From a virus: 45,339 nt of DNA. Below are positions 1 through 45,339 of the stretch, one piece after another. The notes under the pieces were generated by a model. The model saw only the letters and a list, made by a program, of their open reading frames with translations, made no database searches and had not been told where the DNA came from. Every line of letters starts with the position of its first letter. Position 1 is the stretch's first letter. The stretch lies in IMG/VR virus record IMGVR_UViG_3300046010_012574, positions 1 through 45,339 of that record. One strand, 5' to 3'. The position numbers and the translations under genes were made by a program.

Positions 1-2833
1 CTACGGCTTTAATGAGAGTTAGACTCGATGCTGTCTCATGAAAATCGGCAGCATTTTCTACAAATTCATCTATCTCTGTCTTGAATTCACTTGCTTTAAT
101 TGGGAAACCAAGAATTGGTAGATAGTATCTTGGATGGTCAAACTGAGAAATATGACCGATTGACTCAAATGCACCAACTTTGTCTAAGTTCTCCCTCAAC
201 GGAGCCTTAACTGCACTCTTAGAGCACTTATTATTGAATTCTTCAAAAGAATTAAATGGTCTCTTCCCAAATATTTCATTTATTGCACTTGCACCACAAC
301 CGGTAACATTGGTAAGACCAAATCTAATACCTTCATCCTCACCAGGAAGCGACATCGAGAAGAACTCTTGCGACTTATTGATATCTGGTGGATAGATTTT
401 AAGCCCTAACCTCTGAGCTTCCATTAGATAGGCTGTAATCTTGTCTGTTGCAGACTCGTTATACAGCAGAGCCCACATAAACTCAAGTGGATAATTAACT
501 TTTAACCACATTGTTTGATAAGACATAAGTGAGTAAGCAACAGCGTGGGATTTATTAAACATATACAACGCTGAAAGTTCAAATTCTGACCAAATCTTTT
601 CGGATTGCGCCTCAGTAAGATATTTATTGTTAATAAACTTGTCTTTAAACTTATCAAATTCGGCAACATCACGCTTTTTACCGATAATCTTGCGCAAAGA
701 GTCGGCTTCAGACCATGTGAAATCAGCCAACAGCACCGCCATTTGCATCAATTGCTCTTGGAAAATAACTGTGCCATATGTCTCTTCTAAGATCGACTGA
801 ACCACCTCATGGGCATACTTTGGATTTGCTTCACCCTTTTTGCAGTCAATATATCTCTGTCCTTGTGACAACAAAGCTCCCGGTCTTACTAGAGCGTTTG
901 ATACCACAAGATCGTTAAAGTTATCAATACCCATTCTTTCAATAAGATTGCGGTATGCTGCAGCGTCTGTTTGGAAGATGCCCACTGTGTTGATATTATT
1001 AAAGTTCTCGTACACCTTGTGGTCATCCAACCCCAGTGAAAGAGCCTCCACATCCTTGCCATAACGCTTTCTAATCATTTCTAAAGCGTCTTTAATGACA
1101 GATACGGTCTTGAGACCCAAAACGTCTATTTTTATAAGCCCAACGGCTTCTGCATCCTCCATTGCAAACGCTGTAACTGCGCTTCTTTCTCCACCCTGTG
1201 AGTCCTTTCTGGATTCCACCGGACAGACTTCTGTTAGCGGAACCGAAGATACGACCATTCCTGCAGCATGTACCCCTGCGGTTCGTACACGCTCTTGTAG
1301 GCGTTCTGCCAATATCGGCACATCGGGGTATTTGCGAACAAATATCTTGCCCTTTTCTGTACTCTTTAATTCATCAATTGTTTCAAAGTATGGAGTGATA
1401 TTATTGATCTCTGCATATGGTACCTGCAAAATTCGGGCAACATCTTTCACCGCACTCTTTGGCTTAAATGTACCATAAATCGAAATCGCCGCTACTTTAT
1501 CTTCACCCCAGCGTGTGGCAAGATAATTTTTCACTTCATCTCTGCGTTTATCTTCAAAGTCCAGGTCAATGTCGGGATAGTCGTTTCTTTCGGGATTGAT
1601 AAACCGTGAAAACAACAGCTTGTATTGAAGCGGGTCCACCTTTGTAATATCAAGCAGATACGCCAGCAAACTTCCACCCACAGAGCCTCGCCCGGTGCCT
1701 CGCCCGATGCCATTTGTATCCGCCCATTTTACCAAGTCCCATACAATCAAGAAATAATCCGCAAAGCCGAGCTGTTGAATAATTGCCAATTCTTCATACA
1801 GACGAGCCTTATATTCATCTCCAAGATTCAATTCCTTGAGCCGAAATTCCGCCATCTCTTTCAGATAATCATCGGAGTTGAGCGACTTCATATACTTGGG
1901 CAACAGATTCTTTCTCTTCTCCAGTTTTGCCGTACACTTTTGCGCTACTTCAACGGTATTTTCCAGAATATCTGTTCTGTCATAACCGGCATCTTTAAAC
2001 CACGATGCCACTTCTGTTGCATCTGCCAAGTATGGATTGATTTCATCAAAGCGCAATGACCTGTTAGGATACATATTGTTGATTTTCGCCACCATGTCAA
2101 GGCTGGGATTATGTAAACAGTCGGCATGTTCTTTGGCGTGTCTTTGGTCTGCTGCCCCAAGGCTTGGGTATTGGGAGATCATAAGAAGTATTTCTTCACA
2201 CCCCTTATCTTTACGAGAAGGGAAGTGGCAATCTGCTGTTGCTACTACCTTGCGCCCATATGTTTGGGCAAGGCTTATAAGACCATCATTTAATTCCTTT
2301 GGATTCCAAGCTTGAACCTCATAATAGAAATCATCTTTAAAGATCTTAATAAAGCGTTCTGATAATTCTTGGGCTCTATTTGTATCACCCGCCATTATTG
2401 ATTTAGATATCGCACTAGCCATACAACCGGAAAGTGCGATGACATCATTATCAACTAATTGCTCAAGAAGGTCAAAGTCTATTCTTGGTTTATAATAAAA
2501 GTTTTTGACCCAAGCCTTTTCATTAATCTTAAAAAGCTTCTTCAAGCCCTCATTGTTTTTAGCAAGAAGAATTAAATGGAATCTTTCGCTGGTGTCTTCT
2601 GAGTCTTGCGGCACCGATGGAACAAAGTATGCCTCAATGCCAAATAATGGCTTGACATTGTGCTTACTGCAGGAATCTTGAAACTTTAAAACACCGCCCA
2701 TTGTGCCGTGATCAGTTATAGCTGCTGCAATTTGACCATTTATGCTTGTTATCTTGGCGATCTCATCTGGCGTTGACATCCCATCAAGCAATGAGTATTC
2801 AGAATGGCAGTGAAGGTGGACAAAATCTGTCAC
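1..2833 (-). CDS. dnaE: DNA polymerase III alpha subunit (DnaE-type), C-terminus cut by window edge
   Basis: Replicative DNA polymerase of the bacterial C family; it would synthesise phage DNA together with the helicase and primase upstream. About 944 codons are present and the frame is still open at base 1. The N-terminus is a PHP domain (HLHCHSEYSLLDG near residues 6-18, then ITDHG and ATADCH) whose metal-ligand residues look intact. The catalytic palm shows GRGSVGGS and, near residues 417-426, PDIDLDFED, the paired active-site aspartates. The left end encodes the helix-hairpin-helix region (KRPFNSFEEF). Bacterial homologues have about 1,150-1,200 residues, so roughly the last fifth is missing. 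The start is GTG at 2833, placed by an AGGAG ribosome site that overlaps the end of the HAD gene. Confidence 0.95.
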   Translation of the reverse strand, partial: MTDFVHLHCHSEYSLLDGMSTPDEIAKITSINGQIAAAITDHGTMGGVLKFQDSCSKHNVKPLFGIEAYFVPSVPQDSEDTSERFHLILLAKNNEGLKKLFKINEKAWVKNFYYKPRIDFDLLEQLVDNDVIALSGCMASAISKSIMAGDTNRAQELSERFIKIFKDDFYYEVQAWNPKELNDGLISLAQTYGRKVVATADCHFPSRKDKGCEEILLMISQYPSLGAADQRHAKEHADCLHNPSLDMVAKINNMYPNRSLRFDEINPYLADATEVASWFKDAGYDRTDILENTVEVAQKCTAKLEKRKNLLPKYMKSLNSDDYLKEMAEFRLKELNLGDEYKARLYEELAIIQQLGFADYFLIVWDLVKWADTNGIGRGTGRGSVGGSLLAYLLDITKVDPLQYKLLFSRFINPERNDYPDIDLDFEDKRRDEVKNYLATRWGEDKVAAISIYGTFKPKSAVKDVARILQVPYAEINNITPYFETIDELKSTEKGKIFVRKYPDVPILAERLQERVRTAGVHAAGMVVSSVPLTEVCPVESRKDSQGGERSAVTAFAMEDAEAVGLIKIDVLGLKTVSVIKDALEMIRKRYGKDVEALSLGLDDHKVYENFNNINTVGIFQTDAAAYRNLIERMGIDNFNDLVVSNALVRPGALLSQGQRYIDCKKGEANPKYAHEVVQSILEETYGTVIFQEQLMQMAVLLADFTWSEADSLRKIIGKKRDVAEFDKFKDKFINNKYLTEAQSEKIWSEFELSALYMFNKSHAVAYSLMSYQTMWLKVNYPLEFMWALLYNESATDKITAYLMEAQRLGLKIYPPDINKSQEFFSMSLPGEDEGIRFGLTNVTGCGASAINEIFGKRPFNSFEEFNNKCSKSAVKAPLRENLDKVGAFESIGHISQFDHPRYYLPILGFPIKASEFKTEIDEFVENAADFHETASSLTLIKAV

Positions 2834-2835
2834 TT

Positions 2836-3387
2836 TTACTCCTGTGTTGGTAGCGGCTCAATATCGTATAAGGTGTCTATTGTATCGTATTTCCCCCAGA
2901 ATTCCTGGTTATACCACTGTTTTCTGAGATAACATTTAATCCCTGCTGACTGAAGCACTGCTATTTCTGCCGGATTATCTTCTACGACAAAAATTGGATT
3001 AATATTTTTTATAATGTTAATTTTCTCTCCAAAATTAGAGAAAAGTGGAACTTGCGAATTGATATTCCATTTTTCCAACCAAGGTAAAGTTTGCTCAACT
3101 GCATTCACTTGTTTTCTTGCTGTAACAATATAAATATTGTACCCAATACTAAACCAGTGATTTACTTGATACCAAGCATCTTCATATGGTTTCATATTTG
3201 CCCAAAACAATGGATCATTAAATATCTCCAATGCTTTTTTATCATTAGTATTAGATATCAACCATTTGCCATATTCCATTTCTTCAATTGGCACACCACG
3301 ACTATTAAGCAACTGATACATTGAGGCATCAATATTTGCTATTACACCGTCTAAATCTAATACAATAGATTCATTTATTTTTTTCAT
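2836..3387 (-). CDS. HAD-family phosphatase, possibly a deoxynucleotidase
   Basis: A soluble 183-residue HAD-superfamily hydrolase. Motif I is DLDGV (D11 nucleophile, D13 acid/base), motif II is the VTAR segment (T89), K122 is a plausible motif III lysine, and VEDNP (E136, D137) is motif IV. Small phage HAD proteins of this size are often nucleotide 5'-phosphatases or polynucleotide-kinase-like phosphatases. The position directly upstream of the polymerase gene would suit nucleotide metabolism, but the substrate cannot be read from sequence. The ATG at 3387 has a good AGAGGTGAA ribosome site. The stop lies 2 bases before the dnaE GTG, so the two genes are probably co-translated. Confidence 0.85.
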   Translation of the reverse strand: MKKINESIVLDLDGVIANIDASMYQLLNSRGVPIEEMEYGKWLISNTNDKKALEIFNDPLFWANMKPYEDAWYQVNHWFSIGYNIYIVTARKQVNAVEQTLPWLEKWNINSQVPLFSNFGEKINIIKNINPIFVVEDNPAEIAVLQSAGIKCYLRKQWYNQEFWGKYDTIDTLYDIEPLPTQE

Positions 3388-3400
3388 TTCACCTCTTTTG

Positions 3401-3471
3401 CTGGGGAGGATGGATTTGCACCACCATCTCTAATTTATGGATAACTAGCGCTTTGCTTAAGCTACCCCCCA
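3401..3471 (-). tRNA. tRNA-like element, possible tRNA-Trp (CCA anticodon)
   Basis: A 71-base segment between the SSB and HAD genes folds as a cloverleaf. The acceptor is TGGGGGG with CTCCCCA (7 pairs, one wobble), followed by the usual T8-A9. The D arm is GCTT/AAGC with a short loop. The anticodon stem is TAGTT/AATTA with loop ATCCATA (T33, anticodon CCA at 3440-3438). The variable loop is GAGAT. The T arm is GGTGG/CCATC with loop TGCAAAT. Discriminator is G and no CCA tail is encoded. Odd points are a 5-base D loop, T instead of a purine at position 37 and the short total length. It may be a divergent, degenerate or non-functional tRNA. Confidence 0.5.
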
Positions 3472-3478
3472 CTTATTC

Positions 3479-4120
3479 TTACCAATTATCTTTTAGTTCA
3501 CCGGTAGTTAAGAACACTTGTTGCTTTTCATATGGCAACTTCATATACACATTGTCCAATTGATGCATTGGCAAATCTGTAATCGCCTTTGGCTCTGGAG
3601 ATACATCCAGCGGGATAAGTGAGTAGTTTGTATCGGCAGCAGTAGAACCTGTGCGTGAATACTTGTAATACCTATCGGTAACAGTGCTAAATTCCTTGGC
3701 ATACTCGATAAGCGTTAAACCAACATGACGCTGATTAAAAGTTGTATCGAGCACCCTTGGCTCCCAAACACCTGGCTCTGTCTCAACTGCAATATTGATC
3801 AACAGATGCGGCTTTGGTCTCCAAGCCTTATCAACCACAGCCTGCTCACTAGCCCAGCATCTGTAATTGAATTCTTGTAACGAAGATGTTGAAGCGACTC
3901 TCCACTTCCAATTGATTGGTGAAGTCACTACCGGAACAGTAATTCCTGTACCAGTATCTTCTGAATAGTTTTTTGAGTCTTCCGTCAGCTCTTGTCTGAA
4001 TCTGATACGGAATGACTGCCCTGCTTGAACAGTGAAGAACCGTTTTGGACCGTTCTTTCCACCTGTTGGTGTTACTGCCTTTTCAAGGTCTTTTAATGTT
4101 TTAACTGATGTAAATGTCAT
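3479..4120 (-). CDS. Probable single-stranded DNA-binding protein
   Basis: A 213-residue protein encoded between the primase and the polymerase. No catalytic motif is visible. The sequence is rich in short beta-strand-like segments and aromatic residues (FRIRFRQEL near residue 38, INWKWRV, RYYKYSRTG), as expected for an OB-fold protein that stacks on single-stranded DNA. The C-terminus is not the usual acidic SSB tail. Assignment as the phage SSB rests mainly on context: helicase, primase, this gene, polymerase. The ATG at 4120 has an AGGAGAAAAT ribosome site, part of which overlaps the stop codon of the primase gene. It could instead be another replication accessory protein. Confidence 0.5.
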   Translation of the reverse strand: MTFTSVKTLKDLEKAVTPTGGKNGPKRFFTVQAGQSFRIRFRQELTEDSKNYSEDTGTGITVPVVTSPINWKWRVASTSSLQEFNYRCWASEQAVVDKAWRPKPHLLINIAVETEPGVWEPRVLDTTFNQRHVGLTLIEYAKEFSTVTDRYYKYSRTGSTAADTNYSLIPLDVSPEPKAITDLPMHQLDNVYMKLPYEKQQVFLTTGELKDNW

Positions 4121-4128
4121 ATTTTCTC

Positions 4129-5070
4129 CTATATAATTTGATTTTTGTTGTTTATTGCTTGCTGTATTTCATTACTACTCATTTCACCTGGATCTTTCAA
4201 TCCAGAAGGAATGCTTGCGAACGAGAGATTTTTCCCTCGACACATCTCTATAATACCACGCCGCATTGCGATTCCAGCGTCATCGTTATCAGAAAATATA
4301 ATTATATTATCAAAGAACTTTCTGATCATCTTGACTTGTTTTTCTGAAATAGCAGCGCCGAGCGTAGCAATAACATTTGGAAAACCAGCTTGATGTACAA
4401 ACATACAATCCACACTACCTTCAACAATTATACATGTTGGGTGTTGTTTTGCATTTTGTACATTAAACAAATTATCCGCTCTTTTAAATCCTTTATTATA
4501 CAAATATCTTGGTTCCTGATGTGATTCAATAGCTCTACCTATAAAGCCTGTCAATTTATAATTTTGGGCTCTGACTGGTATCACAACTCTATTCTTCTCA
4601 TTTGAGAAACCAACTTCAAAATACTGAAGTGTTTGCAATGACAATCCACGCTCAACAAGTGTTGATATTTTTGCAACATCTTCTTGATTATCATAGTTAA
4701 TTAAAATATTATCAAGCACAAGCTCGTCAACATTTTCTTTTACATATTTGTAGCTATTCAATTGTTTTTCAATAGACACCTTGTCTAATGCAAAATCTTT
4801 GCCATACGACTTACCTGTAAGATGAAAGTATAATTGTCTAAAATTACCCTTCTTCCCACATGAAGGATTAAAGCATTGCCACAATCCTGTCTTGGTATTT
4901 ATATACATAGCCGCACTATGAACATTTTTGTGGAAAGGGCAAAATACGTTTAACTCTTGACCATTAACAGCCTGAACAGGAACTGAGTATTTGGCAAATA
5001 GATCGTATATCTCTTCCTCTAATTGTTTAGACGTAAATTTTGAATTTGTAGACATCACGCTTCGCATCAT
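4129..5070 (-). CDS. DNA primase, DnaG-like (CHC2 zinc finger plus TOPRIM)
   Basis: Makes RNA primers for DNA replication. A CHC2-type zinc-binding domain lies at residues 44-71 (C44, H47, C66, C71). The TOPRIM catalytic domain follows, with IIVEGSVD (E217) and FSDNDDAG (D261, D263, D264), the metal-binding acidic residues of DnaG-type primases. At 313 residues it lacks the C-terminal helicase-binding domain of cellular DnaG (about 580-650 residues), so contact with the phage helicase must differ. The start is uncertain: ATG at 5070 or at 5055 (MSTNSK). Neither has a clear ribosome site and both overlap the upstream 60-residue gene, so translation is probably coupled. Confidence 0.92.
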   Translation of the reverse strand: MMRSVMSTNSKFTSKQLEEEIYDLFAKYSVPVQAVNGQELNVFCPFHKNVHSAAMYINTKTGLWQCFNPSCGKKGNFRQLYFHLTGKSYGKDFALDKVSIEKQLNSYKYVKENVDELVLDNILINYDNQEDVAKISTLVERGLSLQTLQYFEVGFSNEKNRVVIPVRAQNYKLTGFIGRAIESHQEPRYLYNKGFKRADNLFNVQNAKQHPTCIIVEGSVDCMFVHQAGFPNVIATLGAAISEKQVKMIRKFFDNIIIFSDNDDAGIAMRRGIIEMCRGKNLSFASIPSGLKDPGEMSSNEIQQAINNKNQII

Positions 5071-5209
5071 AATCCGTCATTAAACTAGTCTTTCCAAACT
5101 TCCCTTTTTTCTTTCTTGCCTCATCTTCCATCCAAGGTCTCAATCTAGACAGTGTTTCAATGTCTACGACCTCGCCGGAAACGATAACTTTGTTTATTTT
5201 TTTACTCAT
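5027..5209 (-). CDS. Small basic protein between helicase and primase, unknown function
   Basis: A 60-residue protein beginning MSKKINKVIVSGEVVDIETL. It starts at the ATG at 5209, whose A is the last base of the helicase stop codon (TAATG). An in-frame upstream GTG at 5233 would lie inside the helicase gene and is less likely. It is lysine-rich in the middle (ARKKKGKFGKTS) with no recognisable domain. Its position inside the replication operon, overlapping both neighbours, suggests a helicase-primase accessory role, but nothing in the sequence proves it. Confidence 0.7.
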   Translation of the reverse strand: MSKKINKVIVSGEVVDIETLSRLRPWMEDEARKKKGKFGKTSLMTDYDAKRDVYKFKIYV

Positions 5210-6423
5210 TAAATATCCCACTCCTCTGACCATTTACCTGTTTCTAAATTCCATCTAAGATAGAAGCCGAAGTGTGAAGCTCGCCTTACTTTCCTAGACA
5301 CCACTTGAAATAAGTCTGACGACATCTCTCGATGTATAGCCAGCACCAAATCAGCATCATATGCCAATTGCTTACTCCAAGCGACTTCCTCAAGCTCCGG
5401 TGGTCTTTCCGAATGACCATCAGCCATTGTTACTGCTGCAACATCTATTATAGGAACACCATTCTTAACAGCTATTCTTTTAAAAGCTTTAGAAAGATTC
5501 TTAGCCTTTTCTGTTTCTGTTTTAGAACCTGATGCATCATCAAATAAACCATGATAATCAAGAATCACAATGTCTGGATGATATTGGTCAATCTTTGCCT
5601 GCACCATGTTTTGATCTGCAGTTTCAAGACCTTCTGATGTAACAAGATGTATAGCATGTTTACCGGTGAAAGTTACCTCAGCCCATTTTTCATAAGTTTC
5701 AAGAATTTCTGGATTTGCTTTAACCAAGTCGGTGTTAGTAAAATGCCCTTCACCGTTATTAAGCAACGTATCAAGTCTTTGCCCTTCTTGCTGCTTATTC
5801 ATTTCTAGTGAAATGATGAGCGGTCTATAACCAGCCTTCCAAGCATTAACTGCAAACAATCTTGCAATAAATGATTTACCAACACCTGTCCAGCCAAGAA
5901 GGACAATAAAATCCCCCGGTTGCCATCCGCCAAATACTTTATCAATTACATTAATACCTGATGGTATGCCTTGTATATCTTTTTTATTTTTGGACCTCTC
6001 TTTGAGATCGTCAGCACGATCTTTCCACTCACCAACTAAATCGGTATCTTTTAAATTACTAGAGAACTTATAAAGCTTAGAAGTCTCCTCCATCAAAAAT
6101 GACAGCGCCTGTCTAGCACCAGCGTCACCAATTAAAGTGTGAGCCTTAGATACAATACTTCTTGTTTGATAAGCAAGCGATTCTTTCTTTGCTTCATCAA
6201 TGTAATAAGCAATCGGTTCCGGTGTAGAAATAAATTCAAAGTCCGGATGGTGTTGCTTCACAGTCTCTTTTGATGGAACTCTCTTGTGGTCCTCGTAATG
6301 ATTTACAACAAAATTCCATATGTCTCTATGCTCTAAGAATACATTCTCAACACCGCCATTTACAGCAGATACATAGTCTTTAGAGTCAATGATTGCGTTA
6401 AGCAACCTAACCTCATAGTTCAT
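5209..6423 (-). CDS. dnaB: Replicative DNA helicase, DnaB-like
   Basis: A 404-residue RecA-fold hexameric helicase that would unwind the fork for the adjacent primase and polymerase. Residues 1-145 form a helical N-terminal part; a linker leads into the ATPase core starting at GIPSGINVIDKVFGGW (residues 152-167). Walker A is GWTGVGKS (177-184), the downstream SLEM segment (205-208) is typical of the DnaB/RadA fold, and Walker B is DIVILDY (284-290). The C-terminus carries basic residues (SRKVRRASH) suited to the arginine-finger/DNA-binding face. It is slightly shorter than bacterial DnaB (about 450-470 residues). The start codon overlaps the stop of the preceding gene (TAATG). Confidence 0.95.
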   Translation of the reverse strand: MNYEVRLLNAIIDSKDYVSAVNGGVENVFLEHRDIWNFVVNHYEDHKRVPSKETVKQHHPDFEFISTPEPIAYYIDEAKKESLAYQTRSIVSKAHTLIGDAGARQALSFLMEETSKLYKFSSNLKDTDLVGEWKDRADDLKERSKNKKDIQGIPSGINVIDKVFGGWQPGDFIVLLGWTGVGKSFIARLFAVNAWKAGYRPLIISLEMNKQQEGQRLDTLLNNGEGHFTNTDLVKANPEILETYEKWAEVTFTGKHAIHLVTSEGLETADQNMVQAKIDQYHPDIVILDYHGLFDDASGSKTETEKAKNLSKAFKRIAVKNGVPIIDVAAVTMADGHSERPPELEEVAWSKQLAYDADLVLAIHREMSSDLFQVVSRKVRRASHFGFYLRWNLETGKWSEEWDI

Positions 6424-6725
6424 TAAGATTCCAATCTTTTTTTAGTTTCCTGTACAATGTCTTTAAATTTGTCTTGTGACTTTTTCTCGAATTCAACCCT
6501 TTCCACGAATGCTCTAGATTCTACAGCAAAATCAAACACCAAGAATGGACCTGGGCGTGATTTTACAAAATATTCTATTGCACCTTCTAAATTTTCTTTC
6601 TTATAAAAAGAAGCTAATGCGTCAGCTACCTGTTCCTGCCTAGGGGAATCTGGTATAAAAAGTTTATGATACTTTTTGCAAGAGTCTTTGAAGAACTCGA
6701 TCAGTTCGTTTCCAGTTGGTATCAT
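6423..6725 (-). CDS. Hypothetical 100-residue protein upstream of the helicase
   Basis: A soluble, helix-rich protein with many charged residues (ends FKDIVQETKKRLES). It overlaps the WhiB-like gene by 62 bases at its 5' end and is joined to the helicase by TAATG. Compact overlap with the helicase and its position one gene upstream would fit a helicase loader or adaptor, but no AAA or other loader motif is visible. Function unknown. The long overlap with the upstream gene suggests either true dual coding or a start further downstream; no later ATG is convincing. Confidence 0.65.
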   Translation of the reverse strand: MIPTGNELIEFFKDSCKKYHKLFIPDSPRQEQVADALASFYKKENLEGAIEYFVKSRPGPFLVFDFAVESRAFVERVEFEKKSQDKFKDIVQETKKRLES

Positions 6726-6957
6726 CTGCCTTATTCACCTGCTTCCATGTTTCTTGCATAACATCATATTCAGAAAGACCCCCATTTACGCCATAAAAAG
6801 ATTCTGTCTCCCACATATGGAGTATACATTCTTTTCTAACTGTGCAAGATTGACAAACCGATTTAGCATATTCAACCTCGTCACGCTTATATGAGAACCA
6901 ATACTTGCTGTTTTTATCAATTAGACACAGCGCTTTCTTTCTCCAGCTTGATATCAC
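6664..6957 (-). CDS. WhiB-like iron-sulfur transcription factor
   Basis: WhiB-family proteins are redox-sensitive [4Fe-4S] regulators of Actinobacteria and their phages; they usually act by binding the primary sigma factor. Of 97 residues, C11, C35, C38 and C44 give the diagnostic C-Xn-C-X2-C-X5-C pattern (VCQSCTVRKEC). A turn GVNGG follows at 56-60, where the family normally has GVWGG. The C-terminus (KRTDRVLQRLL) is basic, as expected for DNA contact. It starts at GTG 6957, which overlaps the TGA of the previous gene (GTGA), so it is translationally coupled. It probably redirects host RNA polymerase during infection. This is the strongest host-range marker in the window. Confidence 0.88.
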   Translation of the reverse strand: MISSWRKKALCLIDKNSKYWFSYKRDEVEYAKSVCQSCTVRKECILHMWETESFYGVNGGLSEYDVMQETWKQVNKADDTNWKRTDRVLQRLLQKVS

Positions 6958-7169
6958 TTTTCCGCATCCAACTCTTGAAGTTTGGATTCAATCTGGGAAT
7001 CAACTACATCCCATAACTTCTTCCATGCACTTTCATCTTCAATACCGCTACAAACAACCCTTGCACCGGCATCTAGTCTTAATGATTCATAATTGCCAAG
7101 ATTTTTTGTAATCCCAACAGATGCCCAAATTTCGACTTGACCTTCATTAATTTTATTTACTTGTGCCAT
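6954..7169 (-). CDS. Hypothetical 71-residue protein
   Basis: Small soluble protein. The first half (GQVEIWASVGITKNLGNYES) reads as short beta strands and the second as one amphipathic helix rich in W, E and K, ending LQELDAEK. No family is recognised with confidence. It has a strong ribosome site (AAGGAG, 6 bases before the ATG) and overlaps the WhiB-like gene by 4 bases, so it probably drives translation of that regulator. Its place between the MerR-like and WhiB-like genes suggests an early regulatory operon. Confidence 0.75.
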   Translation of the reverse strand: MAQVNKINEGQVEIWASVGITKNLGNYESLRLDAGARVVCSGIEDESAWKKLWDVVDSQIESKLQELDAEK

Positions 7170-7171
7170 AA

Positions 7172-7606
7172 TCAGCTCCTTTTTAGTTTGATTTTTTGTG
7201 ACATTCTTATAACTTTAGCACTTACTGGTTTGCTTGTAGATGGTCGCCCAGGTGTTCTTCCGTTAAAGAATTCCACCATCTCGTACACATCTTGCTTTTC
7301 ATAATAGCGCCAATTTTTATAACCTTCGCAATTTTCGCTAAATTTTTTTCCACTTGGAATCAAATTGCGTTTCTCATATTTCCTTATAGTGTCTGGTCGT
7401 TTCTCAACTATCTTTGCGACCTCTCCTATTGTGTAGATTCTGTGCAAAATTAATTCTGAATTTTGATGAGGAAAAATAACTTCTTTTTTACTTCCAAGAT
7501 CTACAGCATAGATCTGATTCATATTCTTTACAATTTTTTTAATTTTTACAATTGTGTCAGAATACTTGTAAAATTTATTCTTAATTATTTTGTCCTGAAG
7601 CGACAT
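7172..7606 (-). CDS. MerR-like helix-turn-helix DNA-binding protein
   Basis: A 144-residue protein with a MerR-type winged helix-turn-helix at about residues 57-112: YTIGEVAKIVEKRPDTIRKY, then a wing ending in NWRYYEKQDVYEMVEFF. The region before it (1-55) is basic with no clear domain. After it, GRTPGRPS (116-123) resembles an AT-hook core (GRP in a basic setting), a minor-groove motif that would suit this AT-rich genome. The C-terminus is very basic (KIKLKRS). It lacks an effector-binding domain, so it is more likely a phage DNA-binding regulator or excisionase-like protein than a metal sensor. The ATG at 7606 has an AAAGGAAAG ribosome site and overlaps the upstream gene by 26 bases. Confidence 0.75.
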   Translation of the reverse strand: MSLQDKIIKNKFYKYSDTIVKIKKIVKNMNQIYAVDLGSKKEVIFPHQNSELILHRIYTIGEVAKIVEKRPDTIRKYEKRNLIPSGKKFSENCEGYKNWRYYEKQDVYEMVEFFNGRTPGRPSTSKPVSAKVIRMSQKIKLKRS

Positions 7607-7829
7607 ATCTTTCCTTTATTGGTTTAAAATTAAATTCTGTTAGAATCCTATTTAATTCACCAACCTCAACATCGACACCTCGTGCACAAATAATGCATGT
7701 TAAATCTATCCAAGATCTTTTCATTGCATAATATTGAACACCGGTCATCATTTTGCCAGCACAATGTGTGCAAAGCAATTCATTATTTTTATAATAACTT
7801 TTTATCTCTGGAATATGGATACTTTTCAT
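7581..7829 (-). CDS. Small zinc-binding protein (two CxxC knuckles)
   Basis: 82 residues with two CxxC pairs, C20-C23 and C45-C48, spaced as in zinc ribbons; this indicates a structural zinc site. The C-terminal half (GELNRILTEFNFKPIKERY) is probably helical. No catalytic residues are visible; a nucleic-acid or protein contact role is likely but unproven. It is joined to the metallophosphoesterase gene by TAATG and overlaps the MerR-like gene by 26 bases. Confidence 0.75.
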   Translation of the reverse strand: MKSIHIPEIKSYYKNNELLCTHCAGKMMTGVQYYAMKRSWIDLTCIICARGVDVEVGELNRILTEFNFKPIKERYVASGQNN

Positions 7830-8995
7830 TAATCTAACCAGCAGTTATATTCTGCTGTTACTATACCTTTCTCGGGATGTACGAATATTAATGATTGCGA
7901 TGGTCTTCCAGCAGCAGCTAATGTTTCGGCAGCATATGTATTAACAGATTCCGGACTGCCTGCTATTCTTAACTGAACTGTATTGAAGGTCATCTTTGTC
8001 GGAGTATGGAAGTGACCGATAAAGATATCATCAAAATCTTCCCCTATAGCTCCAATCTTCCATCCATAAGCTTTCTTTTGGAAAGCATAGAAGGATGAAA
8101 GACTTCCAAACTGGTCTCCATGACAAAGCATTGCTTTGTATTGACCAATTTTATCCACAGCATACCAATGGCGTTCACCTCTGCCATCTGGGATAACAAA
8201 CTTGACTCTTGGTTCTTTTTCAAACATTAGCTGAGTTATACGATAAAGCATTCTATCACCATTGGTTTCTGGATCATGATCTCTTCTTGCCCTGCCACCT
8301 ATGGAGCCATGATTACCAATAACACCAACAAAAGTTACTTTTTCAAAGTTCTCAAGCATCATGTTAATAAAATTTTTCATAATTCTTGGACCATCAACAG
8401 TAATTTGACGATACAATCCGCCATCTACCAAGAAAGACTGACCGGGGAAAATAAGCTCACCCTCAATTATGTCACCAAGAGCCCATATTCTAACCTCCCT
8501 TACTGGATGGTCTTTTCTTTGTATGTTAGTTAAATTAATAACCTTCTCTGCGTATTTATAAATTCTCTCTTCGCATACACTTGAGTTATAGTCGGGAGTC
8601 ACTTTTGATAACTGCCAGTCTGACAGTATAGCAACTGCGACCTCTTCTGCACCTTTTCTTCTATCCACCTTTGGCTTAGGGACAGGCTTGCTTTTTGTTG
8701 ATGCGATGTCTTCTCTAACTGCTTGATATACAGCAGAAACTAAATCATCACTTTTACTCTTTAACTTATTGTATTCTTGCAACAATCTAGTGTAGGCGAC
8801 TTTTACCTCCGCCTCTGATTCTGGCTTTTTTCCAGATACTGGATCTACCGGCACTTCAAATAATCCTTTCTCTCTTCGGAACTTACAAAGACCACCAATG
8901 TCAATTGACTTTCGGCAATCTTTATCAGCGTATTTATGATTGGCAGATTTGGGCTCAAATTCTTGATTGCAGCCCTTAGCTTCGCAAATTTTCAT
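7829..8995 (-). CDS. Calcineurin-like metallophosphoesterase with N-terminal zinc finger
   Basis: A 388-residue two-metal phosphoesterase, possibly a nuclease acting in phage DNA metabolism. The N-terminus has a C4-C9-H20-C27 putative zinc finger (ends DKDCRKS), then a charged linker. The phosphoesterase core carries the family motifs in order: SDWQ (D126), GDIIEGE (174-180), GNHG (227-230), CHGDQ (291-295) and GHFH (327-330). The SDWQ variant resembles SbcD/Mre11-like or phage exonuclease phosphoesterases, but no partner SbcC/Rad50 gene is seen. It starts at ATG 8995 without a ribosome site; a TATAAT lies 7 bases upstream (see promoter at 9003-9008). Confidence 0.88.
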   Translation of the reverse strand: MKICEAKGCNQEFEPKSANHKYADKDCRKSIDIGGLCKFRREKGLFEVPVDPVSGKKPESEAEVKVAYTRLLQEYNKLKSKSDDLVSAVYQAVREDIASTKSKPVPKPKVDRRKGAEEVAVAILSDWQLSKVTPDYNSSVCEERIYKYAEKVINLTNIQRKDHPVREVRIWALGDIIEGELIFPGQSFLVDGGLYRQITVDGPRIMKNFINMMLENFEKVTFVGVIGNHGSIGGRARRDHDPETNGDRMLYRITQLMFEKEPRVKFVIPDGRGERHWYAVDKIGQYKAMLCHGDQFGSLSSFYAFQKKAYGWKIGAIGEDFDDIFIGHFHTPTKMTFNTVQLRIAGSPESVNTYAAETLAAAGRPSQSLIFVHPEKGIVTAEYNCWLD

Positions 8996-9002
8996 AAGGT
9001 CA

Positions 9003-9008
9003 ATTATA
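9003..9008 (-). promoter_or_regulatory. Candidate leaderless promoter (-10) for the metallophosphoesterase gene
   Basis: A perfect TATAAT lies 7 bases before the ATG at 8995, so transcription would begin at or next to the start codon. There is no Shine-Dalgarno sequence. No good -35 hexamer is seen. It overlaps the stop codon of the HNH gene, so it would re-start transcription into the replication and regulation module. Confidence 0.4.
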
Positions 9009-9471
9009 CACTATTTTCTGGCGACTCCGGATTAGCCGAAACATTCTTTGGATTTATTTTAGACTTCTCTCTTTTTTCATCATTTTTACGACGCATCGTT
9101 TGCCTCATTTTTGCTCTATGCTGCTCAGATGGCTTTCTTCCCTCTCTATGAATAGCGCTGTGTTCAGAAACTGTACACAGATATAAATTTTCTACACGAT
9201 TATCAGTTTTAATTTCATTTATATGATGAACTGTCTCCCACGGCTCAAGATATCTACTTAAATATGTTTCAAACACAAGACGATGCTCATACACATAGCC
9301 TTTAATATTATACTTGTGTTCTGGATTTAATATCCTAACATACCCTTTATCATCTATATATTTTCCACCACCATAGTTAGGGTTGTTTTCACCATGAACA
9401 GTTTTAGCTGTCCATTCTATATCTTTTCTTCTTGAAGCTAAAAGAGCATCATCAGACACTTGCACCAACAT
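9004..9471 (-). CDS. HNH homing-type endonuclease
   Basis: A 155-residue HNH nuclease of the kind that spreads as a free-standing homing gene in phages. The core is at residues 59-110: YVYEHRLVFE, then VHHINEIKTDNRVENLYL (H82-H83, N91, N95) and SEHSAIHRE (H104), giving the beta-beta-alpha metal site. The C-terminal part (KPSEQHRAKMRQTM, 113-126) resembles a NUMOD3-type DNA-binding helix. The start overlaps the end of the virion-protein gene by 20 bases, out of frame. It probably nicks or cuts a specific site in related phages; its integration site cannot be inferred from this window. Confidence 0.88.
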   Translation of the reverse strand: MLVQVSDDALLASRRKDIEWTAKTVHGENNPNYGGGKYIDDKGYVRILNPEHKYNIKGYVYEHRLVFETYLSRYLEPWETVHHINEIKTDNRVENLYLCTVSEHSAIHREGRKPSEQHRAKMRQTMRRKNDEKREKSKINPKNVSANPESPENSV

Positions 9472-10114
9472 CTTCCACTATTAGCTGCAATCTTTCTGTA
9501 GCGCTGGGGTTAACTGAAATTGTGGGAGCATTTGTCAATCCCGATGTGCCGCCGACTCTTGCTACGGCAGCAGAGAATGAGTTTGCCGTTAATCCACCAC
9601 CACTCTCTAAATACACAGAATATGTTCCTGCACCAACAGTTACAGTATCACTTGCCTTCATAGAAGATGTAACAGTGTTTGCATTTGCTGCTGTATTATA
9701 AAAGTCATAAGGTGGTATTGTAAAGTTCCATACCATCAGCGGAGCTGACGAGCCGTAGCCGGCAGACACCGCATTGTACACTTTAAGTTTCAGGATTGCA
9801 TCTTCAGCTCCTTTGCCTTGCACAGTGAAGCCAGGAAATACACATGTGATTTTATAAAATCTATTTTGATCAATAGTAACTCTTTGGTCTGAACCACCAC
9901 CTGGATTGGTCAGGGCTAAAATTTGAGTATCAGAACTACCAACATTAGCAACTACATTTCCAGAAGTTGTTTCAATAAATTCCAGAACACCTTGTGGCTT
10001 AGCATCATTGGCATCTCTAATTTGTTCCATGTTCATAGACATCTGCGCTAAGCGGTCTGAAGATATCGGCGTTCCGTCTGTCCATGAAACAAATATATAG
10101 TTCTCGTATGCCAT
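9452..10114 (-). CDS. Putative virion (minor tail or baseplate) protein
   Basis: A 220-residue protein starting MAYENYIFVSWTDGTPISSD. The N-terminus (TPISSDRLAQMSMNMEQIRDA) is typical of phage adsorption-apparatus proteins that pack against fibres. The remainder is Gly/Ser/Thr/Val-rich beta structure without Cys, consistent with a jelly-roll-like virion domain. No enzymatic motif is visible. There is no ribosome site; TATAAT lies 6 bases before the ATG. Virion role is inferred from composition and from proximity to the tail genes. Confidence 0.55.
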   Translation of the reverse strand: MAYENYIFVSWTDGTPISSDRLAQMSMNMEQIRDANDAKPQGVLEFIETTSGNVVANVGSSDTQILALTNPGGGSDQRVTIDQNRFYKITCVFPGFTVQGKGAEDAILKLKVYNAVSAGYGSSAPLMVWNFTIPPYDFYNTAANANTVTSSMKASDTVTVGAGTYSVYLESGGGLTANSFSAAVARVGGTSGLTNAPTISVNPSATERLQLIVEDVGASV

Positions 10115-10120
10115 TTATCT

Positions 10121-10126
10121 ATTATA
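10121..10126 (-). promoter_or_regulatory. Candidate leaderless promoter (-10) for the 220-residue virion gene
   Basis: TATAAT lies 6 bases before the ATG at 10114, in a 48-base gap that follows the stop codon of the oxygenase gene. The ATG has no Shine-Dalgarno sequence, so the expected transcription start coincides with the start codon. No convincing -35 element is present. Confidence 0.45.
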
Positions 10127-10162
10127 CATCATTTTCGCTAAATATACGATGGGAATAGAATT

Positions 10163-10762
10163 TTACTGGAGAACATACTTGTACCAATTTACAGCTGCAT
10201 ATCTGACTCCATTTGTTACTGGCTCAACTCTATGCATATATGGAAATGCCGACGAGAAGATTATGCAATCCCCTTTTTTTGGCTTATATTTGATATCAAA
10301 ATATCTAAAGCATATCTCCCCGCCATCATAATCATCATTAAAATATGCAGTAGCAGAAACAGTTCTTGGATGAGATGCAGAATCATCATTGTGATCTTTA
10401 AAAAAATCCCCAGCCTCATATCTTAAAAAGATAATATCATGATTTTTGGCAACCTTACTAACATTGTAATGCCTTGAAAATAATTGAATATTTTCCCAAA
10501 CTGCATTTTCAACTTCAGCAGACAATTTTTTTATTGGATCATCATCATGACATTCAGAAAAACTACTCGTTGAAAAAAGTTTACACCTTCTATGGTCTAA
10601 ATTTACTACTGAATGATAATCCCCACCGTCATTATGGACAACTCTTCCATATCCCAAAAATGGCTCACCATGTGTTTTAAAAATTTCGCACCACTCATAA
10701 ACTTTTTCCATTGGCATCTGATATACGGAGATGCCAGGTGCAAGATGAATTGGATTCACCAT
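10163..10762 (-). CDS. 2-oxoglutarate/Fe(II) dioxygenase, prolyl-4-hydroxylase type (copy 1)
   Basis: Uses O2, 2-oxoglutarate and Fe(II) to hydroxylate a substrate, probably a protein side chain. The double-stranded beta-helix core shows the iron triad H124-x-D126 and H177 (YMHRVEPVTNG), with R187 placed to bind 2-oxoglutarate. The AYFNDDYDGGEICF segment is the strand signature shared with the five copies at 40953-45098. The start was set at ATG 10762 (199 residues), which overlaps the zinc-ribbon stop as ATGGTGA and follows GGGA; a longer frame reaches 10822 but runs inside the upstream gene. It is isolated from the main oxygenase cluster by about 30 kb. Confidence 0.88.
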   Translation of the reverse strand: MVNPIHLAPGISVYQMPMEKVYEWCEIFKTHGEPFLGYGRVVHNDGGDYHSVVNLDHRRCKLFSTSSFSECHDDDPIKKLSAEVENAVWENIQLFSRHYNVSKVAKNHDIIFLRYEAGDFFKDHNDDSASHPRTVSATAYFNDDYDGGEICFRYFDIKYKPKKGDCIIFSSAFPYMHRVEPVTNGVRYAAVNWYKYVLQ

Positions 10763-10983
10763 TTTCCCAGAGGGCATGAAGCAACCTGCAATTTTGTTTT
10801 CATGGTCATTACACAACCACACTTTTTACATTGCTTAGTAAGATTAATCAATTCATCACAAGAGCTACATATTTCATATCTATATGATGAAACAGAATCT
10901 TCAGCATAATTTGATTGATTAAGCAAATGCCACGGTTTAGCATCCCCTACCTTTTCTTTAAACTCCTGCCAAGCACTTTTCAT
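10756..10983 (-). CDS. Small zinc-ribbon protein
   Basis: 75 residues with C39-C42 and C52-C55 (CSSC and CKKC), plus C57 and C70, giving a four-cysteine zinc ribbon. The tail MKTKLQVASCPLGKW is a pattern that, from memory, recurs in small phage proteins, often near 2OG-Fe(II) oxygenases. Function is unknown; a substrate- or partner-binding role for the overlapping oxygenase is a reasonable guess. It overlaps the previous gene by ATGA and the oxygenase gene by 7 bases. Confidence 0.75.
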   Translation of the reverse strand: MKSAWQEFKEKVGDAKPWHLLNQSNYAEDSVSSYRYEICSSCDELINLTKQCKKCGCVMTMKTKLQVASCPLGKW

Positions 10984-11180
10984 TGGGGTTGACTAAATTG
11001 GACCCCATCCCAAGTCCACCCAGGAACAACTTCTGGCTGATTTGTTACCTCAATAACTGTTGGCGAACTTAATAATCCTGCAGCCCACCCCTGTGACTTT
11101 TGCCCTTGTGATTCGTCATCAAATTGTAATTGCATAAAAGCATCTCCTTCTACAATAAAAATAAATCTTCTAATTGCCAC
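10980..11180 (-). CDS. Hypothetical 66-residue protein, possible tail-associated
   Basis: A short acidic protein ending PGWTWDGVQFSQPQ. The GWTWDG motif resembles short accessory proteins found next to phage tail-fibre genes, but no function is established. It starts at GTG 11180 with a good GGAG ribosome site 7 bases upstream and overlaps the zinc-ribbon gene by 4 bases. It is the first gene after the tail fibre gene, behind a candidate promoter. Confidence 0.65.
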   Translation of the reverse strand: MAIRRFIFIVEGDAFMQLQFDDESQGQKSQGWAAGLLSSPTVIEVTNQPEVVPGWTWDGVQFSQPQ

Positions 11181-11200
11181 GACAATCTCCTTTTTTAATA

Positions 11201-11209
11201 ATTATAACA
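11201..11209 (-). promoter_or_regulatory. Candidate extended -10 promoter before the accessory patch
   Basis: The 36-base gap after the fibre stop codon contains TGTTATAAT, an extended -10 element (TG, one base, TATAAT), about 20 bases before the GTG at 11180 and just upstream of its GGAG ribosome site. No clear -35 is visible. It would give the genes at 11180-10163 their own transcript. Confidence 0.4.
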
Positions 11210-11216
11210 CAACCAT

Positions 11217-12347
11217 TTAACCAATACAGATATTATCCGCAATGCAAGTAAAACCTGGAGGACAGACGGGATCACAGACTGGTCCTGGTGGCGGTGGCTC
11301 TGCACCAACAACTACTGTACCTACTACAACGACTCCAACGACCACTGCTGGCGGTTCTGGCTCTGGCTCTGGTGGGGTGTCAGCACAGTTAGATATGCAA
11401 TAATAATCGCCATTAATAACTGCGTAAAGCTGTGTGTTTGCTTGATCCCAATAAAATTCAAAGTACTCAGACCCATGAGAATATTGAATCCCATAACTTT
11501 TTATAATGGTTGAGCTCACAACTGCGTTGTTTGCTAATCCGTCTTTAAGGATTATTCCTAATTCACTATTGATCATATAGCTGTCATAAGCATATTGAGC
11601 ATTTGCATCATACGGACCTTCAATAAGAACTCCAGCCATGCCAGCGGAATTATACAGGGCGGTATTAAACTCACCAAGCTCCATCGCCCCAGCAAAACTA
11701 CCGCCAGTTCTTAGATTATCACCATTGATTTCCCAGCCAGCAATTTGACCACTTGTAGCAAAAACAGTTCCAGTAAGGGATAGTGAATTACCATTATAGA
11801 ATAAAATGTTGTTTTCAGCGCCAACTGAGAATGTGCCATTAGATGTCCAATAGTTTAAATTATTAATATAAAGACTGTCGGCTTGAATTGAACCCCTGAT
11901 TGCAGTACTATCAAACACAGCATCTCCAGACCAAGTGATTGCCCAGCCAGCAGTGCCATCAGCTGTTATAACACCATTAGCGGCAATTGTGCCATCAAAA
12001 TTGCTACTTCTAATAATATTGTTTATAAGAGCAACATTTGCTGACAATTCATTTGCAGTAACAGACCCGGCTGCAATATGAACAGATTGAACAGAGTTTG
12101 GTAATAATCTAACCCCAGACGGACCAAGCACATCGTTTATTACTATATTAGATACTACTGTTTTTAAATTATCAAAATTTCTTTGTTGCCTTAATTGTCT
12201 AGCATTGGAACCTGTTTTGCCAACCGTAAAATCATAAATAGAATATTGTTCTGTATCTATAAGCGAGGATGAAACACCATCATGATCGTGACCACCTTCA
12301 AAAAAGACTATTGAGTTTTCTGATATAGCGCTGCTCGATCTACGCAT
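11217..12347 (-). CDS. Tail fibre / minor tail protein with Pro-Val linker and Cys-rich tip
   Basis: 376 residues. The N-terminus has GGHDHDGVSSSLIDTEQYSI, a pattern typical of phage minor tail proteins that attach to the tail tip. The middle is Ser/Asn/Gly-rich beta structure (SGQIAGWEINGDNLRTGG and similar), as in receptor-binding fibres. The C-terminus is a low-complexity linker (PPEPEPEPP, then Val-Gly repeats, then PPPPG) followed by a small disulfide- or metal-type module with C-P-V-C-P-P-G-F-T-C spacing. It is joined to the hub gene by TAATG. The linker DNA is unusual; see findings. Likely role: host-surface recognition. Confidence 0.75.
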   Translation of the reverse strand: MRRSSSAISENSIVFFEGGHDHDGVSSSLIDTEQYSIYDFTVGKTGSNARQLRQQRNFDNLKTVVSNIVINDVLGPSGVRLLPNSVQSVHIAAGSVTANELSANVALINNIIRSSNFDGTIAANGVITADGTAGWAITWSGDAVFDSTAIRGSIQADSLYINNLNYWTSNGTFSVGAENNILFYNGNSLSLTGTVFATSGQIAGWEINGDNLRTGGSFAGAMELGEFNTALYNSAGMAGVLIEGPYDANAQYAYDSYMINSELGIILKDGLANNAVVSSTIIKSYGIQYSHGSEYFEFYWDQANTQLYAVINGDYYCISNCADTPPEPEPEPPAVVVGVVVVGTVVVGAEPPPPGPVCDPVCPPGFTCIADNICIG

Positions 12348-15300
12348 TAGATTACCTTTCTCAAAACAACAGATTGAGACAAGCTCTTATCATATGAAAA
12401 CTCAGAACTTATCAGCCAATAGTCACCATTAATTATATCAAAAGAATCCATAGTTGATATTCTTATTCTATCACCTAATTGAAGTTTTGGAATTGTTAAT
12501 ATATTTAAATTAAGAATAGGAACGGGGTCACTCATTTTATTTATTATAAAATTAGCAAGCCGTGTAGCATGATCTAAATTGGTTATAAATTGATTTTCTA
12601 TAATTATTTCCTTAAGACCATACCTTCTTATATTATCATCTAATGTAACTTTTTGCTCTTTAACATCACCTTTATTATCTGTTATTATCACTGGTATTCC
12701 TGCAATGGAAGTAAAATGCTTTTCCCCATTCAACGGATTTTCACCTTCTAGATAAACGATATCTCCAGCAACATTATTATTTGACGCTGCGATAATTAAT
12801 ACGGCACCATATGGGCTTGGATTGTATTTAACTAACTCCAACCTCGCCGGCTTTACGGTGGTTATATTTGTAATCAATGGCTGTTCAATCATATAAGCCG
12901 GTGATTTATCAAAGTTTAATCTATCATAAACCTTTACTTCTCTAACAATTGTATTTGTATTATGTGAAGCCGCAACTGTATCAAATTGTGCTCTTTCTAG
13001 TGAGAGAAAAGAATTGCTTGTTGTGTTACCATATTTAACAATTTCATTATCAATCATAATGTAACCAGTTTTTGGAAAAAATGGATCATTCGTTGAAGTA
13101 ACATTCATGCTTAAATCAGAATTGCTCATTGAGCTTGTCAAACTTACAACAGCAAGGCTTGTTGGATCTTCAGCTCTCCACAAACCTTGTTTACTAATTA
13201 TGTTATTTGTAACACCTTGTGTCTTTACTGTAACTTTATTTGTTTGTAATTGAACATTATAACTTGCATCAAGTATATTTGACGAATCAGATAATGTATA
13301 TTGAACATTTGCATGCTGAGCAATTGAGGACTCAAAAAATCTATTAAAATGCTCATATCTTGCCTTATTAAATTCATCAAAATAAAGTCTGCCAAAATCA
13401 GCCAAACTTATTTCATCTATCACTTGAGTTATAGATTGGTCATTGCCATATATAAAAGGCATAACTTGAATTGGTTGCATTTGCGTTTGAACATAACTAT
13501 CTTTAACCATCTCATCATCAAATTTTATATTTGAAATTGCAAACTCATCTATATAAAAAGATCTAATTGTAATTGGAGCATTTTCTATAGCAAAGTTAAT
13601 TTCTGTTTCTGCTGTAAAGGAAGCACCTCTGCCGCCAATAGTGATATCTTTATTAGAAAATGGAACAAGTGTTCCAGTTGTTGTAACAGTATTTTTTAAA
13701 TCACCATTGATAAAATACTTAAGAGTATTATCTGAATATGTAGCTGTTATTAAACTAAAACTGTTATTTGATAGTGCAATATTTGATGATACTGTTTGCA
13801 CACCATTTGAAGTAACCATTTTAAAACCATTAGATGAAGAGTTTGAATAAAATTCAAAACCATTAGATGGAGAGGAATTGTTAAAACAACTTATATATTC
13901 ACCATTTGCAGAGAATGCACCATTGTGCATTTTTGCATAAATCTCAATAGTAAAATCTCCAGTATATGAAATACTATTAGAATTAAAAATATCAAATGAT
14001 TGATGATAAGGAATTCTTATATAAGCATTTGATTCAAGCAATACAGATCGACTATCCAGATCAGAAACAATACCAGATTGTTCTGATATTTTAACGTTAG
14101 CTAATAAAATACCGTTATTTTGCCGACCGGATCTCTCTATGACATTTACATTAGCAGTTGGTGTCCAGCTATTAGCAGAGAATGTTAGATATGAATCTGA
14201 AGTTCTATTCCCATAACTATCATTAGCAACCATTGTATAACATTCATGACTGTATACCCAATCTAAATATGAATCGTATTCTTTCTTAAGAAAAATCTTA
14301 AAAGGCTCATTTTGTATTTTATGCTCTGCAAAAAACTCTATCCTTAGAGAATAGACTTTACCTGCTGTTAAATCATATAAATCAGAAGAAAAAGATTCTG
14401 GTGTATTGGTGCCAGAATCAACAAATCTCCATTCATCTATAATTTTTACATCATTTAAATAAACCCTGATCCCGCCTTTATTTATGCCGGCTATTAATCG
14501 TTGATTTCCAGTATTTGATGGTATATAGTAACCATCAAAAACACCATTGAAAAAACTATCAACAGTGCTTCCATCATTAGCAATAAATTGACCCGACACC
14601 CAATTCACAGCTTTGCTCTCCCCTGATTGATCTGATATCTCTTTTGATGCCGTTACTTTTGATGGAGCAACTGATGTCCTTACATCCAGTGCTTTTTCAT
14701 ATGTAGAAAGGTATTTATCTAAAACATCTAATCTAATATCACGTGCATTACCACCCTCCGGGACTGCATACAATCTAGCCCTAAGTGATGAAGAAGCTGT
14801 TCGAGCATTATTTGATCTATCTACATTTTTTTCATTAAAATTGAGATGCATAACTGAATTGTTTTTTAAATAAAACTTATCAGGATTAATTAAATAATCT
14901 ATATCTTTTCTAGGAAAATTTGTCATTAATAGCAAGTGCTCTACAGCTTCCGCCACTGTTGTTTCTTGAAGCAAAAATCCTTTAGTTATCACTTTATCTT
15001 GACCAAACTTAGACCATCCAGTTAAATTTGCAGAAACAGTCATGCTGGAAGATGTAGCCTGCCATTCATCAATATAAAATGTTCCAAATGGAACATACTC
15101 AAATATATCGTATACGACAGATGCGCCAGTATTATGACTTCTTGCCTTTGTATCCCCGATACCTCTTGCTATTGCAGAAAAAGAATTACCAGAGCCCTTT
15201 CTTGCCAATACTTTTTCTTGATTGATATTTCCTGGATTGATGGTGATAACATAGTCATCTCCGGAACCCCCGGATGGGAAATCATTAATATTAAAGACAT

Positions 15301-16363
15301 TTATCGTGTTACTTACTGCTGTAATATTTGAAGATAATGATGTAATAATTTGATCACTATCGTATGACTCCCTCTCCCATCCTGCATACACAAAGCAGCG
15401 TAAATCTTTTTTCATATACTTTCCATATAGAGATGCTGAGTTAAACAAATTAAAATCTTTATTTGCGTTATCTAGTGTCAATGATGCAGTATTACTACCA
15501 CCACCGGCAATTGGCAAACTTGTTTCGTGCACATCACGAACTTTAGAAACATTAAAATTTATAATGTAATCAGTTATATCAACCCTATACATTGGAGCAA
15601 CTTCATTAACTCTTACATAATCATTTGGATTTTTTGTTGTATAAACTGTTAATAAAATTTTATTAATATTATCATTTGTAATTGATTCTAAATAATGATT
15701 AAAATAATATGAATCAATAGGAATCTCACCATCTTCATTGTAAACAAGAGTATTTGTATTATGATATGCTTTTATATTGTAAGCACAAATTTGACCATTA
15801 TATTCAGATGTTATAATTTTTATTAAATTTACTTTTCTTTCTTCAAACACATATGTCAGGACAACCGGAGATTGCAATTCGTAACCATTTAATGTTGCAT
15901 GAGTATTTGCTGTACTCTTAACTGACGACTCATATCCAAACTCGTAATGCTCATCTTTTGTTGTTGGCATACAATGCCATTGACCATTAGCAGTAATAAC
16001 ATTTCCATTTGTATCTTTAGCATCGCAAACAGCCCATGTAAATGACTGCCTTTCTATTCCGTTAACAGATTCATTTGGTGTAAAATAAAAATCTCTATTT
16101 CTTGATTTATTAAATAAAATTTCTTTATCCGATAAAGATCTGCCGGAAGCAAGTAGCCCAGCTGCATTATCTATTATATTTTGATTTGTTTTTGCAGAAT
16201 TGGTGTAGTTGCTTGATGCTATTCCCGTATTGCCGGATTTATTAATATGACGACTATCTAGCCAGTCTATTAAAATGAGAGGTTTTACTCTTTGTGATAT
16301 TGAAGATATAGCGTTATTGAAAGATGATGATATATCTACATCGTATCTACCTTTAGTAAGCAT
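12347..16363 (-). CDS. Large tail hub / tail-associated protein with PA14-like and LamG-like domains
   Basis: 1338 residues, the third gene after the tape measure, the usual place of the baseplate hub or tail-associated lysin. Segments near residues 240-480 (e.g. GWSKFGQDKVITKG) and the end (LQLGDRIRISTMDSFDIING) look like gp27-type hub structure. Inserted are a PA14-like sugar-binding domain (about 574-691; FDGYYIPSN, VYLNDVKIIDEW) and a LamG/concanavalin-like domain (about 791-911; FTIEIYAKMHNG, KYFINGD, ITIGGRG). These lectin-type insertions suggest carbohydrate binding at the cell surface. No peptidoglycan hydrolase motif was found. The gene begins directly after the stop of the previous gene and ends in TAATG. 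Very AT-rich. Confidence 0.8.
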   Translation of the reverse strand: MLTKGRYDVDISSSFNNAISSISQRVKPLILIDWLDSRHINKSGNTGIASSNYTNSAKTNQNIIDNAAGLLASGRSLSDKEILFNKSRNRDFYFTPNESVNGIERQSFTWAVCDAKDTNGNVITANGQWHCMPTTKDEHYEFGYESSVKSTANTHATLNGYELQSPVVLTYVFEERKVNLIKIITSEYNGQICAYNIKAYHNTNTLVYNEDGEIPIDSYYFNHYLESITNDNINKILLTVYTTKNPNDYVRVNEVAPMYRVDITDYIINFNVSKVRDVHETSLPIAGGGSNTASLTLDNANKDFNLFNSASLYGKYMKKDLRCFVYAGWERESYDSDQIITSLSSNITAVSNTINVFNINDFPSGGSGDDYVITINPGNINQEKVLARKGSGNSFSAIARGIGDTKARSHNTGASVVYDIFEYVPFGTFYIDEWQATSSSMTVSANLTGWSKFGQDKVITKGFLLQETTVAEAVEHLLLMTNFPRKDIDYLINPDKFYLKNNSVMHLNFNEKNVDRSNNARTASSSLRARLYAVPEGGNARDIRLDVLDKYLSTYEKALDVRTSVAPSKVTASKEISDQSGESKAVNWVSGQFIANDGSTVDSFFNGVFDGYYIPSNTGNQRLIAGINKGGIRVYLNDVKIIDEWRFVDSGTNTPESFSSDLYDLTAGKVYSLRIEFFAEHKIQNEPFKIFLKKEYDSYLDWVYSHECYTMVANDSYGNRTSDSYLTFSANSWTPTANVNVIERSGRQNNGILLANVKISEQSGIVSDLDSRSVLLESNAYIRIPYHQSFDIFNSNSISYTGDFTIEIYAKMHNGAFSANGEYISCFNNSSPSNGFEFYSNSSSNGFKMVTSNGVQTVSSNIALSNNSFSLITATYSDNTLKYFINGDLKNTVTTTGTLVPFSNKDITIGGRGASFTAETEINFAIENAPITIRSFYIDEFAISNIKFDDEMVKDSYVQTQMQPIQVMPFIYGNDQSITQVIDEISLADFGRLYFDEFNKARYEHFNRFFESSIAQHANVQYTLSDSSNILDASYNVQLQTNKVTVKTQGVTNNIISKQGLWRAEDPTSLAVVSLTSSMSNSDLSMNVTSTNDPFFPKTGYIMIDNEIVKYGNTTSNSFLSLERAQFDTVAASHNTNTIVREVKVYDRLNFDKSPAYMIEQPLITNITTVKPARLELVKYNPSPYGAVLIIAASNNNVAGDIVYLEGENPLNGEKHFTSIAGIPVIITDNKGDVKEQKVTLDDNIRRYGLKEIIIENQFITNLDHATRLANFIINKMSDPVPILNLNILTIPKLQLGDRIRISTMDSFDIINGDYWLISSEFSYDKSLSQSVVLRKVI

Positions 16364-17434
16364 TTAAACCTCTTCTAGACTTATAGAGCAATCCCAAAAA
16401 TACACCTCTTCAGATATATCTCTTCTCACCAGAGTCTCGCTATAATCTTTCACTAATACATTATAACTTGTTTCTGTGGGTGGAGTGTTGCCATTTTCAT
16501 CTAAATTTATAACTTTCAAAACGTGGTATTGAGGCTTTCCAGCTATCTCTCTTATATAATCACGCCCTCTTTTACCATCCACAGTGTGAGTTTGCGTATT
16601 TGGAACATATGACCATGATAAATTAAAAGTCTTTCTTGCACCTCTCGATGTAGATTTATAATATCTAGATTTTCTATTATTCCAATTAACATTTTCTGTA
16701 AAGATCGGCTCCACAGAAACATCAAACTTCCTGTTGTGATTTGTTAATGGTTTATCATCTAATAACAAGAATGTCCTTATCCCGCCAATATCTAATGGAG
16801 AGCCTGAAGATATAGATGTATTAGAGAATTTAATTGCCTGGGCAGCAACGCTACCTAAATTATTTATAACTATTCTTATTGTGATTAATACTAAATCACC
16901 AGCAACAGTTAGATTTATATTTCCATTTAATGAAGCACTTATATTCTTTATAAGTATTGATTGAGCTGAAACATTAGAAGTAGAATTTATCAATACACTT
17001 GCAAATGCTTGTTTAATTATAGTTGCATTTGCATCTGAGGATGATGCAATAGATACTGTAGCATTTAATATTTCTTGTGCTGAGGCAGAAAGATTTGATG
17101 CTGAAGTAATCGACACCGCAGCAAAAGCGATTTTTTGAGCAGATACTGTCATTGATGAGGAATTTTCAATCAAAACAGCAGCTGACTTTATTCCTGTTCC
17201 AAGCGTTAAGGTAACGCCATCAATCACTATAGAAGATTGAGCATATGCAATTTTTGTTGCAGTTATTGAAGCATTACTCTCAACACTTGTTGAGGATCGT
17301 ATTTGCATTGTAAAATTAACTGATAGTGTAGCGTCACCTGACAGTGAAGCCTGTATTGTTGTTGCTTCATCAACAGTATAAAAATCTATTCCTTGCTTAA
17401 ATGGTTCAGAAAATGAATAGAATCCAAGCTCCAT
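16364..17434 (-). CDS. Distal tail protein paralogue with a repeat-rich N-terminal region
   Basis: 356 residues in two parts. Residues 1-220 are a degenerate tandem repeat with a period of about 22-26 residues, built on alternating Ala/Ser/Ile strands (AQKIAFAAVSITSASN, AQEILNATVSIASSSD, KQAFASVLINSTSN), likely an elongated beta fibre. The C-terminal 130 residues are homologous to the whole of the next gene upstream: FNLSWSYVPNTQTHTVDG, GRDYIREIAG and YSETLVRRDISEE align position by position with it. The location after the tape measure supports a distal-tail or baseplate role. Its start is 1 base after the preceding stop. Confidence 0.7.
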   Translation of the reverse strand: MELGFYSFSEPFKQGIDFYTVDEATTIQASLSGDATLSVNFTMQIRSSTSVESNASITATKIAYAQSSIVIDGVTLTLGTGIKSAAVLIENSSSMTVSAQKIAFAAVSITSASNLSASAQEILNATVSIASSSDANATIIKQAFASVLINSTSNVSAQSILIKNISASLNGNINLTVAGDLVLITIRIVINNLGSVAAQAIKFSNTSISSGSPLDIGGIRTFLLLDDKPLTNHNRKFDVSVEPIFTENVNWNNRKSRYYKSTSRGARKTFNLSWSYVPNTQTHTVDGKRGRDYIREIAGKPQYHVLKVINLDENGNTPPTETSYNVLVKDYSETLVRRDISEEVYFWDCSISLEEV

Positions 17435-17435
17435 A

Positions 17436-17831
17436 CTATCTCTCCGTCAACGTTAAGGAAACATCATAATAAGCGCATTGAGTTGAATACTCTCTCCTTA
17501 TTAAAGTTTCACTATAGGAGTCAATATAGCAATCATAGGAAGTTAAACCAGCGCTTGGCTCGAGTTCTATTCCCACCACGACTGCAGCGGAGCTATTTGC
17601 TATAGTGTTTAAAAAATCCCTTCCAACTCGACCATCAACAGTTTGAGCCTGCAGGCTTGGCAGATATGACCAAGACAGACTAAACTGCTTTTTATTTCTT
17701 GAATAATATCTCCTTCTATGCCCAGATGCTAAATCAATATCATTAGCAGCAATTTGTTCGCTAACAGATATTTTTCTATTGTGCTCCGTTATCTCTGTTG
17801 AATTAATAGTCAATAGTTTCTGTATTGTCAT
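17436..17831 (-). CDS. Probable distal tail protein (Dit-like)
   Basis: 131 residues, immediately downstream of the tape measure gene, where siphophages encode the distal tail protein that starts the baseplate. The sequence is beta-rich, with FSLSWSYLPSLQAQTVDG and YSETLIRREYS. The same domain is repeated at the C-terminus of the next gene, so the pair arose by duplication. Joined to the tape measure stop by TAATG. The Dit name rests on order and size, not on a motif. Confidence 0.65.
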   Translation of the reverse strand: MTIQKLLTINSTEITEHNRKISVSEQIAANDIDLASGHRRRYYSRNKKQFSLSWSYLPSLQAQTVDGRVGRDFLNTIANSSAAVVVGIELEPSAGLTSYDCYIDSYSETLIRREYSTQCAYYDVSLTLTER

Positions 17832-20800
17832 TACATGCCTCTATTAAGACCATTGTAGGTTGTTATCACTCTATTTTCCAAACCGGCTGCTTTTTGATTT
17901 CTTGGAGCAACTTTCATATTATAATCTTTCATCATTGAATTAAACCATTCTGGCTCGCCAATAAAGTTATCAACATAAATATTAACATTTGATGTTGAAG
18001 ATCCAACAGGAGCTTGTGTAGAATTATCGATTCTAACATTTGGCATTGAAATGCCTGGAATCGATGGCATTCTTGGGTATCTTGGCTTTGACAAGCGCAA
18101 ATTGTTTAATGCATCAAGAGTGTCTGTTCCAATTCTCTGCGCAGCTTTGTGATTAATTATATATTCACCGCCATGCAGAATTGCCGGCACAGCCTGCTGT
18201 GCGAACCCTGCTGTCATCCCGCCGTATCCATATGCCATACCGCCCTTCATGTAAGAGCCATACGCCATACCGCCCTTCATGTAAGAGCCAATTTTTCCAC
18301 CATTGTATTTAACTTGCGGCAGCTCAGGAATGACATCTCTAAAGCTATATGTCTTGCCAGCTACACCGCCCAGCCCTGGAACATACTTCAACCAATCTGG
18401 CATTGTAAATGAAAATCCAGTTACATTATTTACTCCTCTAATTATTGCATTCAATGCCCCTTTGAATAAATTAGGAATATTCCCTAATTTATCAGACACC
18501 CAATCAACTGCCCCACCAATACCTTCTCTTATAAAACCACCAATACTTGAGAATTTATCTTTAAACCAATTAAATGTATTGCTAACCGCATCTTTCAGAC
18601 CATTCCATGCACCCTTAACACCATCAACAGCAGCACCAATCTTATCTTTTATCCACTCCCACATTGTTTTAAGAATAGGGTAAACTGCATCCCACATTGC
18701 CTTTATCTTGTCCCAAACAAATTGAACTGCAGTTGTAATTCCATCCCATGCAAGCTTAATGCCATTCCATAACAGATCCCAGAGAGTATTCAGTACAGGC
18801 TGAATCCACGACCACATAACCTTTACGCCTTCCCACATAAACTGGACTGCCTCTGTTATTTTATCCCAAGCAAACTTAATACCTGTCCATAGCCAATCCC
18901 ATAATTGACTTAAAACAGGCTCAATCCAACCCCACATTTGCTTAAACAAATCCCAATAGAACTGCACAACCTCTACCAACTGATCCCACGCCCACTTAAT
19001 ACCATTCCACAACCACTCCCATAACTGAGACAGGACTGGCTCAACCCAACCCCACATCTCCTTGAAAAGATCCCAGTAGAATTGCAAGGTTTGTTTTAAT
19101 GTATCCCAAGCATAATTAATACCATTCCATAACCATTCCCATAATTGTTCAAAAATTGGACCGACCAATTCCCAACCTGCAGCAATAAGATCCCAGAATT
19201 TTTGTGATGCTGCAGCAATCATACCCCAAACCCAGCCAATAGCATCCCAAATACCTTGACCAACCTTCTTTAGTAAATCCCAAACAAACCCTGCTGCTGT
19301 AGATAACCCATCCCAGAATTTTGTAGCGACAGATCCTATTACATCCCATACTGATCCAAGAACATCCAAAATACTACTACCCATTGTCTTTAGTAAATCC
19401 CAAACAAACCCTGCTGCTGTTGTTATACCATCCCAGAAAGCATTAACAATTGGTGAGATTAATCCCCAAACTTTTCCTAAACCGTCCCATATAGCACTTG
19501 CAACAATTTTTATAATTACAATTGCACTTTCAATTAATGAGTATATGCCTTTAAATACAGACTTAACAACATTCCAAACAATCATAAAAATACGTCTTAT
19601 CAATTCCAAAACAGCAACAAATGGGGTTAACGCTAGACCGAGAAACCCAAATTCACCATACAGAAATTTAACTATATCTATTACTACTTTTATTATTGAT
19701 ATAACAGGTGTAAAAACAAATTTAACAACATTCCCAATTAATTCAAGCCCTGGCTTGAGTGTGTTATATATAAATGTTGCAATATTTTTAAATATATTAA
19801 ATACTGTTTTAAATGCATTAAATATTGTTTTTGCAAATGCTTCCAGCAAGCTTGCAACTATAAAAATTCCAAGCATCAAGACTCTGAATAAGAAGTCCCT
19901 GATCCACTTCACAACAGGGTTTGTCCAGATTGCATTCAGCACATTAAATATTGCTTTTGCTATACCAACTGCAACATTAACAACTGTGCCAACTGATTTA
20001 TACACTCCCTCAAAAACAAATTTTATAATTTTAAGAAGACCAACTATTGCACCACCAATTACATCAAATATAAAACTACCTATGCTAGAAAATATTGGAA
20101 GTAAAAATGTAAATGTTTTAATAATAAATGTTGCAATAGTTATTATTGGCGTTTTTAATTTTTCCCAAAGAATTGTAATAGCTTCAGTTATTATAATAAA
20201 TACACCAACAATAATTTTAATTATTGGTTCAAATATTACTTTTAATGTTGCAAATAATTCTACAATTATATTCGAAACATTTTCAAAAAAACTTTTAATT
20301 AAATTAAAACTAGCTTTAAAGGCAGCTTCCCAATAATCTTTTAATGGATCAATAAGAGCTTTAATAATATCAATTAAAACAGATACCCTTCTACCAATTT
20401 GTTCTTTTAGCCAATCAAATGCAATTGTAAAACCAATTGTAAAACCATTCCAAATTTCACCAATTTTTGGCAAAGCAACCCCAGTAAAGCCATCCCATAG
20501 TTTTGAAAATGCAATTTTAATTTCATCAAATGCTTTAACTCCAATATCTTTTAGGAAATTAAATGCAGCAACAAGACCATCCCGTATTTCCATAGCTATA
20601 CCATTCACAATATCTCTTACGGATTTAAATCTAGCGTACAAGTATATTAATACACCAATCACTGTTCCTATTAATATTGGTAATCCACCAACTGCTGTTC
20701 CAATTGCGACAGCAGCAACTTTTATTCCAGTCCATATTGGTATTGCAGCACCAGCGCCAGCAACAACTCCAAGCGCCCCCAGGATGGCTGTTTTAACTGG

Positions 20801-23800
20801 ACCAAGATAATCAGCTATGCCAACAATAATATCTTTAAATTTGCCAAAGAAGCTTTGTTTTGGATCCTGCTTTTCAGACTGCGCAGGCTCTGCCGCCTTT
20901 TCTCTCAACTCAGCCATTCTTTCAACATAATCTTTATATTTTGAGTAATCTACGTCAGTTGGTCCTAACTCTGATGGAGTGAAACCGGGCGAAGCTTTTG
21001 GCGCTTCTCCACCGCCAGATCCGTCTTTGGATCGAACTGTTTCAATTGTTATAATTTTTGCCTTTAATTCTTCCGCTGTTGGGAAAAGGTTGGCAAAATA
21101 ATCCTTAAGAGCCTCTGAATCGAGATCTTTAAACATATCACCAAATATTCTACTTAAATCTGTTACGGGCATTTCAGAGAACAATTTCTTAAAATCATCA
21201 TACAAAGTTCCCTTGAGGCTAACAAGTTTTCTTTTCATTTCATTAACCATTTCAACCATTGCAACACCAGCAGACTTAACCCACAAATCAGCCGGGACGG
21301 TATTATTTAATTCATTCTTAACTTTTGTTGAGAATGGCGTGACAAATTGTGAAACAATACCTGAATCAAATGCTTGTCTAAACGCACCCGGCATTCCCTT
21401 AGCAAGGAAATAAGCAGCTCCAAGTATTGATTCTGAACTTGCACTAGTTACTCCAATACCGAAAGTTCTCTTTGCTTCTTGAACCATTTTATCCATTGAT
21501 GTACTAAACATTCCAATAGATGGATCTGTTGATTCTCTTATTGCATTTGGAAGACTTTCCATAGCTTTCATGAAAGTTGAAGAGATATCGTCAGAAAATA
21601 CCGATGCAGCGTTTTGTAAATTGCCAAACATTTGCACAAACTCTTGTTCATTACTAAATCCACGAACCTTTATGTCTTCAATTCTTTGATCAAAGTCTTT
21701 AAACATCTTGTCATATTCTTTGACCAATTGCTCTTTTTGTTTATTAATTACTTTGACAGCATCCTCTCTATTTTGAGCCTGGAGAGTCTTAACTCTATCT
21801 AGATCAAAGTCTTTAATCTCCTTATCTTTCTCCACACTACTCTTTCTAAATGTAAGGTCTAATGACCTTACATCTTCAGCCCTTCCTTCATACGCAGCGA
21901 CTTTTCTTTCACGCAAATAATTTTCTCTATCAAGAGCACGCTCTCGTATCATCTCACGACGTTTTTCTTCGTATTCAACAGTCGCAGTAAGCCTTTCTTC
22001 TGCTTCACCAAGAGCTTCAATAGCTTCTATTTGATTATCAAATGCCTCTAGCGCTTTATCTTTCTGTTCATTTAAACCATCTTTTAATTTCTCTACAAAT
22101 TTATCAATTTCAGAATCAGCTTTTCCAAAAAACTTATCTGTAAATTCTGATTTGAGATCTGTTAGACCTTTCTTAATGCCCTTTGCAATTTCTTGCCCGA
22201 GCGATTCTCCACCAGCTCTTGCATCATCGGCAGACCTTATAATTTCATTCTTAACATCCTTTGGCATGTCTTTTGCAATTCTTGAAGCAAGAGCAGTGTT
22301 TATACCGACACCCATCAAATCACCATATTTTTCACCAACTAAAGCTTTAAGAGTCTCCATACCACGAGCAGCTTTTTTTGCACCACTAGTAATTCCATTT
22401 GCAATTGCCTTCCCAGCCCCTAAGCCACCACTCTTAGCGCTTTCCTCAAATTCCTTTAATTTGATATCAAGAAGTCCGATGCCAACACCACCAGCAACAA
22501 TTGCTGCACCACCAAGGGCAATGCCAATTTGACCAGATATTCCACCAATAACTGTTATAATTGATCCTAGAAGCAGCATTACTTCTTTTGCAAAATTCAT
22601 AATTTTTCTAAATGCTGTGATAGTTGCAGCAACAATGGCATCAATTATCTTAGCCAATGTTGGTGCAAACATTTCTAGTGCAGATGCTATTAAGCTTATA
22701 AATTTACCAATAAATGCAACTGCTTCATAAAGCATTGAGTATAAGAAGCCTTTAAAATTCTTTGCCGCCTCTCCGCTTCGACCACCAAATGCGGCACTTA
22801 TCGCTCTTCCAAGAAGTATAAATCTATTAACAATTCTTGTTATAATTGGAACAACAGCACTCTTCATATATTTAAGACCGGGACCGGCAGCGAATCTTTG
22901 GAATGCTTCAGCAGCAGCCCTTACACCTTTAGATATCAACCAAATTACACCTGCAGTTCTTTTAACCGAATCGCCTTGAGCCCCAATACCGCCAAATGAA
23001 GCAATAAGATTTTCCAAAGGAGCAGCAAGTATATATATCGCATCTTTTATTGCCACCCAAGCAGCTTTAAAATTGTCCATAGCTGGCGACAGACCTGAGA
23101 TGCCTCTTTTAACTTTTGATATAATCGAAAACACCACTATCAATATTGGCGCAATCATTAGCATTGCCGCATTTAGCTTAATAGCTAGAGCAGCGAAACT
23201 TAATGCAGTCCTTAAAACCGTCTGATATAATTGCTGAAATCCACCAATGAGAGCGCTAAATTTCATTGTTGTAATGAATTTAACTGCACCAATTGTCAGC
23301 ACTTTAAAACCCTTGATCAAGGGCAACATTCCGGTAAATAATAAGAAACCCCAAGCCTTTAATATTTTACTCTTTTGAAGCGAAGCAAAGAATCTTGTCA
23401 ATTCAGCATTTGTTGTTGTGGCAATTGTTCTCCCAAGAGCCAAGAACGATCCTGCTAATTTCTTTATAGCTTTATCCGTAATAGCTGCAGCTTTACCAAC
23501 AACTGCAATTGCTTTTGCCCCAATCATTGCAGAAATGGATGCAAGCCTTGAGCTTGATGATGCACTGCTGATTGCGGTTGTATACATATTGATAAATGCA
23601 GCACTCATCTTCCAGAACTCTGATGCAGACCTGCCAACTATTCCAAACATCCCCTGCAGTGCAGCTTTACCAATTTGTGCACCACGAACCAACCCACTCC
23701 CCATCAATCCACCAAGACCGGACAAAGATTTCCTCAACAACCCAGCCTTTGCGGCAGTAGCAGCAGTAGCGCCACTTGCCGCTGCGGCAGCATCATCAAC

Positions 23801-26800
23801 CGTGCCTGCGCCAGTAGCGCCAGCTTTTCTTGCTAAAATTCTTGCCTTAGCTTCATCAGCTCTCTTAGTATGACCAGACAATACCTTCTTTTTTTCATCG
23901 TCAGTTAAATCAGAAAATCTCTTCTTTACATCTTTAAATTTTGCATTGGGCATTGCTGTTATTGGACCAGCAAAATAGTTTGGTCCCTGAAAGAAGTTTG
24001 GTCCCTTAAAAAAGTTTGCAAGGGACCGATCGAATTCAATAATAACTTCATCAAGTTTTTCAACAACTGCTGAGCTCGTCACAGCGGCAACGGATGCGGC
24101 TGGCGCAGCAGCAGTTGGTATTCTTGGAGCTCTTGGGGCTCCAGTTGGTGCGGCACCAGCTGCTGCTGCGGCAGCTGCTGGCTTTGCTTTCTTTGAAGAT
24201 GCTGCCTCGGCGGTCTTTGTCTCAGCAAGTCGCTTATTAACCTCAGCAAGCCTTGCTTCAGATGAAGCAAGCTTAGCACTTAATGCATTTCTCTTCTCTA
24301 CCAACGCTGTATGTTCAGCAATAATTCTTGCATTCGTCTTAAGCCCCTTGGACGCTGGATCCATAGCATCAATGAGGGCTTTCTTCTTTGTTATCTCCTC
24401 ATCAAGAACAGAGATATCCAAAGGTGCTTTCTTAATAGCACTTTGCAATCTCCCTTTCTCCCTTACAAGCTCAGCACGCCCCATATCCTCGACTTTCATC
24501 CCTTTTGTCGATGGTGCACGAACTTTATCTTTTACAGCTTTAGTAGCATCATCTATTGCGCCAGTTGTAGCATCGCTAACTGTTTTAACAGCTTCGTCTA
24601 GTTTTTCTCCAACAGCTTCGACAGCCTCAGATGCTGTTTCCTTTGCAGCCTCAGCAGCATCACCAACCGCCTCCTTAACCGCCGAACCGACGCTAGCTTT
24701 TGTTTTTGGCAATAATTTGTCTAGCTCTTCTTTTCCACCTGCGAGAGCCTTATCATAAAGACTGCCGGCTGCCTCAAGATCTGGCGCTCTGCCTTCCTTA
24801 ACAAGCCTCTCTAGAGCCCTTTTTCTTCTTCTAGCAGCATTCTTTTCTCCTCTCGATATCGGCTCACCTCTAGCCTCAGCAGCAGCCGCAGCACCAGCAG
24901 ACCCACTCTCTACCGCCCTAGCGCTCCTCTTTTCTCTCTTTGCGGTCAATTCATCTAAATACCCTGGGATCATTGCTTCCGTATATGTACCAGCCCTAAT
25001 AGCTTCACCAATAGAACTTGTTGTACTCTCAATTGCATAGCCAGCAGCGGCTACGGCATCAAACACTGCTGCCTCAATACCAGTTCTAAGCATTCCTAGA
25101 TCACCAAGAATTTTTGCAGTAGTTAATGATTTCAATTTATTAAAGGAACCAACAGCTCTTGCCTTTGCTGTTTGCACAATTCCACCTTTTGCTGATATGC
25201 CACCGGCAGATATTGCCGAAGTAATATCTGGCGCAAGTGAATTTATAACCCTTGCAATATCATCACCCATGCCGCCAAGAACATGGGACATAAAACTTTG
25301 CGCTGCCGGAGTTGCCGCACTTGCTGCTGTTATTGGTGTCTTTGCCAATACCTCTGCAATGACAGAACGCATGACTTTAGCTTTTGCTGGATCAAATCCA
25401 GCCGGAAGTGCTCTTACTATTACATCATCGAGCAACCTGCTTATCTCAGATCCAATTGTCTTAGTAGATGCAACGACTGAAGACGAGACTGCTTCAGAGG
25501 CGGCTGAATGGAACATTCTGAACCCACCCAATGAATCTTTCAATATGAATGGGACACTGCTTGCAGTTCTTGCTACAGTATCAACTGTTTCTTTAACTGC
25601 CGCAGTTCCGGATGCAACTATTGACGTTGTTCTTGAAACCGCTTTCTTTACAGCAGCAGTTGGTGCAGAAAGAGCTCCTTTTTGAACTGCAAGCTCTGCA
25701 TTTACAGCATTACTTAATGCTACCTCTGCAGCCTCAATGCTTCCAAATTTCTTTATTAGTGCGTTACGTGTTTTCTTAAACGCTGTAACTGCTTTAGATC
25801 TAGACTGCTGCGCTTCAACAGTGTAATCAGAAGTCATCTGATTAATTGTTTTATTCAATATATCCGCTTCTTTTGCAGCATTTCTTGTTCTTGCAGCATT
25901 TCTTTCTGCAATTATACTAGCTTTAGCTTTATCTGTTGTTGGAGATATTCTATTTAATATTTGACTATCAGATTGTTGCACAATCCTCTCGTTTGCAACT
26001 TTATCAGCCATGCCTTTTGTAAATAATCTACGCCCAGCATTAGGATCATAAGCTGGCGACTCTGGATCTAGCTCATCTAGACGGACAGACTTTGCTGCGA
26101 GTTTTCTTATCAATTCACGATTCTGAGCTGCAGCCTGAGCTTTAGATGTTTTACTAGTCATTTTTGCAATTTCTTGCTTACTCTTATAACCGATTTGTTT
26201 AAGATTTTTAACAATCACATCATCGCCACTGTCAATTGCTTTATTTATAGCTTCAATTTTCTCAACCATTAAAGCTCTATATCCAGCTATTAATTTTAAG
26301 TTTTGATTAATACCACCCTTCGGGAGCAAAATCTTTTCTTGAGCAACGGCACTTGCTAGAGCTTTACTAACTTGCTCTTGTGTGTTAACACCTTTTGGCA
26401 AAAGAGTTCTTTGTGGTCCTAAGAGCTGTAGTTTTCTTGATGTTATATCTCTAAAATTTTGCAGCTCTTGAGATACCGGAGCTGCTGGTACTATATCAAA
26501 TTTTGTTGCTGTTCGAACAACATTCCTTTTTGTCTTTTCAAGCTTGACAACTTTTTCTCTAGTTGCTTTTGCTTTATTTGCCAATCTTTGCACATCCTGC
26601 TGTGATGCAGACGATGTAAGATCTTCAAATTCTTTTTGTGCAATTCTTGCCTCTTCAACTGCTTTTTCATACTCGCTAAGAACCCTAACTTCTCTTTCAA
26701 CTTCAATCACCCCTGCTGCAGTATCTTTAGGAGTTAGTGTTAAACCTTTAAATTCATCAGCTAACAATTTTGTTTCAGTAGCACCATATTTAAGAACACT

Positions 26801-29800
26801 ATCAGCCTGAGCCGCCGCACGCTCAGCTGCTTTCATACCAGTTTCTGCTAATTGATTTATATTTTCTTGTATTTTTTTGCCTCTAATTTTAAGATTTTCA
26901 ATAACCCCAGCTAATGGCTTTGCTTTTGCAGGAATAGTTGAACCGACCTTCGGAACCCTCTTCAGTCTCTCTCCTAATAAATCGCCAATAATCTCATCTT
27001 GACCAAATGGGACCATTACATCTGGTCGAAGAGCACGTTCAGCTATTTGTTTTGAAGTTGGCTTTAGTGATCTCTTTGATTCTGGAGATGTAAAGATAAC
27101 CTCTGATTTTCCGATGCGCTCGATTCTTCCGAGTGGACCACCAAGATTTGTTAAATCACCACCTTTTGCTTGTGCAGCTATATCTTTTAGAACTTTCTGC
27201 TTAGTTTTTGTCGCTACCTGCCATTCTTTATCTAAACTTCTTAAGAATTGGTATTCATCTGGCAAAGCAACACCAAGTTTGTCATAAACTGAAACTATCT
27301 CTGAAACTTTTAGTGTTGTCATTTGAGCTGCAGCTTTTGTAACTTTTGATCCACTAGCAACTGTTTTAGTAGCACTTACGGCACTAGAGACACCCTCGCT
27401 AACCGTTTCTGCAGCCCCAGCAGCCACAGATGCAACTGTGGAGCTAACATCAGCAACTGCGGCACCGACTGTTGCAGTTGCTGTGGCAACTGATGCCGCT
27501 GCAGTATCTATTGTTTCCTTGACGGCTTTTTTAGCGGCTTTAGCAGCTTTTTTAACTGGCTCAGGACCTGGAATTGATGGCAATACAGGAGTTGTTGGTA
27601 CTCTAAAACCACCGGCTGGTATCTTGCTTGTGCCAGTTACAGATGGAGGTAGCGATGGACCATAAATTGGTCTTGCATCTGAAGGCAGGGACGGACCATA
27701 TGTTGGTCTTGTATCTGGAGGCGGCATTGCTGGTCCATATACAGGACCAGGTGCTGGGGGACCATATGTTGGTCTTGTATCGGTAGGTGTTCTAGGAGAC
27801 CCAGGTGTTCTAGGAGACCCAGGTGTTCTAGGTCCACGACCTGTGCCTCCACCTCCGGGACCACCAGTAAATGTATTCCCCATGAATCTGTTGCTAGTGA
27901 ATACAGTTCCTTTAAACCCAGCCTTTAATGCTTCACTAACTCCATCGCTAACAGATTTAGCAGTCGTTGCAGCAGCATCGGCAGCATCAGCTGCAGTTTC
28001 TGCAGTTGCATCAACTGCTTTTATGGCAGCATCTAATCCAGTTAATGCATCACCACCGACAGGAAGCCCGATGGCTCGTTTAAAAATATTTTTAAGGTCA
28101 GCAGATGTTGGCGTTGAACCCTGTTGCAATACTTGCTGAGCTGACGGGTCCAATCCAGATACATCTGTTATAGCACCACGCTTTCTTCCAGACAAGAGAA
28201 CTTTTGTTGTCCCTGGCAAGGATGTTGCCTTTTGCCAATTTTTTAAAGCCCCAGCTCCACGATCAACAAGTTCGGTAACATCAATAATCCTAGACCCAAG
28301 TTTGCCAAAACCTGTTGCAAGCCTTGCAATACTCGACAGCGCCCCTGTAAAAAACCATCTAAATGAAACTGTCAAAAGTTTTATAGATGGTATCAAACCT
28401 AAAAATATAACACCAAAACTTATAGCTTTTTTACCGAGCGGTCCAAGATTTTCTACAAAATCTCTAATCTTTTGTATTATTGGTGTAAAAAATTCTATCA
28501 ATGGCTTGAAGGCTGTTACGATCACTCTTCCGATCGCCAATATTTCTTCCTTCATTATTCTAAATTTTGTTATAGTGGTATCTAGACCAATTTGCAATTC
28601 AGTCTCTAATTGCTTTTGCGCTACGTCTTCAATTCTAAAAGCACTAGACATCAATATCTTACCGGACTCAGTTCCTATTTTGCTTAAGAAATCTTTAGAC
28701 TCATCACCTGTTGTTCCATAAATTTTAGTTAATTCATCAAAAGCTAACTTTTGACCCTCACGAATTATTTTAGCTCTTTTTGTATATTGACCATTAATAT
28801 TTTCAGTAGCTTTTCTGTGTAAATTACTGATATCCACCATTTTTTTTACTTGAATCTGCTCAGTCTCAGCAAACCCGGCAGACTTTAATCTCGCATTAAC
28901 ATTTTTTTGAATTACTTCAGCAATCCTGGCTTCTGTTGTTCCCATTTCTCCTAGCGCTTTTTGAAAGACTGCCAACTGCCTAAAGGATGTTTCCATTCTT
29001 GGTCCCTGACGAACGCCGAACAATCTTGCAAACAGCTCCAGTGTTCCCTGCTCGCCCTTAATGTTTAATAGATTATTAAAACCATCTGTAAGCTTTTGAA
29101 TATTTTCCATACTTACACCAGCAGAGTAGTCAAAATCTGGTCCGAGCGCTTGATTAAGCTCACCAAGAATTACTGAATTTTGTTTTGTCATTGCAACCAT
29201 TCTTTGCAATGAAACTTTGATAGAGTTAGCAGATGCGCCGACCTGGAAACCAGAAGCAACCATCGGAGCGAGCAGCGCTGCGGATTCTGTCATTGACAGT
29301 CCGAATGTTGTTGCTGCAGCCGAGACTTCTGGGAATGCGTCTGCTAGATCTTTTAGTGATAGAGAAGTTTTATTTTCAACTAAGTTGAACTCAGCAAGCT
29401 GACCTCTTAATTCAGCAATAATATTGCTAAATTGCTTAGGGTCAGTTAAATCTAACGAAAGACCTCTTGCTGCATACTGCTCTCTCTTAACTCTTAAAAT
29501 ATTTTGCAACATTGATTCAACAAATCTTTGTGATTGTTCAATATCAACGTTACCTAATTTCTCAACAGTAGTTGTTAATTCAACAAGATCTTTAAGACCT
29601 TGAATATCACCTATGCCAAGTTCTGCAAAGTCACCTGCTAGACTTTGAACCAACACCCTGCTTGTTCCAAATTTTCTAGTTACTTGATCAAGAAGCTTAC
29701 CCAATTCCTTTGTTTGTTCAGAAGCAAGCCTAATAGCTTCTTCTCCAGATCCAAAGTTGTCAACCATAAGCTTTGTAACTCTTGCAGATTCCTGCTCTAA

Positions 29801-30340
29801 GTCTGCGAAGCTAAAGAACGCTGTTCTCAAGGCTCTTGTAAATGCAAGTGTTTGAGCAGTTGTCCTAAGAATACTCATGTTCATTTGAGTCAACGAGCCT
29901 TTAGCCCTGTTAGCCCATTGCTGGATAGATGTTGCCTGCAGTGCTCTTGTCAGCTCTCTCGAGCTGGTAGTCAGGCGTTGCATTGCATTGGCTTGAGCAT
30001 TTAGTGCCGCAGTTGCTTTTGGAGATGATGTTCCGAGCCTATCAATCTCTTTTGTTAAAGCAGCATGATGCCTTACAGCATCGCTAATAATTTTATTATT
30101 AAGAACTTGCGCTTTATTATTAGCAGCAATTAAACCAGTTAAAACTTTTGTGCTATTACCAGTACCAGCAGTAATTCTTTGAAGCATCGCTTGTGTACTG
30201 GCAAGCTTATTTACTGTACTTACAGTATTATTAATTTGTGCAGATACTTGAGCTAAACTTTGACGTAAAATCGCAGCTTCAGACGTATCTGCAGTGACAG
30301 TAAATTTTATATCCCCATACGGTGTTGGTGTATCAGACAT
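17831..30340 (-). CDS. Tape measure protein, exceptionally long (4169 residues)
   Basis: Sets tail length and passes into the cell during DNA injection. Residues about 150-450 match the TP901-type core (SFADLEQESARVTKLMVDNF, FPEVSAAATTFGLSMTESAA). A Pro-rich hinge at 820-930 repeats PRTPGS and RPTYGPSLP. Long Ala/Lys/Glu helical regions follow, with a triple F-x-G-P motif near 2110. Several hydrophobic segments (about 640-690, 3180-3235) suit membrane insertion. A Trp-rich repeat covers about 3610-3900. The end has PAILHGGEYIINHKAAQRIG, a common tape-measure terminus. At about 0.15 nm per residue the tail would be near 625 nm. No peptidoglycan-cleaving motif was seen. There is no clear ribosome site; the ATG at 30340 is the first plausible start. 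Confidence 0.95.
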   Translation of the reverse strand: MSDTPTPYGDIKFTVTADTSEAAILRQSLAQVSAQINNTVSTVNKLASTQAMLQRITAGTGNSTKVLTGLIAANNKAQVLNNKIISDAVRHHAALTKEIDRLGTSSPKATAALNAQANAMQRLTTSSRELTRALQATSIQQWANRAKGSLTQMNMSILRTTAQTLAFTRALRTAFFSFADLEQESARVTKLMVDNFGSGEEAIRLASEQTKELGKLLDQVTRKFGTSRVLVQSLAGDFAELGIGDIQGLKDLVELTTTVEKLGNVDIEQSQRFVESMLQNILRVKREQYAARGLSLDLTDPKQFSNIIAELRGQLAEFNLVENKTSLSLKDLADAFPEVSAAATTFGLSMTESAALLAPMVASGFQVGASANSIKVSLQRMVAMTKQNSVILGELNQALGPDFDYSAGVSMENIQKLTDGFNNLLNIKGEQGTLELFARLFGVRQGPRMETSFRQLAVFQKALGEMGTTEARIAEVIQKNVNARLKSAGFAETEQIQVKKMVDISNLHRKATENINGQYTKRAKIIREGQKLAFDELTKIYGTTGDESKDFLSKIGTESGKILMSSAFRIEDVAQKQLETELQIGLDTTITKFRIMKEEILAIGRVIVTAFKPLIEFFTPIIQKIRDFVENLGPLGKKAISFGVIFLGLIPSIKLLTVSFRWFFTGALSSIARLATGFGKLGSRIIDVTELVDRGAGALKNWQKATSLPGTTKVLLSGRKRGAITDVSGLDPSAQQVLQQGSTPTSADLKNIFKRAIGLPVGGDALTGLDAAIKAVDATAETAADAADAAATTAKSVSDGVSEALKAGFKGTVFTSNRFMGNTFTGGPGGGGTGRGPRTPGSPRTPGSPRTPTDTRPTYGPPAPGPVYGPAMPPPDTRPTYGPSLPSDARPIYGPSLPPSVTGTSKIPAGGFRVPTTPVLPSIPGPEPVKKAAKAAKKAVKETIDTAAASVATATATVGAAVADVSSTVASVAAGAAETVSEGVSSAVSATKTVASGSKVTKAAAQMTTLKVSEIVSVYDKLGVALPDEYQFLRSLDKEWQVATKTKQKVLKDIAAQAKGGDLTNLGGPLGRIERIGKSEVIFTSPESKRSLKPTSKQIAERALRPDVMVPFGQDEIIGDLLGERLKRVPKVGSTIPAKAKPLAGVIENLKIRGKKIQENINQLAETGMKAAERAAAQADSVLKYGATETKLLADEFKGLTLTPKDTAAGVIEVEREVRVLSEYEKAVEEARIAQKEFEDLTSSASQQDVQRLANKAKATREKVVKLEKTKRNVVRTATKFDIVPAAPVSQELQNFRDITSRKLQLLGPQRTLLPKGVNTQEQVSKALASAVAQEKILLPKGGINQNLKLIAGYRALMVEKIEAINKAIDSGDDVIVKNLKQIGYKSKQEIAKMTSKTSKAQAAAQNRELIRKLAAKSVRLDELDPESPAYDPNAGRRLFTKGMADKVANERIVQQSDSQILNRISPTTDKAKASIIAERNAARTRNAAKEADILNKTINQMTSDYTVEAQQSRSKAVTAFKKTRNALIKKFGSIEAAEVALSNAVNAELAVQKGALSAPTAAVKKAVSRTTSIVASGTAAVKETVDTVARTASSVPFILKDSLGGFRMFHSAASEAVSSSVVASTKTIGSEISRLLDDVIVRALPAGFDPAKAKVMRSVIAEVLAKTPITAASAATPAAQSFMSHVLGGMGDDIARVINSLAPDITSAISAGGISAKGGIVQTAKARAVGSFNKLKSLTTAKILGDLGMLRTGIEAAVFDAVAAAGYAIESTTSSIGEAIRAGTYTEAMIPGYLDELTAKREKRSARAVESGSAGAAAAAEARGEPISRGEKNAARRRKRALERLVKEGRAPDLEAAGSLYDKALAGGKEELDKLLPKTKASVGSAVKEAVGDAAEAAKETASEAVEAVGEKLDEAVKTVSDATTGAIDDATKAVKDKVRAPSTKGMKVEDMGRAELVREKGRLQSAIKKAPLDISVLDEEITKKKALIDAMDPASKGLKTNARIIAEHTALVEKRNALSAKLASSEARLAEVNKRLAETKTAEAASSKKAKPAAAAAAAGAAPTGAPRAPRIPTAAAPAASVAAVTSSAVVEKLDEVIIEFDRSLANFFKGPNFFQGPNYFAGPITAMPNAKFKDVKKRFSDLTDDEKKKVLSGHTKRADEAKARILARKAGATGAGTVDDAAAAASGATAATAAKAGLLRKSLSGLGGLMGSGLVRGAQIGKAALQGMFGIVGRSASEFWKMSAAFINMYTTAISSASSSSRLASISAMIGAKAIAVVGKAAAITDKAIKKLAGSFLALGRTIATTTNAELTRFFASLQKSKILKAWGFLLFTGMLPLIKGFKVLTIGAVKFITTMKFSALIGGFQQLYQTVLRTALSFAALAIKLNAAMLMIAPILIVVFSIISKVKRGISGLSPAMDNFKAAWVAIKDAIYILAAPLENLIASFGGIGAQGDSVKRTAGVIWLISKGVRAAAEAFQRFAAGPGLKYMKSAVVPIITRIVNRFILLGRAISAAFGGRSGEAAKNFKGFLYSMLYEAVAFIGKFISLIASALEMFAPTLAKIIDAIVAATITAFRKIMNFAKEVMLLLGSIITVIGGISGQIGIALGGAAIVAGGVGIGLLDIKLKEFEESAKSGGLGAGKAIANGITSGAKKAARGMETLKALVGEKYGDLMGVGINTALASRIAKDMPKDVKNEIIRSADDARAGGESLGQEIAKGIKKGLTDLKSEFTDKFFGKADSEIDKFVEKLKDGLNEQKDKALEAFDNQIEAIEALGEAEERLTATVEYEEKRREMIRERALDRENYLRERKVAAYEGRAEDVRSLDLTFRKSSVEKDKEIKDFDLDRVKTLQAQNREDAVKVINKQKEQLVKEYDKMFKDFDQRIEDIKVRGFSNEQEFVQMFGNLQNAASVFSDDISSTFMKAMESLPNAIRESTDPSIGMFSTSMDKMVQEAKRTFGIGVTSASSESILGAAYFLAKGMPGAFRQAFDSGIVSQFVTPFSTKVKNELNNTVPADLWVKSAGVAMVEMVNEMKRKLVSLKGTLYDDFKKLFSEMPVTDLSRIFGDMFKDLDSEALKDYFANLFPTAEELKAKIITIETVRSKDGSGGGEAPKASPGFTPSELGPTDVDYSKYKDYVERMAELREKAAEPAQSEKQDPKQSFFGKFKDIIVGIADYLGPVKTAILGALGVVAGAGAAIPIWTGIKVAAVAIGTAVGGLPILIGTVIGVLIYLYARFKSVRDIVNGIAMEIRDGLVAAFNFLKDIGVKAFDEIKIAFSKLWDGFTGVALPKIGEIWNGFTIGFTIAFDWLKEQIGRRVSVLIDIIKALIDPLKDYWEAAFKASFNLIKSFFENVSNIIVELFATLKVIFEPIIKIIVGVFIIITEAITILWEKLKTPIITIATFIIKTFTFLLPIFSSIGSFIFDVIGGAIVGLLKIIKFVFEGVYKSVGTVVNVAVGIAKAIFNVLNAIWTNPVVKWIRDFLFRVLMLGIFIVASLLEAFAKTIFNAFKTVFNIFKNIATFIYNTLKPGLELIGNVVKFVFTPVISIIKVVIDIVKFLYGEFGFLGLALTPFVAVLELIRRIFMIVWNVVKSVFKGIYSLIESAIVIIKIVASAIWDGLGKVWGLISPIVNAFWDGITTAAGFVWDLLKTMGSSILDVLGSVWDVIGSVATKFWDGLSTAAGFVWDLLKKVGQGIWDAIGWVWGMIAAASQKFWDLIAAGWELVGPIFEQLWEWLWNGINYAWDTLKQTLQFYWDLFKEMWGWVEPVLSQLWEWLWNGIKWAWDQLVEVVQFYWDLFKQMWGWIEPVLSQLWDWLWTGIKFAWDKITEAVQFMWEGVKVMWSWIQPVLNTLWDLLWNGIKLAWDGITTAVQFVWDKIKAMWDAVYPILKTMWEWIKDKIGAAVDGVKGAWNGLKDAVSNTFNWFKDKFSSIGGFIREGIGGAVDWVSDKLGNIPNLFKGALNAIIRGVNNVTGFSFTMPDWLKYVPGLGGVAGKTYSFRDVIPELPQVKYNGGKIGSYMKGGMAYGSYMKGGMAYGYGGMTAGFAQQAVPAILHGGEYIINHKAAQRIGTDTLDALNNLRLSKPRYPRMPSIPGISMPNVRIDNSTQAPVGSSTSNVNIYVDNFIGEPEWFNSMMKDYNMKVAPRNQKAAGLENRVITTYNGLNRGM
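18234..18290 (-). repeat. 30-base tandem duplication in tape measure 3' end
   Basis: A 27-base unit (18234-18260) recurs identically at 18264-18290, a 30-base step. It encodes two copies of GSYMKGGMAYG, a Met/Gly/Tyr-rich stretch just before the C-terminal HGGEY segment. Identical DNA suggests a recent duplication. Confidence 0.9.
18661..19440 (-). repeat. 120-base (40-residue) Trp-rich tandem repeat array in the tape measure gene
   Basis: The DNA repeats with a 120-base period. The segments 18901-18960 and 19021-19080, for example, match at 46 of 60 bases, and 19261-19300 recurs at 19381-19420 with near identity. Each unit encodes 40 residues with Trp spaced 11, 11, 7 and 11 (unit motifs LWEWLWNGI, AWDQL, FYWDLFK, MWGW.EPVLS). 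The best copies are between 18781 and 19140; outer copies are more divergent. Confidence 0.9.
27660..27850 (-). repeat. Short tandem repeats encoding a Pro-rich hinge
   Basis: Two kinds of direct repeat are present: an 18-base unit (about two and a half copies near 27785-27830) encoding PRTPGS, and a longer unit repeated about four times (27660-27780) encoding RPTYGPSLP-like peptides. Together they form a disordered proline-rich hinge between the tape measure core and its helical shaft. Confidence 0.85.
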
Positions 30341-30368
30341 AGTTCAGCCATATTAATTATTACACATT

Positions 30369-30388
30369 AGGTCGATAAAATCAAGGTT
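30369..30388 (-). other. Weak AT-rich hairpin in the chaperone-tape measure gap
   Basis: GATAAAA and TTTTATC pair around a 6-base loop in the 51-base gap upstream of the tape measure ATG. The stem is almost all A-T and no U-run follows, so it is a poor terminator. It might slow the ribosome or polymerase. Nothing else is seen in the gap. Confidence 0.25.
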
Positions 30389-30391
30389 TTA

Positions 30392-31020
30392 TCAATCAGT
30401 TTTTTGAGAAACTTCATATCCAAGACCAATTCCCATTTGCATAATATCAAGTCCTTGGACAATTCTCTTAGGCGCAGGATTATACCAGTCTTCATCAAAA
30501 TCAACATCAGCACCTTGAGCGGCTGCAGCAATCTTCATAGCAGTACTTGTTTCATTAACAGCTGCACGATAGAGAAGGAACAGCTCATTGAGAGTAAGAC
30601 ATGACTCCAACTCTCCGATGCTGTTCCAAGCTCCGGTTTTTATAAATATTTCAGACTCATATTTGAGGAGAGGAATGTCTTCCCAACTTGTGTCGGAAGA
30701 TACCTCACTCTCCTCGCCTAGAAGGAAGGGTCGGACCCCATTGCGGCAGTCATGAGAGCGCCGAATGACTTGAGATCAAGAACATCCTCCAACTTCTCCT
30801 TATCGCCTGCGAGTTCTGGATCGACGACAGCCAATGCAACAGCGGCTGCCTCAACCATTACGTCAATGTCTGCATCCTCAAGAGTTTCATCGTTCTTAAG
30901 ATTCTTGACAATCTTCATAAACTTACGAAGATTACGAATTGTCAAAGGCTTAATAACTCTCTTCTTTCCATCTGCAAAAAGAATTTCAGTTCCAGCCAAA
31001 ATGTCCTTATTATCACTCAT
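30392..31020 (-). CDS. Tail assembly chaperone, -1 frameshift fusion product (gpGT-like)
   Basis: Predicted 209-residue fusion made when a fraction of ribosomes slip back one base near the end of the first chaperone frame. The -1 frame is open from 30775 to the stop at 30392-30394 and has no ATG start or ribosome site of its own. Its translation reads VRPFLLGEESEV, then IKTGAWNSIGELESCLTLNE, the type of sequence found in siphophage chaperone second domains, and ends GYEVSQKTD. The order (major tail protein, chaperone, frameshifted extension, tape measure) is the conserved siphophage arrangement in which these proteins coat the tape measure during tail assembly and are absent from virions. The frameshift itself is inferred. 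Confidence 0.85.
30718..31020 (-). CDS. Tail assembly chaperone, short form (gpG-like)
   Basis: 100-residue soluble protein read without frameshifting. The N-terminus has the typical chaperone start with a beta hairpin then basic helix (IKPLTIRNLRKFMKIVKNL), followed by acidic helices (DADIDVMVEAAAVALAVVD). It ends GSDPSF at a TAG. It lies directly upstream of the tape measure and downstream of the major tail protein. It starts at ATG 31020 with a weak ribosome site (GGTAGG), after a likely terminator, so expression is probably much lower than that of the tail tube gene. Confidence 0.85.
   Translation of the reverse strand: MSDNKDILAGTEILFADGKKRVIKPLTIRNLRKFMKIVKNLKNDETLEDADIDVMVEAAAVALAVVDPELAGDKEKLEDVLDLKSFGALMTAAMGSDPSF
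30733..30741 (-). other. Candidate -1 frameshift site
   Basis: The coding strand reads ATG GGG TCC; the run of four G allows the GGG codon at 30738-30736 to re-pair one base back with GGG at 30739-30737, after which GTC (Val) starts the -1 frame. It is a partial match to the X-XXY-YYZ rule. A second option is CCT slipping to CCC a few codons later. The window allowed by open frames is 30775-30718. Confidence 0.5.
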
Positions 31021-31040
31021 TACTGTTTACCTACCTTGTT

Positions 31041-31105
31041 TGTAAAATAAAGAAGCCCTCGCTTCTCCCATCAAGTTTATCACAAGATAGAAGCCTGCGA
31101 GGGCT
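31041..31105 (-). terminator. Candidate intrinsic terminator after the major tail protein gene
   Basis: On the minus strand, AGCCCTCGC (31105-31097) pairs with GCGAGGGCT (31062-31054); an inner 4-pair extension (AGAA at 89-92 with TTCT at 63-66) shortens the loop. A T-rich tract (TCTTTATTTT) follows. It sits between the major tail protein stop and the chaperone start, where partial termination would limit chaperone and tape measure synthesis relative to the abundant tube protein. Confidence 0.7.
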
Positions 31106-31126
31106 ACTTCACGATTTTTCAATCAA

Positions 31127-31711
31127 TTATTGCTGATCGATAATCTTGCCGTACTCGTAGTTTGTATCCTCTGTCTTGGGGAGAATACGGAAACCAACAG
31201 TGAACATCGTTGCCTCTGCACGCTTCATGCTGATCATCGATGATTCCATCGAAACCGCACGCTTTGTGTAGTAGGAACGAGTCTTGATTGCTGCTGCCGA
31301 CGATCCGGGGGCTGAGCCAACAATGACCAGACCCTTTTCACGTGGGTACACGTTCTGCGAACCGAACAGGAAGGTGTTTGTATTTGCACCCGAACCTGCG
31401 AAGTTTGCCTTGATGTCGTCACCATCTGTGACATCATCATAATTCCAAGCGATTGCAAGGTTGTTCAATGTTCCCTCAGCAAGCGTGGTCTTCACCATCA
31501 CCTTAACTTTGGACTGAATCAACTTTGCGGCATCACCGAATTGGTCGATCTCAATATCTACAATGTCTGGCTCCCATGAAATTTCGACACCATTTTGTGT
31601 GGCACCGACATCAGCGAAGTTATCCATTGCAGCGATCGTTGTTGCGTTAGCCGATGGACCAAGCTTAATGGTTGCCTCACCAACGACAATATTTGCGACA
31701 TTAACTGCCAT
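31127..31711 (-). CDS. Major tail (tube) protein
   Basis: 194-residue protein that polymerises into the tail tube. It starts MAVNVANIVVGEATIKLG and carries WEPDIVDIEIDQFGDAAKL and VKVMVKTTLAEGTLNNLAIAW, patterns typical of siphophage tube proteins; the rest is beta-rich. Evidence for high expression: a strong GGAGG ribosome site 8 bases before the ATG, a higher G+C content than the neighbouring genes, and a terminator-like hairpin just downstream. Position directly before the tail assembly chaperones supports the call. Its start overlaps the end of the preceding small gene by 11 bases. Confidence 0.9.
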   Translation of the reverse strand: MAVNVANIVVGEATIKLGPSANATTIAAMDNFADVGATQNGVEISWEPDIVDIEIDQFGDAAKLIQSKVKVMVKTTLAEGTLNNLAIAWNYDDVTDGDDIKANFAGSGANTNTFLFGSQNVYPREKGLVIVGSAPGSSAAAIKTRSYYTKRAVSMESSMISMKRAEATMFTVGFRILPKTEDTNYEYGKIIDQQ

Positions 31712-31922
31712 TTGTATTTCCTCCTATTTTATCAAGCCGGAATATTTTCCGACCTTTCTTATCACGCCAATTAGCGATCTTAGAAATATCTTTTGGATTT
31801 ACCTCTCCTTGGCGTTTGCCAATACCGAGAGATTTATTCCATTCGAATTCATATATGGAACTTCCTACTTTCGCCACATACCCGGGAGTTCTCCCGACAT
31901 AGGTAATTGTAATATATTCCAT
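31701..31922 (-). CDS. Small head-tail region protein, unknown
   Basis: 73 residues: MEYITITYVGRTPG, SSIYEFEWNKSLGIG, KDISKIANWRDKKGRKI. The pattern (short beta strands, YEFEW, a helix with DISKIA) recurs in small proteins encoded near siphophage tail genes but has no assigned function that can be supported here. It overlaps the major tail protein start by 11 bases. A candidate promoter lies just upstream. Confidence 0.7.
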   Translation of the reverse strand: MEYITITYVGRTPGYVAKVGSSIYEFEWNKSLGIGKRQGEVNPKDISKIANWRDKKGRKIFRLDKIGGNTNGS

Positions 31923-31931
31923 ACAGCATAT

Positions 31932-31940
31932 ATTGTACCA
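31932..31940 (-). promoter_or_regulatory. Candidate extended -10 promoter for the tail tube genes
   Basis: TGGTACAAT (extended -10: TG, one base, TACAAT) lies 9 bases before the ATG at 31922 in the 27-base gap after the tail terminator gene. It would place a promoter directly before the highly expressed tube gene pair. The -35 region is poor. Confidence 0.35.
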
Positions 31941-31949
31941 TATATTTTT

Positions 31950-32366
31950 TTATACATTACATATTCTAAAGTCTAAATTCATCCTATACCAACCCTCTTT
32001 TTCTAATGGCACAGCCAGACTGGAATCTGTTTGCATTGATGATAATATCCTACGGTCTTGCCCGGTAGCCTCTATACCACCTGTCTTGGCTACTGTATCT
32101 GCCTTGCCAAGAATTTCTATAAATAATTCAGATACTGAAAACAGTCTTTCTACATCTGTATCAAATATTGAATATCTAACAACATCTTTTCTCATCCAAT
32201 GGCGATCTGGATCTGGTATCAATGGATTATAATAATAAACAACATAAGGAGCAGTTGCACTGGATGGAGCAACGACAGGATAAAAATTCATTTGCCTCCC
32301 CGCAGCGGTCACAATATCCTGATCCTGTGCAAGATGAGAGTTGATATCGTAAATTGGCAAAGTCAT
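31950..32366 (-). CDS. Probable tail terminator protein
   Basis: 138 residues, of the size and position of the protein that caps the tail tube and joins it to the head. It starts MTLPIYDINSHLAQDQDIV; the centre has APYVVYYYNPLIPDPDRHW and a helix-rich segment (FSVSELFIEILG), and the end (GWYRMNLDFRI) is a beta strand. This alpha/beta layout matches the gpU/terminator fold, but homology is only inferred. Its start is coupled to the previous gene by TAATG. Confidence 0.6.
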   Translation of the reverse strand: MTLPIYDINSHLAQDQDIVTAAGRQMNFYPVVAPSSATAPYVVYYYNPLIPDPDRHWMRKDVVRYSIFDTDVERLFSVSELFIEILGKADTVAKTGGIEATGQDRRILSSMQTDSSLAVPLEKEGWYRMNLDFRICNV

Positions 32367-32635
32367 TACAACCCCCTGTACGACATTTTTATTTTTTCCA
32401 TTACAATTCTTTTAATCTCATCAGAATTATCTTCAAAGCCATTTACAATTTTTACTTCCGCACCACCGCTGGATGCAGATATTTCAACGCTCTGATAATT
32501 TGTATTGATAACATTTTCTATATCAGATTGCGCCGCCCCGACACCCTCAGCGACTGCCGATTGCATATCGATCGGTATCATATCTACTTTATTTATTAAA
32601 TTATTAAAATTACTTTTAATTGAGATATTAAACAT
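32366..32635 (-). CDS. Probable tail completion / neck protein
   Basis: 89-residue protein. The first half is a helix (KSNFNNLINKVDMIPIDMQS, then AVAEGVGAAQSDIENVI), the second beta-like (SVEISASSGGAEVKIVNG). This resembles HK97 gp10-type head-tail completion proteins, which occupy this slot between the closure and terminator genes. Linked to both neighbours by TAATG junctions. Assignment is by order and pattern only. Confidence 0.55.
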   Translation of the reverse strand: MFNISIKSNFNNLINKVDMIPIDMQSAVAEGVGAAQSDIENVINTNYQSVEISASSGGAEVKIVNGFEDNSDEIKRIVMEKIKMSYRGL

Positions 32636-33024
32636 TATGTTTCAACCACCCTTCTAAGGGATACAACAACATGATGCTTTTTACCGGAAAAAGTAAATTT
32701 TGGTTGAATGCCAACGATCTCATATGTGTCCGTATCAACTTGAGTACCCTTTGAATCTGTTATATTTGTAATTCTATTATCATAACTAATATACTCAGAA
32801 TACATCGCTGGAACTATTCCTTCATATTTTGAAAAATTATCAACATACGGAGACAATCTTCTATCGCTAGAGGACGTAGATTGAGTGGTCGGGGCTTGAA
32901 ATTGAAAGCCTATCGTAGCCGATTTTGTAAACGTTGCATACTCTTGACCGGCAGCATTTGTAGCTGTTGTTTTTGTGTAAATATCGCATTTGTGCGCAAA
33001 GCGAAAAAAAGTTTGATAGGACAT
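32635..33024 (-). CDS. Probable head closure (stopper) protein
   Basis: 129-residue beta-rich protein (FAHKCDIYTKTTATNAAGQE near the N-terminus, then KFTFSGKKHHVVVSLRRVVE at the end). This matches the small barrel-type closure proteins that block the portal channel after packaging and receive the tail. It starts immediately after the stop of the connector gene and is joined to the next gene by TAATG. Supported mainly by gene order between connector and completion genes. Confidence 0.6.
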   Translation of the reverse strand: MSYQTFFRFAHKCDIYTKTTATNAAGQEYATFTKSATIGFQFQAPTTQSTSSSDRRLSPYVDNFSKYEGIVPAMYSEYISYDNRITNITDSKGTQVDTDTYEIVGIQPKFTFSGKKHHVVVSLRRVVET

Positions 33025-33951
33025 TTAAACCACATAATCCATCACGAAAAGCGTGTAATCCATAAGCAATACATCTGCTTCAATATTACCTGTTGATTCA
33101 TAGAATGAATCCTTAACTTGATATTTAAGGATATCCATATCAACAGTTGTCATGCCATGCCTTCTATAATCAGAATCACCATTCATCATATCTTCTAATA
33201 ATAAATCAGCAGCTTGCACGATATTGTCAGGAACATATTTCCATCCAAAATCACCTTCAATTTTATAATCATCACCTTCATCAAATTTTGATGAAACTAT
33301 TAAAGTCTGCACACTATCGAGAAAAGATCTCTTAAATTGAATATAGTAGCTTGATTGAAAATTGTGAGGTTCTTTAGACTTTTCAATGTTATTTAAAGTA
33401 GCATCTGTAGAATCATGAATTACTGTTTGATCTTCATCTCCAACATTTACTGTTACTTTTGTTAATCCGCTAATTGGATGCGGCAAGTGAAGTGTGTTTT
33501 TACCGGAACCAGAAATTTCAATATATTTATTTGGATAATAGTCAAAAGATTGACCACAAAAAGTATTAATTATGTTCCTTACACGTTTTTCCATTTTATC
33601 AAATTTTTCATAGTAATCATTTTCTAAATCAGGATGGTCTGTAAAGAAGGTGTCGATATCAACATACGGTGTGTACACATTAATATATTGAGATTGCGTA
33701 TAGCTCGTTCCAGAAATTGTGTATGTAAAATCAACTCTATACCTCCCGGCACTATTTAAAACATAAATACCAGAAGCCTGTTGACCATATGTTATTGTAT
33801 AAACACCAGTACCTGTTCTTGTTGCATTTGTTGGACCAGATACAAGTGAGCCAAATTCATGATAAAGGCTTACAGAAACAACATTGCTTACAGGGTCACT
33901 TGGAAGTGTCAGTGTAAGAGTTTTACTTGTATTGATTTTGACATCATCCAT
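33025..33951 (-). CDS. Head-tail connector (adaptor) with N-terminal Ig-like domain
   Basis: 308 residues from ATG 33951 (MDDVKINTSK); a TTG three codons earlier is less likely. Residues 1-95 look like an Ig-like beta sandwich (VSVSLYHEFGS, AGRYRVDFTYTISG). The C-terminal two-thirds (DIDTFFTDHPDLENDYYEKF, then FGWKYVPDNIVQAADLLLED, MTTVDMDILKYQV) resemble gp6-type adaptors, which form the ring under the portal. The Ig-like extension is unusual for an adaptor and may decorate the neck or bind surface sugars. No strong ribosome site. Confidence 0.65.
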   Translation of the reverse strand: MDDVKINTSKTLTLTLPSDPVSNVVSVSLYHEFGSLVSGPTNATRTGTGVYTITYGQQASGIYVLNSAGRYRVDFTYTISGTSYTQSQYINVYTPYVDIDTFFTDHPDLENDYYEKFDKMEKRVRNIINTFCGQSFDYYPNKYIEISGSGKNTLHLPHPISGLTKVTVNVGDEDQTVIHDSTDATLNNIEKSKEPHNFQSSYYIQFKRSFLDSVQTLIVSSKFDEGDDYKIEGDFGWKYVPDNIVQAADLLLEDMMNGDSDYRRHGMTTVDMDILKYQVKDSFYESTGNIEADVLLMDYTLFVMDYVV

Positions 33952-33986
33952 AATATTCAATTGTACCAGAAAATGAGTTCTAGCCC

Positions 33987-34208
33987 TTAAAAGGTTTGCA
34001 TAGCGACAGATACTTCAAGGTTCTTTAAATCCCCACCAATTTCAGTTATGTTAAAAGTTCCACTGATGTCAAAAGAGACAATAGTGTTGGAAGAATCTTT
34101 AAAAAATAAAAGTCCGTCAGCATAATTGATTGCCAACTCTCCATATTCTAGAGATGTTGGAGCAGTATTCGCTGTGCCTGATCTTTTAATTTTAACAACA
34201 TTAGCCAT
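33987..34208 (-). CDS. Small fibre-like virion protein
   Basis: 73 residues: KIKRSGTANTAPTSLEYGEL, AINYADGLLFFKDSSN, then a short beta tail. This is the N-terminal module of many marine and freshwater phage fibre or collar proteins, here standing alone. It is paralogous to the start of the next gene upstream (KIRIKRRASGSAGAPTSLEN). A good AAGGAG ribosome site precedes the ATG. Probably a truncated duplicate or a capping subunit. Confidence 0.65.
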   Translation of the reverse strand: MANVVKIKRSGTANTAPTSLEYGELAINYADGLLFFKDSSNTIVSFDISGTFNITEIGGDLKNLEVSVAMQTF

Positions 34209-34218
34209 TCAAGACTCC

Positions 34219-35682
34219 TTAGAATGTACCACCATCGACAGTAACATTGTCAAGATTTGTTCCGCTAAGAACAGTTGTCCCGGCAATCTTAAATACTTTT
34301 GTTGAAGCAAGATTGATATGCTCAGATGCCGTAAAGGAGTCTGTTGCATCAATCCAGTTGAATGTCTTATCAGTTGCGCCCTTGATTGTAATACCAGCGC
34401 CATCGGCAGTTGTGTCTGTTGGCGTTTCAACGCTAGCAAGAACAACATTCTTGTCCTCAACAACAAGAGTTGCTGTGTTGAGCGTTGTAGTATTGCCATT
34501 AACTGTCAAATCACCAGTAACTACAAGGTTGTTTGAAATAGTAACATTGGCTGGAAGGCTCAATGTAACAGCACCAACGCCTGAGTTTGACACCGCAATT
34601 TCATTTGCTGTTCCAGTTAGACCTGTAACAAGATTGGTTGCTCTGTCACTGATTTGTGATGCAGTAATTGAAATTGTTGAATTAGATGCCGCTGTCAAAC
34701 GACCTTGTGCATCAACCGTAAATGTTCCAACAGAACCCGCTGATCCATAAGAGCCAGCAGTTACCGCTGTGTTCGCCAAGTCAACCGTAAATGTTCCACC
34801 TTCAACATTGGTGTTGGAGACGGAAACGCCTGTGCCAGCAGCAACAGAGCCGACATAGTTGCCAGTCGTATCTGTACCAAGTGCAACTGAATCTGCGGCT
34901 ATTGTCGCAGTAAGAGTTGCATTTGCAAGATTTGTAATAGTTGCACTACCCGTCAAATCCCCACTAAGGGTGATTGTGAAGTCTGCAACGTCAAGATTTA
35001 CTTTTGCATTTGCATCATCATATGTTGCTGCAATTCCGCTGTGTGTTCCGTTAGTGAGCAATCCAGCAGCAACATCTTGCGTAGCTTCTGTAAAATCCGT
35101 AACTGCCGAAGAAGAAATAGAAATTGTTGCATTTGCAGCAGCTGTCAAGCGACCTTGTGCATCGACTGTGAATGTTCCAACAGTACCTGCGCCACCATAC
35201 GAGGCAGCAGTGACTGCTGTGTTGTCAAGATTAATTGTAACAGTATCTGTTGCAGCAGCAACAGATGTTAATCCAGTACCACCAGCAATTGTAAATGTAT
35301 CTCCACCGGAAATAGAAACATTACCTGTATCGCCGGCAGCTGTAAAGGTTGAACTTGCACTTGAAACTGCAGTATCAACATAAAGTTTTGTAGCAGCATG
35401 GGCGTTAGCTGTTGGAGTAGCAACTGATGTTGTGCCATTAATAATTACATTGCCATTAATTGTTTTGTTGCCAGATATTGTTTGATCCGATGCAAGAGTT
35501 ACAAATGCACCTGAGCCGCCAATGGCAATAACTGTTGTGGCTGTGCCATCAACACCGCCAGTTCCTTCACCATAGTAAAGAACATCATCTACTTCGTTAA
35601 ATGCTAATTCTGCATTCTCTAAACTTGTTGGCGCTCCTGCGCTGCCTGACGCTCTACGCTTAATTCTAATTTTATTAGCCAT
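34219..35682 (-). CDS. Fibre-like structural protein with repeated domains
   Basis: 487 residues. The N-terminal attachment module (SLENAELAFNEVDDVLYYG) is followed by low-complexity beta repeats. A roughly 40-residue unit occurs twice (GTVGTFTVDAQGRLTAA and GSVGTFTVDAQGRLTAA), the trimeric-fibre repeat QGRLTAA of many phages. The C-terminal module (TGDLTVNGNTTTLNTATLVV, DKTFNWIDATDSFTASEHIN) is common in marine phage virion proteins. It likely forms an elongated fibre or head decoration. A GGAGG ribosome site precedes the ATG, which overlaps the stop of the previous gene (TAATG). Confidence 0.75.
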   Translation of the reverse strand: MANKIRIKRRASGSAGAPTSLENAELAFNEVDDVLYYGEGTGGVDGTATTVIAIGGSGAFVTLASDQTISGNKTINGNVIINGTTSVATPTANAHAATKLYVDTAVSSASSTFTAAGDTGNVSISGGDTFTIAGGTGLTSVAAATDTVTINLDNTAVTAASYGGAGTVGTFTVDAQGRLTAAANATISISSSAVTDFTEATQDVAAGLLTNGTHSGIAATYDDANAKVNLDVADFTITLSGDLTGSATITNLANATLTATIAADSVALGTDTTGNYVGSVAAGTGVSVSNTNVEGGTFTVDLANTAVTAGSYGSAGSVGTFTVDAQGRLTAASNSTISITASQISDRATNLVTGLTGTANEIAVSNSGVGAVTLSLPANVTISNNLVVTGDLTVNGNTTTLNTATLVVEDKNVVLASVETPTDTTADGAGITIKGATDKTFNWIDATDSFTASEHINLASTKVFKIAGTTVLSGTNLDNVTVDGGTF

Positions 35683-35921
35683 TAATAATTTCCTCCATCA
35701 AGCAATAAATCTCCAGCGCTATGAACATGGTCTGATCTAGCTGCAATATTACTTACTCCAGCATTTGCAGTTCTTGCTACATCAGCTGGTGCTGTATTGC
35801 TTAAAATTAAACTTGCTAAATTAATTGTACCACTACTTTGTGTTAAAACGGTAGTATTGGTAGTTATGGAGACATTTGAGGCTTGCGTAGTTGTTAATTG
35901 CAGTGTTGTAATATCAGCCAT
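35682..35921 (-). CDS. Small Thr-rich virion protein
   Basis: 79 residues, low complexity (TTLQLTTTQASNVSITTNTT), ending RSDHVHSAGDLLLDGGNY. The HVHSAGD-type ending resembles the knob ends of phage fibre proteins. It is linked by TAATG to both neighbours, so it belongs to the fibre operon. It probably acts as a fibre-tip or linker subunit; no enzymatic motif. Confidence 0.6.
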   Translation of the reverse strand: MADITTLQLTTTQASNVSITTNTTVLTQSSGTINLASLILSNTAPADVARTANAGVSNIAARSDHVHSAGDLLLDGGNY

Positions 35922-36253
35922 TACCTAGTTACCTCACCAGTAACAGTAGCATTTCCTGTTAAAATAGTGGTAACTGTTGATCCATTTACTTCTTGAAAAT
36001 CGTAAACATAAACACCTGATCTAAGATTTGCAGTAATATTTGGCAATAAAGTAAATACAACAACTCCATTAGCACCATCTGTAATTTCTACATTAAATGT
36101 AGCAGTTATTGTGTCTGACGACCGCCTCTTCCTAATTTGACCAGAATAAGCTCTAGAAGTAATATTTATTACCGCATTGGCATTATTCTTCAATACAAGT
36201 TGATGGGCATAAGTATCGCCTTGATAAATCTCTATATTTCTAGTTGCCGGCAT
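35921..36253 (-). CDS. Baseplate/fibre protein, BppU-like N-terminal fold
   Basis: 110 residues starting MPATRNIEIYQGDTYAHQLV. This pattern (NIEIYQGDTY, then beta strands, SGQIRKRRSS, VYVYDFQEVNG) matches the Ig-like N-terminal domain of siphophage upper-baseplate proteins such as BppU, which anchor fibres. Here the domain stands alone. AGGAG ribosome site before the ATG; stop overlaps the next start (TAATG). Confidence 0.65.
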   Translation of the reverse strand: MPATRNIEIYQGDTYAHQLVLKNNANAVINITSRAYSGQIRKRRSSDTITATFNVEITDGANGVVVFTLLPNITANLRSGVYVYDFQEVNGSTVTTILTGNATVTGEVTR

Positions 36254-36285
36254 AATATCTCCTATAAGATATTAGCAAAGATTGA

Positions 36286-37107
36286 TTAACCCAGCAATGC
36301 TTCCCAGGTAGCCTGGTTAATAATTCCGTTAGATTCTATACCACGACTTAATTGAAAGCTCTTGACCAAGCCTTCCGTCTTGGCTCCAAAATCTCCATCA
36401 TCTTTGCAATTAAAACCATGCTTGTCGAGCAATCTTTGGGCTCTTCTAATCGCCTGCCCTTTATTGCCCTTTGTAAGTACAGGAAGAGTTTTTGCCTCTT
36501 CTTTTATTTTACCTTCATCAACTGAAGTTTTAGCGACAGATGCTGGCTGTGCGGGCGCTTGCCCATCTCTCTTTGTAATAAATTCAATCACAGCAGCAGG
36601 TGGATTATCACCCTCTGTATAGCGCAAGTGCCAAGGTTCTTCTGGAACAACTTCCCAGCTAAACCCAAACTTACGAACATTGTCAATAAGCCAATCTAAA
36701 CGCTTTGGCTCAGCGGCAGTATGAACATCAACTGCCAATCCGCTATTATGCTGCGATGTACCAGGTGCAGCAAGGCTGGCTAGCTTAGGATCTTTCTTGT
36801 ACCACTTAATCCCTTCAAAAGTTCTTGTCTGAGCTCCAGCAATTGGCTCTTTCTGATATCTCTGTCTAAATGCCATTAATTGAGATTCAAATGAGCGATA
36901 TGTATCCCCAGCAGAAACCGGCTTTAATTCAATGCCATCAACTTTGGCAGCCTCAACCATTGCCTCCCATGCATCTGCAGCTCTCCAGTGCAACTTACCG
37001 CCACCCTTAATTGGCTTCAAAAGTTTTTCTGGCAACTTCCCAGGTGCAATGCCTTCAAGATCTGCAGGCTTTTTGACTGGTGCAATAATATTCCATTTAA
37101 CGCTCAT
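36286..37107 (-). CDS. Endolysin: VanY-type L,D/D,D-carboxypeptidase with peptidoglycan-binding domain
   Basis: Cleaves peptide cross-links in host peptidoglycan at the end of infection. 273 residues from ATG 37107, chosen by its AGGA ribosome site; an upstream in-frame ATG at 37173 would overlap the holin gene. Peptidase domain at about 40-170: SQHNSGLAVD (H120, D127) and EPWHLRY (E157, H160) supply the zinc ligands and catalytic glutamate of the VanY/peptidase M15 family. A linker rich in Ala/Pro/Lys leads to a PG_binding_1 domain at about 208-272 (QRLLDKHGFNCKDDGDFG, TWEALL). No signal peptide, so a holin is needed; holin-like genes lie just upstream. Confidence 0.9.
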   Translation of the reverse strand: MSVKWNIIAPVKKPADLEGIAPGKLPEKLLKPIKGGGKLHWRAADAWEAMVEAAKVDGIELKPVSAGDTYRSFESQLMAFRQRYQKEPIAGAQTRTFEGIKWYKKDPKLASLAAPGTSQHNSGLAVDVHTAAEPKRLDWLIDNVRKFGFSWEVVPEEPWHLRYTEGDNPPAAVIEFITKRDGQAPAQPASVAKTSVDEGKIKEEAKTLPVLTKGNKGQAIRRAQRLLDKHGFNCKDDGDFGAKTEGLVKSFQLSRGIESNGIINQATWEALLG

Positions 37108-37108
37108 T

Positions 37109-37366
37109 TTAGAATTCCTCCTCTTTCTTAACTGCTTTCTTATCGACTTTACTGAAGACTTCATTGATTTCATCCATATCTAGTTTACCATCATCTAAGA
37201 ACTCACGTGATAAACCTTCAACAACGGTAGCAACGCCAGCAATCCCTGCCATAAAAACCGCCTTCCAAACAGGAACGCCAGCAATTGTACCCGCCCCGAT
37301 AACTCCAAGTCCCGAGGCAGAAAAGGTCGCCAATATACGAAGGCAAATATTTTTGACCTGTTCCAT
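37109..37366 (-). CDS. Holin-like membrane protein with degenerate EF-hand
   Basis: 85 residues. Two hydrophobic segments (about 8-30 and 33-50) suggest a class II holin that opens the membrane for the endolysin. The cytoplasmic tail FLDDGKLDMDEINEVFSKVD resembles half an EF-hand (the D-G-x-L-D-x-D-E part) but lacks the first calcium ligands. Starts 4 bases after the previous stop, immediately upstream of the endolysin gene. Confidence 0.75.
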   Translation of the reverse strand: MEQVKNICLRILATFSASGLGVIGAGTIAGVPVWKAVFMAGIAGVATVVEGLSREFLDDGKLDMDEINEVFSKVDKKAVKKEEEF

Positions 37367-37369
37367 CGC

Positions 37370-37600
37370 TTATGCCTTCTTTTTAACAGCGGGCTTTTCC
37401 GCAGGCTTCTTTGCTAAGAAAGAAGCAACTGTTGGATCGCCAACTCTTGTTGATAACCATGCAAGTCCGTAGGCAATTGCCGGTGTTAATACGGCAACTA
37501 CTTCACCGTCAAGATTTAGCTGAACAGTAGCCAGCCAGACCCAAACGCCGAGTGCGCCTCCCTTAAGTGCTTGATCTAAGTTTTGTGACTTAGTAGACAT
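37370..37600 (-). CDS. Second holin-like membrane protein
   Basis: 76 residues from ATG 37600, which has an excellent GGGAGGTGATC ribosome site; a GTG at 37606 is in frame but overlaps that site. One long and one shorter hydrophobic stretch (ALGVWVWLATVQLNL, VAVLTPAIAYGLAWL) and a very basic C-terminus (AKKPAEKPAVKKKA) fit a holin or antiholin. First gene of the lysis operon behind a palindromic promoter-like element. Confidence 0.75.
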   Translation of the reverse strand: MSTKSQNLDQALKGGALGVWVWLATVQLNLDGEVVAVLTPAIAYGLAWLSTRVGDPTVASFLAKKPAEKPAVKKKA

Positions 37601-37616
37601 GATCACCTCCCTACCC

Positions 37617-37646
37617 CAATGGGTATAATTCTATTATACCCCATTG
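37617..37646. promoter_or_regulatory. Inverted repeat with TATAAT on both strands, upstream of the lysis genes
   Basis: A near-perfect palindrome (13-base left arm 37617-37629, right arm 37633-37646 with one extra base, TCT between) lies 17-46 bases upstream of the ATG at 37600. Each strand carries TATAAT. On the minus strand this could be the -10 of a lysis-operon promoter with a 32-base leader; the -35 is weak. The hairpin has no U-run, so termination is less likely. It may be an operator. The rest of the 60-base gap shows nothing else. Confidence 0.45.
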
Positions 37647-37666
37647 TTTGTGATAAGGAAACTGGA

Positions 37667-37861
37667 TCAGTTAATATCGTTTTTAAAGATATTGTGAGTA
37701 TAGTGGATAAATATTGCAATTAGGGTAGCAATACCCGCCGCTCTTTGCGTTGCGCCAGAGAGGGTAATATAAACAACATAACTACCTGCAAGAGTAAATG
37801 CTAACCCGGCAGTTATATTCCAAAGTTTGTTTATAAAACCAGACCAGTTAAATTTCTTCAT
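37667..37861 (-). CDS. Nested in-frame holin-like peptide (internal start in the surface-protein gene)
   Basis: An internal ATG at 37861, in frame with the 921-residue gene, is preceded by a perfect AAAGGAGGG ribosome site 8 bases upstream. It would give a separate 64-residue protein, MKKFNWSGFINK..., with two transmembrane helices (about 12-34 and 40-58) and a short basic N-terminus, the layout of a small holin. Either both proteins are made from one gene, or a formerly separate holin-like gene has become fused to the surface protein by loss of a stop codon. Confidence 0.6.
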   Translation of the reverse strand: MKKFNWSGFINKLWNITAGLAFTLAGSYVVYITLSGATQRAAGIATLIAIFIHYTHNIFKNDIN

Positions 37862-40432
37862 TTCAATTCCCTCCTTTATATAATACTCGTAAATGCTATT
37901 TTTAGCATAATGCTCATCATCCTCACCTTCAGCATCAACAATTTCACCTGCTGGCTCACTCCCCTCTTCTTCTTTTCGTGAACGACCTTCTGAGCCAGAA
38001 CTTGGATTAGAAGAGCCTCCTGAGCCTCCAGAACCGCCTCCTGAGCCTCCTGCTGGTGCTGTTGGTGACGCTCCGGCAGCGCCAGTAACGGCAACCGTTG
38101 CTGTTAATGTTGCAACTGCAGCGATAACTGTTTTTCTTGCGCCAACATCAATGCTTGATCCTGTTGGAACATAAGTATCAAAACCTCCGCCATAAACATC
38201 AATTTCCTCTTCAAAAGCCTCTTTGATTTCATCAGGAGCTTCCGTAAGAGCCTCAGAGAGTTCCTCTTTTTGTTCATCAGTAAAAGAATCAGCATCAACA
38301 TTTGCAAAAACCTCTTGGGCTGCCTCAGTAGATATCTCTGTAAAGTTATCATTTAAAATAATTGCTACTGCAACAGATGCCTCAATTGGTTCTTCCGAAT
38401 CAGCAATTGCATTAATAACATTATCTAAAGCTTCTACGGATTCAATATTTTCAACAAGATCAAGGGTTTGCTCTTCTGATAATTCATCAATTACTTCTGT
38501 TAATTGCTCTATACCTATAGATTCTAAAACTTCTGTAAGTTGTTCTGAATTGAGATTATCAATTACCTCTATTACATCTTCTGCCTGAATTTCTTCAGAA
38601 GATATATCTTCAATAATACTTTCAAATTCTTCTTGTGTTACTATAGTCTCTTGTGATTCTGTATCTTGCTCTGTCGTTTCTTCTGGGGATATCGGTTCTG
38701 GCTGCTGTTCTCCTTCTTGTTCTTCTTCTGGATAATCAGGAAGGGTCGTTTCAGGCTCAACAGGCTGAGCCTCCTCTTCATCCTCCGGTTGAATAAACTC
38801 AGGCTCAGTTGTCGTAGTAACTTCTGGCTCAGTCGTTGTAGTAGTTTCTGGTTCTTCTTCAGGCTCAGGTTCAGTTGTTGTCGTGACTGTTGGCACATAA
38901 ACGGTTGTAGTAGTAGTCTGGGGAGGCGATGTTGTTGTGGTACTGGTTGAAGATGTTGTTTCAGGGACTGTCGTTGTGGAAGTCGTTGAAGAAGTCGTTG
39001 AGGTTGTTTGAGGAGCAACAGTTGTAGTTGTTGTAGTTGTTGATGAATTCGGGTCAATAACAGTTGCATCAACAGTTACTTCGGGTCCGTATACACACGG
39101 ACCTACGCCTTCGCCAGAGAAACAACTTTGATTTCCCGCTTTAATGCCAAAGCGCACAGGTCCAAATCCAGTAGTTACGGGGTTGCTTCCAGAAAACATT
39201 CCAGTACTTAGCGAGTAGTTGGTGCCTTGATTAGTCCACACACCCCAGCCACCTGACGTTGTTCCGCCAATTTCATCAAGGTCGTAAAAACTAACTGAGT
39301 AGCCGTAGACATTTAAGTTGCTTGATGCTGGAGCATCCCAGTCAAGGTCTATGCTTCCATCTGCGTTTGCTACAGCAGTGAGATTTGTGACTGCGTTGTA
39401 ATATGGCGCAACCGTCGTTGTTGTAGTCGGCGGAACAGTAGTAGTTGTGGAAGTAGTCGTAGTTGTAGTAGAAGTGATAGTTGTTGTAGGTGCTACAGTT
39501 GGAGCTGTTTCATTATTCGGGGCAACTCCACCAAAGGTCGTGCAATTGCTACCTGCAGGAACACATCGCTGAGTATCACCTATTGCATTGTCAATCATTA
39601 ATACTGGAGATAGGGCTGTATCTCCAAGATTAAAAACAGCAAAGCCAAGTTTATATGTACCACTTACTGAAACTTCATAAGTTGATGTTTGCCAACCAGT
39701 AGAGCCATATGAGTTTACAGAGTAATCTCCAGTTCCCGGATTTGTAAATCCAAGAAGTGCATATGAGCGATTAAAATTATTAACTGTTATTGTCGGAGTT
39801 GATGGTGTAGAGACAGCAACAAGCGAAGTTAATGAACCATCATTAAATGGAACATAATCAGTACCCAAATAGTTCCAAGACATCGTATAAGTAATTCCAG
39901 AAGTCAATTGAACTTCACGAGTAATCCATGCAGCATCAGTTGGATTGGACTGTCCTCCATTTGCGGCAGCTTGCGCATCTGCTGTTAATTGTGCTTGTAT
40001 TGCTGTTTGTGGGGATCCAGATAAGCCAAGGGCTGTCATTGCTTGAGAAAAATTTTGCTCATTCCTTGGTTGCAGCAAAGCAGCGTATGAGGCATTGCTT
40101 GGGGAGAATGTCCAGCTTCCTGCCGATACCGCTGGGGCATAGTATGGATTGGGAGCGCCATTTCTTGTAGCACTACCTACTGCTGGATGTGATGGATGAC
40201 TAAAAGTTTTTGGACCGCTAAAAATAGTTACACCAGTACCATTGCCATTTATTGCAGATCCTAAATTGCCTGTTTGAGCCCCCCTAGACCAGCCAGTAAA
40301 TGAATTATCTTCAAAGCCAGCATTTGCTATGGGCTCTTGTGTAGAAGAAGCATCTACGGTTGGAATTGTTATTAAAGCAATAACCGCCAAAGGCAGAGCT
40401 GTCCACCAGCCTTTTCTAAAGTTGATTTTCAT
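37667..40432 (-). CDS. Large secreted Thr-rich surface protein with C-terminal membrane helices
   Basis: 921 residues, probably exported and membrane-anchored. Residues 1-28 are a signal peptide (basic start, then ALPLAVIALITIPTVDASS). Residues 30-290 form a beta-rich domain (CBM-like; TSGITYTMSWNYLGTDY). Thr-rich linkers at about 310-340 and 458-520 flank a fibronectin-III-like domain (SIDLDWDAPASSNLNVYGYS). Residues 521-745 are acidic and helical (LTEVLESIGIEQLTEVIDEL). A hydrophobic segment (about 755-775) is followed by a Gly/Ser stretch, and the last 64 residues form two membrane helices. This architecture is unlike a virion protein and resembles actinobacterial cell-surface proteins, so host origin is likely. 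Coupled by TAATG to the upstream gene. Confidence 0.8.
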   Translation of the reverse strand: MKINFRKGWWTALPLAVIALITIPTVDASSTQEPIANAGFEDNSFTGWSRGAQTGNLGSAINGNGTGVTIFSGPKTFSHPSHPAVGSATRNGAPNPYYAPAVSAGSWTFSPSNASYAALLQPRNEQNFSQAMTALGLSGSPQTAIQAQLTADAQAAANGGQSNPTDAAWITREVQLTSGITYTMSWNYLGTDYVPFNDGSLTSLVAVSTPSTPTITVNNFNRSYALLGFTNPGTGDYSVNSYGSTGWQTSTYEVSVSGTYKLGFAVFNLGDTALSPVLMIDNAIGDTQRCVPAGSNCTTFGGVAPNNETAPTVAPTTTITSTTTTTTSTTTTVPPTTTTTVAPYYNAVTNLTAVANADGSIDLDWDAPASSNLNVYGYSVSFYDLDEIGGTTSGGWGVWTNQGTNYSLSTGMFSGSNPVTTGFGPVRFGIKAGNQSCFSGEGVGPCVYGPEVTVDATVIDPNSSTTTTTTTVAPQTTSTTSSTTSTTTVPETTSSTSTTTTSPPQTTTTTVYVPTVTTTTEPEPEEEPETTTTTEPEVTTTTEPEFIQPEDEEEAQPVEPETTLPDYPEEEQEGEQQPEPISPEETTEQDTESQETIVTQEEFESIIEDISSEEIQAEDVIEVIDNLNSEQLTEVLESIGIEQLTEVIDELSEEQTLDLVENIESVEALDNVINAIADSEEPIEASVAVAIILNDNFTEISTEAAQEVFANVDADSFTDEQKEELSEALTEAPDEIKEAFEEEIDVYGGGFDTYVPTGSSIDVGARKTVIAAVATLTATVAVTGAAGASPTAPAGGSGGGSGGSGGSSNPSSGSEGRSRKEEEGSEPAGEIVDAEGEDDEHYAKNSIYEYYIKEGIEMKKFNWSGFINKLWNITAGLAFTLAGSYVVYITLSGATQRAAGIATLIAIFIHYTHNIFKNDIN

Positions 40433-40713
40433 TATTCCTCTACTGGAATATCAGCCTCTTCTTCCTGTGCCTGCTTTCCTTTTACATTAGAAATCATCAA
40501 ACCAGCCAATGTGCCGGTAATAAATGTGGCAATGCTTGAAAGAACGCTAAAGAACATTTTGTCATTTTCTGCTTGTGCACCAATTGGTTGAGAAACAAAA
40601 ACGAGAGCATATAGAATGGCTAATGTCGTTGTAAAGAGTACTGCGCCCAACACACAGCCAATAACAAATCTTAACCTTGCATCAAGGTCTTCTGGGGTAT
40701 ATTTATTATTCAT
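40432..40713 (-). CDS. Two-helix membrane protein, possibly holin or antiholin
   Basis: 93 residues from ATG 40713, set by a GAAGGAGGGACCA ribosome site; an upstream frame reaching 40746 would overlap the lipoprotein. Hydrophobic segments at about 16-40 (FVIGCVLGAVLFTTTLAILY) and 54-74 (FFSVLSSIATFITGTLAGLM) with an acidic C-terminus (EEEADIPVEE). Located between the lipoprotein and the surface protein. A holin or an exclusion membrane protein is plausible; not decided by sequence. Confidence 0.7.
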   Translation of the reverse strand: MNNKYTPEDLDARLRFVIGCVLGAVLFTTTLAILYALVFVSQPIGAQAENDKMFFSVLSSIATFITGTLAGLMISNVKGKQAQEEEADIPVEE

Positions 40714-40912
40714 TGGTCCCTCCTTCGGATTGTTCATTTGGATCAAATCCGATAATGTCCGTTGTGCATGTACCCGTCACTTTACATTCGGGCGGGTTGC
40801 ATTCGCTACTTTCCCAGTTTGCGGGGTCTTGACATTCATAACGATAACGACCTTCATAACCACATGAGGAAAGAGTTAAGGATACAAATAGTATCCCAAA
40901 TATTGTTTTCAT
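40706..40912 (-). CDS. Small Cys-rich lipoprotein
   Basis: 68 residues. A lipoprotein signal peptide (residues 1-16) ends in the lipobox L-S-S-C17, so the mature protein begins at a lipid-anchored Cys17. The mature part has C27, C38, C43 and C49, likely two disulfides, in the pattern YRYECQDPANW... TGTCTTD, which I recall from small phage lipoproteins, though not with an assigned function. The ATG lacks a ribosome site and sits 6 bases after TATAAT. Possible roles are superinfection exclusion or envelope fusion at lysis; both are guesses. Confidence 0.8.
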   Translation of the reverse strand: MKTIFGILFVSLTLSSCGYEGRYRYECQDPANWESSECNPPECKVTGTCTTDIIGFDPNEQSEGGTNE

Positions 40913-40918
40913 ACAATA

Positions 40919-40947
40919 ATTATAATTTATTTAATATTATATTACAA
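40919..40947 (-). promoter_or_regulatory. Candidate leaderless promoter for the lipoprotein gene (-35 and -10)
   Basis: TTGTAA (40947-40942), a 17-base spacer and TATAAT (40924-40919) form the best promoter match in the window. The ATG at 40912 lies 6 bases after the -10, so the mRNA would start at the start codon; there is no Shine-Dalgarno sequence. The region is very AT-rich, which lowers confidence. It would drive the lipoprotein, surface protein and lysis genes. Confidence 0.55.
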
Positions 40948-40952
40948 CATTT

Positions 40953-41540
40953 TTATAATGAGCCAAAAGCAGTGCATATGTATTTAACGCCAGATTTTAT
41001 TCTTTTTGATTCATGAAAAAATGGTGGTGTTGATGGGAAAAGCACCGCACTGCCTGAAGAGGGCTTAATAAAAACAGATTGTTCTTGGAAATTTAGCTCC
41101 CCGCCAGAATAGTTATCATTAAGATACAATATTCCAGATATAGTTTCTTTAAAGACATCTCTGCCTGGATCAACATCGACGTGGCTGCCCATACTGGCAC
41201 CAGTAAAGTATTTGCTTATACCCAGTTCGGAAAAATAACCAATATTGTTTTCAATAGTGTTTCTGTATAATTCAAAAGACTCTTCCATCGCAGAATGCAG
41301 TTTTCTAAATATATCAATAATTGCTGTTTGGCTTATGACAATCATAGAAGAATTAGTTTTTTTTGTATTTCCAAAAATATAAGAACCATCGCTAGAATTC
41401 CACACTGTCCATTTTGAAATAGCATCTGATTGTTTAATTGTCTCATTTGTTCTTTCTAATTCATTAATTAAATTATCTGAATTGGGTAGGGCGTTTTTAA
41501 TGTAAAGAATTTTACTGGAGAAGATTTCGTATTCACGCAT
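40953..41540 (-). CDS. 2-oxoglutarate/Fe(II) dioxygenase, prolyl-4-hydroxylase type (copy 2)
   Basis: 195 residues. Iron ligands H120-x-D122 (GSHVDVDPGRD) and H176, with K186 in the place of the 2-oxoglutarate-binding Arg/Lys. The conserved strand is GILYLNDNYSGGELNF. Start ATG 41540 overlaps the upstream oxygenase gene by 8 bases. Last gene of the oxygenase block. The N-terminal 100 residues differ from its paralogues, so the substrate probably differs too. Confidence 0.88.
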   Translation of the reverse strand: MREYEIFSSKILYIKNALPNSDNLINELERTNETIKQSDAISKWTVWNSSDGSYIFGNTKKTNSSMIVISQTAIIDIFRKLHSAMEESFELYRNTIENNIGYFSELGISKYFTGASMGSHVDVDPGRDVFKETISGILYLNDNYSGGELNFQEQSVFIKPSSGSAVLFPSTPPFFHESKRIKSGVKYICTAFGSL

Positions 41541-42288
41541 GTATATTACCTTTTGCCCACTCCTCCTTTTGCCTTGCCTGCTGGCTTCTTACAAGCGCTT
41601 CTTCTTCCTTCCATTTCTTTTTTGTCTCTTCACTGTATTCAATTTCAGCATAATCCCAAAATGACACCATTGTGTACCTGACCCCTTTTGTTATTTCAGT
41701 AACACCGTGAATGTTTTCAACACCACCCGGAAAAACATAATAAGATAAAGCATTTGGTTTAAAAGATAAATAGGGTTTTAAATTATTACTTTTATCACAA
41801 AAATATAACTCCCCGCCTTCATAATCTCCATTTAAATAAAGAATTCCAACATACTTATTAATTTCAAATGCATTTGGAACTCCTGAATGATCTGAATTAT
41901 CGGAATGGGGGTTTGCAAAACCGCCAACATCCCATTTTTGAGCATGAGATGTATTTGGTCTTACTTTTCTTTCAAACACTTTTTCCACAGATTCTTGAAA
42001 TTTTAATTTAAGATTCTCAAAAAAATTATTGGGAAGACCAAATTGCTGCATAGTACTGTCGTCAGTAGATATTGCTTTACCAGAAGAACCATAAAATGCA
42101 ATGTCCCCCCACTTTATATTGCATTCTTCAAAAAATTGAATAATGTTTGGAACAAGTTCTTTATCTAAAAAATTTGGAATTTCTACAATTTTATTAGTTG
42201 CAACACCGAGACTTGTTTCAGGGATGACATCGTTTTGAAGAAATACAAAATTAGATTCATTTATTTCACTAATAATTTTATTTTTCAT
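41533..42288 (-). CDS. 2-oxoglutarate/Fe(II) dioxygenase, prolyl-4-hydroxylase type (copy 3)
   Basis: 251 residues, the longest of the set. H128-x-D130 (ANPHSDNSDH) and H194 form the iron site; R204 is placed for 2-oxoglutarate. The signature strand is GILYLNGDYEGGELYF and the family ending GVTEITKGVRYTMVSFWDY is clear. A charged C-terminal extension (EETKKKWKEEEALVRSQQAR) is unique to this copy and could be a coiled-coil or docking tail. The ATG at 42288 lacks a ribosome site and lies 7 bases after the previous stop. Confidence 0.9.
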   Translation of the reverse strand: MKNKIISEINESNFVFLQNDVIPETSLGVATNKIVEIPNFLDKELVPNIIQFFEECNIKWGDIAFYGSSGKAISTDDSTMQQFGLPNNFFENLKLKFQESVEKVFERKVRPNTSHAQKWDVGGFANPHSDNSDHSGVPNAFEINKYVGILYLNGDYEGGELYFCDKSNNLKPYLSFKPNALSYYVFPGGVENIHGVTEITKGVRYTMVSFWDYAEIEYSEETKKKWKEEEALVRSQQARQKEEWAKGNIHA

Positions 42289-42295
42289 AATTTAA

Positions 42296-43078
42296 TCATA
42301 CATCCTTGTTTTCTTTTTTAATATTTTTGCTATAAATTTCATCATTTATAACAAATTTTGTTGTTAAATACTTTTCATTATTTTTATAATTAACTGTAAA
42401 TTGTTTAGACTTTTTGTCCTCTACATAATTTTTGTGAATTTCGCACACCAACACTGATCTTGCGGGGTGCCCATGAATAGACACAAAACCCGCATCTTCT
42501 CTACAAAAGAAACATTCTATGTTGTGCAGATAGTTTTTATTCTCACCCCTCCAGTCTGTTCTTTCCGGATAGATGTTTTTATCGTGTTTATTAATTTTAT
42601 TATTTTTTTCAGATTCATATGTAATTGAATAATCTATATCAAATAGTTCCATCCCATCAGCATTTGCATTTTTTGAATTTAAAAGAGCCGGGGCGGAGAG
42701 GTGGTCTATTACAAGGTCAATGTCTTCCACTTTCTCGTTCAAAAAAATATGAACGCCGACCTCGCAAGGATAAGTGTTTAATTTTATTCTAATAACCACA
42801 TAACCATTATTTAATGGTAAAAATCCTACCAGGGTGCATGTTTGTTTAAAGTCTATTTTTTTTACACTTATTTGATCAAAATGAATTTTTTGCTCAATAA
42901 AAGGATTGACATGAACAACATCGCTATTTTCACTAAAATCACAAATATGTTTTTTTTCATAGCTATTGGTTAATCCATAAAGAATATTTTTTAATTGTTC
43001 CTCATTTTTAGGAGGATTTATTGTAAATCCAAAAATTTTTATATTTGTATTAATTTGCAAATTTGAATAGTGATTCAT
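42296..43078 (-). CDS. Unknown protein with a CxxC/CxxH putative zinc site, inside the oxygenase cluster
   Basis: 260 residues. No known fold recognised. The N-terminal two-thirds alternate strands and loops (VVIRIKLNTYPCEVGVHIFL). A likely zinc site is formed by C189-C192 (ECFFCRED) and C212/H215 (VCEIH). The gene lies between two oxygenase genes and starts 1 base after the stop of one of them, so it is probably co-expressed and may serve the same pathway, for example as a substrate adaptor or a second modifying enzyme. This is inference from context. Confidence 0.7.
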   Translation of the reverse strand: MNHYSNLQINTNIKIFGFTINPPKNEEQLKNILYGLTNSYEKKHICDFSENSDVVHVNPFIEQKIHFDQISVKKIDFKQTCTLVGFLPLNNGYVVIRIKLNTYPCEVGVHIFLNEKVEDIDLVIDHLSAPALLNSKNANADGMELFDIDYSITYESEKNNKINKHDKNIYPERTDWRGENKNYLHNIECFFCREDAGFVSIHGHPARSVLVCEIHKNYVEDKKSKQFTVNYKNNEKYLTTKFVINDEIYSKNIKKENKDV

Positions 43079-43079
43079 C

Positions 43080-43760
43080 TTAAGAATATTTTTCTAGGTC
43101 TGGCAAAACAACAGATTTTTCATTGTCTTTCAAAGGTTGCATCCAAAGATCAATATTTTTCTGCCTCTCTTCGTTTTCTTTTGTTCCATAATTATAAAAA
43201 GATCCTGGATTCTTTTCTGGTTTTAAAGAAAAGTTTGAAAAAACATACCTGACTCCACTCCTCACTGCTCTCACCCCATGCTCATGAGATCTCAGGGCTC
43301 CATGAATAACTAAGTCACCTGGTTGAACAGGTATTTCAATATTTTGTTTTGGATAATAAACTTCTCCGCCAGAAAATTCGCCAAAGTATACGCAAACACC
43401 CCATGAGAGCACACAGCATGTCCCCCAGACATCTGGCACTGTAAGGCTTTCGGTCATGTCTTCACCAGGGCTGTCGCAATGTGGAAGCATCTGACTCCCT
43501 TCTCCAAAATACATCATGTTTGCCAATGGATGAATCACATATTCTGGATAAATAAACTCTGAAATTTTATTCCAAACAGGAACGAGCTCTCTAACATGAT
43601 CTGTGAGCTTAAATTCCATATTTTCAAACCAATGATTGTATAAGCTGTTTTCTTTGTAAACTATTGAATTAATCAGATCAACTTGATCATTTGATATAAA
43701 GTTTTTATACCAAAAAATTTTTTCCTCTAGCTGCAATATGTTTGGATTATCTGAAAACAT
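43080..43760 (-). CDS. 2-oxoglutarate/Fe(II) dioxygenase, prolyl-4-hydroxylase type (copy 4)
   Basis: 226 residues. H94-x-D96 (LPHCDSPGED) and H161 (SHEHGVRAV) are the likely iron ligands and R171 binds 2-oxoglutarate. The usual N-D-x-Y-x-G-G-E signature is changed to YFGEFSGGEVYY and the HxD...H spacing is shorter, so this is the most divergent copy. A GTAGGAGGCAC ribosome site supports ATG 43760. Stop is 1 base before the unknown zinc-site gene. Confidence 0.88.
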   Translation of the reverse strand: MFSDNPNILQLEEKIFWYKNFISNDQVDLINSIVYKENSLYNHWFENMEFKLTDHVRELVPVWNKISEFIYPEYVIHPLANMMYFGEGSQMLPHCDSPGEDMTESLTVPDVWGTCCVLSWGVCVYFGEFSGGEVYYPKQNIEIPVQPGDLVIHGALRSHEHGVRAVRSGVRYVFSNFSLKPEKNPGSFYNYGTKENEERQKNIDLWMQPLKDNEKSVVLPDLEKYS

Positions 43761-43767
43761 GTGCCTC

Positions 43768-44427
43768 CTACGCTTTATAGAAGCACCTTATAAAGTACTT
43801 CTCTGCCCCACTAACTTTTGTAACTGCATGTTCATACTGACAGTCTTCAGAAAGAATATCTGGATGACCTGATGGGAATACCATTATATCACCGGCTTTT
43901 GGTTTGTACATAATGTACTGATCTCTTATTTTAAAAATCAACTCACCCCCATCATAGTCATCATTTAAATACATTGTGCATGTAATAGCAAAATTTTTAG
44001 TGTCGCCTGATCTATCTTTTTGATAATCGGTGTGATAAACCATTGCGTTTTCTTCTTCTTTTTTAGTAATCTCATATTTTGCAAAAGATGGACCCATCTT
44101 CTCCCAATCATCATTTTTACGAACACTATGGAATTCTAAATAGTGATTAGTTGATAAATAAAAGTTTTTGTTAATTTTGTCTATAAAATATTTCTCTTGA
44201 TTAAAGAGTAAGAGATTTTTTTTTATATCTTCTTCTTTGATATTGTTTTCTTTTTCAATATCGTAAACATATTTCCCAAACTTATCCCATTGTCGCCAAT
44301 CTTTAAAGAAAAAAGTATTACTAGAATCAATTTGTGAGTTCTTTAACAAAAGAACCAACTCTTCATAATCTGGCAGCAGATTTTTGTATATATGTACTTT
44401 TTCTGTTAATTTTTCAAATTCAATCAT
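43768..44427 (-). CDS. 2-oxoglutarate/Fe(II) dioxygenase, prolyl-4-hydroxylase type (copy 5)
   Basis: 219 residues. H132-x-D134 (VYHTDYQKDR) and H200 (YEHAVTKVSG) are the iron ligands; K210 replaces the 2-oxoglutarate Arg. The strand signature CTMYLNDDYDGGELIF is intact. Its start overlaps the stop of copy 6 by ATGA, and a GGAGATAGACAGCC ribosome site precedes it. The gene is very AT-rich. Confidence 0.9.
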   Translation of the reverse strand: MIEFEKLTEKVHIYKNLLPDYEELVLLLKNSQIDSSNTFFFKDWRQWDKFGKYVYDIEKENNIKEEDIKKNLLLFNQEKYFIDKINKNFYLSTNHYLEFHSVRKNDDWEKMGPSFAKYEITKKEEENAMVYHTDYQKDRSGDTKNFAITCTMYLNDDYDGGELIFKIRDQYIMYKPKAGDIMVFPSGHPDILSEDCQYEHAVTKVSGAEKYFIRCFYKA

Positions 44428-45098
44428 GGCTGTCTATCTCCAGTATGTTCAACTATTTGCCAAAAGAATGGGCATGTATATCTTACACCACTTTTTACCT
44501 CTGTAACTCCATGAATATATTGCATATCCCCTGGAAAGAAGTATGCTGCACCTTTTTTTGGTTTAAACTTCACCCCTTGGTTGGGAAAATATAACTCCCC
44601 ACCTTCATAATCATCATTTAAATAAAACAAACTTGATAGATCGTAATTTGGAAAATCATTTGGAAGACCAGCATCTGGACCTTCGTGCAACTCTTTGTCG
44701 GCATGAGGCTTCTGGAACTGTCCGGGGAGCCACTTAACAATAGCTGCTCTAGTTGGAATTGCTTTCACTTTATAAAAGTCTTCAACAATGGGTTTTAATC
44801 TTTGAAATAAACCATTAATAACCGGGGATATGGAAGGATTATTTTTATCTAGCGTAGATTGTGTTGCAACCCTGTCCTTCCAGTAATCAGAATCGTAGAC
44901 TACTGTTCCATTTTGGTTTACATGAGTTTCCGTCACATCCCATATTGTCAAAGATTTTGCAGACTCTTCTAAAAATTTTATTTCTTTTTGTGTCATAAAA
45001 TTTTCTAATTCAACAATATTCTCCACTCCTTTACCAAAAAATCCAGATGGAGTTATTGAAGGCTTTCTGACAACCAAAGAAGATTTTGAAGTACTCAT
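44424..45098 (-). CDS. 2-oxoglutarate/Fe(II) dioxygenase, prolyl-4-hydroxylase type (copy 6)
   Basis: 224 residues. H132-x-D134 (KPHADKEL) and H196 (YIHGVTEVKSGVRY) form the iron site and R206 the 2-oxoglutarate site. The strand signature is SLFYLNDDYEGGELYF. It is most like copy 3 at the C-terminus (HGVTE...SGVRYT). First oxygenase in transcription order; AGGAG lies 10 bases before ATG 45098 and overlaps the region just after the upstream stop. Confidence 0.92.
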   Translation of the reverse strand: MSTSKSSLVVRKPSITPSGFFGKGVENIVELENFMTQKEIKFLEESAKSLTIWDVTETHVNQNGTVVYDSDYWKDRVATQSTLDKNNPSISPVINGLFQRLKPIVEDFYKVKAIPTRAAIVKWLPGQFQKPHADKELHEGPDAGLPNDFPNYDLSSLFYLNDDYEGGELYFPNQGVKFKPKKGAAYFFPGDMQYIHGVTEVKSGVRYTCPFFWQIVEHTGDRQP

Positions 45099-45111
45099 AC
45101 CAACAATGCTC

Positions 45112-45339
45112 CTATGTATTATCTCTTACATGAAGTCTTAACACTTTTACCTCATGAGATCCCAAAGACTGCTTTTTTTCATTCACTGCATCTCTATACC
45201 AATTGGCAAATTTACCAGATAAATTTATTGATCTAATTGCTGATCCATAATTACTATTTGCTTGATGTCTTAACATTTTTGGATCTGAGTATTTTTCAAT
45301 TTTAATTTCTGAATTGTTTAAGTTTGTTAACGATATAGG
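45112..45339 (-). CDS. Partial unknown gene, C-terminal 75 residues only
   Basis: The frame is open to the window edge and ends at TAG 45112-45114, giving a C-terminus with YGSAIRSINLSGKFANWYRD and SHEVKVLRLHVRDN. No family recognised. It ends 13 bases before the start of the first oxygenase gene, so it is probably part of the same operon. Its start and function cannot be judged from this window. Confidence 0.7.
   Translation of the reverse strand, partial: PISLTNLNNSEIKIEKYSDPKMLRHQANSNYGSAIRSINLSGKFANWYRDAVNEKKQSLGSHEVKVLRLHVRDNT

Follow-up and report, generated by a model that had tools for sequence, protein, structure and literature searches.

What do six prolyl-hydroxylase-type oxygenases modify in a single phage genome? 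The window considered here is the whole 45,339-nucleotide stretch of IMG/VR virus record IMGVR_UViG_3300046010_012574, whose minus strand carries six 2OG-Fe(II) oxygenase open reading frames, five clustered (A to E) and one apart (F). A first-pass annotation had already placed five of the six in one operon with a zinc-site gene. The features discussed are listed below, where o1 to o5 denote ortholog slots of a wider cassette.

10163..10822, minus strand: F, 2OG-Fe(II) oxygenase standing alone, downstream of a fibre-like gene (PF13640 above cut-off; ORF open to 10822)
11217..12347, minus strand: fibre-like protein upstream of F, with a Pro- and Val-rich, Cys-containing C-terminus (without a PHROGs match)
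40953..41540, minus strand: E, 2OG-Fe(II) oxygenase, slot o3 (PF13640 above cut-off, tree; long branch)
41533..42288, minus strand: D, 2OG-Fe(II) oxygenase, probable slot o2 (PF13640 above cut-off, BLAST)
42296..43078, minus strand: zinc-site protein of 260 amino acids, CxxC...CxxH by eye, in the cluster between C and D
43080..43760, minus strand: C, divergent 2OG-Fe(II) oxygenase, slot o4 (phrog_61, active-site residues, tree; long branch)
43768..44427, minus strand: B, 2OG-Fe(II) oxygenase, slot o5 (PF13640 above cut-off, BLAST, tree)
44424..45098, minus strand: A, 2OG-Fe(II) oxygenase, core slot o1 (PF13640 above cut-off, tree)
45112..45339, minus strand: c1, C-terminal part of a DUF6065 (PF19541) protein, cut at the window end (whole copy at L012:9286-9987)

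The five P4H-type oxygenases and the zinc-site gene form one operon, as annotated, with intergenic distances of -8 to +7 bases and all genes on one strand. From the sequence comparisons below, the cassette to which this operon belongs probably acts post-translationally, hydroxylating the tail repeats of a fibre-type protein whose gene lies immediately upstream; the FFPP repeat is named as the substrate because of genomic linkage.

Five copies (A, B, D, E and F) exceed the 27-bit cut-off of PF13640, and phrog_61 matches all six. C scores 17.6 bits, below that cut-off, and is filed as a 2OG-Fe(II) oxygenase because of phrog_61, its place in the tree and its BLASTP matches to sister oxygenases (to A, E 6e-7). 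The HxD...H and Arg/Lys read earlier in every copy are borne out: H, D, H and R/K occupy the four active-site columns in 6/6 window copies, and H-x-D...H...R/K is kept in 950 of the 954 rows of the oxygenase alignment that are complete at these columns. Searched against solved sequences, the profile of A gave five matches at E up to 0.01, all prolyl hydroxylases, the best (E 2e-4) over only about 40 residues. The structure model of A is of low confidence (pLDDT 55; top Foldseek match PHD2, E 0.15), and its fold matches were left out of the evidence. Models for the PKHD-type hydroxylase YbiX and related NCBIfam entries were not matched above cut-off by any copy, the best being F (57.6 vs 143 bits). 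A role in defence was considered and set aside, PADLOC having returned a generic 2OG model and two matches with E near 0.009.

In the oxygenase tree, B groups with six o5 rows (support 100/99), C with six o4 rows on a long branch (97/94) and E with six o3 rows (98/88), while A joins, at starred support, the o1 orthologs of other phages. D is closest to o2 by BLAST (35% identity over 85% of its length) and has no starred join in the tree. F groups with oxygenases that stand alone at two FFPP loci, L187 and L197 (92/77, not starred). The branches of C, D, E and F are long, and the tree tool flags them as unsure. By these comparisons the cluster copies each lie in, or nearest to, one cassette ortholog slot, and are not the lineage-specific duplicates envisaged in the first-pass annotation. 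Co-occurrence of the zinc-site gene in other phages, also raised there, was not found: the protein has no match in Pfam, PHROGs or NCBIfam or among named phages, and the gene was found only in near-identical contigs (six loci at 100%). On present sequence data it belongs to this lineage only and is not a conserved cassette partner.

The cluster runs on beyond the window end, where the open frame at 45112-45339 encodes the C-terminal part of c1. An overlapping contig, L012, shares 5,325 bases with the window at 99.85% identity and extends the locus to the gene preceding the cassette. This gene encodes a fibronectin-III protein whose tail comprises nine FFPP units (L012:7291-7740), and it ends 97 bases before a second gene, c2. 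The cassette, a row of P4H-type oxygenases with two DUF6065-family proteins, is seen at more than 100 IMG/VR loci from uncultured phages; the repeat protein precedes it and in most cases shares its strand. Cassette loci, whose ORFs come from a simple ORF caller, carry up to 11 oxygenases and one or two DUF6065-family proteins, and all 16 long cassette records have a DUF6065 protein. Two c1 copies score 88.4 and 104.8 bits against PF19541 (cut-off 26.6); two c2 copies lack a Pfam match, and one of them has phrog_7084 in common with c1. The gene sets are kept in changed orders, seen in the main cassette, the L165/L168 contig, A-ox-DUF and DUF-DUF...ox. A cellular origin of the cassette was rejected, as the profile of gene A matched only two loci in cellular genome contigs, both small MAG contigs; one of the two, L165, carries the cassette with FFPP and is probably a mis-binned phage.

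The repeat tails comprise 4-50 units of [F/Y]-F-P or [F/Y]-F-P-P and, in the examples tested, are attached to fibronectin-III or PASTA domains; the repeat-bearing protein is probably a virion fibre. Short units of varying copy number could also arise by tandem expansion at the DNA level without a function in the protein, the link to oxygenases then reflecting shared ancestry, and the loci are indeed related, so that counts overstate independence. However, 113 of 120 FFPP stretches, among the matches listed, read as FFP(P) in an open frame, and units differ at synonymous codon positions both within the L012 array and overall, although in the overall comparison regions were chosen by protein pattern and amino-acid constancy is partly by construction. 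Together with the attached domains and the selection on the linked gene A described below, this leaves tandem expansion the least probable of the explanations weighed.

Of the 81 cassette loci whose upstream flank reaches 2 kb or more, 80 have an aromatic-proline run, always on the cassette strand. The reverse scan, using FFPP-coding DNA alone in viral contigs, returned 74 loci with 3 kb or more of downstream sequence among the matches listed, of which 66 have an oxygenase (PF13640 does not confirm the one counted in L281), 58 have gene A and 57 a DUF6065 relative. Loci of another phage repeat, the collagen-type GPQ repeat, gave 4/53, 1/53 and 3/53, respectively, among the matches listed. For oxygenase presence the difference has a Fisher p of 7e-22, uncorrected for kinship; such p-values overstate because the loci are related, not de-replicated and in several cases pieces of one contig. 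The random co-occurrence across related phages that the first-pass annotation had named as evidence against a modification system was thus not observed. In a second control, LLPP-coding DNA yielded 13 stretches in all, one with an oxygenase, and for FFPP DNA in cellular genomes the counts were 1/296 and 0/191, the single match being a cassette contig. The closest oxygenase, recorded for 53 of 80 listed FFPP loci, lies downstream of the repeat in all but one, sharing its strand in 43 and occupying the opposite strand in nine; in the exception it is upstream. The remaining 8/74 FFPP loci, among the matches listed, have no oxygenase in the stretch examined, and in six of these the whole record (7-38 kb, possibly fragments) lacks a PF13640 match.

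Among 80 loci sharing a capsid family, gene A is present in three, all with FFPP, and FFPP occurs in one of the 77 without A (L414, where the contig ends inside the FFPP gene); this covariation is weak, at least two of the three A loci being the window's own lineage, and a single oxygenase without FFPP is found in 7/80. Where A accompanies at least two DUF6065 relatives, FFP triplets occur at 16 of 17 loci, vs 0 of 8 where it accompanies one, a contrast read by eye from a table and then tested, confounded by descent and with the window lineage as an exception. Oxygenase number and repeat number do not correlate (Spearman p 0.27, n=31). Collagen was rejected as a general substrate, since G-X-Y runs of at least eight units occur in only 16/162 loci, a set that includes five pieces of the window and two MAG loci.

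The genes that accompany the cassette allow a different product. SDR genes lie in or adjoining it at 48 of the 156 loci with at least three oxygenases, and FkbM-like genes, by our own reading and without a Pfam match, at 17; genes for GT2, NTP-transferase and radical-SAM proteins occur less often. The oxygenases might thus join SDR, FkbM-like and glycosyltransferase enzymes in decorating a small molecule or surface glycan, with the FFPP protein merely a late-operon neighbour. The greater conservation of the core genes (median identities 69-90% vs 43% for fibre family c3, among the matches listed) would fit an unchanging substrate of this kind. Such a neighbour would not be expected to recover oxygenases from its repeat DNA alone, as in the scan above, nor to keep its link to them across gene orders, and this explanation is considered unlikely.

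A DNA or nucleotide target was weighed as well. VIA-align comparison of a c2 model (pLDDT 76) gave dUTPases and dCTP deaminases in all of the best 50 rows (Z 9.3-10.3, rmsd 2.6-5.3, 109-139 residues), so by prediction c2 has a dUTPase fold, on which the Pfam name of its relative, DUF6065, is silent. Of the five catalytic dUTPase motifs, read by eye on an alignment, TGIVDSD and GTPYLQ of c2 resemble motifs 3 and 4; motifs 2 and 5 were not recognised. A ribonucleotide-reductase-family gene also lies in or adjoining the cassette at 31/156 loci with at least three oxygenases. With the 2OG enzymes as base hydroxylases and DUF6065 as a nucleotide-binding relative of dUTPase, the cassette could modify DNA bases or nucleotides. 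A, however, falls below the cut-off of the TET/JBP model PF12851 (22.3 vs 34.9 bits), the other five copies have no match to it at E up to 1, and the solved sequences closest to A are protein hydroxylases. Additionally, a Streptomyces phage without FFPP DNA, and absent from the A and c2 tblastn matches, has a ribonucleotide reductase gene ahead of its portal gene. With FFPP again left unexplained, a DNA-base target appears highly improbable.

A is the most conserved cluster member, with a median identity of 81% to 77 relatives among the best 80 of at least 597 matches, a set that may contain other oxygenases. Its dN is about 0.07-0.12, and its dS exceeds 1 or is saturated, for the non-identical rows given with both values; four rows at 28% identity, probably a fixed-offset artefact, were not used. 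Judged by these rates, gene A is under strong purifying selection. Such conservation, among the matches listed, would also fit a fixed host target, as if the oxygenases modified EF-Tu or ribosomal proteins and steered translation during infection. A Pseudomonas prolyl hydroxylase acts on EF-Tu, and F, A, B, D and E resemble, below threshold, Fe2+-dependent dioxygenase models of the PKHD/YbiX group. A host target would nevertheless leave both the FFPP association and the position beside tail-fibre genes unexplained, making it very unlikely.

The conserved row of oxygenases beside an FFPP fibre gene suggests instead that these phages chemically modify the repeat. The protein modification system proposed in the first-pass annotation is supported in kind, through linkage to a proline-rich fibre-type protein, but not in its named substrates, the candidate being an (F-F-P-P)n tail outside the window. 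Among the segments it had listed, the tape-measure and fibre ones are indeed proline-rich (30% Pro), whereas the 'surface protein linkers' contain 8% Pro and are rich in Thr. The fibre-like protein at 11217..12347 (minus strand) is a possible substrate of F.

If the repeat is the substrate, each oxygenase would bind Fe(II) and 2-oxoglutarate and hydroxylate repeat prolines, possibly also phenylalanines, with different paralogs acting on different positions or on repeats already modified. One repeat protein offering several sites in each repeat is a simpler account than the separate substrate for each copy suggested in the first-pass annotation. The DUF6065 proteins may hold or present the repeat, and the product would be a hydroxylated stalk or adhesive tip, stiffer and more soluble. 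In some phages the repeat is perhaps glycosylated too, as glycosyltransferase and SDR genes join some cassettes. A bolder version, to which we give an even chance, is a phage 'assembly line' in which every (aromatic-Phe-Pro-Pro)n repeat is hydroxylated: a constant core of two o0-type oxygenases, A and two DUF6065-family proteins, their dUTPase fold repurposed for holding the repeat, would work with interchangeable oxygenases for further positions to yield a hydroxylated hydrophobic biopolymer. To our knowledge, no biopolymer of this kind has been described elsewhere.

Several known systems share parts of this arrangement. In Mimivirus, with its collagen lysyl hydroxylase/glucosyltransferase, and in plant extensins, a repeat structural protein is hydroxylated and sometimes then glycosylated, although enzymes, repeats and hosts differ from those of the cassette. 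The profile of A matches the 'Prolyl 4-hydroxylase' chain 5c5t (E 0.0022), presumably the enzyme of Chlorella virus PBCV-1. That is a single enzyme of an algal virus, whereas here many paralogs and DUF6065 proteins occur in tailed phages beside an aromatic-proline repeat. According to a review, attempts at detecting hydroxyproline in virion proteins of PBCV-1 failed (literature drawn on: PMC10202952, PMC9301287, PMC7019647). Cyanophage and other marine phage 2OG-Fe(II) oxygenases (phrog_61) belong to the same enzyme family, but in the one cyanophage region examined, L093, the genes do not belong to this cassette. A tblastn search with A matched 35 phage records, all below 60% identity, and FFPP DNA was absent from 5/5 named phage records tested. 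Named phages were rejected as cassette carriers, as blastn of the cluster gave no match, nor did a c1 copy or the zinc-site protein. DUF6065 relatives in two haloviruses, one MAG region and three bacterial plasmid records have none of these oxygenases within the 7-9 kb examined, unlike the cassette, where the family is doubled and joined to oxygenases. Cellular DUF6065 genes adjoin an autotransporter gene in two Sinorhizobium plasmids; other cellular contexts were uninformative. Open-access PMC searches found no paper on DUF6065 or on an FFPP repeat in phages, and no comparable system among the literature matches listed.

2OG-Fe(II) oxygenases are common in phages; the linkage described here points to a concrete and unusual candidate substrate. 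If the proposed explanation is true, phages make a hydroxylated repeat polymer on a fibre-type protein, the dUTPase fold is used outside nucleotide metabolism, and DUF6065 gains its first functional context. The cassette enzymes could also become tools for hydroxylating hydrophobic proline-rich peptides.

The six 2OG-Fe(II) oxygenases (A to F) that the first-pass annotation had reported in this IMG/VR virus record correspond to six minus-strand open reading frames. All six match phrog_61 and retain the iron triad together with an Arg or Lys; A, B, D, E and F score above the PF13640 cut-off and C below it. Oxygenases A to E form the described cluster with the gene for a zinc-site protein, with intergenic spacing of -8 to +7 bases. 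End-to-end pairwise alignment gives 31% for A with D and 26% for B with E, and most of the remaining pairs of window copies align chiefly across the C-terminal half. PHROGs 2297 ("DNA endonuclease"), 3531 ("ferrochelatase") and 274 ("DNA endonuclease V") also match window 2OG oxygenases; these labels look wrong and may mislead phage annotation.

Window features, with coordinates:
3400-3471: tRNA-Trp gene
42296-43078, minus strand: zinc-site protein gene
45112-45339: tail of c1, a DUF6065 gene, open at the window end

The cluster belongs to a larger cassette. Scanning viral contigs for gene A returned at least 599 matching stretches, and in the best 80 loci A is encoded at ≥80% identity in every case (80/80). 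The recurring row around it is o0a - c2 - o0b - c1 - A(o1) - o5 - o2 - o4 - o3, where o denotes oxygenase slots and c2 is a relative of c1; members are lost or added, and an SDR is often present. Three or more oxygenases occur in 156 of 162 loci among the matches listed (maximum 11), and whole-record searches of 16 long records find 6 to 13 in each. L012, an overlapping contig that is 99.85% identical to the window across 5,325 bases, runs past the window end with the order portal, major capsid protein, tail-fibre-type gene, FFPP gene, c2, o0b, c1, A.

Recent, lineage-specific duplication, an origin considered in the first-pass annotation, does not fit the placement of the copies. A joins o1 (support 100/95), B joins o5 (100/99), C joins o4 (97/94) and E joins o3 (98/88), and D is closest to o2 by BLAST, with the placement of C, D, E and F less sure because of long branches. 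Each copy falls in or nearest its own slot, so the five cluster oxygenases appear to be ancient paralogs rather than recent duplicates. Core members A, o0b, c1 and c2 of the window lineage have median identities of 66-81% to other phages, and B, D and E 27-35%. Gene A is more conserved than portal (medians of 81% vs 52%), with dN of about 0.07-0.12 and a dS that exceeds 1 or is saturated in the comparisons listed.

The likely substrate of the cassette oxygenases is an aromatic-proline repeat. In the window lineage, the gene ahead of the row encodes a fibronectin-III domain followed by nine C-terminal FFPP units; elsewhere the tail consists of (FFPP)n or of an FFP/FFPP mixture. Such a run is present in 80 of 81 cassette loci with 2 kb or more of upstream sequence (the exception is L111), always on the cassette strand (80/80), at a distance of 81 to 2,319 bases and with 4 to 50 units. 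The reverse search, for viral DNA encoding FFPPFFPPFFP, gave at least 120 stretches; of the 120 listed, 113 are in frame and 91 lie with an oxygenase. Among the matches listed, 74 FFPP loci have at least 3 kb downstream, and these contain an oxygenase in 66 cases, two or more in 59, gene A in 58 and a DUF6065 relative in 57. One locus counted as oxygenase-bearing, L281, is not confirmed by PF13640, and two of the eight loci without a nearby oxygenase have oxygenases elsewhere on the record. The nearest oxygenase could be placed in 53 of 80 loci listed: 43 have it downstream and on the repeat's own strand, 9 on the opposite strand and 1 upstream.

Collagen-type GPQ repeats, counted in the same way as a control, have an oxygenase in 4 of 53 loci among the matches listed, and an FF run was found in 0 of 118 collagen loci listed. 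LLPP-coding DNA gave 13 stretches, one with an oxygenase. In two sets of cellular genomes, FFPP-coding DNA occurs in 1/296 and 0/191; the sole match, a small MAG contig (G017:C62), carries FFPP, two further oxygenases, c1, c2 and A in a changed order. Compact variants, FFPP-A-ox-DUF and FFPP-DUF-DUF...ox, are also seen.

Across 214 distinct repeat regions (3,258 units), picked by protein pattern and FFP content and thus biased toward F, F occupies position 2 in 3,065 units and position 1 in 2,765, and Y takes position 1 in 279. Codon third positions vary, also inside the L012 array, so the repeat units of the arrays are not identical at the DNA level. FFPP tails are carried by FN3 and PASTA domains. 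At L132:5871-7169, L203:3-782 and L281:3560-6478, the protein runs on into a putative Hint/intein-type domain ending in HNK (read by eye), and other FFPP proteins terminate in a short Cys-rich tail.

Among the DUF6065 partners, c2 is predicted to have a dUTPase-like fold: all 50 structural matches shown for its model (pLDDT 76) are dUTPases and dCTP deaminases, which is no proof of common function. In HF1, VOLN27B and related haloviruses, c2 relatives are encoded close to ribonucleotide reductase and to tail genes; no oxygenase was found within the 7-9 kb flanks of L090:8857-9741 and L091:6857-7690. Two Sinorhizobium plasmids have an autotransporter gene followed directly by a DUF6065 gene (L172:7977-8705, L174:8004-8735). 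The zinc-site protein (260 aa, CxxC...CxxH) gave no match in family searches, and its gene, for which the first-pass annotation had proposed checking co-occurrence in other phages, was found in the window's phage lineage only.

Upstream of oxygenase F is a fibre-like gene with a Pro-, Val- and Cys-rich end. In the tree, F clusters with the oxygenases that stand alone at two FFPP loci, a grouping of unstarred support. F and the fibre-like gene may form a parallel enzyme-substrate pairing. The surface-protein linkers previously described as proline-rich belong to a 921-aa protein (37667-40432) and are instead Thr-rich, with 8% Pro; they are long, and the protein has a signal-like N-terminus.

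The capsid protein and DNA polymerase are 51% and 41% identical to those of Streptomyces phages (e.g., Braelyn, Stanwilliamsviridae), making an actinobacterial host likely for this lineage. Two capsid-family relatives (L429:16455-20123, L459:9753-11847) have another small cassette of one oxygenase, a c2-like protein and a further protein with an N-terminal WCPWW motif; FFPP is absent from both, and L429 also has a putative flavin-dependent tryptophan halogenase (by-eye reading).

The enzyme family is known, and a viral prolyl hydroxylase has a precedent in PBCV-1. Searches of open-access papers turned up neither the cassette with its FFPP protein nor a dUTPase-like fold for c2. Because tail-fibre-type genes adjoin, gene context suggests that the FFPP protein is a candidate virion fibre. 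The oxygenases would hydroxylate its repeat prolines, and perhaps phenylalanines, with several paralogs covering several repeat positions and the DUF6065 proteins holding the repeat. Such hydroxylation would raise the solubility of the very hydrophobic (FFPP)n chain and would provide attachment sites.
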